Below, in pieces: positions 1-64,000 of a stretch of DNA of 64,000 nucleotides. The position numbers were made by a program, and so were the translations under genes. The stretch is from an uncultured Ruminococcus sp. Its GTDB lineage: Bacteria; Bacillota; Clostridia; Monoglobales; Monoglobaceae. Within the stretch, counting starts at the first letter, position 1. The number at the start of each line of letters is the position of its first letter. The notes beneath the pieces are model-generated. The model saw only the letters and a program-made list of their open reading frames with translations. It made no database searches and was not told the DNA's origin. The DNA is taken from the NCBI GenBank assembly GCA_902766745.1, contig CACXES010000046.1, forward strand, positions 1 through 64,000, written 5' to 3'.

Positions 1-121
1 ATATTTATATGAATTTACAGCCCGAAGCCCTGTTCCGACCTGCCGCTCCCGGTCGGCAATGTATAAATATTTCAAAAAATATGATTTATGTAAAAATGGG
101 GAAACTTAAATCGGTAAAGAC

Positions 122-150
122 TTGACATTGGATGAATTATAGGTTATAAT
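122..150 (+). promoter_or_regulatory. Sigma-A promoter of the MATE gene
   Basis: TTGACA at 122-127 and TATAAT at 145-150 with a 17-bp spacer, a perfect consensus match. Transcription would start near 157 and give a leader of about 100 nt before the MATE gene. Confidence 0.9.
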
Positions 151-250
151 CGATATCCGTAAAGGAAACGGACTTTACAGACGGATACAACGCCTTGATA
201 AGAATACGGCGATATATTCAAGACTTACGGATATTCGGAAACGGAGGGGA
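151..250 (+). promoter_or_regulatory. Structured 5' leader of the MATE gene (possible switch)
   Basis: ATATCCGTAA at 153-162 is perfectly complementary to TTACGGATAT at 225-234, just before the ribosome binding site (GGAGGGG, 243-249). A competing local hairpin pairs GTAAAG (159-164) with CTTTAC (173-178) and shares bases with the long stem, so the two cannot form together. An inner CGCC/GGCG hairpin lies at 191-211. The arrangement looks like a riboswitch or attenuator, but I cannot assign it to a known class. Confidence 0.45.
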
Positions 251-255
251 TTGTT

Positions 256-1596
256 ATTTTCAGAGACAGAGAGCTTACATCGGCAATAATAAAAATCGGT
301 ATACCTATCGGACTTCAGAATATGCTGACTTCGCTTTTGAATATGATAGACACAATAATGATAGGATCTATGGGTGACAGCGCAGTAGCTGCGGTCGGGC
401 TTGCAAACCAGTGGTTTTTTATCTATACGCTCGGTGTCTTTGGAATTGTCAGCGGCTCCACAATCTTTGTGGCGCAGTATTTCGGTAAGGGTGACATGGA
501 AAATCTACAGGTTCCCGTTGCGTATTCGATATTTTTGTGTGCAGTGCTGTCATGCGTGTTCGGATTTATGGCTATGCTTACCCCCGACACCGTAATGAGC
601 CTGTTTACCGGTGATTCGTCAACGGTGGCGGACGGCGTTCCTTACCTTAGGATTGCATCGATAAGCTATTTTATGCTGGCACTCAGCCTTCCGATTGCAA
701 CTGCGATGCGTACAACGGAATCGGCGGTCATTCCGCTGGTGGTTACCGGATCTGCTCTTTTGATAAACACGGCTTTGAATTATGTGCTGATTTACGGCCA
801 CCTCGGCGCACCCGCTCTCGGAGTGACCGGTGCCGCAATAGCCACAACCACAGCAAGGATAATTGAAACAGTGATAATTGTCGGCTTTACATTCTCGGAC
901 AGGGTGAAAATCAAAATCAAGGCGAAATACTTTAAAATTCGACGTGATTTTATCGGTAAATACATAAAGACCATTGCTCCCGTTGTCGGGAACGAGGCGA
1001 TGTGGGGGCTCGGCACAAGTATGTATAATGTAATGTTCGGACATACGAACAATGCCATAGTGGCGGCAAATCAGGTGTCCAAAAATCTTGAACAGATAAT
1101 CACCGCCTTGAGCATCGGTGTGGCAAGCGCAGGAGCCGTAATCGTCGGTCGGAAAATCGGTGAGAGAGAGCCGGAGGAGGCGTATGCCTACGGCGGAAAG
1201 TTTGCGATTCTGTCAAGTGTGACGGGGATTGGACTCGGTGTTGTAATGCTCGCCTTTATGCCGCTGTATCTGAAGCTGTTCTCCATCTCCCCGGAGGCAA
1301 AAAGATATGCGGAATACCTTATTGCCGCATATGCGATATTCATGGGATTCAAGATGTATAATTATATGAATATTGTCGGTATACTGCGCAGCGGCGGCGA
1401 TACAAGATTCTGTCTGATTTTAGACACCGGTTCGGTATGGCTGATCGGAGTGCTGCTGACATTTCTTGCCCTGTTTGTGTTTGATGCACCGTTTTGGGTT
1501 GTTGCGCTGTGCATTGTATCGGAGGAGCTTGTTAAGGCGACAGTGGGCTTTAAGCGATTTAAAAGCAAAAAGTGGATAAATGATTTGGTAAACTGA
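256..1596 (+). CDS. MATE family multidrug/Na+ antiporter
   Basis: Multidrug and toxic compound extrusion transporter of the inner membrane, expected to have 12 transmembrane helices. The N-terminal segment with LTSLLNMIDTIMIG and the repeat near residue 250 (AANQVSKNLEQI) are typical of the family. The first ATG in frame (322) would remove the first conserved helix. Homology extends upstream to a segment reading FRDRELTSAIIKIG, and there is no ATG, GTG or TTG in frame between the stops at 196-201 and codon 322. The best start is therefore ATT at 256, six bases after GGAGGGG, giving 446 residues, a normal family length. Substrate cannot be predicted. It is monocistronic, with its own promoter and a structured leader. 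Alternatives are a sequencing error at the start codon or use of 322. Confidence 0.85.
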   Translation: MFRDRELTSAIIKIGIPIGLQNMLTSLLNMIDTIMIGSMGDSAVAAVGLANQWFFIYTLGVFGIVSGSTIFVAQYFGKGDMENLQVPVAYSIFLCAVLSCVFGFMAMLTPDTVMSLFTGDSSTVADGVPYLRIASISYFMLALSLPIATAMRTTESAVIPLVVTGSALLINTALNYVLIYGHLGAPALGVTGAAIATTTARIIETVIIVGFTFSDRVKIKIKAKYFKIRRDFIGKYIKTIAPVVGNEAMWGLGTSMYNVMFGHTNNAIVAANQVSKNLEQIITALSIGVASAGAVIVGRKIGEREPEEAYAYGGKFAILSSVTGIGLGVVMLAFMPLYLKLFSISPEAKRYAEYLIAAYAIFMGFKMYNYMNIVGILRSGGDTRFCLILDTGSVWLIGVLLTFLALFVFDAPFWVVALCIVSEELVKATVGFKRFKSKKWINDLVN

Positions 1597-1647
1597 TGCT
1601 GTACATATCGAAATATGCGAAAATTGCATAATAATTTAAAAAAATAC

Positions 1648-1676
1648 TTGACATGGGTTAAAAGTTGGGTTATAAT
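1648..1676 (+). promoter_or_regulatory. Sigma-A promoter of the ylxM-ffh operon
   Basis: TTGACA at 1648-1653, 17-bp spacer, TATAAT at 1671-1676: a perfect consensus promoter. The transcript leader (about 1683-1833) begins with a hairpin pairing CTGTAAAG (1683-1690) with CTTTACAG (1699-1706). The MATE leader contains a very similar GTAAAG/CTTTAC hairpin. Confidence 0.9.
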
Positions 1677-1833
1677 TATAAGCTGTAAAGGGATTTAGCT
1701 TTACAGTTGGACGTGAATGAGACGTAATCCGTACGCAGACCGGCGTAAATGGATATAAGTCAGCGGAGATTTGAATAAAATGCGTTCCGATAAAATGCGT
1801 TCCGAGCGGATTCGGGAGAGGTCGGTGAGTAAA

Positions 1834-2208
1834 ATGGACAGAAATGCCGAAATGAGTCTTTTGTTTTCGTTTTACCGTAACATGCTTACACAGCGGCAGA
1901 TCGACTGTGTTGACCTGTATTATAACGAGGACTTATCTTTGTCCGAGATAAGCGAGAATTTGGGTATTACCAGGCAGGGAGTGCGTGATAACATAAAGCG
2001 TGCCGAGCATACAATGACGGACACCGAGGAAAGGCTCGGACTTGTGGCGAAATTCCTTGGAATTTCCGATAAGCTTCGGCGCATTGATGACATTATACGC
2101 GATATAGAAAAGTCGCCGAACATTCGATATCTGTCCGACGATATAAAGAGAAAAATCAACGAGATATTGATGATTATAGGTGATATAAACGAAGGGCAGT
2201 CGGATTAA
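1834..2208 (+). CDS. ylxM: YlxM/p13-like DNA-binding protein
   Basis: Small helix-turn-helix protein of the UPF0122/YlxM family (about 110-125 residues), always found directly upstream of ffh and linked to the signal recognition particle pathway. The helix-turn-helix is visible at LSLSEISENLGITRQGVRD, resembling sigma region 4. Start placed at ATG 1834 (MDRNAEMSLLF), which matches family starts. GTG 1825 or ATG 1771 are alternatives. The upstream stretch contains a direct repeat of ATAAAATGCGTTCCGA (about 1776-1806), so the extra in-frame ATGs there look like duplication products rather than starts. It stops 48 bases before ffh, in the same operon. Confidence 0.88.
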   Translation: MDRNAEMSLLFSFYRNMLTQRQIDCVDLYYNEDLSLSEISENLGITRQGVRDNIKRAEHTMTDTEERLGLVAKFLGISDKLRRIDDIIRDIEKSPNIRYLSDDIKRKINEILMIIGDINEGQSD

Positions 2209-2256
2209 ACAGGTCTTTGAGGCTGCCGAAATATTAATTAAATCGAGGTGAGAGGT

Positions 2257-3612
2257 ATGGCGTTTGAAAGTCTTTCCGATAAGCTGCAGAACACCTTTAA
2301 AAAGCTGCGCGGCAGGGGAAAGGTCAGCGAAAAGGATTTAAAGGACGCAATGCGTGAGGTTAAGCTGGCTCTTTTGGAGGCGGACGTTAACTTTAAGGTC
2401 GTAAAAGGCTTTGTAAAGAGCGTGTCGGAACGTGCCATGGGTGCGGAGGTAATGGAATCCCTCACTCCGGCGCAGCAGATAATAAAAATCGTAAACGAAG
2501 AACTGATTTCCCTTATGGGTGGAGAAGAGGCGAAGCTTAATGTGGCGTCAAAGCCTCCCATCGTTATAATGATGGCGGGTCTGCAGGGCGCAGGTAAGAC
2601 AACTACTGCGGCAAAGCTCGGCGGCTTGCTTAAAAAGCAGGGCAAGCGTCCGCTTCTGTGTGCCTGCGACGTATACCGCCCCGCTGCGGTACAGCAGCTT
2701 CAGGTAGTGGGCGGAAAGCTGGAGCTTCCGGTTTTTGCAAGAGAGGGAAGCCGTGATGCCGTCGGCATTGCCAAGGAGGGCTTGGCACACGCAATTGCCC
2801 ATGCGAACGATGTGCTTATTATTGATACGGCAGGTCGACTGCACATAGACGAAAAGCTTATGGAGGAGCTGAAGGAGATTTCGGCGGAGGTCAAACCGAC
2901 AGAGATTCTGCTCGTTGTTGACGCAATGACGGGACAGGATGCGGTAAACGTTGCCGAAAGCTTTAACGAGCAGCTTGAGATTAGCGGTGTGGTTCTGACG
3001 AAGCTTGACGGCGATACGAGAGGCGGTGCGGCACTGTCTGTCCGTTCGGTTACAAATAAGCCGATTAAGTTCTGCGGCATGGGTGAAAAGCTTACCGATT
3101 TGGAGGTATTTCACCCCGACAGAATGGCATCGAGAATACTCGGTATGGGTGATATGCTCAGCCTGATTGAAAAGGCGGAGCAGGCACTGGACATGAAAAA
3201 GGCAGAGGAGCTTGAACGCAAGCTTCGCTCACAGAGGTTCACCTTCAGCGACTTCCTTGACCAGATGGCGCAGATGAGGAATATGGGTTCCATGCAGGAT
3301 ATTTTGGGTATGCTGCCCGGGGTGGACAGAAATGCGCTTAAGAATGTTGACATAGACGAGAAGCGGCTTTCGCATATAGAGGCGATAATCACGTCAATGA
3401 CGCCGCGGGAGAGGGAGCTTACGGATAAGCTGACTCCGTCCCGCAAGGAGAGAATTGCCAAGGGAAGCGGCACAACAATGGCAGAGGTGAACAGCTTAAT
3501 CAAGCAGTTTGAGCAGATGCAGAAAATGATGAAGCAGCTCAGCGGAAGCATGGGCGGCAAGCGCGGTAAGCGGCGCGGAATGATGCGCGGCTTCGGAATG
3601 TTCGGAAGATAG
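2257..3612 (+). CDS. ffh: Signal recognition particle protein Ffh
   Basis: GTPase subunit of the signal recognition particle. It binds signal peptides of nascent membrane and secreted proteins and delivers ribosomes to FtsY. The order N domain, G domain, M domain is clear: P-loop GLQGAGKTTT near residue 107, DTAGR near 190, TKLDGDTRGGA near 247, and a methionine-rich C-terminus ending in RGMMRGFGMFGR. Length 451 is normal. ATG 2257 is preferred over GTG 2248 because GAGGTGAGAGG lies just before it and the protein then begins MAFESLSD. Second gene of the ylxM operon, followed by ribosome maturation genes. Confidence 0.98.
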   Translation: MAFESLSDKLQNTFKKLRGRGKVSEKDLKDAMREVKLALLEADVNFKVVKGFVKSVSERAMGAEVMESLTPAQQIIKIVNEELISLMGGEEAKLNVASKPPIVIMMAGLQGAGKTTTAAKLGGLLKKQGKRPLLCACDVYRPAAVQQLQVVGGKLELPVFAREGSRDAVGIAKEGLAHAIAHANDVLIIDTAGRLHIDEKLMEELKEISAEVKPTEILLVVDAMTGQDAVNVAESFNEQLEISGVVLTKLDGDTRGGAALSVRSVTNKPIKFCGMGEKLTDLEVFHPDRMASRILGMGDMLSLIEKAEQALDMKKAEELERKLRSQRFTFSDFLDQMAQMRNMGSMQDILGMLPGVDRNALKNVDIDEKRLSHIEAIITSMTPRERELTDKLTPSRKERIAKGSGTTMAEVNSLIKQFEQMQKMMKQLSGSMGGKRGKRRGMMRGFGMFGR

Positions 3613-3688
3613 CGTTCGGGAGTGTCGCCGCGATATAATAATTGAAAAATAATTAAATCATATATAATTTCTTTGGAGGTTTTACAAA

Positions 3689-3931
3689 ATGGCAGTTAAA
3701 ATTCGTTTAAAGAGAATGGGAGCAAAGCGTGCGCCCTTTTACCGTGTGGTTGTTGCGGACTCAAGATTTCCGCGTGACGGCAGATTTATCGAGCAGGTAG
3801 GAACCTACAACCCCATGACTGACCCGGCAACCTGCGAGTTTGACGCAGAGAAGATTCAGAAGTGGATCGGCAACGGGGCACAGCCTACCGATACGGTTAA
3901 GCGTCTGTTAAAAGAAAAGGGCATTATCTGA
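3689..3931 (+). CDS. rpsP: 30S ribosomal protein S16
   Basis: 80-residue S16 with the diagnostic start [19 protein letters not shown] and the [14 protein letters not shown] block. Component of the 30S subunit body. Strong GGAGG before ATG 3689. It lies 76 bases after ffh and 62 bases before khpA, in the widespread Firmicutes order rpsP-khpA-rimM-trmD. A weak TATAAT is present at 3663 but with poor spacing to a -35, so co-transcription with ffh is most likely. Confidence 0.98.
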
Positions 3932-3993
3932 TTTAACTTTGAAATCGGACAAGCAGCGTATATTTTGCGCTGTGATGAAAGGGGTTCCCGCAG

Positions 3994-4221
3994 ATGAAAG
4001 AGCTTTTGGAATTTATTGCAAAATCAATGGTAAGCAACCCGGATGCGGTTGAAGTTACCGTTACCGAGAAGGAGACGGCAACCGTACTCACTCTTCACGT
4101 TGCTGAGGAGGATATGGGTAAGGTTATCGGCAAGCAGGGAAGAATAGCAAAGGCTATCAGGACTGTTATTAAAGCGGCGGCAAGCGGCGGCAGCAAGAGA
4201 GTTGTTGTCGATATCGTCTGA
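3994..4221 (+). CDS. khpA: KH-domain RNA-binding protein KhpA (YlqC)
   Basis: 75-residue single KH domain protein with the GxxG loop GKQG in VIGKQGRIAKAIRTVI (residues about 47-62). KhpA homologues bind RNA, often with KhpB/Jag, and affect cell-wall growth and translation. Start ATG 3994 has AAAGGGG upstream. Typical position between rpsP and rimM. Confidence 0.95.
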   Translation: MKELLEFIAKSMVSNPDAVEVTVTEKETATVLTLHVAEEDMGKVIGKQGRIAKAIRTVIKAAASGGSKRVVVDIV

Positions 4222-4223
4222 CG

Positions 4224-4321
4224 TGCGCCCGGAAGGAGACGGCATTATCGTCTCCTTCTGTCTTATCGGCGCATTTGCGGCATATAATTAAGGAATCGTT
4301 TGGGCGGCAGCTTATGCCGCA
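4224..4321 (+). other. Intercistronic hairpins between khpA and rimM
   Basis: A nested structure: outer stem TGCGCC (4224-4229) with GGCGCA (4268-4273), inner stem GAAGGAGACG with CGTCTCCTTC (about 4232-4258). A second stem pairs TGCGGCATA (4275-4283) with TATGCCGCA (4313-4321). No T-run follows, so these are probably RNA processing or stability elements rather than terminators. Confidence 0.55.
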
Positions 4322-4350
4322 TATAAATTAATGAAAAGAACAGAGAGCAT

Positions 4351-4860
4351 ATGAAAAACGAAATACTTGAAATCGGCAGGGTGGTAAACACCCACGGCAT
4401 ACGCGGTGAGCTGAAAATTCAGCCGTGGTGCGATGACCCTGCAATATTTGATGAACTTGAATATATTTACATCGACGGCAGACGGTATGTAATTACCCGT
4501 TCGCGGTTTCACAAAACATGCGAGATTGTTGCCGTTGAGGGTATTGATAATATAAACGACGCAGAGCTTCTCAAAAACAAAATTGTGACCGTTGAGAGAG
4601 AGCAGCTCGGTGAGCTTCCGGAGGGAACGTATTATATCGCCGATATAATCGGACTTTCGGTTGTGACGGACACGGGTGCTGAGCTTGGAAAAATAGGTCA
4701 GGTTATCAGCACGGGAAGCAACGATGTTTACGAGGTGGAGCGAGAGGGGAAGAAGCCTTTGCTTCTGCCCGTTATAGACGAGGTTGTGAAAGAGGTCAAC
4801 ATAGATGAGGGCTATGTCACAGTATCGCTGATGAAGGGACTTGCGGATGATGAGGTTTGA
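4351..4860 (+). CDS. rimM: 16S rRNA processing protein RimM
   Basis: 169-residue ribosome maturation factor that binds S19 and helps the 30S head assemble. The N-terminal RimM barrel shows VVNTHGIRGELKI (residues 9-21) and the C-terminal PRC barrel shows GSNDVYEVEREGKKPLLLP (about 121-139). It overlaps the start of trmD by 11-14 bases, a sign of translational coupling. Confidence 0.97.
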   Translation: MKNEILEIGRVVNTHGIRGELKIQPWCDDPAIFDELEYIYIDGRRYVITRSRFHKTCEIVAVEGIDNINDAELLKNKIVTVEREQLGELPEGTYYIADIIGLSVVTDTGAELGKIGQVISTGSNDVYEVEREGKKPLLLPVIDEVVKEVNIDEGYVTVSLMKGLADDEV

Positions 4861-5593
4861 TATACTGACCCTTTTCCCGGATATGGTAGAGGCTGTCCTG
4901 GGCGACAGTATAATCGGCAGAGCGCGGAAAAAGGGGATTATTGAGATTAACTGTGTTCAGATACGCAATTTTGCGAATAATAAGCACAGACAGGTTGACG
5001 ATTATCCCTACGGCGGAGGAATGGGTATGGTGATGCAGCCGCAGCCGATTTATGACGCTTACATGAGCGTTTGCGAAGGTCTTGAGGAAAAGCCGCATAC
5101 GGTGTATATGTCGCCCCAGGGGCGCACCTTTCGCCAAAGCACTGCGAAGCGCCTTAGGAAGTATGAGCATACAGTGATTATATGCGGTCATTATGAGGGA
5201 GTTGACCAGAGGCTTTTGGATGAAATCGTTGATGAGGAAATCTCGATCGGTGATTTTGTCTTAACGGGCGGTGAGCTTGCGGCGGCAGCTGTCGTTGACG
5301 CAACGGCGAGGCTTGTGCCGGGAGTGCTGAAGGGTGAGGAATCATTTTCCGAGGAATCCCATTACGGCGGACTTCTGGAATATCCCCAGTACACACGCCC
5401 CGAGGTGTGGCATGGCAGACGTGTGCCGGAGATATTGCTGAGCGGACATCACAAAAATATTTGTGCTTGGAAACGCAGAATGTCGATTGTCAACACCTTT
5501 AAAAAGCGGAGGGGAATGTTGTCAAAGGCACGGCTCAGCGACGAAGAAAGGGCGTTTGTGGCCGAGCTTCGGGACGGAGCGCACGAAATCTAA
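4850..5593 (+). CDS. trmD: tRNA (guanine37-N1)-methyltransferase TrmD
   Basis: SPOUT-class enzyme that methylates G37 of tRNAs using S-adenosylmethionine and prevents +1 frameshifts. Visible motifs: MRFDILTLFPDM at the start, YMSPQGRTF (about 84-92), the trefoil-knot segments IICGHYEGVDQRL and SIGDFVLTGGELA, and the C-terminal DNA/RNA-binding helices with YPQYTRPEVW. ATG 4850 gives 247 residues. ATG 4847 is equally possible and has better spacing to AAGGGA (4834-4839). It overlaps rimM. rplS, which usually follows, is not here. Confidence 0.97.
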   Translation: MRFDILTLFPDMVEAVLGDSIIGRARKKGIIEINCVQIRNFANNKHRQVDDYPYGGGMGMVMQPQPIYDAYMSVCEGLEEKPHTVYMSPQGRTFRQSTAKRLRKYEHTVIICGHYEGVDQRLLDEIVDEEISIGDFVLTGGELAAAAVVDATARLVPGVLKGEESFSEESHYGGLLEYPQYTRPEVWHGRRVPEILLSGHHKNICAWKRRMSIVNTFKKRRGMLSKARLSDEERAFVAELRDGAHEI

Positions 5594-5644
5594 CAAAAAA
5601 TTCCGCTTTTTTTCGTCAAAATATAAAAAATTTTTTAAATATAG

Positions 5645-5673
5645 TTGTATTTAATGAGGTAATATGATAAAAT
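5645..5673 (+). promoter_or_regulatory. Probable promoter of the zinc-ribbon membrane protein gene
   Basis: TTGTAT at 5645-5650, 17-bp spacer, TAAAAT at 5668-5673. The leader of about 170 nt contains a hairpin pairing AAGCGGC (5793-5799) with GCCGCTT (5811-5817) shortly before the ribosome binding site. The rest of the 5594-5849 gap holds nothing else I recognise. Confidence 0.6.
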
Positions 5674-5849
5674 AGAATAAATAATATTTTGAACACGGCG
5701 GAAGGCTTGCTTATATCTGCGGATATTATGTCTTTCGGCGGCTGTTGTTATTTTAATTATTATTACAGAAATTATTAAAGGCGCAAAGATAAAAGCGGCG
5801 GCAGAGCCTTGCCGCTTCGGATATTTTAAACAGAAAGGCAGTGAAAGTG

Positions 5850-8087
5850 ATGAAATGTCCAAAATGTGGTATTAATTTGCTTGATCATATTGATGTGTGT
5901 CCGTTTTGCAAAACTCCCATTCCGAAGAATACGGAGAATGCGGAGGCTACGACAGAGGAAAAGCAGCCGGTACGGCAGCCTGCGTCGGTCGGAGGTAATA
6001 CCGGGAGGTATGCGGCGATTGATCCCGATAAGGACAGCTATGACTTTGATTTGCAGTACACGCTGACCTTCAGGGATTCGGGCGAGATAAAGCAGGCGAT
6101 AGCCGATATGGATGCCGAGATTAGCCGAGATTCTTCAAAGAAAAAGATTGAAACACATCGCGAGACCTCTGAGCCGCGGTATTCTCTGGAGGAAATGCAG
6201 GCGGCGGCTCTCCGTGCCCAGGAGCGGCGTGAACGCAGAAAGAACGCCGCGGAAGGCGGAAAGAGAAAGAGGCCTTCTCATGCGGAAAAGCGCAGGAGTG
6301 ACGCCCTTCGTGCCGCAAAGGCACCCAAGAGGGATAGGGGAACGCATATTTCAAAGGATGCGTCGGTTAAGTCCAAAAAGGGTCTTTTTATCGGCATCGG
6401 TGTTCTTGCGGCAGTGGTTGCGGTCATTGTCGGCGTGGTTAATGTTGTTTCGTATTTCGCACATAAGACCCCGGAATACCCGACCCTCTACACTAAGGGG
6501 AATGAATTGTATTCCTACTATGACGGTGATGAGATAAAGCTGAGCGGAAACTTTGTCACAGCACAGCTGGAGAATAGCTCTGATGCCAAAAAGGACGAGA
6601 GCGGAAAAACAAGCTCCTCGTCAAAGTCATCGACCACAAAAAAGCTTGTTGACCCGAAAGTACCTGAGTCAAAGAAGCTTTCAGAGAAGGATTTTATAAA
6701 AATTTCCGATGACGGCTCGGTTGTGTATTTCTTAGAGAATGTGAATATGAACACCGGTTCCGGTGACCTTGTCTATTACTTAAACGGCAAGGAAAAGAGC
6801 CGCACTGTTGTTACGCAGAACGTGTATTGTGATTTTACCATCAGTGCGGACGGTTCGACGGTGTTCTACCTTAAAAATACCGACGGAAGCGGCGGACATG
6901 GCGAGCTTTGTCGCTGGACGGCATCGGACAAGGCGGAAATGAGCATAGATACCGATATCACCTCGGGTAACTTCAAGCCCTCCGTTGACAGCATGAGCAT
7001 AACCTACATTAAAAACTTCAACCCGACGGTACATACGGGTGACCTGTTGTACACGGGGTTCGGAGAGGGCGCAGAGAAGCAGAAGCGCGTGGATGAGAAG
7101 GTTGCGTTTGTGTTTGGCACCACGGCAAAGAGCAATGTGTACTTCTATGCCAAGGACTACGATACCAAGAAGGGAACCTATAACCTCTATATTCAGAGCA
7201 CTACCGAGGGTCCCAAGTCTGTGGCTGAAAACGCATTTTTGGCACCGGTGATTTCGAAAAAGTCCGACTCGGCGTATATTTACAGTAATTACAGCAATAA
7301 CTTCCAGACTCTGAGCTATCTGGATTTGACAAACGGTTCCAATAACAAGCTGTCCGATGAGGTTTCGGAGATAGTTAGGGTCAGAAACGACGAGGGTGCC
7401 GTTGTGTTCTCGAGAGCCTATGAGACGGACAAGGCGGATTATTACTTTGTCAGTGCAAAGTCGCCGAATGTTCAGAAGGTTGCCACTGCGATAAATCTTG
7501 CTGCGGCAGCCGAGGATGCAAGAATGGTTCCGTTTGATGCAAGCGCTGACTTCTCGACGATTGCGTATGTCGGCGGCTATGACACGGAGAAAAAGAAGGG
7601 TGCGCTCTACACGCTCTCGGTGATAAACGATTATGCAAGCTCGGAAAAGAGAATTTCGGATGACGCATACACCTGCAATGTATCAAGCGACGGAGCCGTT
7701 GTCAGATTTGCATCCGGCTACAATGCGGAGCAGAACACGGTAAACATTGTGTCCTACTCAAATTCAAATACCCTGTCATTGGCAGACGGCGCAGGCATGG
7801 GAGCCTTTACCTTTGACAAGAGCGGTGAATATACCATATTTGCAAAGGATTTTGCGGAAGATCCGAATACAAATCGGAAGAGTGCAAGCATCAAGTCGGT
7901 CACAAGCAAGGCGAAGGTCAAGGATATCGACAATGCCGCTGCGGCATACGGCTTAAAGAGCGACGGAACAATCCTGCTTAAAAAAGAGGATACGGAAACC
8001 GGAAATATGTGCCTTTATACCTCCACGGTTAAGGGGGGCAAGCCCGATAAGATTGCAGACGGCATCACCAATGTGCTGTTCTATTAG
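5850..8087 (+). CDS. Zinc-ribbon, single-pass membrane protein with large beta-propeller-like domain
   Basis: 745 residues of unknown function. The first 25 residues form a zinc ribbon with two CxxC pairs (CPKC and CPFC). A long basic, charged segment follows. One transmembrane helix near residues 175-203 (LFIGIGVLAAVVAVIVGVV) is followed by a Ser/Lys/Thr linker (about 250-270) and some 480 residues with repeated strand motifs of the type DGSxVxFL (SDDGSVVYFLENV, ADGSTVFYLKN, SSDGAVVRFASG), like PD40/WD40-type or DUF5050 propellers. The predicted topology is ribbon inside, propeller outside. ATG 5850 is preferred to GTG 5841 because AGAAAGG (5832-5838) is then 11 bases upstream. Fourteen bases separate it from nadD. 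Possibly an envelope sensor or scaffold; no catalytic motif is seen. Confidence 0.75.
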   Translation: MKCPKCGINLLDHIDVCPFCKTPIPKNTENAEATTEEKQPVRQPASVGGNTGRYAAIDPDKDSYDFDLQYTLTFRDSGEIKQAIADMDAEISRDSSKKKIETHRETSEPRYSLEEMQAAALRAQERRERRKNAAEGGKRKRPSHAEKRRSDALRAAKAPKRDRGTHISKDASVKSKKGLFIGIGVLAAVVAVIVGVVNVVSYFAHKTPEYPTLYTKGNELYSYYDGDEIKLSGNFVTAQLENSSDAKKDESGKTSSSSKSSTTKKLVDPKVPESKKLSEKDFIKISDDGSVVYFLENVNMNTGSGDLVYYLNGKEKSRTVVTQNVYCDFTISADGSTVFYLKNTDGSGGHGELCRWTASDKAEMSIDTDITSGNFKPSVDSMSITYIKNFNPTVHTGDLLYTGFGEGAEKQKRVDEKVAFVFGTTAKSNVYFYAKDYDTKKGTYNLYIQSTTEGPKSVAENAFLAPVISKKSDSAYIYSNYSNNFQTLSYLDLTNGSNNKLSDEVSEIVRVRNDEGAVVFSRAYETDKADYYFVSAKSPNVQKVATAINLAAAAEDARMVPFDASADFSTIAYVGGYDTEKKKGALYTLSVINDYASSEKRISDDAYTCNVSSDGAVVRFASGYNAEQNTVNIVSYSNSNTLSLADGAGMGAFTFDKSGEYTIFAKDFAEDPNTNRKSASIKSVTSKAKVKDIDNAAAAYGLKSDGTILLKKEDTETGNMCLYTSTVKGGKPDKIADGITNVLFY

Positions 8088-8100
8088 TTCGGGGAAATAT

Positions 8101-8721
8101 ATGGGTAAAACGACAGAAAATAAGATCGGGATTATGGGCGGAACCTTTGATCCGCCCCATCTCGGACACCTGCTTTCGGCAGAGTATACGGCGGCAGAGC
8201 TGGAGCTTGAACGAGTAATATTCATACCGACGGGACTTAAGGCATACAAAAGTGCCGATAATGCTGCCTCTGCGGCGGACAGATATGCTATGACAGCGGC
8301 AGCGACGGCGGCAAACGAGAAGTTTGACATATCGGATATAGAGATAAGGAACACAGGCATAAATTACACCGGCGATACCCTTGAAAAGCTGCACGGGATT
8401 TATCCGGGAACGCATTTTTATTTTATCGTCGGAGCGGATTCTCTCGATTATATGGACGAGTGGCACGAGCCGGAAAAGCTTTTTCGGCTGTGTACCGTTG
8501 CGGCGGTGGGAAGGCCCGGGTTTGACAAGGCACGGATTTTCGATAAGGCAGAGTCGCTGAAGCGGCGATTCAATGCGGATATCCGGTATATTGAAATGCC
8601 GCAGATAGATATTTCTTCATCGGAAATAAAAAACCGTATAAAGGCGGGAAAGTCCGTCAGATATATGGTTCCCGGCTGCGTGGAGGAATATATAAAGAGA
8701 GAGCGGCTTTACTTTAAATAA
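8101..8721 (+). CDS. nadD: Nicotinate-nucleotide adenylyltransferase
   Basis: Converts nicotinate mononucleotide and ATP to deamido-NAD, the NAD synthesis step shared by de novo and salvage routes. The nucleotidyltransferase signature GTFDPPHLGHL lies at residues 14-24 and the ATP-binding ISSSEIKNRI near 180. 206 residues, normal length. ATG 8101 is chosen because homology starts with MGKTTENKIGIMGG. First gene of the conserved nadD-yqeK-lcp-rsfS-leuS series. Confidence 0.95.
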   Translation: MGKTTENKIGIMGGTFDPPHLGHLLSAEYTAAELELERVIFIPTGLKAYKSADNAASAADRYAMTAAATAANEKFDISDIEIRNTGINYTGDTLEKLHGIYPGTHFYFIVGADSLDYMDEWHEPEKLFRLCTVAAVGRPGFDKARIFDKAESLKRRFNADIRYIEMPQIDISSSEIKNRIKAGKSVRYMVPGCVEEYIKRERLYFK

Positions 8722-8739
8722 TACAGGAGACAGCTTGAA

Positions 8740-9318
8740 ATGACAGATACGGATAAAATAGTTAATTATCTCAGGGAGAACCTGAGCGAGAAGAGATTTA
8801 AACATTCCCTCGGGGTCGCAGAGGAGGCAAAGCGGCTTGCGGGGCATTACTTTGCGGACGGTGAAAAGGCGTATCTTGCCGGGCTTGTCCATGACTGTGC
8901 AAAGGAAATTCCGGAGACGGAGGCAAAGAAGCTTCTTCGGGATAAGTATAAAATTGTGATAGATCCGGTATCGATGAACACTCCGAAGCTTCTGCACGGA
9001 CCATTGGGTGCGTGCATGGCGCAGAGCGAGTTCGGTATATTTGATGCGGAGATACTGGATGCGATAAAGTACCATACTACGGCAAAGGCGGATATGAGCC
9101 TTTTGACAAAGATTATATATATGGCGGATTATATAGAGCCGAACCGTACCTTTGACGGAGTGGAGGAGCTGAGAGAGCAGGCATATGATAACCTTGACAG
9201 GGCGATAATCACCGGGCTTGATTTTACGCTGTCGGAACTGATATCTGACGGGCATATGCTTCATCCCGACACGGTTCACGCCAGAAACTTTTTGCTCATG
9301 CAGAAAAAACGCAGATAG
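8740..9318 (+). CDS. yqeK: YqeK-type HD-domain phosphohydrolase
   Basis: HD-superfamily hydrolase; characterised YqeK proteins split diadenosine tetraphosphate symmetrically into two ADP. Metal ligands are visible: H in FKHSLGVAEEA (residue about 23), HD in GLVHDCAKEI (about 52), and the downstream H and D residues in IKYHTTAKADMSLLTKIIYMAD (given here only as positions about 109-130). 192 residues. It lies directly between nadD and the LCP protein gene. Confidence 0.92.
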   Translation: MTDTDKIVNYLRENLSEKRFKHSLGVAEEAKRLAGHYFADGEKAYLAGLVHDCAKEIPETEAKKLLRDKYKIVIDPVSMNTPKLLHGPLGACMAQSEFGIFDAEILDAIKYHTTAKADMSLLTKIIYMADYIEPNRTFDGVEELREQAYDNLDRAIITGLDFTLSELISDGHMLHPDTVHARNFLLMQKKRR

Positions 9319-9332
9319 CGGAGGTGTACTCA

Positions 9333-10268
9333 ATGAGACAGGTCGGAGAGGAAAGAGATCCTGCGTATTATGATTATGAATACCCCGATCCATACAAAAA
9401 GCCGCGGCGCAGACGGCCGAAATTCGGAAGAATGTTTTTGTCGCTTCTGATTGTGATTTTGGGTGCATGGCTTTTGTACAGTCTTTTGGGGAGCCTTATC
9501 GGCGGTCAGAAGTTCAGCATCTTCGGACCTGCGGATATGTCGGTCAGAAATGTGGTCGTTGCCGGTGTTGACGAGGGCGGATATCGGACGGATTTGATTC
9601 TGCTTTGCAGGGTTGACCGTGAAAAGAATCAGCTTAATATTCTTCAGATACCAAGAGACACCAAGATCAACAACAAGCGGAACGACAAGAAGATAAATTC
9701 GGCATATTATTCGGGGTTTGACTGCCTGAGAGCTGAGATAAATCAGGTGACGGGAATTTCCCCCGATAATTATATAATAGTAAGCTTTGATGCCTTTAAC
9801 GAGATTATTGATGCCTTGGGCGGAGTTACCGTTGATGTTCCGATTCGGATGTACTATACCGACCCGGTTCAGAACCTGACGATAGACTTGCAGCCGGGAA
9901 AGCAAAAGCTGGACGGTGAGCAAGCTCAGATGTTCATGAGGTTTCGCAAGAACAATGACGGCACAGGCTATGCTAACGGCGATACCGACAGGATAAATAC
10001 TCAAAAGCTGCTCTACACCGCAGTTCTGGACAAGCTGAAAAGTCCTGTCGGGATAATTCACCTTCCGGCGGTTCTTTTGGCGGTGAAGAAGCACACATCG
10101 ACAGATTTAAACGGTGATTTGACGAGCGTTCTGTTCGATATGGCGGCGTGCTCCGGGGATATGAACTTCTATTCCCTCCCGGGAAGCGGAAAGTATATCG
10201 GCGGCGTGTCGTACTTTGTGCATAACACAAACGAAACTCAGGCGTTGATTAACGCATACTTTAGATAA
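9333..10268 (+). CDS. LytR-CpsA-Psr (LCP) family glycopolymer ligase
   Basis: Membrane-anchored enzyme that transfers teichoic acid or other glycopolymers from undecaprenyl carriers to peptidoglycan. A cytoplasmic basic tail (KKPRRRRPKF) is followed by one transmembrane helix (about residues 33-52). The outside LCP domain shows the conserved arginine in QIPRDTKI, the DALGGVTVDV segment, and the Mg/pyrophosphate region RFRKNNDGTGYANGDTDR. 311 residues from ATG 9333, eight bases after GGAGG (9320-9324); GTG 9324 is less likely. Confidence 0.93.
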   Translation: MRQVGEERDPAYYDYEYPDPYKKPRRRRPKFGRMFLSLLIVILGAWLLYSLLGSLIGGQKFSIFGPADMSVRNVVVAGVDEGGYRTDLILLCRVDREKNQLNILQIPRDTKINNKRNDKKINSAYYSGFDCLRAEINQVTGISPDNYIIVSFDAFNEIIDALGGVTVDVPIRMYYTDPVQNLTIDLQPGKQKLDGEQAQMFMRFRKNNDGTGYANGDTDRINTQKLLYTAVLDKLKSPVGIIHLPAVLLAVKKHTSTDLNGDLTSVLFDMAACSGDMNFYSLPGSGKYIGGVSYFVHNTNETQALINAYFR

Positions 10269-10286
10269 GCAGACAGGAGATTTGAT

Positions 10287-10643
10287 ATGGCTTGTGAAAA
10301 TAATACTGTAAATAAGATAGTTAGGCTTTTATCCGCAAAGCAGGCGGAGGATATTACGGTTTTGAATGTGGAGGGGCTTACCACCCTGACTGATTATTTT
10401 GTTATCGCAACGGGCAAGAACGTCCGTCAGACACAGGCACTATGTGATGTTCTTGAGGAGGAGCTCGCCAAGGACGGCATACACCATGTTAACAAGGAGG
10501 GCTACCGCAGCGGCGACTGGATACTTGTCGGCTTCGGCGATGCCATTGTTCACATATTCCGCCCCGAGACCCGTGAGTTCTATGACTTAGAGCACGTTTG
10601 GCAGGACGGCATAAGAGTTGACGTTTCCGACCTTGTAAATTAG
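10287..10643 (+). CDS. rsfS: Ribosomal silencing factor RsfS
   Basis: 118-residue RsfS/YbeB/Iojap protein that binds L14 and blocks 50S-30S joining in starving cells. Diagnostic blocks: LNVEGLTTLTDYFVIATG (about 25-42), EGYRSGDWILVGFGDAIVHIF (positions about 72-92) and the FYDLEHVW motif. Typical position upstream of leuS. Confidence 0.96.
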   Translation: MACENNTVNKIVRLLSAKQAEDITVLNVEGLTTLTDYFVIATGKNVRQTQALCDVLEEELAKDGIHHVNKEGYRSGDWILVGFGDAIVHIFRPETREFYDLEHVWQDGIRVDVSDLVN

Positions 10644-10689
10644 ATTTGGATTTATTGCGCAATAAAAAGCAGAGGAGAAGTAAAAATAA

Positions 10690-13161
10690 ATGAAGTACGA
10701 TTTTGAACAGATTGAAACCAAGTGGCAAGAAAAATGGGAAAAGGACGGCGAGTTTAAAACCTGCGAGGATAAGACCAAGCCGAAGTACTACGCATTGGAG
10801 ATGTTCCCCTATCCGTCGGGAAATCTGCACATGGGTCATGTGCGTAACTACTCGATAGGTGACGTTGTGGCAAGATATAAAAAGATGCGCGGCTTTAACG
10901 TCCTGCACCCTATGGGCTGGGATTCCTTTGGACTTCCTGCGGAGAATGCCGCAATCAAGAACGGCACCCCTCCGGCAGAGTGGACCTGGGCGAATATAGA
11001 TAATATGCGCGGACAGCTTAAGCGTCTGGGCTTCAGCTATGACTGGGACAGAGAGGTTGCGACCGCAAAGCCCGACTACTATAAATTCACACAGTGGATG
11101 TTTTTGCAGCTTTACAAGCACGGTCTTGCGTATAAGAAAAAGTCATACGTAAACTGGTGCCCGTCATGTAAGACGGTGCTTGCCAACGAGCAGGTTGTGA
11201 ACGGCAAATGTGAACGCTGTAAGAGCGAGGTCGGAAAGAAGGATTTGGAGCAGTGGTTCTTTAAAATTACCGATTATGCACAGCGCCTGCTGGATGATAT
11301 AGATAAGCTTGAGGGTTGGCCGGATAAGGTTCGCTCCATGCAGACAAACTGGATAGGCAGAAGTGAGGGTGCAGAGCTTGAGTTTAAAATTGACGGCTCG
11401 GACAAGACCCTGACCGTTTATACAACCCGTCCCGATACCATTTACGGCGTGTCTTATATGGTTATCGCCCCCGAGCATCCTATTGTGGAGGAGCTTATTT
11501 CGGGCACCGAGAACGAGAACGAGTGCCGAGAGTTTATTAAAAAGGTTCACACTCAGAGCGAGATTGTACGTTCCGCAACAGATACCGAGAAAGAGGGAAT
11601 GTTCACCGGAAAGTATGTGATAAACCCGTTCAGCGGTGAAAAGATTCCGCTGTATTTGGCAAATTATGTCCTTCTGGACTACGGTACAGGCGTGGTTATG
11701 GGAGTGCCGGCACATGACGGCCGCGACTTTGATTTCGCGAAGAAGTATAACCTGCCGATTAAGATTGTTATTCAGCCGGAGGGTCAGCAGCTTAAATCCG
11801 AGGAGCTTGACGAGGCATTCGCCGCAGAGGGAATACTTGAAAATTCGGGAGAATTCAGCGGTATGCCCAACGAAAAGGCGTTGAGTGCCATGATTGAATA
11901 TGCGGAGGAAAAGGGCTTCGGAAAGAAAAAGGTCAACTTCCGCCTGCGTGACTGGCTTATTTCCCGTCAGAGATACTGGGGTGCGCCTATCCCGGTAGTG
12001 TACTGCGAGAAGTGCGGAACCGTTGAGATACCCGAGAGCGAGCTTCCCGTTATGCTTCCGGAGAACGTAAAGTTCACCGGTCAGGGTAAGTCGCCCCTCA
12101 GCGAATGTCCCGAATTTGTGAACACGACCTGTCCCAAGTGCGGCGGACCCGCAAAGCGTGAGACGGATACAATGGATACCTTTGTGTGCTCCTCGTGGTA
12201 TTTCATGAGATACTGCGACCCCCACAATGACAAAATGCCGTTCGATAAGGAAAAGACCGACTACTGGATGAATGTAGATCAGTATATCGGCGGTGTTGAA
12301 CACGCTATTCTGCACCTTTTATATGCAAGATTTTTCACAAAGGCACTCCACGACTTCGGATATATCAGCTGCGACGAGCCGTTTGAGAATCTTCTGACAC
12401 AGGGTATGGTACTTAAGGACGGAACAAAGATGTCGAAGTCAATCGGTAATGTTGTAAGTCCCGAGGAGATAATCAAAAAGTACGGCGCAGACACTGCAAG
12501 ATTGTTTATACTCTTCGCCGCTCCGCCGGAGCGTGACCTCGACTGGAATGACACCGCCGTTGAGGGTGCGTACAGGTTTTTGAATCGTGTATGGCGTGCT
12601 GCCGATGAGCTTTCGGAGTATATGACGGATAAGCCGATCGACGCCGCAGCACTCAATGAGGCAGAGAAAAAGCTTAGGTTTGCCGTTAACTCGAGCATCA
12701 AAAAGGTTACTGAGGACTGCAACCGATTCAGCTTTAACACTGCCGTAAGTTCGGTTATGGAGATGGTGAATTCCCTTTATAATTATAAGGAAAATACACC
12801 CAAGACAGAGTACAACGGTGCGGTCCTGCGTGAGGCGGTGGAGAGCATGATTTTGCTTCTTTATCCGTTTGTGCCGCATATCACCTCCGAGCTTTGGGAG
12901 ATGACCGGTCACGAAAGTGATATTTCGGTTCACGAATGGCCTGAGTCAGATGCCTCGGCTCTCGTGGTGAATGAGATTGAAATCGTTCTGCAGATAAACG
13001 GAAAGATTCGCGATAAGCTGGTTATTTCTCCGGACCTCACACGTGAGGAAATGTGCAGCCTTGCCTTAGAGAACGAAAAGGTAAAGCAGGCGGCAGAGGG
13101 CAAGCAGATTGTAAAGACAGTTGCAATTCCGAAGAAGCTTGTAAACGTGGTTATAAAATAA
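10690..13161 (+). CDS. leuS: Leucyl-tRNA synthetase
   Basis: 823-residue class I synthetase that charges tRNA-Leu. HIGH-type motif HMGH in [14 protein letters not shown] (about residues 38-51), KMSKS in [13 protein letters not shown] (about 577-589), a zinc-binding segment CPSCK...CERCK (about 157-180), and a CP1 editing domain with [10 protein letters not shown] and [13 protein letters not shown]. No T-box leader is seen: only 46 bases separate it from rsfS, so it depends on the upstream operon. Confidence 0.98.
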
Positions 13162-13260
13162 TAATTTAACAGAGTAATATTTGATGATAAAACGGGAGCT
13201 TTCGTCTTGTGCGGAGGTTTCCGTTTCGATTTTTTGGCGGTAGTTCAGCTTTTTGCCGAA

Positions 13261-13327
13261 AACGTTGAAATCCCTTGAACGTTGAAACCATTAACGTTGA
13301 AATTCCTTGAACGCTGAAACCCTTTTT
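13261..13327 (+). repeat. Four tandem copies of a 15-17-bp repeat
   Basis: AACGTTGAAA recurs at 13261, 13278 and 13293, and as AACGCTGAAA at 13310, each followed by a pyrimidine-rich TCCCTTG-like tail. Periods are 17, 15 and 17. The array lies between leuS and the next gene, upstream of a strong AGGAGG. The preceding stretch 13162-13260 holds only a weak AAACGG/CCGTTT pairing that might end leuS transcription. Confidence 0.8.
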
Positions 13328-13384
13328 GAATAATTTTCCGAAAGGCGGGTAAATTAAGATAAAGTAAAAAAGGAGGAATAAAAT

Positions 13385-13819
13385 ATGACAAGCAATGATA
13401 CAGTGGAGCTGCTCAAAGAGTGCAACTCCGGGATAAAGATGGGTGTTAACACGATTGATGAGGTGTGTGACAAGGTGTGCGACAGCGATCTTAAGCGTAT
13501 GCTTGACAGCTCGAAGGAGGAGCATCAGAGGCTCGGCAGCAGGACGCATGAGCTTTTGAGCCAATACCATGCGGAAACGTCAGAGCCGGGATTTGCGGCA
13601 AAGGCTATGTCGTGGATAAAAACAAATGTAATGATTCCGTCCGACGGCAGCGACAGCGCCGTGGCGGACCTGGTTACGGACGGGTGCAATATGGGTGTGA
13701 AGAATTTGAATAAGTACCTCAACCGTTATGAATCGGCAGACAGCACGGCAAAGAACATTGCCGGTGAGCTGATAAGTCTTGAAGAAAAGCTTGCCTGTGA
13801 CCTCAGACGCTATCTTTAG
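13385..13819 (+). CDS. Conserved hypothetical, ferritin-like helical bundle (DUF2383-like)
   Basis: 144 residues predicted to be almost entirely helical, with acidic/amphipathic heptads (TVELLKECNSGIKMGVNTID, then a segment of helix with SKEEHQRLGSRTHELL). Length and pattern resemble PA2169/DUF2383-type four-helix bundle proteins, but the assignment is tentative. AGGAGG at about 13370-13375 precedes ATG 13385. It stands alone between a repeat array and a strong terminator. Function unknown. Confidence 0.7.
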   Translation: MTSNDTVELLKECNSGIKMGVNTIDEVCDKVCDSDLKRMLDSSKEEHQRLGSRTHELLSQYHAETSEPGFAAKAMSWIKTNVMIPSDGSDSAVADLVTDGCNMGVKNLNKYLNRYESADSTAKNIAGELISLEEKLACDLRRYL

Positions 13820-13846
13820 CTCAGCGGAATTTAAAAGCGATTTTAT

Positions 13847-13882
13847 AAAACCTGCGGCATTTGATTTTGCCGCAGGTTTTTT
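13847..13882 (+). terminator. Intrinsic terminator after the ferritin-like gene
   Basis: AAAACCTGCGGCA (13847-13859) pairs with TGCCGCAGGTTTT (13868-13880), loop of eight, followed by a T-run. Confidence 0.95.
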
Positions 13883-13896
13883 ACTGAAAATTTTGG

Positions 13897-13925
13897 TTGA
13901 AAAAAGAGGATTAATGTTGTATAAT
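13897..13925 (+). promoter_or_regulatory. Sigma-A promoter of the DUF1836 gene
   Basis: TTGAAA at 13897-13902, 17-bp spacer, TATAAT at 13920-13925. Confidence 0.88.
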
Positions 13926-13956
13926 TATATTATAATTTGTGAGAGGAGCGGCAGGG

Positions 13957-14547
13957 ATGAATAAGGATAGAAAAATGCTTGAGAAAACCCTTGCGGAGCT
14001 GTCGACCGGTGCAGAGGGATTTTCACTTCCGGAATGGGAGGAGCTTCCGGATATCGAGCTGTATATGGATCAGGTATTGACGCTGATTTCAAAGTATTTG
14101 AGTATGTTTAACGAGGTGAGCGGTGCAGAAAAGCTGATAACACCGTCAATGATAAATAACTATGTTAAGCTTGGTACCATTCCGCCGCCTATCAAAAAGA
14201 GGTATTCGAGAGTGCATATGGCGTATCTTTTGGTTGTTTGCTCACTTAAGCAGACGTTGGATATGTCCACAATAAAGCGGCTTATGCCCGTGGGAATGAG
14301 CGAGGAGGAGACGAGGGATACATATAATTCCTTCGCCGTGAACCAAAAGAGAGCACTGTCACATTTTACGAGGGATTTGCGTTCCATGGCAAAGCCGATT
14401 TTAGATGAGAACAGGAGCGGTGACCTGGTTATGCAGGTGGCTGCCTCTGCAAGCATTTTTAAGATCCTTACCGAGCGTATATGCGCAGTTCCCGAGCAAG
14501 AACGGGAGGCAGAAGCAGAGAGCGGAGCCCGGACGGATAAGAATTAG
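13957..14547 (+). CDS. DUF1836 (YkrK-like) putative DNA-binding regulator
   Basis: 196 residues. The centre (KLITPSMINNYVKLGTIPPP and KRYSRVHMAYLLVVCSLKQ) is the DUF1836 core, which resembles a MerR-type winged helix. Members are thought to be transcription factors, targets unknown. ATG 13957 is eight bases after GAGAGGAG (13941-13948); GTG 13939 is less likely. The acidic C-terminal tail (about 175-196) is variable. It has its own consensus promoter. Confidence 0.85.
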   Translation: MNKDRKMLEKTLAELSTGAEGFSLPEWEELPDIELYMDQVLTLISKYLSMFNEVSGAEKLITPSMINNYVKLGTIPPPIKKRYSRVHMAYLLVVCSLKQTLDMSTIKRLMPVGMSEEETRDTYNSFAVNQKRALSHFTRDLRSMAKPILDENRSGDLVMQVAASASIFKILTERICAVPEQEREAEAESGARTDKN

Positions 14548-14580
14548 GGTGAAGCTAAATAAATTATGGGGGTGATATTT

Positions 14581-14994
14581 ATGTGGTTTGTTATGGCGTT
14601 GCTGTCGTCTGTGTTTGCGGCGTTGACATCTGTCTTGGCTAAGGTCGGGATTGACGGTGTTAATTCAAACCTTGCAACTGCACTGAGGACTGCTGTGGTG
14701 CTTATTATGTCCTGGGGCATGGTGTTTATAACGGGTTCATGGCGCAGTATATCCAATATCGGTCAGAGGAGTTGGCTTTTTATTATTTTATCGGGACTGG
14801 CAACCGGGGCATCGTGGCTGTGCTATTATAAGGCATTGCAGCTTGGTGATGTATCAAAGGTGGTGCCGATAGATAAGCTCAGCGTGGTTATAACGATTAT
14901 CTTTGCGGCGGTATTTCTACATGAGGAATTTACGTTAAAAAGCGCCCTCGGAGTGATTTTGCTCACAACGGGAACGCTTTTCATGGTTCTTTAA
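14581..14994 (+). CDS. Single-repeat EamA/DMT family membrane protein
   Basis: 137 residues with five hydrophobic helices, corresponding to one EamA repeat (half of a normal ten-helix drug/metabolite transporter). The signature SGLATGASWLCYYKALQLGD and the end FLHEEFTLKSALGVILLTTG are clear. Single-repeat members work as dimers. Start ATG 14581 follows GGGGGTGA by six bases; ATG 14566 overlaps that site. Substrate unknown. Confidence 0.88.
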   Translation: MWFVMALLSSVFAALTSVLAKVGIDGVNSNLATALRTAVVLIMSWGMVFITGSWRSISNIGQRSWLFIILSGLATGASWLCYYKALQLGDVSKVVPIDKLSVVITIIFAAVFLHEEFTLKSALGVILLTTGTLFMVL

Positions 14995-15144
14995 TTAAAA
15001 CGCGAAATTGCTTGATGCATATAAATGATTATAAACCGAAATATGCCTAAATTCATTATTTTTGGCAGGTTCGGGTTTATACTCTCACCTATTAAAAGCT
15101 CAAACAAATTCAAAGTCTTTATGCCTATTTAGTATTCAAAGGCT

Positions 15145-16089
15145 TTAAGCCTTTTTCAGGTCAACGATTTTGTAGGAGCTGCCGCTGATGTCAACAAAGT
15201 ACTTATACCGCTCCGTTACATCCTTGACGGAGCCGTCGTTGTATACTACACGGATGGTCGAATCTCTGATAACGGATACCTGGGTTGCGGAAACACGGGT
15301 GACGCTGTGGCAGCTAAGCGACAGCACCTCCTCCGACTGAACCTTAGAGGCGATTTCCAAAACGCTCTTGCTCTCCTGTGTTGCTTCGCTGCCGCTGTAA
15401 TACTGCGGAACATAGGCATCGCTGGCGGTATTGACGCCATTGACAAATGCATAAACAGCGTTTTCCACAAGGGCGGCAACGGCTGCGGAGTCATAGGAGT
15501 AGACCTGCGGTCTGGTCGATACGACATAGCTGCGTTTAACATAGCCCTCTCTGCCGGAATATCTTACTCTTGCAAAGACTGAATCAGTGTATTCCACAAC
15601 ATATATCTCTTCGCCTAAGGGTACCTGACATATCTCCGATGAGTTTTCATCCGGTGCGGTGCGCAGCGTGACGCTAACGTTACAGTTACCTATATACATT
15701 GAAGCGCCGACCGGTATAGGCTGCGGCTGCTGCGGCGCAGCTTGTGCCGGTTGCGTGTTCTGCGGCCGAACCTCATTAGACTGTGACTGCTGTGCTTGCT
15801 GTTCCTGCTGAACCTCTGTCTGCTGCGGCTGTGGTGCTTCGTGCTTACCGATTGAAATTACATCGGTCATGATAAGAACCGTGAAAATAACGGCGATGAC
15901 CAAAATTGCGGAAATAACGGAAATCGCAACGATAAGCCCCGTATTTTTGCCGCTTTTGTGCGGTGGATAGTTGGGACGGTAATTTGGCGGATAGCCGCCG
16001 TTTTGACCGCCGGGATAGCCGGGACGCTGAGTCGGCGGATAGCCGCCGTTTTGGTTGTTCTGCCCGTTATGCTCGTTTGGATAGTTCAT
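15145..16089 (-). CDS. Membrane-anchored SH3b-domain protein with Pro/Gln-rich regions
   Basis: 314 residues. Residues 1-45 are a Gly/Pro/Tyr/Asn-rich tail with PGYPGGQNGGYPPNYRPNYPP repeats. A transmembrane helix (about 51-75) follows, then a Gln/Pro linker (about 84-125), then a bacterial SH3 domain (about 128-190: VTLRTAPDENSSEICQVPLG, then YSGREGYVKRSYV). The C-terminal 110 residues resemble an NTF2-like extracellular fold. SH3b domains usually bind peptidoglycan. Convergent with the EamA gene; AAGGAG precedes the start. Its last codons lie inside a short palindrome (AAAGGCTT/AAGCCTTT, 15138-15154) that may end transcription. Confidence 0.8.
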   Translation of the reverse strand: MNYPNEHNGQNNQNGGYPPTQRPGYPGGQNGGYPPNYRPNYPPHKSGKNTGLIVAISVISAILVIAVIFTVLIMTDVISIGKHEAPQPQQTEVQQEQQAQQSQSNEVRPQNTQPAQAAPQQPQPIPVGASMYIGNCNVSVTLRTAPDENSSEICQVPLGEEIYVVEYTDSVFARVRYSGREGYVKRSYVVSTRPQVYSYDSAAVAALVENAVYAFVNGVNTASDAYVPQYYSGSEATQESKSVLEIASKVQSEEVLSLSCHSVTRVSATQVSVIRDSTIRVVYNDGSVKDVTERYKYFVDISGSSYKIVDLKKA

Positions 16090-16131
16090 AAAACATAACT
16101 CCTTCTGTGTTTCATTGTTTCAAACATTTAT

Positions 16132-16160
16132 ATTATATCACTTACCGGTTGATTTGTAAA
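16132..16160 (-). promoter_or_regulatory. Promoter of the SH3b-protein gene
   Basis: On the minus strand TTTACA (16160-16155), 17-bp spacer, TATAAT (16137-16132). The rest of the 16161-16322 gap holds two small hairpins (CGGGG/CCCCG near 16171-16187, CTTGCA/TGCAAG near 16194-16227) with no assigned function. Confidence 0.82.
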
Positions 16161-16322
16161 GAAAAAATTCTCGGGGGAGGTTCCCCGCACTAACTTGCAA
16201 TCTGTGTAGGGCTTTGCCTCCTGCAAGCATCGCTCTGCGTTGCTATGATTTAAAAACGAGCCTGACCGACAATAAATATCAATTATTTTTCAAAATTAAG
16301 CAAAAGTTGAGCAAAATTATCA

Positions 16323-16351
16323 TTGCATATTACGAGAATATATGTTATACT
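16323..16351 (+). promoter_or_regulatory. Promoter of leuA
   Basis: TTGCAT at 16323-16328, 17-bp spacer, TATACT at 16346-16351. The leader is only about 80 nt, too short for a T-box. Confidence 0.8.
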
Positions 16352-16435
16352 GAAAAGAACAGCATCAAAGGCATTGGACTCGGATGTTGTTTCAACAAAC
16401 AGACAAATATAAAACGGGAAGGGTAGGTACATATT

Positions 16436-18091
16436 ATGGAAAATTTTAAAAAGTACGAAAAAGGCTACTTCATGCCTCCTGTATGTGAAATGAAGTGGGC
16501 GAAGAAGGATGCGCCCGACAAGGCTCCGACATGGTGCAGCGTGGATTTGCGCGACGGAAATCAGGCACTTGTGGTTCCCATGAGCCTTGAGGATAAGATT
16601 GAATTTTTCAAGTACCTGCTAAAGCTTGGTTTTAAGGAGATAGAGGTTGGATTCCCTGCGGCGTCGGAGACGGAATATCTGTTTCTTCGCCGTCTGATAG
16701 AGGACGGGCTGATACCCGACGACGTTACGATTCAGGTATTGACCCAGGCGAGAGAGCATATAATTAAAAAGACCTTTGACGCTTTAAAGGGTGCTAAATC
16801 TGCAATAGTGCATCTTTATAACTCCACATCCGTGGCGCAGCGTGAGCAGGTGTTCAGAAAATCCAAAGAGGAGATAAAGAGGCTTGCGGTGGACGGTGCG
16901 GTTATGCTGAAAAACCTCGCCGCCGAAACGGACGGAAACTTCCGCTTTGAATACAGCCCCGAAAGCTTTACCGGTACGGAGGTTGACTATGCATTAGAGG
17001 TCTGCAACGCTGTTCTCGACGTATGGCAGCCGACACCGGACAAGAAGGTTATTATTAACCTTCCGGTAACGGTCGAGATGTCAATGCCTCACGTTTATGC
17101 TTCGCAGGTTGAATACATGAACGATAACTTAAAATATCGCGACAGCATCGAGATTTCGCTGCATCCCCATAACGACCGCGGCTGCGGTGTTGCGGATACC
17201 GAGATGGGACTTCTCGCCGGTGCTGACCGTGTGGAGGGGACTCTCTTCGGCAACGGTGAGAGAACGGGCAACGTTGACATTATCACGGTTGCGCTTAATA
17301 TGTATGTTCAGGGGATTGACCCCGGACTTGACTTTTCGAATATGCCGGAGGTCGTTGAAACCTATGAGAGATTGACGGGAATGACGGTCGATCCCAGGCA
17401 CCCGTACAGCGGAAGCCTTGTGTTTGCCGCATTTTCGGGCTCGCATCAGGATGCTATTGCAAAGGGGATGAAGTGGCGTGAGGAAAAGAATGACGAGCAT
17501 TGGTCCGTTCCGTATCTGCCGATTGACCCGAAGGATCTCGGCAGGGAGTACGACGGCGATGTAATAAGAATCAACAGCCAGTCCGGAAAGGGCGGTATCG
17601 GCTTCCTTATGGAGCAGAAATTCGGATATGTTTTGCCGAAAGCAATGCGTGAGGATTTCGGCTATTTTGTGAAAAATGTGTCGGATCATCAGCACAAGGA
17701 GCTGCAGCCTGAGGAGATATACAATATATTCAATGACGAATATGTGAATATCGAGACACCGATAAAGCTTGTGGAATGTCATTTTGAGCAGAAAAACGGC
17801 ATAATCGCACATATCACCGTAAGCGACAACGGCAGTGTTCAGGAGCTTACCGGATGCGGAAACGGCCGTCTTGATGCGGTTTATGAGGCACTGGAGGAGA
17901 TTTTGCCGAAGGGATATGTTGTGGATAAGTATCACGAACACGCTATCGGAACGGGGTCGGCATCCAAGGCCTGCGCTTATATCGGGCTTTCCAATCCGTA
18001 CGGTAAGACGGTTTGGGGCGTCGGAACCGATAACGATATTATCGTTGCATCCTTGCATGCGTTGCTGAGTGCGGCGAACAGAGTTAATTAA
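16436..18091 (+). CDS. leuA: 2-Isopropylmalate synthase
   Basis: Condenses acetyl-CoA with 2-ketoisovalerate, first committed step of leucine synthesis. 551 residues places it in the longer LeuA class with catalytic TIM barrel, linker and C-terminal regulatory (leucine-binding) domain. Motifs: SVDLRDGNQALVVPM (about 36-50), metal-ligand region SLHPHNDRGCGVAD (about 240-253), GNGERTGNVDI (about 274-284); regulatory domain from about 440 with GIGTGSASKA-like AIGTGSASKACAYI. leuCDB are not in the window. Confidence 0.95.
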   Translation: MENFKKYEKGYFMPPVCEMKWAKKDAPDKAPTWCSVDLRDGNQALVVPMSLEDKIEFFKYLLKLGFKEIEVGFPAASETEYLFLRRLIEDGLIPDDVTIQVLTQAREHIIKKTFDALKGAKSAIVHLYNSTSVAQREQVFRKSKEEIKRLAVDGAVMLKNLAAETDGNFRFEYSPESFTGTEVDYALEVCNAVLDVWQPTPDKKVIINLPVTVEMSMPHVYASQVEYMNDNLKYRDSIEISLHPHNDRGCGVADTEMGLLAGADRVEGTLFGNGERTGNVDIITVALNMYVQGIDPGLDFSNMPEVVETYERLTGMTVDPRHPYSGSLVFAAFSGSHQDAIAKGMKWREEKNDEHWSVPYLPIDPKDLGREYDGDVIRINSQSGKGGIGFLMEQKFGYVLPKAMREDFGYFVKNVSDHQHKELQPEEIYNIFNDEYVNIETPIKLVECHFEQKNGIIAHITVSDNGSVQELTGCGNGRLDAVYEALEEILPKGYVVDKYHEHAIGTGSASKACAYIGLSNPYGKTVWGVGTDNDIIVASLHALLSAANRVN

Positions 18092-18119
18092 AAATAAATA
18101 TGTCAGGGGAGCTGTTGGA

Positions 18120-20567
18120 ATGAAGCGCGTTTTATCTCTATTATTGTTGCTGAGCGTTGCGCTGTGTTTCTGCGCTCCCTCTGTTTTTGCCAAAAAGGAG
18201 TATACTGCACCCGAGACCGGTGAGAGGACGGATTATGTCACTCGTGAACAGGCGATTGCCTGCTTTATAAAGGCGGTGGGTATAGACAGGTTCAAAAGCG
18301 ACAGCGAGATTTTGAATAAATTTTCGGATAAGAGCAAAATATCCTTTGCATATCTTGAGGAGATGTCGGCGGCGGTGTTTTCGGGACTTATCGGCGGATA
18401 TGAGGACGGAACTCTTCGACCGCAGGCGCCTATTACCAGAATTGAGGCGTTGGTGATTTTAAACCGTGCCCTAAGCAGAATTGAACTGGGCAGCTGGTAT
18501 GAGGTAGAATTTTCGGATATACCCGATTGGGCAAACAGACAGATAAAGCGGCTTTCGGCTGCGGGAATTGTAAAGGGCTACGGTGACGGCAGGCTCGGAG
18601 CAGGTGATTTGCTGACATTGTCTCAGGTCAATATGCTGTGCGAGAGAATAGTGCGATATACGGGACCGACCGGGGATTTCTATAATTATATAAACTCCGC
18701 ATGGCTTGACGGAACGGAGCTTGCCTCGGGCGAGGACTTCTGCTCGGACCTAAGTGAAATCGAAGCAAGGCTTAACCGTGAAACGGGTGATATTATATTT
18801 TCGCTCTACCGGACGCATTATAACGAGGAAAGGAAATTTGAAAGCGATACCGTTGAGTTTCGCATTATAACCGCATATGCCGCCGCTGCGGATCAAGGGT
18901 ATCGTGACAGAATCGGCTTTGAGCCGATTTCAAAGTATATAAGCAGGATTGATTCCGCAGTGAATATGACAGAGCTTGCGGCGGTCTCGGCGGAGCTTAA
19001 TATGTGCGGCTTCCCGACCCTGCTGCCGCTGGAGGCGGATGTAAGTCTTAGGGATTCGTCGCACTGCACCATGGCGATATCGAAGTTCTATACGGGGATA
19101 TCCTCCGCACTGATAAAGAGTGAGGAGAGGGAAAAATATATGCGCTTTTACACCGATTATATCGAGAGGCTTGCGCAGCTTTGCGGTGACGATAATCCGG
19201 AGGAGCTGGCACGGCTTGCGGCAGAGGTGTGTACGGCACTCGGTTCGGTTCGGCGTGATATACCTGACAGGAAGGAGCTTGCAAAGAGCGTTGAGGAATG
19301 GAGTATTGATGAATTATCGAAAAAATACAACGGTATCGATGTCAAAAGGTTCCTCGGTGAGCTTGGCTTGTCAAGGCTGAAAAAGGTCAGCGTCTACGAT
19401 GCGGAGGCGACAGCTGCGGCGGCAATGCTGATGTCCGCCGAAAATTCGGATAAGATAAAGGCGTATTTAAAGGCTGCTGTTTTGGACAGCTCCGCAAGGT
19501 ATTTGAATACGGAGGCATTTAACGCATATCTCGAATATAAAAACAATATGCTCGGAACAGATGAACGCTCGATACCGTCGGACTATGCGGTAGGGACGGT
19601 ATCCGGGCTTATGGAGTGGGAGCTTTCGCAGTTGTATATCGACAGATATTTCCCGGAAAATTCAAAGAAGCTTATCGAAAATCTCACTGTGGACATTATT
19701 TCGGAATACGAAAGGCTGATTTCGTCCTGTGGACGGATGTCGCCCCAGGCACGGGCGGCAGCATTGGATAAGCTTAAAAACATTTCGGTCAATGCGGCAT
19801 ATCCCGATGATTTTGGCGATTATGTTGATTTAAGCTATCCGATGAGAACCACGACGGAGGGAGGAAGTATTCCCGAATACAAGGCTGAAAGGGCAAAAAG
19901 CAGGGCAAAACACATTGCAGAGCTTATCGAAAGCGGTGCGGAACCGTCCCGGGGAGGTTGGGCGGCAACCCCTATGACAGTAAACGCTGTGTATGACCCG
20001 ATAGGAAACAGTATTACGATTCCGGCCGGGATTTTATGTGCGCCGTACTTTGAAGCCGCCGCCACATATGAGGAGAATTTAGGCGGCATAGGGTTTGTAA
20101 TTGCCCATGAGATAAGCCATGCGTTTGACGCACTCGGCGCACAGTTCAACAGCAGAGGTGTTTTAAGCAGCCGATGGAATGAGGCGGATTATGCCGGATT
20201 CAATAATATGTGCAGAAGGGTGGTCGAGGAATACAGCTGTATTTCGGTGGATGGCGGTATCGTGGACGGAGAGCGTACGCTAAACGAAAATGTCGCGGAC
20301 CTTGCCGCCATGTCGTGCATATTGAGCCTTGCAGAGAGGAAGGCATTGGATTTGGGTAAATTTTTCTCTGCGTATGCAAGGTCGTGGCGTATTAAAACAA
20401 GCAAAAATTATGCCGAGTATATGCTGACTGCGGACGAACATTCGCCGTCAAGGGTCAGAGTAAATCGAGTATTGTCAAATTTTGACGAATTTATAGAGTA
20501 TTACGGCGTAGCTGAGGGGGACGGAATGTTCATCCCCGAGGACAGACGCATTAACATATGGAAATAG
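18120..20567 (+). CDS. Secreted M13 (neprilysin-like) peptidase with N-terminal SLH domains
   Basis: 815 residues, exported zinc metallopeptidase. Signal peptide at 1-24 (RVLSLLLLLSVALCFCAPSVFA). Residues about 35-195 are S-layer homology repeats (IGGYEDGTLRPQAPITRIEA; FSDIPDWANRQIKRLSAAGI; KGYGDGRLGAGD) that bind secondary cell-wall polymers. From about 200 an M13 domain begins with DFYNYINSAWLDG. Zinc site HEISH in IAHEISHAFD (about residue 664) with the third ligand in LNENVADLAA (about 722). ATG 18120 follows AGGGGAG by eight bases. It sits 28 bases after leuA and 18 before a dehydrogenase gene, in one probable transcription unit. SLH plus M13 in one chain is uncommon. Confidence 0.9.
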   Translation: MKRVLSLLLLLSVALCFCAPSVFAKKEYTAPETGERTDYVTREQAIACFIKAVGIDRFKSDSEILNKFSDKSKISFAYLEEMSAAVFSGLIGGYEDGTLRPQAPITRIEALVILNRALSRIELGSWYEVEFSDIPDWANRQIKRLSAAGIVKGYGDGRLGAGDLLTLSQVNMLCERIVRYTGPTGDFYNYINSAWLDGTELASGEDFCSDLSEIEARLNRETGDIIFSLYRTHYNEERKFESDTVEFRIITAYAAAADQGYRDRIGFEPISKYISRIDSAVNMTELAAVSAELNMCGFPTLLPLEADVSLRDSSHCTMAISKFYTGISSALIKSEEREKYMRFYTDYIERLAQLCGDDNPEELARLAAEVCTALGSVRRDIPDRKELAKSVEEWSIDELSKKYNGIDVKRFLGELGLSRLKKVSVYDAEATAAAAMLMSAENSDKIKAYLKAAVLDSSARYLNTEAFNAYLEYKNNMLGTDERSIPSDYAVGTVSGLMEWELSQLYIDRYFPENSKKLIENLTVDIISEYERLISSCGRMSPQARAAALDKLKNISVNAAYPDDFGDYVDLSYPMRTTTEGGSIPEYKAERAKSRAKHIAELIESGAEPSRGGWAATPMTVNAVYDPIGNSITIPAGILCAPYFEAAATYEENLGGIGFVIAHEISHAFDALGAQFNSRGVLSSRWNEADYAGFNNMCRRVVEEYSCISVDGGIVDGERTLNENVADLAAMSCILSLAERKALDLGKFFSAYARSWRIKTSKNYAEYMLTADEHSPSRVRVNRVLSNFDEFIEYYGVAEGDGMFIPEDRRINIWK

Positions 20568-20585
20568 CAGAGAGGGGAAATCATA

Positions 20586-21563
20586 ATGAAAATTACATTT
20601 TTGGATGCGGAAACCCTCGGTGACGATATGATTCCGCAGATTAAAAGACTGTTCGGCGGCTTCGGAGAGGTTGTTATGCGAAACGCAACGACAGAGGATG
20701 AGGTCGATATCGTGATTGAGGACAGCGATGTACTTGTTGTCAACAAGGTGCGACTAAACGGCGGAAATCTCGGTGCGGCAAAGAGGCTAAAGCTGATCTG
20801 CGAAGCGGCAACGGGATATGACAATATAGATGTTGATTATTGCAGGCAGCACGGGATTGCGGTGTGCAATGTTCGAGGATATTCCACCGATAGTGTTGCG
20901 CAGTTGACCGTTGCAGCGGCTATGACATTGATTTGTCATATGCCGCAGTATATGGAATATGTAGAGAACGGTGATTACACCAAAAGCGGTGTGGCGAACA
21001 GGCTTGTCCCGGTGTATCACGAGATTTGCGGCAGTACGTGGGGAATTGTCGGAGCCGGAAATATCGGCCGCAGAGTTGCGGGAATTGCCGCAGCCATGGG
21101 ATGTCGTGTGATTGTGAATAAGCGGACGCCGTCGGAGAATATGGAATGCGTGGATATTGACACACTGTGCAGGACTTCGGATATAATTTCGGTACACACG
21201 CCTCTGACGGAGGAAACGAGGGGCCTAATCAGCCGTGAGAGAATCGGGATGATGAAGCCCGATGCCGTGTTCATAAATATGGCGAGGGGTGCGGTAGCCG
21301 ATGAGACGGCACTTACCGAGGCGATTGAACAGGGACGGCTCGGCGGCTTGGCGGTTGATGTTTATACGTCTGAACCGCTGCCCAAGGGGCATCCGTATCA
21401 GAGAATTTTAAGGCATCCGAATACCTGCTTTACTCCCCATAATGCCTGGGGAGCTTATGAGGCGAGACTCAGGTGCCTTGAGACAATTTCAAAGAATATT
21501 AAATCGTATATAGAGGGAAGATGTGAAAATCGGATTGATTTAAAAGAAAAACAGAGGTTTTGA
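20586..21563 (+). CDS. D-isomer specific 2-hydroxyacid dehydrogenase
   Basis: 325 residues, NAD(P)-dependent reductase of 2-keto acids or oxidase of D-2-hydroxyacids. Nucleotide-binding GIVGAGNIGRRVA (about 149-161); catalytic Arg in NMARGAVADE (about 233), Glu in YTSEPLPKGHP (about 262) and His in FTPHNAWGAYE (about 283). The substrate is not evident: the protein is separate from the serA gene later in the window. Its stop lies 14 bases before the next start. Confidence 0.88.
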   Translation: MKITFLDAETLGDDMIPQIKRLFGGFGEVVMRNATTEDEVDIVIEDSDVLVVNKVRLNGGNLGAAKRLKLICEAATGYDNIDVDYCRQHGIAVCNVRGYSTDSVAQLTVAAAMTLICHMPQYMEYVENGDYTKSGVANRLVPVYHEICGSTWGIVGAGNIGRRVAGIAAAMGCRVIVNKRTPSENMECVDIDTLCRTSDIISVHTPLTEETRGLISRERIGMMKPDAVFINMARGAVADETALTEAIEQGRLGGLAVDVYTSEPLPKGHPYQRILRHPNTCFTPHNAWGAYEARLRCLETISKNIKSYIEGRCENRIDLKEKQRF

Positions 21564-21577
21564 AAGGAGAAATACAT

Positions 21578-22066
21578 ATGGAAAGAGTTGATAAGCATAA
21601 TTATTATTTGGATATTGCGGATACCGTGACGGAGCGCGGAACCTGTATAAGACGGAAGTTCGGCGCAATAATCGTAAAAAATGACGAGATAGTTTCCACG
21701 GGCTACGCAGGAGCGCCGAGAGGAAGAAAAAACTGCTCCGATCTCGGATTTTGTATGAGGGAGCGGCTTAACATTCCGAGGGGCGAGAGATATGAGCTTT
21801 GCAGAAGCGTTCATGCTGAGGCGAACTGTATAATTTCCGCCGCACGGCGTGATACTATCGGTGCAACAATGTACCTTGCCGGCAGAGATGCCAAGACGGG
21901 TGAGCTGGTAAGCAATGCGTGCTGCTGCTCTATGTGCAAAAGACTTGTAATCAATGCCGGGATAGAGAAGGTAATAGTCAGAAACACTCCGACAGAATAC
22001 ACTGTCTACAACGTATCCGACTGGATAGAGAACGATGAATCCTTAGAGGGAAAGCTGGGTTATTAA
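21578..22066 (+). CDS. dCMP deaminase / ComEB-like cytidine deaminase family protein
   Basis: 162 residues, zinc-dependent deoxycytidylate deaminase fold supplying dUMP for thymidylate. Zinc/catalytic site HAEANC (about 84-89) and CCCSMCKRLVINAG (about 115-128) supply His, two Cys and the proton-shuttling Glu. Start ATG 21578 follows AAAGGAG; TTG 21560 is an unlikely alternative. Could also be the late-competence protein ComEB, which belongs to the same family. Confidence 0.88.
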   Translation: MERVDKHNYYLDIADTVTERGTCIRRKFGAIIVKNDEIVSTGYAGAPRGRKNCSDLGFCMRERLNIPRGERYELCRSVHAEANCIISAARRDTIGATMYLAGRDAKTGELVSNACCCSMCKRLVINAGIEKVIVRNTPTEYTVYNVSDWIENDESLEGKLGY

Positions 22067-22089
22067 CATAAAATAAGGGAATGATATAA

Positions 22090-23235
22090 ATGAAGGTATC
22101 GATACTCGGCTCTACGGGGTCGATAGGGACACAGGCACTTGAGGTTGTCCGTGACTTACGAGGTATATATGATATTGAGGTGACGGCAGTTTCGGGTAAT
22201 TCGAATATTGAGCTTTTGGAACAGCAGATACGCGAGTTTAAGCCACACTTTGCGGCGGTGTCGGACGAGGCGGCCGCCGCAAGGCTTAAGACCGCCGTCT
22301 CCGACACGGACTGTCGTGTTTTGTCGGGGTGCGAGGGCTTGTGCTATATCGCCGCCGAAGCGGGAGAGGATATGCTGCTGTCGTCAATTGTCGGATTTGC
22401 CGGGCTTGTGCCTACGATGAAGGCTATTGAGGCAGGAGTGGATATTGCTCTTGCGAATAAAGAAACTCTTGTCACTGCGGGGCCGTTGTTTATGAATGCC
22501 GTGGAGAAGCACGGAGTGAGTCTTTTGCCGGTTGACAGCGAGCATTGCGCCATATTTCAGTCGCTGAAGGCAGGAAGCCGAGGCGAGCTTCGCAAGATAC
22601 TTCTCACGGCATCGGGAGGACCGTTCTTCGGGAAAAGCCGAAATGAGCTTAAAAACGTCCGCAGAGAGCAGGCGTTGAAGCATCCCAACTGGAGCATGGG
22701 TGCAAAGATTACCATTGACAGCGCAACGCTTATGAACAAGGGGCTTGAGGTGCTTGAAGCAAGTCACCTTTTCGGGGTTGATATTGACGATATTGAGGTT
22801 GTGGTGCAACGGGAGAGTATAATACATTCCATGGTCGAGTTTGCGGACAGAAGTGTGATTGCACAGATGTCAATTCCGTCCATGAAGCACCCGATTCAGT
22901 ACGCCTTCACTTATCCTCGGAGGCTTGAGTCGAAGGATGAGAGTGTGGACTTCGCAAAGCTTGCATCGCTAACCTTTGCGAAGCCCGATGAGGAGACGTT
23001 CAGATGTCTTGCTCTTGCCAAGGCGGCAGGAAGGTCGGGCGGAATAATGCCTGCGGTTATGAACGCTGCCAACGAGGTTGCCGTGGCGGATTTCCTTGCC
23101 GATAAGATCGGGTTTCTGGATATTGCCGACATGGTGGAGGAGGCAATGGGAAGGTTTAACAATATCGAAAATCCTTCCATGGAGGATATAATTTCGGCAG
23201 ATGCCGAGGTCAGGGAGTATATGCATAAAAAATAA
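22090..23235 (+). CDS. dxr: 1-Deoxy-D-xylulose 5-phosphate reductoisomerase
   Basis: NADPH-dependent second step of the MEP isoprenoid pathway, the target of fosmidomycin. 381 residues, normal. NADPH motif GSTGSIGTQAL (6-16), LANKETLVTAG (about 119-129), metal site PVDSEHCAIFQ (about 146-156), and ATLMNKGLEVLEASHLFG (about 216-233). Directly followed by rseP, a conserved pairing. Confidence 0.97.
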   Translation: MKVSILGSTGSIGTQALEVVRDLRGIYDIEVTAVSGNSNIELLEQQIREFKPHFAAVSDEAAAARLKTAVSDTDCRVLSGCEGLCYIAAEAGEDMLLSSIVGFAGLVPTMKAIEAGVDIALANKETLVTAGPLFMNAVEKHGVSLLPVDSEHCAIFQSLKAGSRGELRKILLTASGGPFFGKSRNELKNVRREQALKHPNWSMGAKITIDSATLMNKGLEVLEASHLFGVDIDDIEVVVQRESIIHSMVEFADRSVIAQMSIPSMKHPIQYAFTYPRRLESKDESVDFAKLASLTFAKPDEETFRCLALAKAAGRSGGIMPAVMNAANEVAVADFLADKIGFLDIADMVEEAMGRFNNIENPSMEDIISADAEVREYMHKK

Positions 23236-23277
23236 GGCTTAATGGATACAGCCTGATAATATAAGGTGGAGATTTTT

Positions 23278-24309
23278 ATGATTTGGACAATCATCGGTGC
23301 AATTTTAATTTTTTCCGTAATAATATTTGTGCATGAATTGGGACATTTTGTTGCCGCAAAGGCATTCGGGGTTAACGTTCTGGAATTTGCCATCGGCATG
23401 GGCCCGGCAATATGGAAGAAGCAAGGAAAAAACACGCTTTACTCCATACGTGCGATTCCTATGGGCGGCTTCTGTAAAATGGAGGGAGAGGATGAGGACA
23501 CCGGAACAGACGGTGCGTTCAGTCGGAAAAAGCCACTGCCAAAAATCGTAATTTTGATTGCCGGTGCCGCAATGAATATCTTGCTCGGATTTATCATTGT
23601 TGTGACCGTTACCGGAGTGTCTGCGGCGAGGAACGGCGGAATTGCCTCAACCGTGGTGGAATCGGTTAACCCTGAAGCCCAAGCGGCACAGTTTTTGCAG
23701 CCCGGAGATAAAATTGTCAAGGTGAACGACACAACGGTTCATATAAAAAGGGATATCAGCTTTGAGCTGTCAAATGCGGGGGGCGGTGAGTCGATAGTTG
23801 AGTTTATTCGTGACGGACAGAGATACAGGGAAGGCTTCACGCCTATGCAGATAAAATATGATGACGGCAGCGTTGGCTATGTAATAGGCTTTAATGTTGC
23901 GGCAGAGAAGCCGGGAATTTTGAATGTCTTGCACGAGAGTGTGTTTCAGACGGTGTGGATGGTGAAGCTTGTTTTCGTATCGCTCGGAATGCTGCTCGGC
24001 GGAAAGGCGAGCGTCTCGGATATGTCCGGGCCGGTCGGAGTTGTTTCCGCTATGAATACGGCGGCGCAGAGCGGATGGCTCAATTTTCTGTTTTTTGCCG
24101 CATTTCTGACGGTGAATATTGGGGTTATGAATCTTCTGCCGCTTCCGGCTCTGGACGGCGGACGGACGGTGTTTGCGTTGATTGAGTTGATATTCAGAAA
24201 GCCTGTCCCCGTTGAAAAGGAGGGCATAGTCCACTTTGTGGGATTTGTACTTTTGATTGCCCTTATGGTGTTTGTCACTTGGAACGATATTGTGAGATTA
24301 ATAGCCTGA
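23278..24309 (+). CDS. rseP: RIP metalloprotease RseP/YluC
   Basis: 343-residue site-2 protease that cuts transmembrane segments (anti-sigma factors, signal peptide remnants) inside the membrane. Zinc site HELGH in FVHELGHFVAAKAFG (about residues 18-32), one PDZ domain (about 115-185), and the third-ligand motif NLLPLPALDGGR (about 280-291). Start ATG 23278 lies six bases after AAGGTGGAG; 23266 is less likely. Co-transcribed with dxr. Confidence 0.95.
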   Translation: MIWTIIGAILIFSVIIFVHELGHFVAAKAFGVNVLEFAIGMGPAIWKKQGKNTLYSIRAIPMGGFCKMEGEDEDTGTDGAFSRKKPLPKIVILIAGAAMNILLGFIIVVTVTGVSAARNGGIASTVVESVNPEAQAAQFLQPGDKIVKVNDTTVHIKRDISFELSNAGGGESIVEFIRDGQRYREGFTPMQIKYDDGSVGYVIGFNVAAEKPGILNVLHESVFQTVWMVKLVFVSLGMLLGGKASVSDMSGPVGVVSAMNTAAQSGWLNFLFFAAFLTVNIGVMNLLPLPALDGGRTVFALIELIFRKPVPVEKEGIVHFVGFVLLIALMVFVTWNDIVRLIA

Positions 24310-24429
24310 CGTGCTTTGGGCATTTTTCACAAAAATGAAAATAGCGCATGAGTATACGAGAGTATGAGAGAGTATGAAGCTGAATTTGAGAGATTATAAA
24401 GTGATAAATTAATTTTTTTGAAAAAACAC

Positions 24430-24458
24430 TTGACAAATATAAAGTTTAGTATTATAAT
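24430..24458 (+). promoter_or_regulatory. Sigma-A promoter of rplM-rpsI
   Basis: TTGACA at 24430-24435, 17-bp spacer, TATAAT at 24453-24458: perfect consensus, as expected for a ribosomal protein operon. Confidence 0.95.
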
Positions 24459-24460
24459 AG

Positions 24461-24489
24461 CAAGGCACCCTGAAATTTGGGGTGCCTTG
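24461..24489 (+). promoter_or_regulatory. rplM leader hairpin (L13-leader type)
   Basis: CAAGGCACCC (24461-24470) pairs with GGGTGCCTTG (24480-24489) and begins at or within a few bases of the predicted transcription start. Autoregulatory hairpins are known upstream of L13 genes in Firmicutes; this stem is a candidate for that role. It has no T-run, so it is not a terminator. Confidence 0.6.
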
Positions 24490-24534
24490 GTTTGTAAATA
24501 ATTATCTGAATATAACAAGGAGGTAGGCATTATA

Positions 24535-24966
24535 ATGTCAACTTACATGGCTAAAGCCAATGAAATTGAAAGAAAATGGTACATCATTGATGCTGCCGGC
24601 AAGCCCCTCGGACGTGTTGCGGCAACAGCTGCTACGATTCTCCGGGGTAAGCACCGCCCGCAGTACACACCCGGCGTTGACTGCGGTGAGTTTGTAATCA
24701 TCATCAACGCAAAGGATGCTGTTCTGACAGGCAATAAGCTTATGCAGAAGAAGTGGTACAGACACACAGGTTACATCGGTCACTTGAAGGAGGTTTCCTA
24801 CAAGAGCTTGATGGAGACTCGCCCCGAAAAGGCAATGGAGCTTGCTATTGCAGGTATGCTCCCTCACAACACTCTGGGAAGAAAGGCTTTGAAGAAGCTC
24901 AGAATCTACAGAGATGCGGAACACAAACACGAAGCTCAGGCACCCGTTGTCTGGGAACAAGCGTAA
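24535..24966 (+). CDS. rplM: 50S ribosomal protein L13
   Basis: 143 residues with [19 protein letters not shown] (about 15-33), [11 protein letters not shown] (about 77-87), and the signature [19 protein letters not shown] (about 110-128). Early assembly protein of the 50S subunit. AAGGAGGT lies eight bases before the ATG. Operon with rpsI, 19 bases apart. Confidence 0.98.
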
Positions 24967-24985
24967 GAAAGGGGACTGAATAAAC

Positions 24986-25378
24986 ATGGCTAATGTACAG
25001 TACTGCGGAACAGGCAGAAGAAAAAAGTCGGTTGCAAGAGTTAGATTAGTACCCGGCACAGGTGTTATCACCGTTAATAAGAGAGATATAGACGATTATT
25101 TCGGCTTGGAAACGCTCAAGGTTGTTGTAAGACAGCCGCTGGAGCTGACCAAAACCGTTGGTAAGTTTGATGTTATCATCAACGTACAGGGCGGCGGATT
25201 TACCGGTCAGGCAGGTGCAATTCGTCACGGTATTGCAAGAGCCCTGCTTGAGGTTGATGAGGAATACAGAGCAGTTTTGAAGGCTGCCGGATACCTCACC
25301 CGTGACCCGAGAATGAAGGAAAGAAAGAAGTACGGTCTCAAAGCCGCACGTCGTGCACCGCAGTTCAGCAAGAGATAA
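24986..25378 (+). CDS. rpsI: 30S ribosomal protein S9
   Basis: 130 residues with [18 protein letters not shown] near the start, [20 protein letters not shown] (about 72-91), and the universal C-terminus ending in PQFSKR, whose tail contacts P-site tRNA. Ends in front of a strong bidirectional terminator. Confidence 0.98.
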
Positions 25379-25387
25379 TTTTATCGA

Positions 25388-25428
25388 ATCCAAAATCCCG
25401 GAAACACGCTGTTTCCGGGATTTTGGAT
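25388..25428. terminator. Bidirectional terminator between rpsI and the DUF1275 gene
   Basis: An 18-bp perfect stem (25388-25405 with 25411-25428) around a 5-base loop, with A/T-runs on both sides, ends both convergent genes. Confidence 0.95.
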
Positions 25429-25454
25429 TTTAATATAGAAAAATTATTCGTTAA

Positions 25455-26186
25455 TCAGGACAGATCTGACGTTAAGTCGGGTTTGTCTGTCTTTAAATCC
25501 GCATACAATAAGTCAATCAAAAGGATAAGAAGAGGTATTAATGCAAAGAAGATGGCACGCCCCGAAAAGAATCGGCACAGCGCAGCCGATGCAACGCCGC
25601 CGAGGGTGAAAAACAGCAGCATCCTGCCGTGAATGGAGAGGCGGCGTCGATAGATGCCGTTATCGTTTCCCTTACATACCTTTACAATGGCTATACCCAC
25701 CTGGCGAAGATGATTGGTGCAGAAGGTGGTTGCCATCGGAACCTTTTCTGCCTGCCTGAAGGTGGTGTACTGCATAGAGGCAATGAAGTTAATCGCCACC
25801 TGAGTGATTTGATACGGTGCGCTGTCGGGAATGAATCCGAGAATAATTACCGTTACCATTTCGATTATAATAAGTAGGGTTTCCCATCGAATAACGCGAA
25901 GTCTTCGCATAGGCTCAGCTATGGACTCTGAGATTATCGCACCCAGAAGATAGGCGGACATGGGTATGAGAAAATAGAGGGCCTTCGTCCAGTGGGCGTT
26001 GCCGAGTGCCATGGCGAATAAAACAAAATTTGCCGTTTGGGCATTGCAGAATACACCTCCGCGTACGGTGTAGGTGTATGCGCCGTAAAAGCCGGCGACA
26101 AATATGAGTATGGAAAACACATGCTGTCTTTCACACTCCAAGAACTCGTCTTCCCTTCGGAATACGGACTGAATTTCCTGCATCAT
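25455..26186 (-). CDS. DUF1275 (YoaK-like) membrane protein
   Basis: 243 residues with six predicted transmembrane helices. GFYGAYTYTVRGGVFCNAQT near residues 33-52 and the GNxxxW segment are the family signature (usual form GFxDAxxF...GxFxxxxTGN). Members are proposed transporters without known substrate. ATG 26186 or 26183; AAAGGTGATG (26200-26191) is closer to optimal for 26183. Transcribed alone from its own promoter. Confidence 0.88.
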   Translation of the reverse strand: MMQEIQSVFRREDEFLECERQHVFSILIFVAGFYGAYTYTVRGGVFCNAQTANFVLFAMALGNAHWTKALYFLIPMSAYLLGAIISESIAEPMRRLRVIRWETLLIIIEMVTVIILGFIPDSAPYQITQVAINFIASMQYTTFRQAEKVPMATTFCTNHLRQVGIAIVKVCKGNDNGIYRRRLSIHGRMLLFFTLGGVASAALCRFFSGRAIFFALIPLLILLIDLLYADLKTDKPDLTSDLS

Positions 26187-26218
26187 GCTTCATCACCTTT
26201 CATCATGAATTATAGAAT

Positions 26219-26247
26219 ATTCTATCATATTTTACCCTATTTTGCAA
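26219..26247 (-). promoter_or_regulatory. Promoter of the DUF1275 gene
   Basis: Minus strand: TTGCAA (26247-26242), 17-bp spacer, TAGAAT (26224-26219). Confidence 0.75.
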
Positions 26248-26324
26248 ACCGAAGTCATAAACGATTTTCGTGAAAATTTTATGCAGATTGCATCAGCCTC
26301 GGATAAACATGAAGAATTTGGTTA

Positions 26325-26362
26325 AAAATTCGGAGACCGTGCATAAAACGGTCTCCGAAGTG
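26325..26362 (-). terminator. Terminator of the alpha-mannosidase gene
   Basis: Stem TTCGGAGACCG (26329-26339) with CGGTCTCCGAA (26349-26359); on the minus strand it is followed by TTTTT. Confidence 0.93.
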
Positions 26363-26380
26363 TGAATTTTAAATCGATGA

Positions 26381-29300
26381 TTACTCGGCGAGAATACTTA
26401 CTATTTCAAAGGGCTTTATATCAATATATACTCCGCCTTTATCAAGTTTAATTTCTTTAAGCTTGTTTTCGCTTAAATCAATTAGGCTGCAGCGGCTGAC
26501 GTCAAAGCCGAAGTCGAGCCTTACCCTTGTACGCCTGTTGAAGGCTTCGTACATTCTGAAAACAATTCCGTCGCTGTCCTCAGCCCTTTTGACTGTATCA
26601 ACAATTACGTTTTCGGCACTGCATTTTACAAGGGAGTATTCCTCGGGTATACTGCCGCTGTGCTTGTCGGTCTTTACGGCAAGCATGGGTACGTTAAGAT
26701 CGTATGCTGCCGAAATCGTGCCGCCTGTCTTATGATTGCCCTTGTGGGGATACAGCGAATATACAAAGCGATGCTCGCACTTATCCGCATCGGGATTAGG
26801 GTAAGTTGCGGATTTGAGCAGGGTTATACGCATATCGCTGCCTAAAATATCATATCCGTATTTACAGTCGTTCATAAGGCTTACGCCGTAATCATCCTCG
26901 GATACATCGGCAAATTTATGCGCACATACCTCAAACTTAGCTGCGTCCCAGCTTGTGTTGCGGTGGGTCGGCCGTTCTATGGTTCCGAACTGAATGTCAT
27001 AGGTCGCAGCGTCGGCGTGAATATCCACGGGAAACAGTGCCTTCAGCAGTATGTGATCCTGCTTCCAGTCTATGAATGTGTCAAAATCAATGCGCGGAAT
27101 ATCGTCATAAAGACATATCTTTTGCTCAATGACAGATTTGAGGAAACGCCTTTTTATCTTAAGTCCGGCACAGATTCCGTCATCAAAGGGCTCGATACTT
27201 TCTATATCGTTCACCTCCCACATTTTGTCCTTGTAGTATGAGGTGATTTCCCATGCGTCATATACCTTGGGGTAGTCCTCAAATGCCTGGATTACATTCG
27301 CGCGAGTGCCGGATTTGATTACCTCACGCTTGTTTTGCTTGTCATAGATGCTTGTTATATCCGCACCCTTGAACCTGATTCTGAAGAAGCGGTTTTCTAT
27401 GGAATTGCTGCGGATCTTAACGGAATTTGTGTCGCTGTAAGCTTTAATCACCTTAAAGCCCTTTGGCGGAATATTTTCAACGTATATTCTCTTTCCGTCA
27501 AGCTCGGCTATGCCGCTGTTTTCGTGGGAAAGAGGATTGTATACCAAAATTCCGCCGTCGGTGTTTATGTTGTCTGCGATATGCCGAAGCGCTGCGTTGA
27601 TAATCTCGTTCCCGTCCTTTTCGAGCTTCTTGTACTGCTTTTCGCTATCCCGGTACACCTCTTTAATTGAAGAACCGGGAATTATATCGTGGAACTGGTT
27701 TAAAAGAATGGTTTCCCAACCGCTGTTTAGCTTATCCTGCGGATATGCGGCTCCGCTGAGCTGCGAAGCCATGACGGATATAAGCTCTGCGGACTGGTAC
27801 ATAAATTCGCTTTTGCGGTTATAACGCTTGTTTTTCGCCATGCTCGTGTATGTTCCTCTGTGCAATTCAAGATACAGCTCTCCTACCCATTTTGGGAGAT
27901 TTTTGTTATTTTTAACCCTTTTTTCGAGCTTGTTAAGGAACGCCCCTGCCGTATCAAATCTAACGCTCGGGCAGCCGGGGATGCCCTTTTCAAGGCGTCT
28001 GCCGTTTTCAATCATCTCGGCGGTGGGGCCGCCTCCGCCGTCACCGTAGCCGTATGTCACAAGAACCTCGTCGTTTAAATCCTTGTTTTGATACCTGTCC
28101 CATGCCCCTGACATCTGTGTTGGGTTGAGCATTGCGTTGTAGAAGGTGTAATTTTCCGGTTCGCGGTCTTTCACCTTATCCTGAGCCGTTAGAAAATACG
28201 ACAAAATTTCCGTTCCGTCTATGCCCTGCCACATAAAGGTGTCATTTGGCATTTTGTTGGTTTCGTTCCACGATATTTTTGAGGTAAGAAAGTGCGTCAC
28301 GCCGCTTTTAATCAATATCTGAGGCAGTGCTGCGGAATAGCCGAACACATCGGGGAGCCACAAAACCTTACAGTCAACGTCAAATTCCTTTTTGAAAAAT
28401 CGTTTGCCGAACAGAAGCTGGCGCACCAGGCTTTCTCCGCTTGTGAGATTGCAGTCTGCCTCGACCCACATGGCGCCTTCAACCTCCCAGCGTCCTTGTC
28501 TGACCATCTCCCGTACCTCTTCATAAAGCTCGGGGCTCTGCTCCTTCAGATACTTATAAAGCTGTGCCTGAGATGACATAAATTTATACTCGGGATACTG
28601 CTTCATAAGGTTTAGGACGGTTGAAAACGAACGCAGGACCTTTTCCTTTGTCTGTGAAAGAGTCCAAAGCCATGCCACGTCTATGTGAGTGTGACCTATG
28701 CATACGGCTTCGGCGGGATATTGTTTTTTATCACAATATTTTTTGTAGAAATCCGTTTCAATATATTTTAGTGCGGAATTTACGGAGCTTCGGTAAAGCT
28801 CGGTTCCTCGTTCCCTGAAGTCTATCAGATTTGCCGTGTTTTCAAGGTGGGTCATTATGTCTGTGTATTCCTTGCTGTTTTCTTCGAGGAGAGCGCAAAC
28901 GTCAAAGGGAACCTTTATGTCATAATACAGTTTTTTTGTGTCGTCATCATACCGGACAAGGTAAGGCTTAAAATCCAAATACTCGTCTATCATTCCCGAA
29001 TATGCGTAGAGATAAATCTCGTATTCGCCCTTTTCCTTTAACAAAACCTCTGTGTGGTTCACGTCAAGCCCCTGAACCAGCTTGCCGTTCAGATAAACGA
29101 TAAACTGAGGATTTGTGGCATCCCAGCCGCCTTCACGTCCCGTGGCGACCGAAAGATACATATTTTCATATTCCGTTTTGATTTTAGTATAAAACCAACA
29201 GTGTGAATCCGCAACTCCGCCCCAGCGTTCGTTTTCGCCGAACAGATGCCAATCTTCATCCGCAGGGGGAAGGGTGTTGTCCTGCTTGTAACCGCATTCC

Positions 29301-29398
29301 TTCATCATAAATTCGGTCAGAGGCGTTTTGGTGATTAGCATTCGCTCCTCGAGCTGAAGCAGAGTTTGTTTTATTTTTTCGTAAATAAATCCGTTCAT
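26381..29398 (-). CDS. Alpha-mannosidase, glycoside hydrolase family 38
   Basis: 1005-residue retaining alpha-mannosidase, expected to act in the cytoplasm because no signal peptide is seen. Zinc ligands H and D in GHTHIDVAWLWTLSQTKEK (about residues 234-252) and the nucleophile Asp in WLPDVFGYSAALPQ (about 348-361) are intact. The N-terminal segment before the catalytic domain and the C-terminal beta-sandwich domains match large bacterial GH38 enzymes. GGAGG precedes ATG 29398. It has its own promoter and lies directly downstream of an AraC regulator on the same strand, its likely controller. It probably removes mannose from imported N-glycan or plant mannan fragments. Confidence 0.95.
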   Translation of the reverse strand: MNGFIYEKIKQTLLQLEERMLITKTPLTEFMMKECGYKQDNTLPPADEDWHLFGENERWGGVADSHCWFYTKIKTEYENMYLSVATGREGGWDATNPQFIVYLNGKLVQGLDVNHTEVLLKEKGEYEIYLYAYSGMIDEYLDFKPYLVRYDDDTKKLYYDIKVPFDVCALLEENSKEYTDIMTHLENTANLIDFRERGTELYRSSVNSALKYIETDFYKKYCDKKQYPAEAVCIGHTHIDVAWLWTLSQTKEKVLRSFSTVLNLMKQYPEYKFMSSQAQLYKYLKEQSPELYEEVREMVRQGRWEVEGAMWVEADCNLTSGESLVRQLLFGKRFFKKEFDVDCKVLWLPDVFGYSAALPQILIKSGVTHFLTSKISWNETNKMPNDTFMWQGIDGTEILSYFLTAQDKVKDREPENYTFYNAMLNPTQMSGAWDRYQNKDLNDEVLVTYGYGDGGGGPTAEMIENGRRLEKGIPGCPSVRFDTAGAFLNKLEKRVKNNKNLPKWVGELYLELHRGTYTSMAKNKRYNRKSEFMYQSAELISVMASQLSGAAYPQDKLNSGWETILLNQFHDIIPGSSIKEVYRDSEKQYKKLEKDGNEIINAALRHIADNINTDGGILVYNPLSHENSGIAELDGKRIYVENIPPKGFKVIKAYSDTNSVKIRSNSIENRFFRIRFKGADITSIYDKQNKREVIKSGTRANVIQAFEDYPKVYDAWEITSYYKDKMWEVNDIESIEPFDDGICAGLKIKRRFLKSVIEQKICLYDDIPRIDFDTFIDWKQDHILLKALFPVDIHADAATYDIQFGTIERPTHRNTSWDAAKFEVCAHKFADVSEDDYGVSLMNDCKYGYDILGSDMRITLLKSATYPNPDADKCEHRFVYSLYPHKGNHKTGGTISAAYDLNVPMLAVKTDKHSGSIPEEYSLVKCSAENVIVDTVKRAEDSDGIVFRMYEAFNRRTRVRLDFGFDVSRCSLIDLSENKLKEIKLDKGGVYIDIKPFEIVSILAE

Positions 29399-29436
29399 AA
29401 GGTGAACCTCCCATACACATTGAAATCAATATACTA

Positions 29437-29465
29437 ATTCTAATATTTTCAGGGAGGATATGCAA
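29437..29465 (-). promoter_or_regulatory. Promoter of the alpha-mannosidase gene
   Basis: Minus strand: TTGCAT (29465-29460), 17-bp spacer, TAGAAT (29442-29437), inside the 80-bp gap after the AraC gene. Confidence 0.75.
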
Positions 29466-29478
29466 TATATTTATAAGA

Positions 29479-30396
29479 CTATTTTTTATAATTTTCGGAC
29501 ATGTACAGCTTGTCAAGCATATTTTTTCTGAATATAAGCGGTGTGTAGCCCTCTCTTTTATGAAAAAATGAGACAAAGTACTGTACGCTTGAAAAACCGA
29601 GGAGCTCGGCAACGGCACTTACGGATAAGTCGGAATACTTAAGATATTCCTTTGCCTTTTCATGCTTTAGGGAGAGAATATATTCCTTAGTGCTTTTGTC
29701 GGTATAATACTTTATGATTCGTCCTACTTGTTTTTCACTTAAAAACATGATTTTGGCAATATCGCCGATCTTGACATTTGCCGAAAGATTGTCGATGATA
29801 TACCTTTCGATTTTTTTGAATCTAAAGTTGTTAAAATTACTTTTTTCCGCTGCGTGACGGATTGATTCAACATCGGGAGCCGCTGCCGCCGCTGCGGAAT
29901 TTATAATCAGAAAAACAAGATGCTTTATATTGGAGTAATAGCCGAGCCGAAGCTCGGCTGCTTCTTTAAACGCCATTTCGAACAACTCCTCGATATCTGT
30001 ACTGTTATCTGCTATTGTAAACGGCATATTTTTGTATACAGAGTAAACAGCCTGACCCTCCGTGTCGGGATTATCGTTTTGCTTTATATCGAAGTTTAAG
30101 CAGTATTCCAGATAGTCTTTTTTTCCGCAGGAATGCTGTTCGTGAAAGACTGACGGCGGTGTTATGTACATTTGACCTTTATGCACCGTGTACTCACCGT
30201 CATCGAGAATAACTCTGCAGGCACCGTCCTTGACAACGTGAAATTCAAATGACGAATGCCTGTGCCGTGAAATTATGATACCGGGTTTCATGGACATTGC
30301 TCTGAACCAAAAAACATTTATATTTATCCCATCAAAGATAATGTTGAAATCATATTCGGCAAGCTTCTGAGAAGCGCGAATGAGCATGGAATCCAC
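29479..30396 (-). CDS. AraC family transcriptional regulator with cupin sensor
   Basis: 305 residues: N-terminal cupin-like ligand domain (HRHSSFEFHVVKDG, about 45-58; VHKGQMYITPP) and C-terminal double helix-turn-helix (about 205-300; IAKIMFLSEKQVGRIIKYY and SVSAVAELLGFSSVQYFVSFFHKREGYTP are positions about 222-240 and 268-296). Start is GTG 30396, nine bases after AGGAGG; ATG 30387 is the alternative. Likely activates the GH38 gene downstream. Divergent from a second AraC gene. Confidence 0.9.
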   Translation of the reverse strand: MDSMLIRASQKLAEYDFNIIFDGININVFWFRAMSMKPGIIISRHRHSSFEFHVVKDGACRVILDDGEYTVHKGQMYITPPSVFHEQHSCGKKDYLEYCLNFDIKQNDNPDTEGQAVYSVYKNMPFTIADNSTDIEELFEMAFKEAAELRLGYYSNIKHLVFLIINSAAAAAAPDVESIRHAAEKSNFNNFRFKKIERYIIDNLSANVKIGDIAKIMFLSEKQVGRIIKYYTDKSTKEYILSLKHEKAKEYLKYSDLSVSAVAELLGFSSVQYFVSFFHKREGYTPLIFRKNMLDKLYMSENYKK

Positions 30397-30454
30397 AGTA
30401 TAACACCTCCTTATATTGCGCAGCTTCCGCGCAGAATAGTTTCCGATATCTTAA

Positions 30455-30482
30455 ATTATAATTAATTTTAGTGTTTTGTCAA
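30455..30482 (-). promoter_or_regulatory. Promoter of the first AraC gene
   Basis: Minus strand: TTGACA (30482-30477), 16-bp spacer, TATAAT (30460-30455). Confidence 0.82.
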
Positions 30483-30530
30483 CAAATTTTTGTTTTAACG
30501 CAGATGACGAAAGTCCGCAGTATAAATTTG

Positions 30531-30559
30531 TTGATTTTTAAAATAAATTGATATATAAT
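30531..30559 (+). promoter_or_regulatory. Promoter of the second AraC gene
   Basis: TTGATT at 30531-30536, 17-bp spacer, TATAAT at 30554-30559. Its -35 lies 48 bp from the divergent promoter's -35, so the two could share an operator. Confidence 0.75.
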
Positions 30560-30574
30560 AATAGCGGTGATTGT

Positions 30575-31426
30575 ATGAATGTATTTTTTTCAAATTGCAG
30601 GGAGGCCATAGACAGTGCCAACGGCGACGTTGGCTTCGGCTGCTTTTATTCCGAAAAGAAGGATGAAAACAGAGATATTCACTTGCACGAATGCTGCGAA
30701 GTATTGTTTTGCCTGTCCGGCGGAAAAAATTTTTTCATAGATGAAAGAATTTATGATGTTGAGCCGGGTGATGTGTTTGTTATTAACCCTCTTGAAGCGC
30801 ATAAAATTACCTCCGGTGAGGGGGAAATCTTCAAGCGCTATGTTTTGCAGGTGCATCCGTCGTTTTTGTATGATAATTCAACGGCGGAGAGCAATCTTGC
30901 GTACTGCTTCGACCTGCGCAGCAAGAATGTTTCAAATCGTCTGCCGCTGACCGGTGAGGAGAGAGAAAAGCTCGCCCATGTTTTCGGAAAGCTGAACGCC
31001 TGTGTCGGTTTTGGCGATGATATATTAAAGCGTGATGCGGTGCACGAGATATTGGTTAATGTAAACCGGTATTTTATGGAAAAGAACAAAGGCTACACAT
31101 ATCATTCCAGCTTTAAAAATCATACGCTTGCAGCTGTGCTTAAGTATATAAATACGCACTATTCAGAGCCTATTTCAATAGATACCGTTGCGGAGAACTG
31201 CTTTATTTCCGTCAGCACGCTCGGTGACCTTTTTAAGCGGTACATGGGAACGACCGCGGCGAAGTACATCAAGTCCAAACGCATGACCGAGGCAAAGCGG
31301 CTTTTGCAGAACGGCGAGAGCGTTGCCTCCGCTGCGGAGAAGTGCGGGTATACGGACTATACATCGTTTATACGTGCGTTTAAGCGTATTACCGGTGTGC
31401 CTCCCGGGCATTTCCGAAAAATGTGA
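30575..31426 (+). CDS. AraC family transcriptional regulator
   Basis: 283 residues. Cupin domain with HLHECCEVLFCLSGGKNFFI (about 33-52) and VEPGDVFVINPLEAHKI; C-terminal AraC helix-turn-helix pair with AENCFISVSTLGDLFKRYMG (about 208-227) and AAEKCGYTDYTSFIRAFKR (about 254-272). ATG 30575 follows GCGGTGA. Inducer unknown, but the setting between GH38 and uxuA suggests a glycoside or uronate. Confidence 0.9.
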   Translation: MNVFFSNCREAIDSANGDVGFGCFYSEKKDENRDIHLHECCEVLFCLSGGKNFFIDERIYDVEPGDVFVINPLEAHKITSGEGEIFKRYVLQVHPSFLYDNSTAESNLAYCFDLRSKNVSNRLPLTGEEREKLAHVFGKLNACVGFGDDILKRDAVHEILVNVNRYFMEKNKGYTYHSSFKNHTLAAVLKYINTHYSEPISIDTVAENCFISVSTLGDLFKRYMGTTAAKYIKSKRMTEAKRLLQNGESVASAAEKCGYTDYTSFIRAFKRITGVPPGHFRKM

Positions 31427-31509
31427 TTGTTGGAATTTTATACATAAAGCGGCGGATATTGTACCGTAATTCGGACGTGAACGAAGTCGATTATATTACA
31501 AACAGATAT

Positions 31510-32307
31510 TCATATATCACTTGTTGATTTGTGCTTTATGAAGTCGTTTTTGGGAGCGGCGGCAAACTTTGCCTTATACGCTCTGAAAAACGATGTGTAA
31601 TCATTGAACCCGCACTCGGAAAAGACCTTTGCCGGCGGTTCTCCGCCCTGCAGAAGCTCCTTTGCCATAAGCAGGCGCTTGGCGGTTATGTATTCCCATA
31701 CGGTTGAGCCGGTCATGCGCTTGAATTTGCGATTCAGCTGTGATTTGCTTATGTAAAATCGTGCGCAGATGCTGTCGAGGCTGAGTGCATCGGTCAGGTG
31801 GGTATTTAAGTATGCAATTATATTCGAAAAGTCGTCCTTTTCCGTTTGTATGTTCAAAATATCAAAGCAACATTCATACATTTCGTTTATCAGGACTGAA
31901 AGATACAGTCCTTTTTTCTCGTTATTTTCGTAGGACAGCATTTTATCGATATAATAGTGCCAGTGCCGATCATTGAACATCGAATACGGAAATCTGTTGC
32001 CGCTGCCCAGCGGAAGCCCGTCAAAAAACGAAATAACCTTTTGCACTTCGGAGTCCGTCAAAGCGGCGGCGTCAAAGCTTATAACAATTCTTTCGTACGG
32101 AGCGGGAGAATTAATAAGCAGGCTGTGAGCCTCTGCCTTTTTTATAAATAAAATATCTCCGGGTCTTAATTTATATATATTTCCCTCTACAAAATACTTT
32201 GCATCACCCGATAAAAAACAGTAAATTTCATAAAAATCGTGGGCGTGCATATGAAATTCATCCAAATTCGGTTTTTTTGTAATTTGTTTTTTGCAATCAA
32301 GAAACAT
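31510..32307 (-). CDS. AraC family transcriptional regulator, divergent from uxuA
   Basis: 265 residues from ATG 32307: cupin domain with HMHAHDFYEIYCFLSGDAKY (about 16-35) and KLRPGDILFIKKAEAHSL, AraC DNA-binding domain with ARFYISKSQLNRKFKRMTG (about 186-204) and FSECGFNDYTSFFRAYKAKF (about 231-250). GGAAGGTGGTG lies upstream; ATG 32331 or the in-frame ATG farther upstream are less likely. Its promoter is back to back with that of the uxuA operon, so it most likely controls that operon and itself. Confidence 0.9.
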   Translation of the reverse strand: MFLDCKKQITKKPNLDEFHMHAHDFYEIYCFLSGDAKYFVEGNIYKLRPGDILFIKKAEAHSLLINSPAPYERIVISFDAAALTDSEVQKVISFFDGLPLGSGNRFPYSMFNDRHWHYYIDKMLSYENNEKKGLYLSVLINEMYECCFDILNIQTEKDDFSNIIAYLNTHLTDALSLDSICARFYISKSQLNRKFKRMTGSTVWEYITAKRLLMAKELLQGGEPPAKVFSECGFNDYTSFFRAYKAKFAAAPKNDFIKHKSTSDI

Positions 32308-32338
32308 ATGCTCCGTTTCACCACCTTCCATCGATTGA

Positions 32339-32367
32339 ATTATAACACAGCTTGCGCATATATGCAA
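32339..32367 (-). promoter_or_regulatory. Promoter of the uxuA-divergent AraC gene
   Basis: Minus strand: TTGCAT (32367-32362), 17-bp spacer, TATAAT (32344-32339). Confidence 0.82.
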
Positions 32368-32390
32368 TGTTTTTTTGGTTTTATTTGCAA

Positions 32391-32419
32391 TTGATTTATA
32401 ATATAATTCAAAGTATAAT
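32391..32419 (+). promoter_or_regulatory. Promoter of the uxuA operon
   Basis: TTGATT at 32391-32396, 17-bp spacer, TATAAT at 32414-32419. Only 23 bp separate its -35 from that of the divergent AraC gene, leaving room for one shared operator. Confidence 0.8.
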
Positions 32420-32486
32420 GTTTGTGAACAGATACGGAGCGGCTCTGTTTGTTTAAAACAAAAATAGAAGATGGGTGAATTTGGAT

Positions 32487-33536
32487 ATGAAGATGTCGTT
32501 CAGATGGTATGGGGCGGATGATCCGATACCTCTTCAATATATAAGGCAGATACCGAATATGAGGTCGGTGGTCAGTGCGGTATACGATGTCAGACCCGGA
32601 GAGGTCTGGCCGAGAGAGAGTCTTGCCGAAATCAAGCGGCAGGCGGAGGATAACGGCTTGATATTTGATATTGTTGAGTCGGTTCCGGTACATGAGAATA
32701 TAAAATTGGGCGCAGAGGATGCCGAGGCACTTACAGACGTATATTGCGAGAATATAAGAAGGTGTGCGGAATACGGCGTGAAGTGCATTACATATAACTT
32801 TATGCCGGTGTTTGACTGGACGAGGACACAGCTCGACAAGGCGGCGGATGACGGATCGACCTCGCTGGTGATGTACAAGGAGCAGATTGAGAATCTCGAC
32901 CCTTTGACGGAGGATATTCATCTTCCGGGCTGGGATTCAAGCTATACCCGGGACGAGGTGAGAAGCCTGATTGAGGCGTATTCCGAGCTTGGCGAGGATG
33001 GGCTTTGGACAAACCTTGAGCGGTTTTTAAAAAGAATTATTCCCGTTGCGGAGGAGTGCGGAGTGCGGATGGCGATTCACCCGGACGATCCGCCGTATTC
33101 GATATTCAAAATACCGAGGATAATTACAAACGAAGAAAATATCGACAGACTTCTCGGAATAGTTGACAGTCCTGCCAACAGCCTTTGTCTGTGTACGGGG
33201 TCGCTCGGAAGTGCTGCGTTTAACGATGTGCACAAGCTTGTCAGAAAGTACAGTGCCATGGACAGAATCGCCTTTATGCATATTCGGCAGGTGAAGCTTT
33301 TGGAGGACGGAAGCTTTGAGGAGAGAGGGCATCTGTCGAAGAACGGAAGTCTTGATATGTACAAGATAGTAAAAGCGCTTGCGGATACCGGTTTTGACGG
33401 TTATGTTCGTCCCGACCACGGGAGAATGATTTGGGGAGAGAGCGGTAAGCCGGGCTACGGCCTGTATGACAGGGCCTTGGGAGCGGCGTATATAAACGGG
33501 CTTTTTGAAGCCTGTGAAAAGGCAAAGGAGGAATAG
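32487..33536 (+). CDS. uxuA: D-mannonate dehydratase
   Basis: 349-residue TIM-barrel enzyme that dehydrates D-mannonate to 2-keto-3-deoxygluconate in glucuronate breakdown. Family motifs: SFRWYGADDPIPLQYIRQIP at the start, the metal-binding MAIHPDDPPYS (about 191-201), LCLCTGSLG (about 232-240) and FMHIRQVK (about 267-274). ATG 32487 after GGGTGA is preferred to GTG 32475. First gene of a six-gene operon. Downstream steps (2-keto-3-deoxygluconate kinase and aldolase) are not in the window. Confidence 0.95.
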   Translation: MKMSFRWYGADDPIPLQYIRQIPNMRSVVSAVYDVRPGEVWPRESLAEIKRQAEDNGLIFDIVESVPVHENIKLGAEDAEALTDVYCENIRRCAEYGVKCITYNFMPVFDWTRTQLDKAADDGSTSLVMYKEQIENLDPLTEDIHLPGWDSSYTRDEVRSLIEAYSELGEDGLWTNLERFLKRIIPVAEECGVRMAIHPDDPPYSIFKIPRIITNEENIDRLLGIVDSPANSLCLCTGSLGSAAFNDVHKLVRKYSAMDRIAFMHIRQVKLLEDGSFEERGHLSKNGSLDMYKIVKALADTGFDGYVRPDHGRMIWGESGKPGYGLYDRALGAAYINGLFEACEKAKEE

Positions 33537-33538
33537 AG

Positions 33539-34390
33539 ATGCAGGAAAATGTACTTAACACGGATTTGAACGGAAAGGTTGCGGTTGTCACCGGTGCGGG
33601 CGGCGTACTTTGCTCTGCCTTTGCGAAAACGCTGGCAAGGGCAGGGGCGAAGGTTGCGTTGCTTGACTTAAACTTTGAAGCGGCACAGAAATATGCGGAG
33701 GAGATAATCGCCGAGGGCGGAGCTGCCAAGGCGTATAAATGCAATGTCCTTGATAAGGATATTTGTCAGAAGGTCGCAGAGGACGTGGAAACGGATTTCG
33801 GAAAATGCGATATTCTTGTGAACGGAGCGGGCGGAAACAATCCGAGAGCCACAACAGACAAGGAATATTTTGAAATAGGGGATATAGATGCGGAAACTAA
33901 AAGCTTTTTTGATTTGGATTCCGACGGAGTGGGGTTCGTGTTTAACCTCAACTTCCTCGGGGTGCTCATACCTACGCAGGTTTTTGCCAAGCAGATGGTA
34001 GGCAGGGCCGGCTGTAATATACTCAATATTTCAAGTATGAACGCATTTACGCCGCTTACCAAGATCCCGGCGTATTCGGGGGCGAAGGCGGCGGTTTCCA
34101 ACTTTACGCAGTGGCTTGCGGTTCACTTCAGCAAGGCAGACATACGAGTGAACGCAATCGCACCGGGCTTCTTTTCCACAAAGCAAAATGCAAGCTTGTT
34201 GTTTAACGAGGACGGTTCGCCCACTGCAAGAACAGGCAAGATCCTGGCGGCAACGCCCATGGGCAGGTTCGGAGAGGCGAAGGAGCTTGAGGGAAGTCTT
34301 TTGTTTCTGCTGAACAATGAAGCTGCGGGATTTATAACAGGTGTGGTTTTGCCGGTTGACGGCGGATTTTCGGCATATTCGGGGGTGTGA
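33539..34390 (+). CDS. uxuB: SDR oxidoreductase, probable D-mannonate oxidoreductase (UxuB-type)
   Basis: 283 residues. In Firmicutes the fructuronate/mannonate interconversion is often done by a short-chain dehydrogenase encoded next to uxuA, which is the likely role here. Catalytic YSGAK (about 180-184) and the N-terminal cofactor loop VTGAGGVLCSAFAK (about 18-31) are visible. The third glycine of the usual TGxxxGxG pattern is replaced by cysteine, a one-base change from GGC. C-terminus VVLPVDGGFSAYSGV is typical. Two bases after uxuA with AGGAGG. Confidence 0.85.
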   Translation: MQENVLNTDLNGKVAVVTGAGGVLCSAFAKTLARAGAKVALLDLNFEAAQKYAEEIIAEGGAAKAYKCNVLDKDICQKVAEDVETDFGKCDILVNGAGGNNPRATTDKEYFEIGDIDAETKSFFDLDSDGVGFVFNLNFLGVLIPTQVFAKQMVGRAGCNILNISSMNAFTPLTKIPAYSGAKAAVSNFTQWLAVHFSKADIRVNAIAPGFFSTKQNASLLFNEDGSPTARTGKILAATPMGRFGEAKELEGSLLFLLNNEAAGFITGVVLPVDGGFSAYSGV

Positions 34391-34393
34391 TAT

Positions 34394-35242
34394 ATGAAAA
34401 ATTTAAAAATCTATGCTTTTGCCGATGAGGCAAGTGCAAATGTTGACCGACAGATTGAGGCAATGCAAAGAAATGGCTTGAACGGTCTTGAAATACGAAA
34501 CGTTGACGGTACAAACGTGTCGGATATTTCCTTGGGAAAGGCGGCAGAGGTCAGAGAAAAGCTTGATGCGAACGGCCTTTCGGTATGGTCTGTCGGCTCG
34601 CCTATAGGGAAAACCGATATAGACGGAGATTTTGATGCTGATATCGAGAAGTTTAAGCATACTCTTGAAATTGCTCATGCATTAAATTCAGAAAATATTC
34701 GCATATTTTCCTTTTATATTCCGCACGGGAAGGATGCAGCGGAATACAAGAACAAGGTTATCGACAGGCTCGGACGATTCTCGGAAATTGCGGTTGGCTC
34801 GGGGGTGACGCTTTGCCACGAAAATGAAAAGGGAATTTACGGCGATACTGCGGAAAGGTGTCTTGACATACTGGAAGCACTACCGGAAATAAAGGGAATA
34901 TTCGACCCGGCGAACTTTGTGCAGTGCGGCGTGGACACACTCAAAGCGTGGGATATGCTTGGAAAGTATATAAAGTATATGCACATTAAAGACGCCATGG
35001 CTGACGGAAGTGTGGTTCCGGCAGGCTTCGGCGACGGAAACGTCAGAGAGATAGTGCGTATGTACGTTGAGAACGGCGGCACGGCATTTACGTTGGAGCC
35101 GCACCTGGCAGTGTTTGACGGGCTGTCGGGGCTTGAGCGGGAAGGCGAGGAAAGCAAGGTAAAGAATTTTGTATACAAATCCAACGATGAGGCGTTTGAT
35201 GCGGCGTGTTCGGCGTTGAGAAAAATCATGGAGGAGAATTAA
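34394..35242 (+). CDS. Sugar phosphate isomerase/epimerase (AP-endonuclease-2 TIM barrel) 1
   Basis: 282 residues. Metal ligands of the xylose isomerase-like barrel can be traced: Glu in LCHENEKGIYG (about 142-152), Asp in GIFDPANFVQ (about 172-181), His in KYMHIKDAM (about 198-206), Glu in FTLEPHLAVF (about 236-245). Relatives are 3-epimerases, isomerases or 3-keto-glycoside lyases; which one cannot be told. Starts 4 bases after the SDR gene. Confidence 0.88.
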   Translation: MKNLKIYAFADEASANVDRQIEAMQRNGLNGLEIRNVDGTNVSDISLGKAAEVREKLDANGLSVWSVGSPIGKTDIDGDFDADIEKFKHTLEIAHALNSENIRIFSFYIPHGKDAAEYKNKVIDRLGRFSEIAVGSGVTLCHENEKGIYGDTAERCLDILEALPEIKGIFDPANFVQCGVDTLKAWDMLGKYIKYMHIKDAMADGSVVPAGFGDGNVREIVRMYVENGGTAFTLEPHLAVFDGLSGLEREGEESKVKNFVYKSNDEAFDAACSALRKIMEEN

Positions 35243-35243
35243 A

Positions 35244-35981
35244 ATGGAAATAGGAGCACAATTTTTTACTGTCAGAGATTTTTGTAAAAATCTTGAGGAT
35301 TTTGAAGAAAGCCTTAAAAAGGTTGCGGATATCGGCTATAAGTATGTTCAGATTTCGGGAACCTGCGATTACACTGCGGAATGGCTGGACGAGAAGCTGA
35401 AGGAAAACGGATTGAAATGCGTGCTTACGCACATTCCTGCCGATAAGCTTACGGCAGACCCTAAAAAGGTATGCGAGGATCACACGAAATTCGGCTGTGA
35501 CTATGTGGGGCTTGGATATTACAATTTTGCCGAAAATACATTGGATAGCTTTTATTCAAAGTATGAAGATATCGTGAAGGCTGTTTCTGAAAACGGAAAG
35601 TATTTCATGTATCACAACCACGACGGCGAGTTTGCGAAAGTAGACGGAGAGCTTGTTTTGGATCATCTGGCAAGGCATTTCTCTCCGGAGGAATTCGGAT
35701 TCACGCTTGACACCTTCTGGATTCAGGCAGGCGGCGGCGACCCGGGATATTGGATCGAAAAATTCTCAGGCAGAGTTCCCTGTATACACCTTAAGGATTT
35801 TGCCTACGGACGGAACATGGCTGTTGTAGGTGAGGGAAACATAAATTTTGACAGAGTTTTCAAAAAGGCTGAGGCAGCCGGAACGAAGTATATGCTTGTC
35901 GAACAGGACAACTGTAACGGGGAAGATCCCTTTGACTGCTTAAAGCGCAGCTATGATTATTTAACGACGAAAGGGTTTTGA
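35244..35981 (+). CDS. Sugar phosphate isomerase/epimerase (TIM barrel) 2
   Basis: 245 residues, distinct subfamily from its neighbour. Metal/acid-base residues: YHNHDGEF (about 131-138), TLDTFWIQAGG (about 159-169), IHLKDFAYG (about 185-193), MLVEQDNCNG (about 221-230). One base after the previous gene; its stop overlaps the start region of the next. The pairing of such barrels with Gfo/Idh/MocA dehydrogenases is seen in oxidative glycoside-cleaving pathways. Confidence 0.88.
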   Translation: MEIGAQFFTVRDFCKNLEDFEESLKKVADIGYKYVQISGTCDYTAEWLDEKLKENGLKCVLTHIPADKLTADPKKVCEDHTKFGCDYVGLGYYNFAENTLDSFYSKYEDIVKAVSENGKYFMYHNHDGEFAKVDGELVLDHLARHFSPEEFGFTLDTFWIQAGGGDPGYWIEKFSGRVPCIHLKDFAYGRNMAVVGEGNINFDRVFKKAEAAGTKYMLVEQDNCNGEDPFDCLKRSYDYLTTKGF

Positions 35982-35983
35982 TT

Positions 35984-37156
35984 ATGGAAAAGATTAAGCT
36001 TGGTATTATCGGACTTGGAAATATGGGGACGTCGCACGCCCGGAATATAGTGGATGGAAAATGTCCCGAGGTATGCCTTGCGGCAGTTGCCGATGTTAAC
36101 CCCGAACGTATTAAATGGGGAAAAGAAAATCTGGCTGACGGAATAGAATATTTTGACGATGCAATAAAAATGCTGGACAGCGGAATGATAAATGCATGTA
36201 TTATTTCCGTTCCGCATTACGACCACCCGAAGTATGCCATTGAGTGTATGAAAAGGGGAATACATGTCATGGTCGAAAAGCCTGCGGGAGTGTATACAAA
36301 GCAGGTCAGAGAGATGAATGAGGAGGCAGACCGTCACCCGGAGGTTGTGTTCGGGATGATGTTTAATCAGCGGACGAACTGCATCTACAGAAAGCTTCGG
36401 GAATTGGTGAAGTCGGGAGAATTCGGTGAGATACGGCGTGTAAATTGGATTATTACCGACTGGTATCGACCGCAGATCTACTACGATTCGGGTAACTGGA
36501 GAGCGACCTGGGCAGGCGAAGGCGGCGGTGTATTGCTAAACCAATGTCCGCATCAGCTTGATATGCTGCAGTGGATTTGCGGCTTGCCGAAAACGGTTGA
36601 AGCGCACCTCCATTTTGGAAAATGGCATGACATAGAGGTGGAGGATGACGTAACAGCGTACATGGAATTTGAGAACGGAGCCACAGGAGTGTTTGTAACC
36701 ACAACGGGTGACGGTCACGGCACGAACCGTCTTGAAATCCAAATGGATAGGGCAAAGATGATAGTTGAGAACAATAAGCTAATGCTCGATGAATACGAAA
36801 TGACGGAGCAGGAGTTTTCGAGAACAAACACATTGCCGTTTGCAACGGTGAATGGAAACTTATCTGAGGTTGAAACGGACGGAGAGAATCCTCAGCATGT
36901 CGGCGTGATTAATGCGTGGGCGGATGCGATTCTCCGAGGCGGCAGCCTTGTTGCCGACGGAAGAGAGGGAATTAACGGACTTATGCTTTCAAATGCAATG
37001 CATCTTTCGGCGTTTCTGGGTAAGGCGGTTGAGATTCCGATTGATGAAGATGTGTTTTACGCTGAGCTCATGAAAAAGGTTGCTTCGTCCAAGGCGAAAA
37101 CAGGAGTAAGGACTGTATATGCCGACACAAGCGGATCATACGGCGGAAATAAATAG
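35984..37156 (+). CDS. Gfo/Idh/MocA family dehydrogenase 1
   Basis: 390 residues from ATG 35984. N-terminal Rossmann fold with GIIGLGNMGTSHARNI (about 7-22); the catalytic-lysine motif EKPAG near residue 97; substrate-domain segment GEGGGVLLNQCPHQLDMLQW (about 183-202) containing the catalytic histidine. Oxidises or reduces a sugar hydroxyl with bound or free NAD(P). About a third to half identical by eye to the next protein. Direction and substrate unknown. Confidence 0.9.
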   Translation: MEKIKLGIIGLGNMGTSHARNIVDGKCPEVCLAAVADVNPERIKWGKENLADGIEYFDDAIKMLDSGMINACIISVPHYDHPKYAIECMKRGIHVMVEKPAGVYTKQVREMNEEADRHPEVVFGMMFNQRTNCIYRKLRELVKSGEFGEIRRVNWIITDWYRPQIYYDSGNWRATWAGEGGGVLLNQCPHQLDMLQWICGLPKTVEAHLHFGKWHDIEVEDDVTAYMEFENGATGVFVTTTGDGHGTNRLEIQMDRAKMIVENNKLMLDEYEMTEQEFSRTNTLPFATVNGNLSEVETDGENPQHVGVINAWADAILRGGSLVADGREGINGLMLSNAMHLSAFLGKAVEIPIDEDVFYAELMKKVASSKAKTGVRTVYADTSGSYGGNK

Positions 37157-37167
37157 GTGATAGCCTT

Positions 37168-38346
37168 ATGAGGAATATAAGAACGGCGGTAATCGGAATA
37201 GGAAATATGGGGTCGGCTCACGCCGCTTGCATTTTGAACGGTGATATTGCCGGAATGACGCTTTCGGCGGTGTGTGATATTGATTCGGATAAGCGCTTTC
37301 GCTTTGCCGTAGCGCACCCCGATATTTTGATTTATGATGATTACCTTAAAATGCTTGAAAATGACAATATTGATGCCGTGATAATTGCCGTTCCGCACAG
37401 ACTTCATGCGGATATTGCCGAAAGAGCTCTTGAAAAGGGTAAGCATGTGCTGGTTGAAAAGCCTGTTGATATATCTGTTTCAAAGGCGATTGCCTTGAAC
37501 GCTGCCGCCCGGAAATACGGCAGCGTTTTTGGGATAATGTTTAATCAGCGCACAAATCCGCTTTTTATAAAGGCAAGGGAGCTGGTAAAGAGCGGACAGC
37601 TGGGCGAACTCAGAAGTACGGTGTGGATTATTACAAATTGGTTCAGAACGCAAAGCTATTACGATTCCGGTGACTGGAGAGCGACCTGGGCAGGCGAGGG
37701 CGGCGGCGTACTGTTGAATCAGGCACCCCACAATCTTGATCTATGGCAATGGATATGCGGAATGCCCGAAAGCGTTACGGCGTTTTGTGATGTGGCGAAA
37801 TATCATAATATCGAGGTCGAGGACAATGCAAAGCTTATCGTGAAATACAAAAACGGCGCTCAGGGGATATTCATATCCTCTACCGGTGAATATCCCGGCA
37901 CAAACCGCCTGGAAATATCCGGGGATTTGGGTAAGCTTGTGCTTGAAAACGGGGTTATGAAGTGGTGGAGGCTGAATAAGTCCGTTGATGAGGTTTGTAA
38001 AACATCGGAGGAAGGCTTTCCCAAAATACCTTTTGAGTATTCGGAGCTTAAGCAGGAGGAGTCGGAGACGGCGCATAGGGGAATTCTTCAGAATTTCGCC
38101 GATGCGGTTTTAAACGGTGCGAAGCTTATTGCGCCGGGTACTGACGGAATATATGAGCTTATGCTGTCTAATGCCGCCTATTTGTCGGAATGGAAAAATA
38201 ATTCAGAGATAAGTCTCCCCTTTGATGCTGCTGAATTTGACGAACTGCTTTCGGAAAGGATGAGAGGCTCCAAGTATATCTGCGGTAAATCATACGGCGC
38301 ACCTTCGGGTGCATACAAGGAAAGATGGAAAGTGAAATGGGAATAA
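37168..38346 (+). CDS. Gfo/Idh/MocA family dehydrogenase 2
   Basis: 392 residues. Rossmann motif GIGNMGSAHAACI (about 11-23), EKPVDIS (about 97-103), and GEGGGVLLNQAPHNLDLWQW (about 182-201), which matches its neighbour in nearly every position. The two look like an ancient tandem duplication with separate substrates or oppositely directed steps. Last gene of the operon; a terminator follows 60 bases on. Confidence 0.9.
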   Translation: MRNIRTAVIGIGNMGSAHAACILNGDIAGMTLSAVCDIDSDKRFRFAVAHPDILIYDDYLKMLENDNIDAVIIAVPHRLHADIAERALEKGKHVLVEKPVDISVSKAIALNAAARKYGSVFGIMFNQRTNPLFIKARELVKSGQLGELRSTVWIITNWFRTQSYYDSGDWRATWAGEGGGVLLNQAPHNLDLWQWICGMPESVTAFCDVAKYHNIEVEDNAKLIVKYKNGAQGIFISSTGEYPGTNRLEISGDLGKLVLENGVMKWWRLNKSVDEVCKTSEEGFPKIPFEYSELKQEESETAHRGILQNFADAVLNGAKLIAPGTDGIYELMLSNAAYLSEWKNNSEISLPFDAAEFDELLSERMRGSKYICGKSYGAPSGAYKERWKVKWE

Positions 38347-38405
38347 TTTGTTGACAGCTTATGAGAATGATGATTTTCGGCTGCCCCTAACAATTTTTCA
38401 GATAT

Positions 38406-38443
38406 AAATAAGGACTTTCAATATATTTGGGAGTCCTTATTTC
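38406..38443 (+). terminator. Terminator of the uxuA operon
   Basis: AAATAAGGACT (38406-38416) pairs with AGTCCTTATTT (38432-38442), followed by a T-rich stretch. Confidence 0.88.
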
Positions 38444-38569
38444 TATATTATATAGGTATAATTTTGTTAAAAGTCGGACAGCAAAATCGAATTCATTGTG
38501 GATTTTGCGGAAGCAGGTATGCAGAAAACTAAAATTTTGGGCTATTTCGCAGTATTTTCAAAAAAAAGA

Positions 38570-38598
38570 TTGACCTTTTAAAAGTTTAGGTATATAAT
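38570..38598 (+). promoter_or_regulatory. Promoter of serC
   Basis: TTGACC at 38570-38575, 17-bp spacer, TATAAT at 38593-38598. The leader to 38689 is very AT-rich and holds no clear hairpin. Confidence 0.88.
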
Positions 38599-38689
38599 AG
38601 AAAGACAATGTTAATTTTTAAACATTTTATTACTTAACTTTATTTACTATGTAAAAATTTTTAATTATATAGCAGGAGGTTTTTTAAAA

Positions 38690-39769
38690 ATGGGTAGAGT
38701 TTATAACTTTTCAGCAGGCCCTTCTATGCTGCCGCTTGAAGTATTGGAACGTGCGCAGAAGGAGATGCTTGACTGCAACGGAAGCGGACAGTCTGTAATG
38801 GAGATGAGCCATCGCTCCAAGGAGTATCAGGCGATAATCGATGAGGCAGAGGCTCTGTTCCGCGAGATTTTGAACATACCGGATAATTATAAGGTAATGT
38901 TCCTTCAGGGCGGTGCATCCACACAGTTTTCAATGGTTCCGCTGAATCTTGCAAGCAAGAACAAAAAGGCTGATTATGTAATCACCGGACAGTGGGCAAA
39001 GAAAGCACAGCAGGAGGCTGCAAGGTATATCGATGCAAATATCATTGCATCCAGTGCGGACAAGACGTTCGCATATCTTCCCAAGGTTGACAAGACAATG
39101 CTGACACCGGGTGCGGACTATGTTCATATTACATACAATAACACAATTTACGGTACGCATTACAATACAATGCCCGATTTCGGAGACGCTGTTGTTGTAA
39201 CGGATATGTCATCATGTATCCTCTCGGAAGAGGTTGATATTTCCAAGTTCGGTCTGATTTACGCCGGCGCACAGAAGAACATGGGTCCTGCGGGTGTTAC
39301 TGCGGTTATCGCCAGAGAGGACTTGATCGGCGACGCAATGGATATGACTCCGATTATGCTCAATTATCAGACACATGCCGATAACGGTTCGATGTACAAC
39401 ACACCTCCGACATATGCTATATATATCTGCAAGCTCGTATATGAGTGGGTTAAGAATATGGGCGGTATTCCGGCTATCCATGAGATAAACGTTAAGAAGG
39501 CAAAGCTTTTGTATGACTTCCTCGACAGCTCAAAGATGTTCAGAGGTACCGTTGTTCCTGAGGATCGTTCGCTGATGAATGTGCCGTTTGTAACCGATTC
39601 CGATGAGCTTAATGCGAAGTTCATCGCAGAGGCTAAGGCTCGCGGCTTTGTAAACCTTAAGGGACACAGAACCGTCGGCGGAATGAGAGCCAGCATTTAC
39701 AACGCTATGCCGACAGAGGGTGTGGAAAAGCTGGTTGACTTTATGAAGGATTTTGAAATGAATAACTAA
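38690..39769 (+). CDS. serC: Phosphoserine aminotransferase
   Basis: 359-residue class V PLP enzyme making 3-phosphoserine from 3-phosphohydroxypyruvate and glutamate. YNFSAGPSMLPLEVLE at the start, FLQGGASTQFSMVPLNL (about 67-83), PLP lysine in YAGAQKNMGPAGV (about 189-201), and GGMRASIYNAMP near the end. GCAGGAGG precedes the ATG. Followed by serA after 82 bases. Confidence 0.97.
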   Translation: MGRVYNFSAGPSMLPLEVLERAQKEMLDCNGSGQSVMEMSHRSKEYQAIIDEAEALFREILNIPDNYKVMFLQGGASTQFSMVPLNLASKNKKADYVITGQWAKKAQQEAARYIDANIIASSADKTFAYLPKVDKTMLTPGADYVHITYNNTIYGTHYNTMPDFGDAVVVTDMSSCILSEEVDISKFGLIYAGAQKNMGPAGVTAVIAREDLIGDAMDMTPIMLNYQTHADNGSMYNTPPTYAIYICKLVYEWVKNMGGIPAIHEINVKKAKLLYDFLDSSKMFRGTVVPEDRSLMNVPFVTDSDELNAKFIAEAKARGFVNLKGHRTVGGMRASIYNAMPTEGVEKLVDFMKDFEMNN

Positions 39770-39851
39770 GGCTTTGCATATGCGGCTTTGTGATTTATTT
39801 TAGATTTCAATTTTATTTGAGATTTCAATTTATTGAAAGGAAACGATAATT

Positions 39852-41006
39852 ATGTATCAGATTCAGACATTAAACAAAATTTCCAAAAAGGGTCTTGCTG
39901 TACTTGATTCAAATTATAACTGCGCCGATGAGATAGATAATCCCGACGGCATTATTCTCAGAAGCTATAAAATGCATGACATGGAGCTTCCGGAGAGCCT
40001 GAGAGCGGTTGCCCGTGCAGGTGCAGGTGTAAATAACATTCCGATTGACAAGTGTACGGACGCAGGTATTGTTGTTTTCAACACTCCCGGCGCAAATGCA
40101 AATGCTGTAAAGGAGCTTGTTATTGCGGCACTGCTTCTGTCCTCAAGAAAGATTGTTCAAGGTATTGAATGGGCAAAGACTCTCGCCGGCGAAGGTGACG
40201 CTGTAGGCGCACTGGTTGAAAAGGGTAAGTCGAACTTTGTCGGCCCCGAAATAGAGGGAAAAACCCTCGGCGTAGTTGGCCTCGGCGCAATCGGTGTGCG
40301 TGTTGCAAACGCCGCACATCACCTCGGTATGGATGTTGTGGGCTTTGACCCGTATCTCTCTGTTGATGCGGCTTGGCATCTGACAAGATTTGCGCATAAG
40401 GCAAACAGCTTGGACGAGGTTTTGCAGAAGGCGGATTATATTACGATTCATGTTCCGTCCACCCCGTCCACCAAGGGAATGTTCAATTCCGAAGCCTTTG
40501 CAAATATGAAGAAGGGTTCGAGACTATTAAACTTCTCGAGAGGCGACCTCGTAGACGAGACGGATGTTCAGGAGGCTCTGGAGAACGGTGCTTTAGCGAC
40601 ATATATTACAGACTTTGCATCAGAGGCTCTGCTTAAGAATGACAAGGTTATCTGCATGCCTCATCTGGGTGCGTCCACGCCCGAGAGCGAGGAAAACTGT
40701 GCGGTTATGGCGGCGAACGAGATTAAGGACTTCCTTGAAAACGGAAACATCAAGAACAGCGTTAACTTCCCCAACTGCGATATGGGCAAGAAGACCGGCG
40801 ACAGAATTACGATTCTGCACAAGAATGTGCCCAGCATGATAAAGAAGATTACCGATGTTTTAGATAGCGTAAATATCGCAAATATGCTCAACAAGAGCAA
40901 GGGCGATAACGCTTATACAATGATTGACGTTGACGGAAAGTGCGATTCCGCGTCCATTGCGGCTATCTCCGAAATGCCCGAAGTAATCAAGGTTACACTT
41001 CTTTAA
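39852..41006 (+). CDS. serA: D-3-phosphoglycerate dehydrogenase
   Basis: 384 residues, first step of serine synthesis. GAGVNNIPIDKCTDAGIVVF (about 57-76), cofactor loop GVVGLGAIGVRVANA (about 140-154), catalytic Arg in LNFSRGDLVDE (about 224-234) and His in CMPHLGASTPESEENC (about 270-285). C-terminal ACT domain from about 318 (RITILHKNVPSMIKKI), suggesting serine feedback. Short type without the intervening domain of longer SerA. Confidence 0.95.
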   Translation: MYQIQTLNKISKKGLAVLDSNYNCADEIDNPDGIILRSYKMHDMELPESLRAVARAGAGVNNIPIDKCTDAGIVVFNTPGANANAVKELVIAALLLSSRKIVQGIEWAKTLAGEGDAVGALVEKGKSNFVGPEIEGKTLGVVGLGAIGVRVANAAHHLGMDVVGFDPYLSVDAAWHLTRFAHKANSLDEVLQKADYITIHVPSTPSTKGMFNSEAFANMKKGSRLLNFSRGDLVDETDVQEALENGALATYITDFASEALLKNDKVICMPHLGASTPESEENCAVMAANEIKDFLENGNIKNSVNFPNCDMGKKTGDRITILHKNVPSMIKKITDVLDSVNIANMLNKSKGDNAYTMIDVDGKCDSASIAAISEMPEVIKVTLL

Positions 41007-41024
41007 GTATTTTGGCATATAAGA

Positions 41025-41360
41025 TGCAGTAATACAGATGGTTGCGTGCACGGGTGACCGTGTATGAGGAAAGTCCGGGCTCCACAGGGCAGAATGCAAG
41101 CTAACGGCTTGCGGAGGCGACTCCAGGGAAAGTGCAACAGAAAATTACCGCCTGCGCTGCGGGTAAGGGTGAAAAGGCGAGGTAAGAGCTCACCCGTTCC
41201 CATGGTGACATGGGAACGCTGTAAACCCCATTCGGAGCAACGCCTGACACGGAGGCTAAGTTGGCCCGACATCTCCGGATACGGCGGCTTGAGGCGAGTG
41301 GTGACATTCGTCCCAGATAGATGACCATCCACGACAGAACCCGGCTTACGGATTACTGCA
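41025..41360 (+). ncRNA. rnpB: RNase P RNA, bacterial type A
   Basis: Catalytic RNA that trims the 5' ends of pre-tRNAs. The conserved cores GAGGAAAGTCCGGGCTCC (41069-41086) and CAGGGAAAGTGCAACAGAAA (about 41124-41143) and the 3' core ACAGAACCCGGCTTA (about 41334-41348) are present. The ends pair: TGCAGTAAT (41025-41033) with ATTACTGCA (41352-41360), forming P1. Length about 336 nt and the P-region layout are type A. Located between serA and pgk. Confidence 0.97.
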
Positions 41361-41384
41361 TTTTATAGATATATTAAGCCTTTG

Positions 41385-41435
41385 TGCTGCCGCAACGCAA
41401 TACGGTTTTTCCGCTGTGCTTCGGCAGCATTTTTT
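41385..41435 (+). terminator. Terminator after rnpB
   Basis: TGCTGCCG (41385-41392) pairs with CGGCAGCA (41422-41429), followed by TTTTTT. The inner CGG...CCG bases add pairing. Confidence 0.85.
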
Positions 41436-41507
41436 AAGTAAAACATATATTGCAGGCTGTATTGATTGGAAAAATTGCTGAAATTTATATAAATACGCAG
41501 AAACTAC

Positions 41508-41536
41508 TTGATAAATTATCAACTTTGGGTTAAAAT
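41508..41536 (+). promoter_or_regulatory. Promoter of pgk-tpiA-gpmI with overlapping palindrome
   Basis: TTGATA at 41508-41513, 17-bp spacer, TAAAAT at 41531-41536. The -35 is the first half of a 15-bp inverted repeat, TTGATAA-A-TTATCAA (41508-41522), which could be a repressor operator. Confidence 0.8.
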
Positions 41537-41657
41537 GATAAGTGGTATGGTTTGAATGATACATTTTCCATAGTATGGCTGATGCTTTCGGGAATAAAGC
41601 TGTATAAAATTAGCTCCGCCGAGCGGAGAATTAAAATAGAGTTTGGAGGAATTACAA

Positions 41658-42860
41658 ATGAACAAAAAGACTATCGATGATATTTCGGTAAAGGGTAAAA
41701 AGGTATTGGTTCGCTGTGATTTTAATGTTCCGATTAAGGACGGAAAAATTACCGACGAAACAAGAATCAAGGGTGCGCTGCCTACGATTAAGAAGCTTAT
41801 TGCAGACGGCGCGCAGGTTATACTCTGCTCTCACATGGGCAAGCCCAAGGGCGAGCCTAAGCCCGAGCTTTCGCTTGCGCCTGTTGCCGCTCGCCTTTCC
41901 GAGCACTTGGGTGTAGATGTTGTTTTTGCCGCAGATGACAACGTTGTCGGAGAACAGGCAAAGGCTGCCGTTGCAAATATGAAGGACGGCGATGTTGTTC
42001 TGCTTCAGAACACCAGATACAGAAAAGAAGAAACAAAGAACGAGGAGAATTTCAGCAAGGAGCTTGCATCTCTTGCGGAGGTCTTTGTGAACGACGCTTT
42101 CGGAAGTGCGCACAGAGCGCATTGCTCAACGGTTGGAGTTACCGAGTATTTAAGCCCCTGTGCGGCAGGCTACCTGCTCGGAAAGGAGCTTGATTTCCTG
42201 GGCAATGCAATCGACAATCCCACACGCCCGCTGGTTGCAATCCTCGGCGGTGCTAAGGTTGCGGATAAGCTCAATGTTATCTCAAACCTGCTTGAAAAAT
42301 GTGATACGCTCATTATCGGCGGCGGTATGGCGTACACCTTCTTGAAGGCAAAGGGCTATGAGGTTGGAACATCTCTGGTTGATGATGAGAAGATTGAATA
42401 CTGCAAGGATATGATGAAAAAGGCAGAGGAGCTCGGAAAGACAATGCTCCTGCCGGTAGATACCGTTGTAGCCTCCGAATTCCCGAACCCCATCGACGCT
42501 GAAATATCGGTTGAGACGGTTCCGTCAAACTCGATTCCTGCGGATAAGATGGGACTTGACATCGGTGAAAAGACTCGTGAGTTGTTTGCAGAGACGGTTA
42601 AGTCTGCTAAGACGGTTGTTTGGAACGGTCCTATGGGCGTGTTCGAGAACCCGACCCTTGCAAAGGGAACCATCGCTGTAGCAGAAGCTTTGGCTAACAC
42701 CGATGCTACCACAATTATCGGCGGCGGTGACAGTGCGGCGGCTGTAAATCAGCTCGGCTTCGGCGATAAGATGTCGCATATTTCCACCGGCGGCGGTGCT
42801 TCAATGGAATTCCTCGAAGGCAAGGAGCTTCCCGGTGTTGCGGCTCTTGACGAGAAATAA
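41658..42860 (+). CDS. pgk: Phosphoglycerate kinase
   Basis: 400 residues, glycolytic ATP-forming step. [11 protein letters not shown] (about 19-29), [17 protein letters not shown] (about 57-73), nucleotide motif GGGDSAAAV (about 356-364) and [19 protein letters not shown] (about 374-392). GGAGG precedes ATG 41658. No gap gene precedes it. Separated from tpiA by a strong hairpin. Confidence 0.98.
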
Positions 42861-42873
42861 TTTATAAAAATCA

Positions 42874-42902
42874 CATACCGCCGCAATTTTTGCGGCGGTA
42901 TG
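42874..42902 (+). other. Intercistronic hairpin between pgk and tpiA
   Basis: CATACCGCCGCAA (42874-42886) pairs perfectly with TTGCGGCGGTATG (42890-42902), loop of three. No T-run follows, so read-through is expected; it may cap or stabilise the pgk mRNA. Confidence 0.8.
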
Positions 42903-42935
42903 AGTCAATAAAATTCTACGAAAGGCAGATATACA

Positions 42936-43688
42936 ATGAGAAAAAAGATTATTGCTGGAAACTGGAAAATGAATAAGACTCCGTCCGAGGCAAAGGCTTT
43001 GGTAGAGGCTATTGCGCCGAAGGTTGCTGATGCGGCTTGCGATGTTGTTGTTTGTCCTACGGCGATTTGTATTCCGTCGGCAGTGTCGGCGGCAGAGGGT
43101 ACCAATATTGCGGTCGGCGCACAGAATGTGCATTTTAAGGAGAGCGGCGCATACACGGGAGAGCTTGCCGGAAATATGCTTAAGGAGGCAGGCGTAGAGT
43201 ATGTTATCATCGGTCACTCGGAGAGACGTCAGTACTTCGGAGAAACAGATGAAACCGTAAACCTCCGTACAAAGGCGGCAATCGCTGCAGGTCTTAAGCC
43301 TATCGTTTGCGTGGGAGAGAGCCTGACCGAACGTGAGCAGGGAATAATGGATGATACGGTTCGCCGTCAGACAAAGATTGCTTTCCTCGAGATTGATGCA
43401 GCTGATGCGAAGGATGTTGTCATTGCATACGAGCCGGTATGGGCAATCGGTACAGGCAAGACGGCTACTGCTGACCAGGCGGATGAGGTTTGCGGAATTA
43501 TCCGTGAGACGATCAAGGGTCTGTATGGTGTAGAGGTAGCCGATGCGATCCGTATTCAGTACGGCGGCAGCATGAATGCAGGAAACGCAGCAGAGCTTTT
43601 GGCGAAGCCGAACATAGACGGCGGTCTTATCGGCGGCGCAAGCCTTAAGCCCGATGATTTTGCTGTTATTGTTGATGCGGCAAAATAA
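42936..43688 (+). CDS. tpiA: Triosephosphate isomerase
   Basis: 250 residues interconverting dihydroxyacetone phosphate and glyceraldehyde 3-phosphate. [13 protein letters not shown] (6-18), [13 protein letters not shown] (about 92-104), catalytic Glu in [14 protein letters not shown] (about 165-178), phosphate loop [14 protein letters not shown] (about 207-220). Operon with pgk and gpmI. Confidence 0.98.
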
Positions 43689-43698
43689 AGAATAGCTC

Positions 43699-43727
43699 AA
43701 AGCTGCCGCACTTTGTGCGGCAGCTTT
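43699..43727 (+). other. Intercistronic hairpin between tpiA and gpmI
   Basis: AAAGCTGCCGCAC (43699-43711) pairs perfectly with GTGCGGCAGCTTT (43715-43727), loop of three, followed by GTTAAG rather than a T-run. Same size and design as the hairpin after pgk. Confidence 0.8.
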
Positions 43728-43761
43728 GTTAAGATTATTACAGAAAGGCTTTGAAATACAG

Positions 43762-45291
43762 ATGAGCAAAAAACCATATGCTTTAATTATAATGGACGGC
43801 TTCGGAGTAAACGAGCGTCACGAGGGGAATGCGATTTATGCCGCAAATACCCCGAATCTTGATAAATATTTGAAGGAATGTCCGAACTCCATTGTTCATG
43901 CCTCGGGTATGGACGTGGGTTTGCCCGAAGGGCAGATGGGTAACTCTGAGGTGGGACATACCAACATCGGTGCCGGACGAATAGTTTATCAGGAGCTTAC
44001 AAGAATTACAAAATCAATAAATGACGGAGACTTTTTTGAAAACCCCGTCCTCTGTGCCGCTATGGAAAATTGCAAGAAAAACGGCACGGCTCTGCACCTG
44101 ATGGGACTTCTGTCAAGCGGCGGAGTGCACAGCCATAACACACACCTGTACGGACTTTTGGATATGGCAAAGAGAAACGGCATCTCCAAGGTATATGTTC
44201 ACGCATTTCTGGACGGACGTGATGTGCCGCCTTCGTCTGCGGCGGATTTTGCAGAGGAGCTTGTGGCGAAAATTCGTGAAATCGGTGTCGGTGATATTGC
44301 CACGGTTATGGGCAGATATTATGCAATGGACAGAGATAACCGCTGGGAAAGAGTTGAAAAGGCGTACAAGGCCATGGTTCTCGGTGAAGGAAACAAGTGC
44401 GGAAGTGCGGTAACTGCGATTAAATCCAGCTATAATGATGATGTTACCGATGAATTTGTTATTCCGACTGTTATTGAAAGAGACGGAAGCCCCGTCGGTA
44501 CAATAGGCGAAAATGATTCTGTTGTATTCTTCAACTTCAGACCCGATCGTGCAAGAGAGATAACCCGTACGATAGTTGACCCGGATTTCAGCGGCTTTGA
44601 GCGGAATTTCTTTAAGACATTTTTTGTATGTATGACTCAGTACGATGCGTCAATGCCCAATGTAGAGGTTGCGTTCAAGCCTGAAACTCTGATAAATACC
44701 TTTGGCGAGTATGTGAGCAAAAAAGGAATGACACAGCTCAGAATTGCCGAGACAGAGAAGTATGCTCATGTTACATTCTTCTTCAACGGCGGCGTTGAAG
44801 AGGTGTATGAAGGCGAGGACAGAGTGCTCGTAAATTCTCCGAAGGTTGCGACCTATGACTTACAGCCGGAAATGAGCGCACCCGAGGTGTGTGAAAAGGT
44901 TGTTGAGAGAATCAAGAGCGGCGAGTACGATTTAATTGTTTTGAACTATGCGAACTGTGACATGGTCGGACATACGGGTGTGTTTGATGCGGCGGTCAAG
45001 GCGGTTGAAACCGTTGATACCTGTGTCGGAAAGACTGTTGATGCAATTCTTGAAATGGGTGGAGTTGCGCTGATTACCGCTGATCACGGCAATGCGGATC
45101 AGATGGTGGATTATGATACACGGTCTCCGTTTACGGCACATACAACAAATGTTGTACCTCTTGTCCTTGTGGGAGCAGACGATAAGAAGTTGAAAAACGG
45201 ACGGCTTGCGGATTTGGCGCCTACCATGCTTGACCTTATGGGGCTTGACAAGCCTGAGGAAATGACAGGGGAAAGCCTGCTTGAGAAATAA
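43762..45291 (+). CDS. gpmI: 2,3-Bisphosphoglycerate-independent phosphoglycerate mutase
   Basis: 509 residues from ATG 43762, a Mn-dependent alkaline phosphatase-fold mutase. Metal site IMDGFGVNE (about 10-18), phosphoserine in [17 protein letters not shown] (about 55-71), [13 protein letters not shown] (about 186-198), FRPDRARE (about 256-263), second metal motif [14 protein letters not shown] (about 434-447). AGAAAGG (43742-43748) is 13 bases from the ATG. Last gene of the core chromosome before the element. Confidence 0.97.
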
Positions 45292-45360
45292 AAACTGATT
45301 TGTAAACCGAGTAATATTTAAGATTCGGTTTTAAATAGGCATCATAGAAAATGGCATAAC

Positions 45361-45394
45361 AAAAGGGTTTGGAGAATCTCCAAACCCTTATTTT
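45361..45394. terminator. Bidirectional terminator between gpmI and the rubrerythrin fragment
   Basis: AAGGGTTTGGAGA (45363-45375) pairs with TCTCCAAACCCTT (45377-45389), with A- and T-runs on both sides. Confidence 0.9.
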
Positions 45395-45405
45395 ACTTGA
45401 TTAAA

Positions 45406-45474
45406 TTAACCGAAGTATCTCTTAAGCATACCTTCAAAGCCCTTACCGTGTCTTGCTTCGTCTTGAAACTGCAT
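45406..45474 (-). pseudogene. 3' fragment of a rubrerythrin-like gene (element junction)
   Basis: Reading the minus strand from 45474 gives MQFQDEARHGKGFEGMLKRY followed by FG and a stop, 22 codons that match the C-terminus of rubrerythrin/ferritin-family NADH peroxidases. The rest of the gene is missing from the window: upstream sequence is unrelated. The mobile element has therefore very likely inserted in this gene, and 45406-45474 is the chromosomal side of the junction. A GAGGTG seven bases before the ATG (on the element side) might still allow translation of the fragment. Confidence 0.75.
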
Positions 45475-45533
45475 TTGCGATCACCTCGTATTTACTGCGT
45501 TTGTGGGACTTTTTGCCCCTGACGATTTTAGCA

Positions 45534-45572
45534 TTTCCCACGGATTTCCCACGTAAATTTTGTTTCCCACGG
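45534..45572 (-). repeat. Three direct repeats at the element end (possible recombinase arm sites)
   Basis: TTTCCCACG occurs at 45534, 45545 and 45563 on the plus strand, i.e. CGTGGGAAA three times on the minus strand, between the excisionase gene and the rubrerythrin junction. Tyrosine recombinases of Tn916 type bind short direct repeats near element ends; a role as arm or Xis sites is inferred. Confidence 0.6.
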
Positions 45573-45575
45573 AGG

Positions 45576-45827
45576 TTATTTTTGAACACCTTCATCGGGT
45601 TTCGTGGCTAATATCTCATCGAAATCCAAACCGTCATTTTTCTCTAAGAATTCTATCAGTGCTTTTCTTGTAACTTTTCTGCATCCGAGCTTTGTAGAAC
45701 GAAGTAAGCCCTTATTAATCAAAGCATAGACATAATTCTTATTTACTTTAAGTAGTCCTGCTACTTCCTTTATAGTATACACTAAATCTTCGTTTTTGTC
45801 AATGATTCGGTCGGTTTTTTGCATCAT
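45576..45827 (-). CDS. xis: Excisionase-family (HTH_17) DNA-binding protein
   Basis: 83 residues with a MerR-like winged helix-turn-helix, YTIKEVAGLLKVNKNYVYAL (about 17-36) followed by KLGCRKVTRKALIEFLEKN, the usual layout of excisionases that bend DNA at the element end and set integrase direction. AGGAGG lies upstream of the paired ATGs (45827/45824). Its stop is about 100 bases from the junction. An integrase gene would normally sit here and is absent. Confidence 0.8.
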   Translation of the reverse strand: MMQKTDRIIDKNEDLVYTIKEVAGLLKVNKNYVYALINKGLLRSTKLGCRKVTRKALIEFLEKNDGLDFDEILATKPDEGVQK

Positions 45828-45829
45828 TT

Positions 45830-46210
45830 TTATTCAACCTCCTTATATTTTAGCACTCCACAGTGAAAATGCTCGTTTAATTCCACTTTTAGTTTTTCTA
45901 ATCCACTTTTCTTTTGAACATAAACACTGTTAATATTCGTATCCAACAAAAAAGCTATCTCCAGTAGAGCTACATCATTTAATATGTTAAGTATTATGAT
46001 TATACGCTCTATTTTAGATAGCTTTAACAATCCATTTATTATAATAGCATTATCAATTTCCGTTCGCAGCATTGTTACTGCAATCTTATCGAGTATTTTC
46101 CTACTTTCCAAAGTTAATTCTCTGTCCGTAAAAACATATTCTTCTTTGTTATCATTTTTTTTAGTCAGGCACCAGTCAGTAATCATATATAACAAACTAA
46201 GCATTTCCAC
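45830..46210 (-). CDS. Sigma-70 region 4-like regulator
   Basis: 126 residues. The C-terminal half (KLSKIERIIIILNILNDVAL and LDTNINSVYVQKKSGLEKLK) resembles sigma region 4 / the sigma-like regulators of conjugative transposons; no region 2 is evident. Strong AAAGGAGGAG before ATG 46210. It ends two bases before the excisionase start, so it probably controls or is co-translated with it. A 340-nt structured leader precedes it. Confidence 0.65.
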   Translation of the reverse strand: MEMLSLLYMITDWCLTKKNDNKEEYVFTDRELTLESRKILDKIAVTMLRTEIDNAIIINGLLKLSKIERIIIILNILNDVALLEIAFLLDTNINSVYVQKKSGLEKLKVELNEHFHCGVLKYKEVE

Positions 46211-46554
46211 TCCTCCTTTCGTTCACGGTATGTATCGTGAACAGTGTCATGAACTGAGTATGCTGTCCGGCGCCTGTGGCTACAGGTCCATAGAAATCTC
46301 ATCTCTCCGCCTTCACTATGGCCGAGCCGCGGTTTACGGAAGTATCATTATACCCTCTACTTGTCATCGCGTTATATGGAAGCCACCCACATATAAGTGC
46401 TCTTGGTTCTGTTCGCCACGCAGACGGATAGCCGCTCTCAATAGAGGAATGTACCGGTCAGATTCAATATTAAGTTGTCAAAGAGCATTAGGGATGTCTT
46501 TTCATTAAGTAAGAACAGTAAAAAAAACATAAATCTAACCACCTTGAAAAAAAT
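46211..46554 (-). ncRNA. Long, hairpin-rich untranslated region upstream of the xis operon
   Basis: 383 bases separate the flanking genes and hold no convincing coding region. The stretch contains several short perfect hairpins (given in plus-strand order): GTTCACG/CGTGAAC (46221-46242) directly before the ribosome binding site, CCTGT/ACAGG (46273-46286), CCATAG/CTATGG (about 46288-46321), TATATG/CATATA (46374-46396), CTCT/AGAG (46436-46447). It begins after a terminator and lacks an obvious consensus promoter. It could be a leader RNA, a separate small RNA, or an antitermination target. No known family recognised. Confidence 0.45.
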
Positions 46555-46589
46555 TTTTTGAAAAAGGTCCCGGATTTCTCCGAGACCTT
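46555..46589 (-). terminator. Terminator after the Orf8-like gene
   Basis: Stem 46564-46574 with 46579-46589 (AAGGTCCCGGA / TCCGAGACCTT, one wobble), loop of four; on the minus strand followed by TTTTT. Confidence 0.9.
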
Positions 46590-46593
46590 AATT

Positions 46594-46785
46594 TTATATA
46601 TTAAACTTAGATATTTTTAGTGCTATCCGAATGAGTATGTATTGACGTAGATCTTCATCATATTCACCATCAATAAAACAATATTTGTTTATCAATGGTT
46701 CATACATCTCAATAATCTTTTCTAGTGCTTTATGCTCACCAGCAATAGCAGCTTGTAAAACAAAATGGAAATCATTGCTTGTCAT
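46594..46785 (-). CDS. HTH_16-type small regulator (Tn916 Orf8-like)
   Basis: 63 residues matching the HTH_16 domain found in Tn916-family Orf8 (FHFVLQAAIAGEHKALEKII and EYDEDLRQYILIRIALKI). In Tn916, Orf7 and Orf8 drive transfer gene expression. ATG 46785 overlaps the end of the sigma-like gene (ATGA at 46785-46782), implying coupling. GGCGGTGA is the likely ribosome binding site inside the previous gene. Confidence 0.82.
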   Translation of the reverse strand: MTSNDFHFVLQAAIAGEHKALEKIIEMYEPLINKYCFIDGEYDEDLRQYILIRIALKISKFNI

Positions 46786-47195
46786 GAATCACCACCGCCT
46801 TTTCCAAGCTTCTTCCGCAACAATTTAATTGCTCTTAATTTCTGATTGTACACATACTGAGGAGAGCAATTGAGATGTTTTGCGATGAATTCGGGCTTGA
46901 CCTCATCCACAAATAGCATTTTTAAAATTTTTTGTTTCATCAAAGGTAACTCATAAAATGCCTTCGCTAACCGTTCTTCTTCAAAATCGAATTCATCTTT
47001 TCCAACAGGTATCGGAATATCTTTATAGTCAACCAAAAATTCATCCTCAAACAAACTATCAATAGATATTGTGATAACCTCTTTTTTGTATTCCTCTAAA
47101 TAATTAATTTTTGCGTTTTTTATTAATTTTTCTAACCATACAGTGAACCGCGCACGCAAAGCGTCATGCTCACCATCGACCTGTCTGTGATACAT
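46782..47195 (-). CDS. Sigma-70 family-like regulator (Tn916 Orf7-like)
   Basis: 137 residues from ATG 47195, six bases after AGGAGG. Ends with a sigma region 4 motif, LPLMKQKILKMLFVDEVKPE then IAKHLNCSPQYVYNQKLRAI (about 90-128). The middle is acidic (GKDEFDFEEERLAKAF). Paired with the HTH_16 gene as in Tn916 Orf7/Orf8. The leader contains a terminator-like hairpin (47326-47371) and a perfect 8-bp inverted repeat (CATGCCAT-G-ATGGCATG, 47239-47255). Confidence 0.82.
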   Translation of the reverse strand: MYHRQVDGEHDALRARFTVWLEKLIKNAKINYLEEYKKEVITISIDSLFEDEFLVDYKDIPIPVGKDEFDFEEERLAKAFYELPLMKQKILKMLFVDEVKPEFIAKHLNCSPQYVYNQKLRAIKLLRKKLGKGGGDS

Positions 47196-47325
47196 GATGA
47201 TGCCTCCTTTTCGGCACACCACCACGACAGGTGTGCAACATGCCATGATGGCATGCTGTGATTAGTAAATATTAAATGAGAAACCACAGTCATTAAAACA
47301 TTGGAATCACCCCCTTTCTCGAAAG

Positions 47326-47371
47326 AAAACAAAAAACGGCCATACCTCACCTGTGCGGGGTATAACCGTTT
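47326..47371 (-). terminator. Terminator/attenuator in the leader of the Orf7-like gene
   Basis: AAACGG..ATACC (47334-47346) pairs with GGTAT..CCGTTT (47359-47371) with a two-base internal loop; on the minus strand the T-run TTTTTTGTTTTC follows. It lies between the XRE gene and the sigma-like gene, so it may both end the first and attenuate the second. Confidence 0.8.
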
Positions 47372-47478
47372 AACGCAATACAAACAATGAACAAACTGCA
47401 AAGTTGCCCATTTACATTTGATTTTATATTTTCTTGTAGTCTTTACTTTAACAATATCTCCTTATCATATGTAGCCTC

Positions 47479-47820
47479 CTATTTTGATGAATCGTATTTG
47501 TCAAAATGATCTAAAAGACTAACAATCATATCACAAACAACAAGTTTTTTGTCAAGCGAATACTTCTCAATTCTATCTGATATATCCTTTAAATAAATCT
47601 TTTCAGGAAATTTGCTGTCTTTAACAAGCAACTGATCAACCGTAACATTTAAGGCATTTGCAATTGACACAATTGCTTCAAGGCTGGGTGTTGTTCTATT
47701 GTTTTCCAATTGACCTATATAGGAATCGCTGTAATTTGTCATTGCTGCGAGATCTTTTTGCAAAAGTCCTTGAATTTTGCGATATTTCTTTATGTTTTTT
47801 CCTAATGCAACATAATCCAC
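47479..47820 (-). CDS. XRE-family transcriptional repressor
   Basis: 113 residues. Cro/CI helix-turn-helix at residues 5-62 (NIKKYRKIQGLLQKDLAAMT, then NYSDSYIGQLENNRTTPSLE). Comparable in position to Orf9 of Tn916, which represses the Orf7/8 genes. Start is GTG 47820 after GAGGAGAAG. A possible promoter is TTGTCG-N17-TATTAT just upstream. Confidence 0.88.
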   Translation of the reverse strand: MDYVALGKNIKKYRKIQGLLQKDLAAMTNYSDSYIGQLENNRTTPSLEAIVSIANALNVTVDQLLVKDSKFPEKIYLKDISDRIEKYSLDKKLVVCDMIVSLLDHFDKYDSSK

Positions 47821-47948
47821 TTTAATCTTCTCCTCTATAATATATTATACATCATATTTCGACAATGCGGTGCGCTTAGGTGGTTGGGTATACGCAGTAA
47901 TAGTGGTTTATGAGCATTATTTTACCAAGAAAATTAACCTACAAAACA

Positions 47949-47981
47949 AATAAGCCTGACTAACAGTAGTACAGGCTTATT
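47949..47981 (-). terminator. Terminator of the parM-parR operon
   Basis: AATAAGCCTG (47949-47958) pairs with CAGGCTTATT (47972-47981); minus strand followed by TGTTTTGT. Confidence 0.85.
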
Positions 47982-47992
47982 GTTGGTTATAT

Positions 47993-48361
47993 TTAGAACT
48001 GGTCAAGATTATCAAGCATTATAGCAATATTTTTATCCAGACTATCCGCATCAATACTATTGGCAGCAGTCTGTGTGTTATCAGTGATTTGCATATTTGC
48101 TATTGTTTCAGCAACCAATTCCCGTACCATTTGCTCAATTTTTTCTTTACTGTGAGCAGATGGTGATGCCGTGATTTTTATCTCGATTTTCCCATGAGCA
48201 TTTTCAAGCTCTGGGTGTTTGTCAATATATTCGCTCAGCACATCAACAATTAAACTGCTCTTACGATTCCCAAGCCGTTCCAGAAGCTCTCCGACACGTC
48301 TTTCTTTTTCTGTGTTGCCGCCAAAGCCAAGCGAATAGCGATATTTACCGTCCTTGAACAT
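47993..48361 (-). CDS. ParR-like centromere-binding protein (ribbon-helix-helix)
   Basis: 122 residues. The N-terminal part (YRYSLGFGGNTEKERRVGEL, then LERLGNRKSSLIVDVLSEYI) reads as a strand followed by two helices, as in ribbon-helix-helix ParR adaptors. The C-terminal half is acidic and probably contacts the filament. Position immediately after parM, 15 bases apart with GGGGG as ribosome binding site, supports the partition role. Homology itself is weak. Confidence 0.68.
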   Translation of the reverse strand: MFKDGKYRYSLGFGGNTEKERRVGELLERLGNRKSSLIVDVLSEYIDKHPELENAHGKIEIKITASPSAHSKEKIEQMVRELVAETIANMQITDNTQTAANSIDADSLDKNIAIMLDNLDQF

Positions 48362-48376
48362 TACAATCCCCCTGTT

Positions 48377-49294
48377 CTACGAGGTTAGTTTAGAAAGCTT
48401 CATCCGTCCAAGCATATCATATCCTATTGTATTAGCATTTGTTGAAGAAATAAATTCAGCCTTCGCAACTAAGGGAGAATTCTCTATAAACGGACGAAGC
48501 AAAATGCTGCCACCACCAACAAATATTGCCGGATTAGAACGCAGATCAACCTGCAGTTCTCGGAGTTGATCCAAAATGCCTTTGGCGTGTATCCTCGTTT
48601 CTGCAACGATTGCATCTTTTACCTCTTGTGGGAGAATTGTCTCTTTTCCGCTGAGCACCGCACTGACATGCTCATCATCAATATTCATATTGTGCAGAAT
48701 ATTAACTTTTCGCGCAATCTCGTTATTCATGGTGATGATACCTGATTCAAGACTGCGGCAAAACTGCATGTCCGGTTTGCCGTTACGAAGAAGCAATACG
48801 TCAGTAGTGTATCCGCCAATATCTACAATAAACATTCTCATTGTATTAACAATAAGATTGCTTTTAGGAACAACTGCCGCATAAGCCTGCGGAAATACCA
48901 TAACGTGATTGATAACAATGCAGTACGGTTTGTCGTTATAAACGAAACGAACCTCATTTTCTCTTTTGAAGTAATTTGCAAAACGGTCCTTTAATACGCC
49001 GTAATGCTCCGGTGGAAGACCTACAGCGAGGTCAACGGTTTCTACAGGCACATATCTGCCCGTAGACTCAAGTTCTTTGGCAATGGCGAACAATGTAAGA
49101 ATAAAGTATCTTTCATCCTCGGTTTTGTCCATCATATATGTAATTCTTTTACTGCTGAGCGTCCAGTAGCGTCCATCATACTCCAGAACTTCGTCATTGA
49201 TATGCGGTTTTACAGTATGTTCGGATAACCCCGAAATGAAAGAGTGGTTCACGGTTTTAATAGCAGAATTACCGTGGTCAATTGAAATTAACAT
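48377..49294 (-). CDS. parM: ParM/StbA-type actin-like plasmid segregation ATPase
   Basis: 305 residues with the actin-fold nucleotide motifs: ISIDHGNSAIKT (phosphate 1, residues 3-14), FIVDIGGYTTDVLLL (phosphate 2, about 164-178) and FVGGGSILLRPF (adenosine, about 271-282). Forms filaments that push replicated DNA apart, with the ParR adaptor bound to a centromere. CTGGAGG precedes ATG 49294. A partition system implies that the element replicates, or once did, outside the chromosome. Confidence 0.92.
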   Translation of the reverse strand: MLISIDHGNSAIKTVNHSFISGLSEHTVKPHINDEVLEYDGRYWTLSSKRITYMMDKTEDERYFILTLFAIAKELESTGRYVPVETVDLAVGLPPEHYGVLKDRFANYFKRENEVRFVYNDKPYCIVINHVMVFPQAYAAVVPKSNLIVNTMRMFIVDIGGYTTDVLLLRNGKPDMQFCRSLESGIITMNNEIARKVNILHNMNIDDEHVSAVLSGKETILPQEVKDAIVAETRIHAKGILDQLRELQVDLRSNPAIFVGGGSILLRPFIENSPLVAKAEFISSTNANTIGYDMLGRMKLSKLTS

Positions 49295-49389
49295 TTTGAA
49301 TACCTCCAGTTTTTATTATACTATATAAATTACACATTATAAAATGCGTATTTACAACAAAAATGCGTTTTAATCTATCGAATGAGCAT
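49295..49389 (-). promoter_or_regulatory. Promoter and candidate parC region upstream of parM
   Basis: TATAAT on the minus strand (about 49322-49317) with a weak TTTATA 17 bp upstream. AAAATGCGT occurs twice (about 49341 and 49359 on the plus strand) in a very AT-rich setting. ParR binds direct repeats next to the parM promoter, so this is the best place for a centromere, although two copies are few. Confidence 0.4.
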
Positions 49390-49424
49390 ATAAAATGAGG
49401 CATAGCACAGTGCCATACCTCATT
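49390..49424 (-). terminator. Terminator after the primase-like gene
   Basis: AATGAGG...GCA (49394-49406) pairs with the complementary stretch ending in CCTCATT (49418-49424), with wobble pairs; minus strand followed by TTAT. Confidence 0.82.
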
Positions 49425-49430
49425 CCATAC

Positions 49431-50495
49431 TTACTGTGATTTTCTGCGTTTGAGTAAATATTCCCAAACAAAATCATCGAGTCCTTTGTACCTTGGATCC
49501 CACACATAGGTTCCGTACTTGAAATTCATATTTCCAAGAAGCTCAAGCAATTTCTTATAAGCATCCCTGACATAGTAGTTTGTAGCCATATCCATATCGA
49601 AGGCTGTCATTATTTCGCTTAATCCTTCTTTCCTAAGAACAGTAAGAGTCTTTTCCAACTGTGTCAGCGTATTTACTCCAGGAACTGCTATAACTGTAAG
49701 TCCCGTGAGCGTATGTACGACATCAGCTTTCATGGGTCCTTCGGTAAGTAGTGACATAGGTCTTACAGGACCGACAATGTGAGTCCAGCTTTCAGCTCGG
49801 CACCCGTCTTTCATATCGGTACTTGAAACCCATCTGAATTTACGCTTTTCAACATTGTCTCTGCGGATTTGAAGCCCTTGTATTCTGCATTGCATATCCC
49901 GGACAGGAATGAGAATACCTCTCTCGTTTTGATAAAAAGACCATTCCCCGGCAGAAGTACGATAGAAACCGGGTACACCTGCAAGATAACATCCCTCAGA
50001 CTGAAGCTGTTTGGCGATAGCCGTCATACCAACAACAGGAGTCGTTTTATAACCAAGTTTCACAATGTTTTCATCACTGAGTCCACGATTTATAAGATTT
50101 TGCCTGTGGTCCTGCGCAAGTGATAGTTTTGCCAATAATGCAGTGTATGTCGCATGACGAGCTTCAATGTCCGTAACAGGACAGTCAATAACGGGAGTTG
50201 GTATAACTGTCTTTTTCTTGCGTTCGACTTTTTCGGGAGAACCAAGCCTTTTGAGAAGTTCTTTATGGACTTTGTCTCTCGGTGTATTTGTATATAACGC
50301 ATATAAGTCGAAAATCCCGCCGTAAATACCACATCTCGGACATCTGTAAACATCTTTCTTCACATTAATGTTAAGATGCTTATTTCGTGGCGAATCATCG
50401 CAACACGGACACTGAATATAGTACGAACTTCGTCCGTTTGACGGCATCGGTAAACCGAGCAATGATATTACATCCGTAATATGAAATTTCTCCAT
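49431..50495 (-). CDS. DNA primase-like protein (CHC2 zinc finger plus Toprim)
   Basis: 354 residues from ATG 50495, five bases after AGGAG. Zinc finger with CPCC (about 28-31) and CPRC (about 54-57) followed by the typical GGIFDLY turn. The central DnaG-like region includes INRGLSDENIVKLGYK; a Toprim-like core includes LLTEGPMKADVVHTL (about 252-266, Glu conserved) and MTAFDMDMATN (about 302-312, Asp-x-Asp). It would prime DNA replication of the element. Confidence 0.85.
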   Translation of the reverse strand: MEKFHITDVISLLGLPMPSNGRSSYYIQCPCCDDSPRNKHLNINVKKDVYRCPRCGIYGGIFDLYALYTNTPRDKVHKELLKRLGSPEKVERKKKTVIPTPVIDCPVTDIEARHATYTALLAKLSLAQDHRQNLINRGLSDENIVKLGYKTTPVVGMTAIAKQLQSEGCYLAGVPGFYRTSAGEWSFYQNERGILIPVRDMQCRIQGLQIRRDNVEKRKFRWVSSTDMKDGCRAESWTHIVGPVRPMSLLTEGPMKADVVHTLTGLTVIAVPGVNTLTQLEKTLTVLRKEGLSEIMTAFDMDMATNYYVRDAYKKLLELLGNMNFKYGTYVWDPRYKGLDDFVWEYLLKRRKSQ

Positions 50496-50548
50496 ACAGC
50501 CTCCTTTCCGGGGATGGCCTGTGACCACCCCCTGATTCACCGGGTTTG

Positions 50549-51352
50549 TTATTCATTGGCTGCTTCCTGAGTCTGAGCCATTGCATAGTCGCATATAAGC
50601 TGTGCGGCTTCTTTTATTTTTTCATCACCGCTGAACTTGGTAGCTATCCATACAATAGCGTTCTGGTCTTCCCGTAAGACTTCACCAAGCGATTTTCCGT
50701 TATGCTTTGTAATCGGACAAGGAACCTTCATTGCTTCCTCAACCCTTTCCTCAAGGGACAACTCTTTTGGAGCTGCATCGGTAAAGGTTGGATCAACTGT
50801 GTATTCTTCATCCGTATTTACAGAGTTTTCTGCACTTACAGTACCGGGAGCAACTGTCTCAGATGTAGGTACAGTGGTTTCTGTTGTCGTATTTGGAGTA
50901 AGGTTTATATCGTCTCCCATTGTTTCAACGACATCTTCTCCTGCAACATCAAACTGCACACCGAAACCTGCATTACGCAGTGCAACGCCGACTGCTGCTG
51001 TCTGTGCCCATTCACGGGGAGATACGGATGGTTTATCAGGAAGAGGACTTCTGAACGCAGACGCTTCTGCAAGAAATTCATCCGGACCATCTTTGTAGCT
51101 TGGATATATTCTTGCAGTTGCAACAAAACCACCGCTTACAGGTTGTGCCTGCACCGCAATCTTACCCTGATTGTATTTCATCCTGAATATAGCTATTCGT
51201 ATCACTACCGGAAGTCTTTTGCGTGTCTCTCCGGTTTTAAGGTCTGTATATTCTACAGCGAAAGGTGTAGGATCAAATCCCTCAACCTTGTTTATGTCCT
51301 CTATGTACGGCATCATAGCCGCTTTCTTGTCATTCGAGTTATTTTGACTCAT
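50549..51352 (-). CDS. Unknown protein, possible single-strand annealing recombinase
   Basis: 267 residues. The N-terminal half (about 15-130) with RLPVVIRIAIFRMKYNQGKI, ATARIYPSYKDGPDEFLAEA and REWAQTAAVGVALRNAGFGV recalls Rad52/Sak-type annealases in layout. Then a Thr/Glu-rich linker (about 140-200), then a small domain with CPITKHNGKSLGEVL seen at the end of several phage recombination proteins. Being in one operon with the YqaJ exonuclease fits an exonuclease-annealase pair. No diagnostic motif proves it. AGGAGG precedes the ATG. Confidence 0.5.
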   Translation of the reverse strand: MSQNNSNDKKAAMMPYIEDINKVEGFDPTPFAVEYTDLKTGETRKRLPVVIRIAIFRMKYNQGKIAVQAQPVSGGFVATARIYPSYKDGPDEFLAEASAFRSPLPDKPSVSPREWAQTAAVGVALRNAGFGVQFDVAGEDVVETMGDDINLTPNTTTETTVPTSETVAPGTVSAENSVNTDEEYTVDPTFTDAAPKELSLEERVEEAMKVPCPITKHNGKSLGEVLREDQNAIVWIATKFSGDEKIKEAAQLICDYAMAQTQEAANE

Positions 51353-51355
51353 GAT

Positions 51356-51814
51356 TTAAGCCTCCTGTAAATTTATTGTTATATAGGTATCTCTGAACTG
51401 CAGCCACATCGGCAATACCGTATTGGCGCATTCCGAAATATACCTCTTATACTGATCCTGCGTTTCTGCAACGAAACTGGTGAATTTCTTCTGATTTGCA
51501 GAAATAATATCTGTAACAGCCTTTTCCGCAGTCTCGCGTCTCTTTTTCCCATTGTCATCGGTAGCAATACCGAATTTGTGGTCTTTCAAAAGATAACGGA
51601 GCGAAACATCAAAAATATTGTAGTGCTGTCCAAGTACCGATGTATCCATTGAAAGCGGTGCTGTTTTTACAAGCGATTGGAATGTTTCCAATACACTGAT
51701 ACGATAATTAAGTTCCTGCATCACAAGCAGTTCATCAAGCGGAAGACTGTTTGCTGCAATCTGTTCCTTTATATCTGCCTGTTTTTTCAGAAGTTGAGAT
51801 AAAATAGAAGCCAT
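51356..51814 (-). CDS. Unknown helical protein
   Basis: 152 residues, mostly helical. The first 60 residues look like a coiled coil (ILSQLLKKQADIKEQIAANS, ELNYRISVLETFQSLVKTAP). I recognise no family. GAAAGGAG precedes ATG 51814, and it stops four bases before the annealase-like gene, so it belongs to the recombination operon. Confidence 0.75.
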   Translation of the reverse strand: MASILSQLLKKQADIKEQIAANSLPLDELLVMQELNYRISVLETFQSLVKTAPLSMDTSVLGQHYNIFDVSLRYLLKDHKFGIATDDNGKKRRETAEKAVTDIISANQKKFTSFVAETQDQYKRYISECANTVLPMWLQFRDTYITINLQEA

Positions 51815-51834
51815 TGTAATTCTCCTTTCAAGAG

Positions 51835-54012
51835 CTAAGATTTTGAATATTCACGAATTCTTTTTGCAAGGCGTGTGCCTCGTTTTTCAGTATCCGTGCG
51901 TTTGATAGCAGTACATAATGCCTTTCGGTCACCGACAAATATAACACGTTCTTTACCACGGGTTACTGCCGTATAAACAAGCGGTCTTGTAAGCATAACA
52001 TAGTGTGCCTTCTGCAGATTGATGATAACCGACTTATATTCCGCACCTTGAGCCTTATGTATGGTAGAAGCATAACCGAGGTCTATAAGGTCAAGCTCGG
52101 TGGAATCATATTCCTTAACTCTGCCATCACCAAAGTCAATATATGCGGTTTTATCACCGGCACAACTTTCAATACGGGTAATGTATCCAATATCTCCGTT
52201 GTTGACATCATCACGGTTTTTAATCTGCATTACCTTATCACCCTGACGGAATAGTCTTCTTCCGTGGGTAATCTCAGGTTTATCAGGTGAACATGGATTG
52301 ATAATATCACGGATTTTCTCATTAAGAGCATTGGCACCCGTTTCGGTTCGTTGCCTGAACGGAGTAAGCAGTGCGACATTATCTACACCATATTTCCCGA
52401 CTTCCTCAACATACATCTGAGCAATGAGGTCTGCCGAAACAGTAATATCGCTCGAATCAATGAATTGGAAGTCATCACCATACTCAAGCCCGACATTGTT
52501 CTGCTTGATAAGCTTTGCGTTAGTAGCAATGCGACTGCCTGCTGACTGTCTGAATACCTTTTCCAGTCTCACGGTAGGTATGCGTCCACAGCCTATCATT
52601 TCGTTCAGAACGGCTCCGGGACCCACAGAGGGTAACTGGTCTGCATCACCAACAAAAATCACTTGTGTGTCCGGTTTTAACGCTGAGAACAGGTTGCCGG
52701 ACAAATATATATCCAGCATAGAAGTCTCATCAATAAGAACAAGGTCTGCATCAATGTTTTCAGGACTGCCGTATTCACCATCTTCACCGGCCATTAAGCA
52801 AAGTGCCTTATGCACAGTGGATGAGTCATATCCGGTAGATTCCTCCATACGCCTTGCTGCACGACCTGTGGGAGCACAGCAACAAATGATGTTTTTGGGA
52901 TTGTTGTGGCTGTAAATATCAAGGATAGCACGCTGAATCGAAGTTTTTCCTGTACCGGGACCGCCTGTAATAATGGAGATGCCGTTGGTAAGAGCAGTTT
53001 TTACTGCCTCACGCTGTTCAGGAGCAAACCTGATTTTAAGTAACTTTTCCTCTTTGTCCAGTTCCGCATCCAGATTGTCATACCGGAACTTCTTTTGCAT
53101 GGCAAGCTGTCTTTCAAGGTAAATAGCAAGAACCTTTTCAGCAATATAAGTTCTGCCACTGTACAGACAATCATCATATACGCAGATTCTCTGATTGCTT
53201 ATAAGCTCATTTGCATATTTGCCGACAATTCCTGCCGTAAGCTCAGGTGTTTCAAGTGTCTTTAAGCATTCTTTGATAAAATCGTCTTTTTCAATACACA
53301 AATGACCTCTTGTTTCTGCATCGGTCAGTGTGTATAAAATCCCTTCAGATATTCTTTCGGGGCACATTGTATCAAAGCCCATACTCATTGCAATTTTGTC
53401 TGCTGTCTTAAATCCAATACCTGCAAGTTCACATAGACGGTACGGATGCTCCTGAACAATCTTGATAGCATCTTTACCGTATTCCTTATAAAGCTTCACA
53501 GCTCGGTTTGGTGTGATACCGTAAGGAGTCAGAAACGCAATTACATCTCTGGCACCTCGGTTTGCAAGGTAAGAATCGCAAATTTTTTGGAGTTTGGATT
53601 CGCTGATACCTGAAATCTTTATAAGTTTCTCCGGAGCCTGGTCCAGCACATCAAGGGTTTCCAGACCAAATGCTGCGAATATTCTTTCAGCAAGCTTAGG
53701 TCCTATACCTTTAATCTGACCTGACGAAAGATAAGCGATAATACCTTCCTTAGTTGGCTTAATCACTTCCTCGTAGGTTTCGACCTCAAACTGAAGTCCG
53801 TGCTTTGAATTTTTGCTCCATTGACCTTTCATATCGTACCGAATTTTATCCGAAACAGGAAGCGAGTAACCGACTGCTTTAACCTGTGTTACGGAATTTC
53901 CAGCACTGTCAAGAACCTTTTCGCAGGGCGTATAAACTGCCACCATATAACTGCCGGGAGTGATATTTCCGACATTGCTGGGGTAAACTAACCTGCTAAA
54001 CTGACATAACAT
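51835..54012 (-). CDS. RecD2-type DNA helicase
   Basis: 725 residues, 5'-3' superfamily 1B helicase. N-terminal helix-hairpin-helix region (SSGQIKGIGPKLAERIFAAF about 105-124; CELAGIGFKTADKIAMSMGF). Walker A GGPGTGKTS (about 352-360), Walker B LIDETSMLD, VGDADQLPSVGPG (motif III), and STIHKAQGAEYKSVI / LVYTAVTRGKERVIFVGD near the C-terminus. ATG 54012 after GAAAGGAG is right: the longer reading frame overlaps the upstream gene. 17 bases after that gene. Confidence 0.93.
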   Translation of the reverse strand: MLCQFSRLVYPSNVGNITPGSYMVAVYTPCEKVLDSAGNSVTQVKAVGYSLPVSDKIRYDMKGQWSKNSKHGLQFEVETYEEVIKPTKEGIIAYLSSGQIKGIGPKLAERIFAAFGLETLDVLDQAPEKLIKISGISESKLQKICDSYLANRGARDVIAFLTPYGITPNRAVKLYKEYGKDAIKIVQEHPYRLCELAGIGFKTADKIAMSMGFDTMCPERISEGILYTLTDAETRGHLCIEKDDFIKECLKTLETPELTAGIVGKYANELISNQRICVYDDCLYSGRTYIAEKVLAIYLERQLAMQKKFRYDNLDAELDKEEKLLKIRFAPEQREAVKTALTNGISIITGGPGTGKTSIQRAILDIYSHNNPKNIICCCAPTGRAARRMEESTGYDSSTVHKALCLMAGEDGEYGSPENIDADLVLIDETSMLDIYLSGNLFSALKPDTQVIFVGDADQLPSVGPGAVLNEMIGCGRIPTVRLEKVFRQSAGSRIATNAKLIKQNNVGLEYGDDFQFIDSSDITVSADLIAQMYVEEVGKYGVDNVALLTPFRQRTETGANALNEKIRDIINPCSPDKPEITHGRRLFRQGDKVMQIKNRDDVNNGDIGYITRIESCAGDKTAYIDFGDGRVKEYDSTELDLIDLGYASTIHKAQGAEYKSVIINLQKAHYVMLTRPLVYTAVTRGKERVIFVGDRKALCTAIKRTDTEKRGTRLAKRIREYSKS

Positions 54013-54028
54013 ATCATTTCTCCTTTCG

Positions 54029-54688
54029 TTAAGCGATAGGTACGAGTACCTTTTGAGTCTGGGGAATAAATATCTCCTCATCCTCAACGGTATAATTGTT
54101 AGCACAGTCAAGAGCATAATCAACGATGGAATCAGCAAGCTTGTCGAGTTCCTGAACCAGTCTGACACGTGCTCTTATATCATCAATGTTCCAGTCTTCA
54201 AAGTCTTCACCGTCATCGGTTCCGCGTCCGGGATACACAGAGATATTAAGAGAAGGTGTAGTAACATCAATTCTGCTCGGTGCTTTACATCTTCCACAAA
54301 TATTTCCGTTTTCTTTTACACTCTTGTAGTTCTTCTGGCCGCAAGCGGTGCAGAACGATTTATATTCGGATACGGTTGCCGTTCCTTGATAAAGGACCAG
54401 ATAACCGCCACTTCTGCCGTTCATGCCCGCCTGCCACAGATAATTGTGTTCGCTGTCAAACTCATTTATGAGGTCTTTTATCCCATAAAAAAACTCCTGA
54501 ACCTGAATCATATCGAAGAGCTTTTCAACTATCCCAGAGTCAAGACCGAGTCTTGTTATTTTGAGATTACAAGCATACGATTGTGATCCGTTCCAGGAGT
54601 TCGCAGTAAAATAGCGAAAGTGTTTGGTAAGGAAATCCGTCATTGCTTTTCTTGAGCGCATATCAATTGGATGATAGAACCTTTTCAA
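54029..54688 (-). CDS. Unknown protein with a zinc ribbon
   Basis: 219 residues. Zinc ribbon from CTAC (about 111-114) to CGRC (about 129-132). The N-terminus (HPIDMRSRKAMTDFLTKHFR) and acidic C-terminus (VEDEEIFIPQTQKVLVP) match nothing I know. Start is TTG 54688, overlapping the stop of the upstream gene (TTGA), with GGTGATG upstream. ATG 54661 is an alternative. Function unknown; its place suggests DNA metabolism. Confidence 0.75.
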   Translation of the reverse strand: MKRFYHPIDMRSRKAMTDFLTKHFRYFTANSWNGSQSYACNLKITRLGLDSGIVEKLFDMIQVQEFFYGIKDLINEFDSEHNYLWQAGMNGRSGGYLVLYQGTATVSEYKSFCTACGQKNYKSVKENGNICGRCKAPSRIDVTTPSLNISVYPGRGTDDGEDFEDWNIDDIRARVRLVQELDKLADSIVDYALDCANNYTVEDEEIFIPQTQKVLVPIA

Positions 54689-55206
54689 GTCACATCACCA
54701 CCTATCCCGTGCAAGCGTACATTACACGCCAGCATCGGATGGTTTCTGTCAAGAGAAACGATTGATTTATCGCCGCCGTTTGAAGTTACGATTTTCTTTG
54801 TCTGCGTGTATATATCGTCATCGAAGACAAGTATATTCATATTCAGCTTGGCTGCCTTGATAATTTTAGACAACATTCCATCGCTGATACGGTCTCCGCA
54901 AACAAGAAGCAGTTCGCAATGTTCAAGAAGCTTTAATCCGAACTCAAGAGCCAATGCACGTTCTGCAGGTACTTTGTCACAGAGAAGTGCAGGAAGATAT
55001 GCATGGGGTGCTCTTGCAATACATCCGAGAACTTCGGACGCATAATACATATACGCCTTTGCATCCTGCATATTCTGCAACACCTGCTCTTTGCTTGAAG
55101 CTCCAAGAGGAGAACAAATATAAGCTTTCTTTTTGCAACGGTTATAAGTCAGCATCTGCTCGTTAAGACGATTTTCCCATCCTTCAGTAAAGATACAATT
55201 ATTCAT
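54685..55206 (-). CDS. DUF4406/DUF7768-like nucleoside deoxyribosyltransferase-fold protein
   Basis: 173 residues. The Rossmann-like start KKAYICSPLGASSKEQVLQN (about 26-45), then YYASEVLGCIARAPHAYLP, and a late GDRISDGMLSKIIKAAKLNM (about 124-143) fit the nucleoside 2-deoxyribosyltransferase-like family common in phage genomes. It may modify or salvage nucleotides. GGAACATT precedes ATG 55206. Overlaps the next gene by four bases. Confidence 0.75.
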   Translation of the reverse strand: MNNCIFTEGWENRLNEQMLTYNRCKKKAYICSPLGASSKEQVLQNMQDAKAYMYYASEVLGCIARAPHAYLPALLCDKVPAERALALEFGLKLLEHCELLLVCGDRISDGMLSKIIKAAKLNMNILVFDDDIYTQTKKIVTSNGGDKSIVSLDRNHPMLACNVRLHGIGGDVT

Positions 55207-55221
55207 AATGTTCCTTTCTGC

Positions 55222-56259
55222 CTATAAAGGCTGGACAGACAACTTGAGTTTTCTGCTTTCAGAGGTTGTTACCAACTCACTGTGAATGGTTGGATACTTT
55301 TTCTTGAGCAGTGCCGTGTCTGTTCGTGTTGATGTCTTGGTTGCAAAATCAATGAGTATCTTATCGGTGGTAGTTTCCATAACACCATGTTCGTGATTTT
55401 TCATTAACTCTGCGATTCGCACTGAATGTGCCTCAATCTCCTTTTCGTATTTTTTGATGTCGTCCTTACACAATGAAATTTCATCCTGAAGAGTTAGGAT
55501 ACGACGTGCGTGGCTCTCAAGCTTTGGAGGCAAATAAATTGTCGGGAGAGTCGAATCGCTTGCTCCATAAATCCTTGCCAGAGATTCAAGTGCGAGCTTG
55601 GGTGCAATGCTATCCATTTTGGGTGGTTTGTCATGTTCGAGACTCCAAATCCATTCATCAAGCTTTTCAAAAATCATATCCTCTTTGGCTTTATCACGAG
55701 TAAGTCTCGGCATTGCCATATCATTATCGGGATTATTGCCCCATAATGCAGAAAAATCTCCGAAGCTTAAATCAAGAACTGCAAGATAATACCTAAGCTG
55801 AAATTCATAATACAGCGGGTATTTATCGTTTGCCCATTCGGAAGCATTGTGGTATGTACAGCTCTTGCATTCCAGAACACCCGGCTCACTGTCATCCGCA
55901 CGGATAATTCGGCGGTCAATGTCTGCCAGAGCATACTCATGGTCTGCGTGCTGATACATGTTGGTGTCTTGGATTACGGTATTTCCCGTTTTAACAGCAT
56001 AAAAGTGAGCACATATAGGTTCAAGGAAGTGTCCCATCTCCAACTGGTTCGCATTTGCTTTAATGGAAGGCTTGGCTCTGCCTTTTTTTATCATCCATAA
56101 TTCAAGAGGTGTTGTCCACGGTGATACACCAAAAATCGCTGCAACATCGCTGCCGCCGACAGTATAAGGTATATCGCCATTTGGACCGTGTATACGAGCA
56201 GCCAGCCAAGTCGGTCTGTCCATCCCGGCAGTGTCACACAGAATCTTCGGTGCTGCCAT
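55222..56259 (-). CDS. YqaJ-family viral recombinase (lambda exonuclease-like)
   Basis: 345 residues. PD-(D/E)XK nuclease fold: GGSDVAAIFGVSPWTTPLEL (about 36-55), GHFLEPICAHFY (Glu, about 76-87), the catalytic Asp in ALADIDRRII (about 110-119) and ExK in GVLECKSCTYHNASEW (about 128-143). Degrades one strand to expose ends for an annealase. A coiled coil follows (about 255-290). ATG 56259 overlaps the stop of the upstream gene (TGATG). Confidence 0.9.
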   Translation of the reverse strand: MAAPKILCDTAGMDRPTWLAARIHGPNGDIPYTVGGSDVAAIFGVSPWTTPLELWMIKKGRAKPSIKANANQLEMGHFLEPICAHFYAVKTGNTVIQDTNMYQHADHEYALADIDRRIIRADDSEPGVLECKSCTYHNASEWANDKYPLYYEFQLRYYLAVLDLSFGDFSALWGNNPDNDMAMPRLTRDKAKEDMIFEKLDEWIWSLEHDKPPKMDSIAPKLALESLARIYGASDSTLPTIYLPPKLESHARRILTLQDEISLCKDDIKKYEKEIEAHSVRIAELMKNHEHGVMETTTDKILIDFATKTSTRTDTALLKKKYPTIHSELVTTSESRKLKLSVQPL

Positions 56260-57398
56260 CAATAGCTCACCGCCTTTGCGAGGTCATACTGTTCCCAGTC
56301 AAATGAAAGGGTTCTGGCAAGGTTCTCTTCGATAAACAATAGCTTACTTTCAGGAGTATTCTCTGTTTTCAGAAGGAACATAATTTCCTGCATGGCCATA
56401 AACACATCATGTGCAGTTGCAGGACCGCCGCCGTATGACATTTCAAACATCCGGATAGCTCCGAGAGCTGCTTTCTTCGGCATACTGAGTTTTTTACAAA
56501 TCCTTGTCATTGCATTAACCGGATAAGTAAGCGTAATCTCAGTGAGCTTCTGAAGCTTTGCAATCGAATCACCAAACTGGGCAAAGAGCTGGTCGAGTGC
56601 TTTAGTAAAATCCTCAACCTTGGACTGATGTCTGTGGTCAACCGCAATACAGCTTCCAATATGAATCGGATACTGTCCACCCATAAGTAATGCTGATACC
56701 TTTGCTGAGGCAACACCTGTATCCGAGGTCATAAATCTGATGCCGGGAATGAGGTTTTTCGCAAGATATGCTTTACCGATGGAAGCAAGGTGTTTTGCAT
56801 AATCACCAACCAGGTCATCTTTCTGATTAGGAAGTGTCCACGAGGCACTTGTAAGTGAGTGGTCTGAGTATCCTTTTTCAAATTGATTTCCGGGGAAGCG
56901 TTCATCCAATTTGTCCTGAAGTGTTGCAAGCAGCTCATCAATCGGTAATACAGAATAATCCACCTCATCACCGGAGTGAACGGCAGATACCTTCTGGTCT
57001 CTTATAAGCACAAGAGCATCCGAGGGATAAAGCTTCAGGCATTCGTTCAGAACATCTGATAACACATTACGGCTGAGTTTCGGAAGAACGGTGCCTCCGA
57101 TTTTGGCTCTGTCAAGCAGGCTTTTGTATGCTGTTGTGCGTACAGGGTACGCATGACCGTCAATCGCCATTGCCAGACCGAGATTTTCCGCTGTATCCTG
57201 TACAGCATCGCTTGTGATTCCTGATGCAAACGGTGTAGGACGAGTGTACATGGTGGAAGGATCGTCAAGGGGTTCAATCTGCAGTTCATTAACCTTGCAG
57301 CGCACCCATCGGCTTTCCTTTGCCTGTTCCTCATGATAGTCCAGCATCGTTGGATAGGAACCGAATGTGGTGTAGAAACCATCTTTACATTGTAGCAT
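56259..57398 (-). CDS. Unknown element protein, possibly DUF932-like
   Basis: 379 residues from ATG 57398 (MLQCKDGFYTTFGSYPTMLD). The section DGHAYPVRTTAYKSLLDRAK (about 108-127) and the overall length are reminiscent of DUF932 phage/plasmid proteins, often found next to recombination genes, but I cannot confirm it. First gene of the exonuclease-helicase-primase operon, preceded by a long leader with two terminator-like hairpins. Confidence 0.7.
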   Translation of the reverse strand: MLQCKDGFYTTFGSYPTMLDYHEEQAKESRWVRCKVNELQIEPLDDPSTMYTRPTPFASGITSDAVQDTAENLGLAMAIDGHAYPVRTTAYKSLLDRAKIGGTVLPKLSRNVLSDVLNECLKLYPSDALVLIRDQKVSAVHSGDEVDYSVLPIDELLATLQDKLDERFPGNQFEKGYSDHSLTSASWTLPNQKDDLVGDYAKHLASIGKAYLAKNLIPGIRFMTSDTGVASAKVSALLMGGQYPIHIGSCIAVDHRHQSKVEDFTKALDQLFAQFGDSIAKLQKLTEITLTYPVNAMTRICKKLSMPKKAALGAIRMFEMSYGGGPATAHDVFMAMQEIMFLLKTENTPESKLLFIEENLARTLSFDWEQYDLAKAVSY

Positions 57399-57542
57399 AA
57401 AAATGCTCCTTTCTTTGTAGGCTTTCGCCTGAGATTGATATATAACAAAAGCCAACAAAACCCGAAGGTGATGTTGGCTTATGTCCAAAATAAATTGGCA
57501 AGAAAACAAAAAGGTGCCATCCACGCAAAGCGTAAATGACAC
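57399..57542 (-). promoter_or_regulatory. Leader with tandem terminator-like hairpins
   Basis: On the minus strand the first hairpin pairs GTGTCAT (57542-57536) with ATGGCAC (57520-57514) around ACGC/GCGT and is followed by TTTTTGTTTT. The second pairs AAGCCAACA (57480-57472) with TGTTGGCTT (57457-57449) and is followed by TTGTTATA. Both precede the first codon at 57398. Expression of the replication operon would need read-through of both. Confidence 0.75.
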
Positions 57543-57598
57543 TGTGTAAACTCTGATAACTGTGATTTCTCTATGGAAACCTTGAAACTTATATAAGT

Positions 57599-57627
57599 AT
57601 TATATCAGAAATTCTCGCAATAGTCAA
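57599..57627 (-). promoter_or_regulatory. Promoter of the element's replication/recombination operon
   Basis: Minus strand: TTGACT (57627-57622), 17-bp spacer, TATAAT (57604-57599). It gives a leader of about 194 nt. Confidence 0.88.
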
Positions 57628-57662
57628 TCCATTTCAAAAAGAAAGGGCATTTTTGCATAAAC

Positions 57663-58946
57663 TTAATTTTTTAGAGCAGTAATCGGCACAACGAAAACAC
57701 CGTCCTCTCTTTTATATGCAGCATTGGACATACCGCATATTACACATAACACATCCGGCGGATTTCCGTCTTTCTCTTCAGCAATTGCATTTTTAAGCAC
57801 CACGAGATCTTCTGCTGCTTTATCTATTTGATTTGCACCCAATTTTATCTCAAAAGCAGCCCAGCGACCGTCACTAAGTTCAATAACGGCATCAATTTCC
57901 TTCCCGGAATAATCTTGATAATGATATAGCTCTGCGCCAAATGACTCTGCATATATTTTCAAATCTCGCTCAACCATAGCCTCGAATAAGAAGCCGAAGG
58001 TATTAAGATCATTTATAAGATGTGTGGGCGTTAATTTAAGCAATGCACAAGCAAGTGAAGGATCGCAAAAATGCCTTTTTTCTGCTTGCTTCACCCGAAC
58101 GGATGAACGAACATGAGAAGAAAAAGGCTTTTGATTATCCAACAAAAACAATCTGCCGAATAATTCAAGATATGATGCAACCGTGTCAACATTAATATTG
58201 TTATCATCTATATCCTTAATATCATTTTTCAGGGTTTTGTTAGTAACGGTTGTGCTTTCATTTCTGGCAAGAGAACGAAGGAGCAACATCATTTTGTCTT
58301 TATCTCTCTTGATTTCATCAACACGAAAAGCATCGTCCTCTATAACAGCATTCAAGTACTGAATAGGTAATAACATGGCATCCTCAATCGGAACAGAAAT
58401 ATTGCCCGGCCAACCACCTCTGACAATATGTTCAGCGAGCTTTTTAAGATCAACCTCACCGGTCATTGCCGGTTTTAATTCGTTATTACATAAACCTTCA
58501 AGAGAAATAACGCCGCTTGAATTACCCGATTCAAACAAAGACATCGGTCTCATTCTGAGTCGTGCAATTCTACCTGCGCCACTATGCATAATTCCTTTTC
58601 GTTTCGGTGTAGATGAACCAGTTAATATAAACTGTCCTTTTTTTCCTCTTTTGTCAATATGACTGCGAGTAGCATCCCAAAGAGCCGGACACTCCTGCCA
58701 TTCATCAATCATTCTCGGTGTTTCGCCTTCCAAAACTAAGTCCGGCGACATTTCTGCAAGTCGTCTGTTCTGAAAGTTGCCTGCCGAATCGCCTATATCA
58801 ATCTTACTGTTACAATGGTATTCTGAAGTCCAAGTCTTACCACACCATTTGGGACCTTCAACACAAACTCCACCAAATGCAGATAAGTATTTTTCTATTT
58901 GCTTATCTATAATTCGGGGTATATATAAATCATTTTTCATATACAT
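57663..58946 (-). CDS. DUF4143-type AAA ATPase
   Basis: 427 residues. N-terminal AAA core with P-loop EGPKWCGKTWTSE (about 24-36) and Walker B RMIDEWQECPALWD (about 71-84), then TGSSTPK sensor; C-terminal DUF4143/PD-(D/E)XK-like domain with GKEIDAVIELSDGRWAAFEI (about 357-376). The A-loop has WC where G/R are common. Cellular function of these ATPases is unclear. Start ATG 58946 or 58940 (MKNDLYIPRI) after AGGAGG. It has its own promoter and looks like separate cargo. Confidence 0.9.
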   Translation of the reverse strand: MYMKNDLYIPRIIDKQIEKYLSAFGGVCVEGPKWCGKTWTSEYHCNSKIDIGDSAGNFQNRRLAEMSPDLVLEGETPRMIDEWQECPALWDATRSHIDKRGKKGQFILTGSSTPKRKGIMHSGAGRIARLRMRPMSLFESGNSSGVISLEGLCNNELKPAMTGEVDLKKLAEHIVRGGWPGNISVPIEDAMLLPIQYLNAVIEDDAFRVDEIKRDKDKMMLLLRSLARNESTTVTNKTLKNDIKDIDDNNINVDTVASYLELFGRLFLLDNQKPFSSHVRSSVRVKQAEKRHFCDPSLACALLKLTPTHLINDLNTFGFLFEAMVERDLKIYAESFGAELYHYQDYSGKEIDAVIELSDGRWAAFEIKLGANQIDKAAEDLVVLKNAIAEEKDGNPPDVLCVICGMSNAAYKREDGVFVVPITALKN

Positions 58947-58965
58947 CTGCCTCCTTTTCAAATAC

Positions 58966-58994
58966 ATTATAACACATTCGGTGAAATTTTGCAA
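58966..58994 (-). promoter_or_regulatory. Promoter of the DUF4143 ATPase gene
   Basis: Minus strand: TTGCAA (58994-58989), 17-bp spacer, TATAAT (58971-58966). Confidence 0.85.
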
Positions 58995-58998
58995 TGCC

Positions 58999-59089
58999 AT
59001 TCCGCGTGATTTCAAATTTTATTCCGTACGATTTTGAAATTTCATTCCGTATAATTCATAAAGTTGATTCCCCCTGATTTTATTGTATT
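58999..59089 (-). repeat. Four degenerate 22-23-bp direct repeats upstream of the DUF4143 promoter
   Basis: ATTCCG-type copies begin at 58999, 59021, 59044 and 59067 on the plus strand (periods 22, 23, 23), with consensus ATTCCGYRYRATTTYAAATT; the fourth reads ATTCCCCCTGATTTT. They start five bases from the -35 box. A perfect 10-bp hairpin, CCCTGATTTT/AAAATCAGGG (59072-59100), overlaps the last copy. Confidence 0.75.
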
Positions 59090-59155
59090 CAAAATCAGGG
59101 TATTTATGCGGCACAAGCTTTAATAGTGTCATATTACCTCTGTGCGGAGGATATA

Positions 59156-59547
59156 TCAAGATGTATAGTACACGATTATCAATTGAGATTGACAGGCCAC
59201 ACATATTTCCTTTATTGAATCCTTTACAGTGAAGTCATTGAATTGATACGTCTGGCTTGTTTTGTTCAAATACCAACGCTTTTGTGCTATCCAAGTATCA
59301 ATCTTGTACACATATTCCCAGCCTTTCATAGAAGTATCACGAAGATAGGGATAATCACGTACCGGAAAAAACTCGAAATCGTGATACCTTTGAGCTTTGG
59401 CACACCTATAAGCTGAAGCTCGCCCTGTGATACTGTTTCAAACACCTCTGTATTCTGCGGTTTTGATATGGTGAACTCAGGAGGAATGACAGGCAGACGC
59501 ATAACCTCGGCACGGTTATTTACGCCTAAATATATATCCGCATCAAT
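59156..59547 (-). pseudogene. Decayed XkdP-like phage tail protein gene
   Basis: Minus-strand translation from 59547 reads DADIYLGVNNRAEVMRLPVI, then PPEFTISK...GELQLIGVPKLKGITISSFF, then shifts frame at an A6/T6 run (59366-59371) and continues PVRDYPYLRDTSMKGWEYVY and KIDTWIAQKR. This matches the N-terminal domain of XkdP-type tail proteins, which follow the tape measure gene in PBSX-like phages. There is no standard start (ATT in place of ATG after AAGGGGG), the frame is broken, and the LysM-containing C-terminus is missing. The remaining 59019-59155 codes for nothing I recognise. Confidence 0.78.
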
Positions 59548-59580
59548 TCCCCCTTACATATTCTCAATACTCTTCACAAT

Positions 59581-59930
59581 CTACTTTGCTACTGTTTCAG
59601 CAATCACATCTGCATCCGAATTATTTGCATTCACTGTTACAGACACATAGTTATTTACTATCTGCTTTGAGTTTGAGTTTTGGCTGCTCATAATCTGTGC
59701 AAGCTTGCTCCACAGCATATTAAGCGGAAGTATCGTCTCTGCACCTGCTTCACCGCCGTCCATTGCGTTTATGCCGTTCATACCTAACAGTGTCGGTCGT
59801 GTCATTTTATACCACTCAACACCGAACCTCGGCATAGACGGCGGATTAAGGCTGAACGAGCAGGTTATTTTGAAATGCGGCAGTTTTATCTTCGGCAATG
59901 ACCAATTGAAATTGAAGTAACCCTTTAATG
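59581..59930 (-). pseudogene. 3' fragment of a phage tail tape measure gene
   Basis: The readable part, FNFNWSLPKIKLPHFKI then SLNPPSMPRFGVEWYKM, GEAGAETILPLNMLW and a short tail, is the conserved C-terminus of tape measure proteins of Firmicutes siphophages. It is fused in frame to the portal N-terminus at about 59930, so everything between (rest of portal, capsid, head-tail and most of the tail genes) has been deleted. Confidence 0.82.
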
Positions 59931-60123
59931 GCAAACTTGCAACCGTTTCTGCAATGATACGCACACAGGCATACACTGCAGTGGTCTGCATAGCCGATCG
60001 TTACGTTATAGATTTACCTGACCACGTTCTGCCGAACGGAAAATATCGTCCGCCGCCGACATTGTAACCCATATGGTTCTTCGGCTTATCCCTTGACTTA
60101 ATTATTGATTTTATAGGTTTCAT
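59931..60123 (-). pseudogene. 5' fragment of a phage portal gene
   Basis: From ATG 60123 the frame reads MKPIKSIIKSRDKPKNHMGY and on to WSGKSIT, then TAA at 60003-60001, then RSAMQTTAVYACVRIIAETV and ASLPL. HK97-type portal proteins have ERSAMQTTAVYACVR here, so GAA has become TAA. Portal sequence ends near 59931, where tape-measure sequence begins. Confidence 0.85.
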
Positions 60124-60148
60124 ATGTTTTCTCCTTAAAAATGGGTAC

Positions 60149-60177
60149 AAAAAAAGCACATCAAACTGAGATGCTTT
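60149..60177 (-). terminator. Terminator of the toxin-antitoxin operon
   Basis: Minus strand: AAAGCATC pairs with GATGTGCTTT (bulged), followed by TTTTTTG. Confidence 0.7.
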
Positions 60178-60196
60178 CAAAAAATTTATTACAGTT

Positions 60197-60514
60197 TTAA
60201 TTATTAAGTTGTTTCTCTACATTTCGACCGCCGTACATTATACGAATAATCGTTACAGTTTTCTCATCCTCATATGGCAGATAAAATATCATATAGTTGT
60301 TTACAGGAAAAAATCTCAATCCTCTGCTTTTCCACGGCTCTTTTTTATACACCGGAAATCTGAGCGGATTCTCGTCCAGTTTTGATATTTCTTCCATTAT
60401 TGCTGTCACTTGTTTCTTTGCAGTTAATGGCACAAATAAGCTATATGCGATATACTCATATATGCCTCGCAAATCATTTTCTGCTTTTTCTGTATAGTAC
60501 ACATTCCAACTCAT
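60197..60514 (-). CDS. RelE/ParE family toxin
   Basis: 105 residues. Start SWNVYYTEKAENDLRGIYEY and the C-terminal strands RFFPVNNYMIFYLPYEDEKT and IIRIMYGGRNVEKQL are typical of RelE/ParE toxins, which cut mRNA on the ribosome or poison gyrase. Four-base overlap with the antitoxin gene (ATGA). Intact although it lies inside decayed phage genes. Confidence 0.92.
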   Translation of the reverse strand: MSWNVYYTEKAENDLRGIYEYIAYSLFVPLTAKKQVTAIMEEISKLDENPLRFPVYKKEPWKSRGLRFFPVNNYMIFYLPYEDEKTVTIIRIMYGGRNVEKQLNN

Positions 60515-60816
60515 ATGCCATACTCCTGATTCATTCTCTCTGCCACGCTTTGAGCGGATATGATTCTACCGGCATTTACGTCTTGCATACCCATTTCAAT
60601 CTCTGCATTAAATTGTTCTTCTGTTAATGTGCTCATGTCTACCATTTGATATTTGGGAAGCTTCATTTCAAAAGGAATTCCTTTCTGCAAAACCACCTGT
60701 CTTAAAAACATATTTATTGCATTTGACATTGGTACACCTAATTGTTCTAAAATAACTTCTGCCTGTTCTTTTACTGTAGGTTCTACTCTTGCAAAGATAT
60801 TTGATGTTTTAGCCAT
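60511..60816 (-). CDS. RelB/DinJ family antitoxin
   Basis: 101 residues with ribbon-helix-helix start NIFARVEPTVKEQAEVILEQ and LGVPMSNAINMFLRQVVLQK, the RelB/DinJ signature. The C-terminal part wraps the toxin. AGGAGG precedes ATG 60816. The pair represses its own promoter in known systems. Confidence 0.93.
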   Translation of the reverse strand: MAKTSNIFARVEPTVKEQAEVILEQLGVPMSNAINMFLRQVVLQKGIPFEMKLPKYQMVDMSTLTEEQFNAEIEMGMQDVNAGRIISAQSVAERMNQEYGI

Positions 60817-60839
60817 CTCTATCGCCTCCTAACAATTAT

Positions 60840-60868
60840 ATTATACCACATTGTATTGCGTTATGCAA
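60840..60868 (-). promoter_or_regulatory. Promoter of the toxin-antitoxin operon
   Basis: Minus strand: TTGCAT (60868-60863), 17-bp spacer, TATAAT (60845-60840). Confidence 0.88.
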
Positions 60869-60889
60869 GCATTTTGCAAATATTTTTTA

Positions 60890-62043
60890 TCAAAACACAA
60901 TTGTTACACGATTATCATAAACACTCCCTTGATTCTGACCAACATTTCTCACTGCACGGTCAAGTGCCATAACCGACGCAACTGATCCGCCTATTCGTTC
61001 GGTGCTGTGTTTCTTCGACAGCATTATATTCTCCGCTGCGTCTGTTTCTACGCATACATTATCAAGGTTCCATCTTAATACCGGATGGTTGTTATGTATA
61101 ATCTTCTCTTTCAGAACAAGTGAATACAACTCTTTTGCCTGTGGACTCATATCCTTGAACCCTTATCCGAACGGCACCATAGTAAGACCTTCGTCCTGCA
61201 GATTCAAAATTATCTGTGTTGCATTGTATCGGTCATAAGCTATTTCCCGTACTACATGCTTGCTTGCAATCTCCTTTATATCCGCCTCAATTCTTCGATA
61301 GTAAACCACGTTACCCTCTGTTGTGCGTATAAAGCCGTTTGCCTTCCATATGACATACGGCACATGGTCACGGCGTACACGCTGACGAAGGTTTTCTTCC
61401 GGTATCCAAAAATGTGGAATTATTATATATTTTTCTGCATCATTTCTCGGCGGGAACACAAGCACGAATACTGTAAGTTCAAGTGCCGTTGAAAGGTCAA
61501 GACCTGCGTAGCATTCTCTGCCACGCAATGTATTTATATCAATCACCTCATCGCATGCATCCCACTTCTCCATCTGCATCCAGCGTGTCGACTGTTTACT
61601 CATTGATTAAGTCTTAATTGACGGAATAGATTCTCCTCCGCAGGATTTTCCTTTGCCGATAAAAACGCAGCACGAACCTTTTCTATATCAACAGTATGTC
61701 CAAGCGATGGGTTTGCCTTGTACCAGTTCCGTCCATCCGTCCATCCGTCCAATCATCGGTATATTCAATGCCATATATTACAGGATAAAATGTCGGATCC
61801 GCTTTTCTGCCATTTAAAATATCAACTGCCTTTTGATGCTGTTCAAAACAGATACTGTTCTTGTCAGTTCCGGCGGTTGTTATGAGGAAAAACAACGGCT
61901 GTGTTCGTGCATCACCGGAGCCTTTTGTCATCACATCAAATAGCTCTCGGTTCGGCTGTGAGTGCAGTTCGTCAAATATAACGCCGTGAACATTCAGACC
62001 GTGATTTGTAAAAGCCTCACTTGACAATACCTGATAATATGAA
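60890..62043 (-). pseudogene. Decayed phage terminase large subunit gene
   Basis: Fragments in three frames together give a TerL lacking its N-terminal ATPase. They are SYYQVLSSEAFTNHG / HGVIFDELHSQPNREL (Walker B DELH), NWYKANPSLGHTVDIEKV, KQSTRWMQMEKWDACDEV / RECYAGLDLS (nuclease Asp), and FKDMSPQAKELYS up to the stop. Lesions: 5' end joined to terS; an 8-bp unit present three times (61728-61751) that shifts the frame; TGG to TGA at 61602-61600 with loss of one A in the following A-run; a TAA at 61165-61163 where the family has Gln. Confidence 0.9.
61728..61751 (+). repeat. Triple tandem 8-bp repeat inside terL
   Basis: TCCGTCCA three times without interruption. Two extra copies add 16 bases and change the reading frame. 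Confidence 0.95.
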
Positions 62044-62409
62044 ACAGAACTTGCTCATCTGTTTCATATACTGCTGTGCAATAGATACCTGTGGTACTTG
62101 CTGCCAATATCCGCTCGGCATTTTTACAATAGCACCGTGTTTTGAAATAAACTCCTCCGCCTCTTTCCAACGAGCATAGCTTTGGCGGTATCCTGCAAAT
62201 GCCGCCACATCAACCTCGGTAAGGATACCGAGTTGTTCCATCTGCTTCGCAAGACGTTTCCATTCCTTTTTCGCCTCATCATCAAGCCATTTAGGACAGG
62301 TCGGAGCTTTTTTCGGCTTTGGTTCATTGGTATTTAACTGTCGTTTACTCGGATTGCCCTCAAGCTGTTTTATAGACGTAGGCTTGGGTGTCCGACATCT
62401 CTGCACCAT
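62044..62409 (-). pseudogene. Truncated phage terminase small subunit, P27 family
   Basis: From ATG 62409 the protein reads RTPKPTSIKQLEGNPSKRQL and PTCPKWLDDEAKKEWKRLAK to QQYMKQMSKFC, the P27 family DNA-packaging subunit that recognises pac/cos. At about 62044 it runs into terL sequence out of frame and stops nine codons later (62017), so its last residues and the terL ATPase domain were removed by one deletion. GGGAGGTG precedes the start. Confidence 0.85.
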
Positions 62410-62490
62410 TTGCATCACCTCCCGTAAATTGCTGTAATCAAAAACAGATCCTTTCGGCTCTGCTGGATTTCGTAAAATTTTTTAATTATA

Positions 62491-62523
62491 AACAAAAGAG
62501 GTGCTACCGTAGTAACACCCCTT
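62491..62523 (-). terminator. Terminator of the methyltransferase gene
   Basis: AAGAGGTGCTAC (62496-62507) pairs with GTAACACCCCTT (62512-62523) with one mismatch/wobble; minus strand followed by TTTGTTTATAA. Confidence 0.85.
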
Positions 62524-62530
62524 AATATGA

Positions 62531-63451
62531 CTATGCCGCACTCCTGTTAAGTTTCCACATACCGCGGCCGGTATGAAGGAAGTGCGCAGGATTGCATTGC
62601 AAGGTTTGGCGGATTTTTTCTTTCCACCATTTATTTGATTTTGTCTTTTCGTGATTTTCAATCTGCTCGTAAAGGTATGAAAGCGGAACGTCAGCGTTAC
62701 ATTCCTCAAGAACCGAGGCGATAACATCTTTCCATGACGCTTCTTTTATATCTCGCATATCGGTAACAGACTGCTTTACAGCAATAACCGGAATAATAAG
62801 AGAATTGTCCTTGCGAACTATCATCACATATTCATGCAGAATCGGGATAAAGGATCCGCTGTAAGTTGTATTGTCAGAGAAACAATTATGCTGGGTCTTG
62901 ATAATGATATTCTCAAGAGAGCCCGGCTTAACTATCTCAGACAACATACTGTACAGTTTTCCTTTTTTCTTTATATCTCCTATAAGGACTGCCATACGAC
63001 CGCCTTTTTCAAGGGATGCGAACTGCTTCATCATAGCGTAGTTCATAGCTTCAACGAAGCTTTCCCAGTTCTGTATCCTGGACAAATCAAACTGCATCGG
63101 GTTATATCCATACCGACTTTCAACATCAGATGCCTTATACATAACATCCGAATATTTTATAATATCCCAGTATGGAGGATGCCAGAAAATGAACTCAGGA
63201 CGCTCCTGAATTTCACAATTCACAATGTCAAACCCGCTGTGCAAATCATAGAGTCGGCTTTTTATACCGCATTTATCTGCTGCAGCTTTGGTAGTTCCGC
63301 TGCCACACATATAATCGCAGATTTCAAGGGGCTTAAAGAACCCTATCAGATCCTCAATAAGCTTCGGAGAACAATTACCGCGATAACGATTATTGCCGCC
63401 TTCACCACGTTCCGGGTATGACACAATACTGGTTAATGTACGGCTATTCAT
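62531..63451 (-). CDS. Orphan DNA (N4/N6) methyltransferase
   Basis: 306 residues from ATG 63451 after GGAGGG. Motif I ICDYMCGSGTTKAA (about 45-58) binds S-adenosylmethionine; motif IV FWHPPYWDIIKYSD (about 86-99) is an (N/D/S)PPY-type catalytic site with His in the first position; GGRMAVLIGDIKKKGK (about 147-162) follows. A C-terminal segment of about 75 residues ending HTGRGMWKLNRSA looks like a winged helix. No restriction endonuclease lies beside it. It overlaps the upstream gene by eight bases. Confidence 0.87.
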   Translation of the reverse strand: MNSRTLTSIVSYPERGEGGNNRYRGNCSPKLIEDLIGFFKPLEICDYMCGSGTTKAAADKCGIKSRLYDLHSGFDIVNCEIQERPEFIFWHPPYWDIIKYSDVMYKASDVESRYGYNPMQFDLSRIQNWESFVEAMNYAMMKQFASLEKGGRMAVLIGDIKKKGKLYSMLSEIVKPGSLENIIIKTQHNCFSDNTTYSGSFIPILHEYVMIVRKDNSLIIPVIAVKQSVTDMRDIKEASWKDVIASVLEECNADVPLSYLYEQIENHEKTKSNKWWKEKIRQTLQCNPAHFLHTGRGMWKLNRSAA

Positions 63452-63692
63452 TTTTATTACCCTCCATGGGAGTGATAAGATGCCGTGTTTTTCTGTAAAT
63501 CTTCTGCATATCAAAACCGCACCCACGTTCAAACGGAATAAAAGTCAAATCCCAAAGCGGTCTCCTGATTAAAAGACCGGGAATCAGAACTCCATCATCA
63601 TTGTAATAAACATAGTAAACGATCATTTTGCAAAGATACCTGCAGCACAGAGTTATTCCTATAAAAAAGAGTAATATTATACTATAATCCAT
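63444..63692 (-). CDS. Small unknown membrane protein
   Basis: 82 residues with one hydrophobic helix (YSIILLFFIGITLCCRYLC, 3-21) and a basic C-terminal half. No family recognised. It overlaps the methyltransferase start, which suggests a shared operon. GGAGGTG is upstream of ATG 63692. Confidence 0.65.
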   Translation of the reverse strand: MDYSIILLFFIGITLCCRYLCKMIVYYVYYNDDGVLIPGLLIRRPLWDLTFIPFERGCGFDMQKIYRKTRHLITPMEGNKNE

Positions 63693-63708
63693 TAATCACA
63701 CCTCCGCA

Positions 63709-63996
63709 TCATTCGTACCAAAAGTTATCGTCAAACGGTTCTCTGTCTCCGGATTGTATGACCGGATATTCCTGATCGTTAATCAGAACAAATTCACCGC
63801 CCATTGTACTGTTACAATCGTAAAAGCAAGGAACAATGTCGATAACCTCTTTTGTACGCATATTGACATTACAAGGCGTGATAATAACCGAACCATCAAT
63901 GTACTTTGTTGCATATAATGCGTCCTTGATGATTTTGCGGTTACTTTCAGATTCTCTGCGAACGGATAAAACTAGCAAAATGATATATACCACCAT
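63709..63996 (-). CDS. Unknown protein, possibly partial at the window edge
   Basis: 95 residues from ATG 63996 with a short hydrophobic start (VVYIILLVLSV) and an acidic C-terminus (GDREPFDDNFWYE). The frame is open to the window edge, so the true start may lie outside. Same operon as the next small gene. No family recognised. Confidence 0.6.
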   Translation of the reverse strand: MVVYIILLVLSVRRESESNRKIIKDALYATKYIDGSVIITPCNVNMRTKEVIDIVPCFYDCNSTMGGEFVLINDQEYPVIQSGDREPFDDNFWYE

Positions 63997-64000
63997 TGCA

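Follow-up and report, generated by a model that had tools for sequence, protein, structure and literature searches.

Genomic context of a structured intergenic region

In the window, by which we mean the whole 64,000-nucleotide stretch analysed, a set of small minus-strand genes encloses a non-coding gap. Upstream lie a gene for a sigma-70 region-4-like regulator (46782-47246 (-)), in the position of Tn916 orf7, with a weak, below cut-off Pfam match to Sigma70_r4_2 and a PHROG sigma factor match (E 3e-12), and one for an HTH_16 protein (46594-46785 (-); Pfam PF12645, E 2.5e-16), in the position of Tn916 orf8. Downstream, on the same strand, the first gene encodes another sigma-70 region-4-like protein (45830-46204 (-); Pfam Sigma70_r4_2, E 0.0013, below cut-off), with its ribosome binding site at 46219-46210, followed by an HTH_17 excisionase-like protein (45576-45827 (-); PF12728, E 7e-12, together with PHROG excisionase matches). 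The gap runs from the end of the HTH_16 gene (46594) to the start of the sigma-like gene (near 46204). It is non-coding, and its minus strand is structured: a 361-nt fold of this strand reaches -100.1 kcal/mol (z -2.1; of 100 shuffles, 3 did equally well), against an unremarkable z of -0.4 for the plus strand. Folding energy by itself is weak evidence and would be unconvincing alone; we accept a structured RNA because of a family match and covariation (see below), which are strong. The first-pass annotation had described a structured non-coding gap of about 340 bases at 46211-46554, which our analysis confirms and assigns to the minus strand; these coordinates fit well, and the conserved unit, comprising all parts from a boxA-like element to the 3' strand of the closing helix P1, occupies 46487-46263 (-). 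The hairpin that it had reported abutting the ribosome binding site (GTTCACG..CGTGAAC, 46221-46242 (-)) is real, but it is no part of the conserved RNA, and the nearest relative, locus L165, lacks it. A terminator-like hairpin (AAGGTCTCGG..CCGGGACCTT, then a T run; 46564-46589 (-)) can be read from the sequence 5' of the boxA; it is absent from the list produced by an automatic terminator scan.

An antisense open reading frame of 174 aa (45984-46508 (+)) crosses the gap. We rejected a coding origin of the region, since this frame overlaps the sigma-like gene and corresponds to the antisense orf5 of Tn916, shown by others to have no function as a protein; no conserved sense-strand frame, which the first-pass annotation had held to speak against an RNA, was found. 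The same frame in the window and its counterpart in a Tn916-like copy in pCTN1046 (L155:1266-1517 (-)), both covering the RNA core, are annotated as hypothetical proteins in which the reverse complement of ATAATGATACTTCC reads 'GSII'; they are probably annotation artefacts.

A member of the pemK RNA family

Positions 46351-46288 (-) of the window match the Rfam family RF02913, 'pemK RNA', with 71.3 bits (cut-off 34.8, E 7.5e-11) over the whole model (positions 1-61 of 61), and the pemK head AUAAUGAUACUYC is present as ATAATGATACTTCC at 46351 (-). This assignment of the core is also supported by alignment and by the mapping of Tn916 canT described below. In an Rfam scan of the window, no other antiterminator RNA family reached its cut-off. 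The earlier statement that nothing known resembles this sequence is thus contradicted both by RF02913 and by homology to canT. The proposal of a new element-borne regulatory RNA survives in part: the RNA is element-borne, structured, and located upstream of excision-type genes, but its family was already catalogued. The window RNA is a member of this known family, with a larger structure than the RF02913 model, which describes the core only and includes neither the boxA nor the P1, P2, and inner hairpins. No established function for RF02913 emerged from the literature searched.

The same genome carries a second RF02913 copy (C56), between a pair of sigma-like and HTH_16 genes and a Tn916-type xis. 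The family occurs in 21 of 51 genomes of the order and, across the phylum, in 26 of the 398 genomes sampled, and the pattern-scan matches listed include genomes of Bacillus, Enterococcus, Oscillospiraceae, Lachnospiraceae, and Tenericutes-type MAGs. BLASTN of the whole region against plasmids and phages gave almost no matches because the sequence diverges while the structure persists. The motif ATAATGATACT is common to 116 of 124 loci, many of them found by a pattern holding most of it; since the search pattern used to collect loci L031-L150 lay inside the core, core conservation in these loci partly reflects selection, whereas the boxA and P1/P2 tests concern sequences outside the pattern.

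Enlarged architecture of the RNA

Comparison of about 125 non-redundant loci revealed a shared plan consisting of, in order, boxA, the 5' strand of P1, RYACRTTY, the 5' strand of P2, hairpins, the 3' strand of P2, the core, a hairpin, and the 3' strand of P1, indicating that the functional unit is bigger than the RF02913 model. The boxA-like element of the window (TGCTCTTTGACAACT, 46473-46487 (-)) matches the consensus TGYTCTTTGAMAA at 13 of 13 positions. Such elements are enriched upstream of pemK RNAs: in 71 of 114 loci the 300 bases upstream contain the consensus at 12 or more of its 13 positions, versus 0 or 1 in four controls, and a broadened consensus is complete upstream in 93 of 114 (0-3 in the four controls). 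The domain that follows is closed by the long-range helix P1, formed in the window by CTGACCGG (46454-46461 (-)) and CCGGACAG (46263-46270 (-)) with one A-A mismatch. The junction motif RYACRTT (GTACATT here, 46448-46454 (-)), present in 65 of the boxA-carrying loci, leads into P2, with strands CCTCTA (46442-46447 (-)) and TAGAGG (46354-46359 (-)); an internal hairpin (TTATATG..CATATAA, 46372-46396 (-)), read from the sequence and kept in L165, lies between them. After the core, a 3' hairpin (CCTGTAGCCACAGG, 46273-46286 (-)) has a counterpart at the same place in most loci.

Both helices covary, as the first-pass annotation had suggested checking. When pairing within a locus was compared with pairing between loci in non-redundant sets, P1 scored 18.8 within and 13.2 between (19 loci) and P2 scored 15.9 and 9.4 (17 loci), neither observed value being reached in any of 100,000 permutations (p about 1e-5). 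When the window RNA is folded as a single sequence, the lowest-energy structure (-64.1) lacks P1 and P2, and forcing them gives -58.1; support for the two predicted helices is comparative and does not come from the minimum-energy fold. L165, from the same family as the window genome, illustrates this conservation: it shares 85% identity with the window from boxA to P1' but has largely diverged outside, its P2 is fully swapped (CCCTGCC/GGCAGGG versus CCTCTA/TAGAGG), and its next gene encodes a 614-aa serine recombinase instead of a sigma-like protein. Since L165 keeps only the stretch from boxA to P1' despite this different next gene, the RNA behaves as a conserved unit with marked edges. Another locus (L166, G401:C2) contains a broken copy that keeps the boxA and the 5' half, has lost the core, and runs straight into a sigma-like gene resembling that of the window.

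Equivalence with canT of Tn916

Wirachman and Grossman (2024; PMC11658703) demonstrated experimentally that canT, an RNA of Tn916 located between orf8 and xis, is a processive antiterminator. It works in cis and in a single orientation, overcomes a series of several unrelated terminators, and is required after excision for expression of the Tn916 genes beyond terminator T1, so that transfer-gene expression is coupled to circularisation. Their canT mutants excised at unchanged frequency while expression past T1 was abolished; the point mutation canT(S3) caused loss of antitermination but had little effect in a 400-bp fragment, and mutating T1 restored expression in canT(S3) (PMC11658703).

We mapped the published canT coordinates on the Tn916-like copy L155, where the orf8 stop ends at 1040 and RF02913 matches with 55 bits exactly between orf8 and xis. 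The canT(S3) mutation, ATA to TGC from nucleotide 283 after the orf8 stop, corresponds to L155 1323-1325 and coincides exactly with the AUA triplet that opens the pemK core, the equivalent of window 46351-46349 (-). The 162-base deletion (Delta162; L155 1269-1430) takes out the 3' strand of P2 and the entire core. The mapping was checked against orf5 codons given in the paper, A30 (GCA) and the tyrosine (TAT) at S3, both of which L155 has in frame. Because both RNAs match RF02913, S3 hits core bases 1-3, and the position is shared, our comparison indicates that pemK RNA and canT are the same RNA family. The window RNA and canT both come after orf7/orf8-type genes and before xis on the same strand, and they share the core, including the AUA mutated in S3, and the boxA-P1-P2 layout; they differ in that the window core loop is short, without the approximately 40-nt insert, and in that the next gene in the window is sigma-like and no integrase follows. 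The canT publication (PMC11658703) names neither Rfam nor boxA, and the literature searched contained neither the equation of pemK with canT nor the addition of boxA, P1, and P2; the 2017 description of the pemK motif might hold one. The active 452-bp canT reporter fragment starts at L155 1166, inside the boxA (1160-1174), so canT does not strictly depend on an intact boxA, which may enhance its activity without being indispensable. Upstream of orf7, L155:1-103 has a partial match, below cut-off, to SQ2397 (RF03532), a cis-regulator of an HTH transcription factor, possibly a second structured RNA in the Tn916 regulatory region.

Neighbours of pemK RNAs

Recombinases dominate among the large downstream ORFs (about 64 of 72, counting one ORF per locus), with 42 Resolvase and 22 Phage_integrase proteins. 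The small gene between RNA and recombinase varies widely (HTH_17 in 19, PemK toxin in 10, Tn916-Xis in 8, and DUF3173 in 7 of 69, besides others), and the gene next to the RNA can also be DUF6462, TnpW, or the recombinase itself. The upstream neighbours (n=88) comprise 54 sigma-70 region-4 proteins and 14 HTH_16 proteins. The family name therefore refers to a minority neighbour, the PemK toxin being found in only 10 of the 69 neighbours scanned; the constant feature is a regulator-RNA-recombinase module. In L179 (G402:C1), around position 6160 of the locus, a pemK RNA directly precedes parA/parB-like genes and not a recombinase; the RNA may serve as leader of a replication or partition operon too.

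A probable processive antiterminator

These comparisons make it very probable that the window RNA is a canT-class antiterminator, processive and acting in cis, that serves as leader of the excision module of a mobile element. The first-pass annotation, which had mentioned antitermination as a mode of regulation at such sites, guessed rightly, given the homology to the experimentally proven canT. RNA polymerase arriving from the sigma and HTH_16 genes would transcribe the boxA-like sequence first and then the domain closed by P1 that holds P2, the AUAAUGAUAC core, and the internal hairpins. Once folded, this RNA would act in cis on the same polymerase and make it resistant to intrinsic terminators, so that in such elements it could pass through xis/int and, after excision and circularisation, cross the joint towards distant replication and transfer genes. 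Since canT makes polymerase ignore terminators, the window RNA probably switches on distant genes of its mobile element. For the window copy we infer antitermination by homology to canT, as well as binding of NusB/S10 to its boxA. The scanned contig of the window contains no integrase, serine recombinase, VirD4, or transfer gene, so the operon served by the RNA is not visible there; the element may have decayed or been broken by assembly.

How the RNA would act on polymerase is more finely balanced. Within the antiterminator interpretation, the chances appear about even that it is a host-factor-dependent antiterminator of the nut/rrn type, in which NusB/S10 would be drawn in by boxA to form a complex that the P1-P2-core domain makes complete. 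The boxA-like sequence stands immediately 5' of P1 in most loci, and several clostridial loci carry a variant, TACCTTGAAAACTG, resembling boxA-like repeats in the 16S-23S spacer of Eubacterium minutum (one complete genome), the leader of which matches it less well than the spacer repeats do; against this, the 452-bp canT fragment is active with a truncated boxA. The window RNA resembles the rrn leader and lambda nut in having a boxA-type sequence 5' of a structured RNA that acts, or for the window copy would act, in cis on polymerase, but the RNA domain is unrelated and we know of no boxB or N-type protein for RNAs of the window type. It likewise resembles pLS20 conAn, EAR, and HK022 put, element- or operon-borne RNAs causing processive antitermination. 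We rejected conAn as a member of the same family, as pLS20 1900-4000 contains no RF02913 match at E up to 1.

It is unlikely that the RNA is instead a riboswitch-like or attenuator-type cis-regulator whose control reaches no further than the next one or two genes (sigma-like, xis), even though most loci have small genes directly downstream of it, Rfam types RF02913 as 'Cis-reg' under a name pointing the same way, and the window carries the extra hairpin at the ribosome binding site. That hairpin is not conserved, the identity of the next gene changes from locus to locus as described above, and canT mutants kept their excision frequency while losing expression beyond T1 (PMC11658703). Finally, a promoter with incidental structure, in which the conserved ATAAT would be a -10 box, was rejected as highly improbable: although the window reads GGGTATAATGATAC, a T precedes ATAAT in only 30 of 124 loci, a -35-like hexamer occurs in 1 of 124, the helices covary, and rescue of canT(S3) by the T1 mutation (PMC11658703) argues against a lost promoter.

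Extended beyond the window, the antiterminator interpretation would make the pemK family one large class of processive antiterminators of integrative elements across Firmicutes, built of a boxA and a 180-290-nt domain closed by P1, acting on the RNA polymerase of the host, possibly together with NusB/S10, and coupling transfer-gene expression to excision in many elements beyond the relatives of Tn916, a generalisation that we favour with some reserve. A motif so far described only by computation gains a likely function, backed by existing Tn916 mutant data, and canT, proven but structurally unexplained, gains a conserved architecture of core, boxA, P1, and P2. Because the same RNA stands next to recombinase genes across many Firmicutes, terminator read-through is probably the rule in the control of mobile-element genes rather than a peculiarity of Tn916, and the P1 and P2 helices and the boxA offer simple mutational handles on how the RNA makes polymerase ignore terminators.

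Element end and nested remains

The element ends at 45475-45573 (-) with three TTTCCCACG repeats (TTTCCCACGKA), beyond which a rubrerythrin gene is represented by its 3' end (QDEARHGKGFEGMLKRYFG*, 45399-45478). As this 3' fragment adjoins the element-end repeats, the rubrerythrin gene is the probable insertion target. Its 5' part (N-terminus), searched in the assembly, was not found, also not joined to the other end of the element, and that other end was sought and not identified; a 12-bp repeat at 45467/100541 looks like chance. On both strands, the perfect hairpin at 45363-45389, just outside the element end, scores as a terminator. Inside the element, 59581-62418 contains pieces of genes for a phage portal-like protein and a terminase large subunit and is a nested phage remnant.
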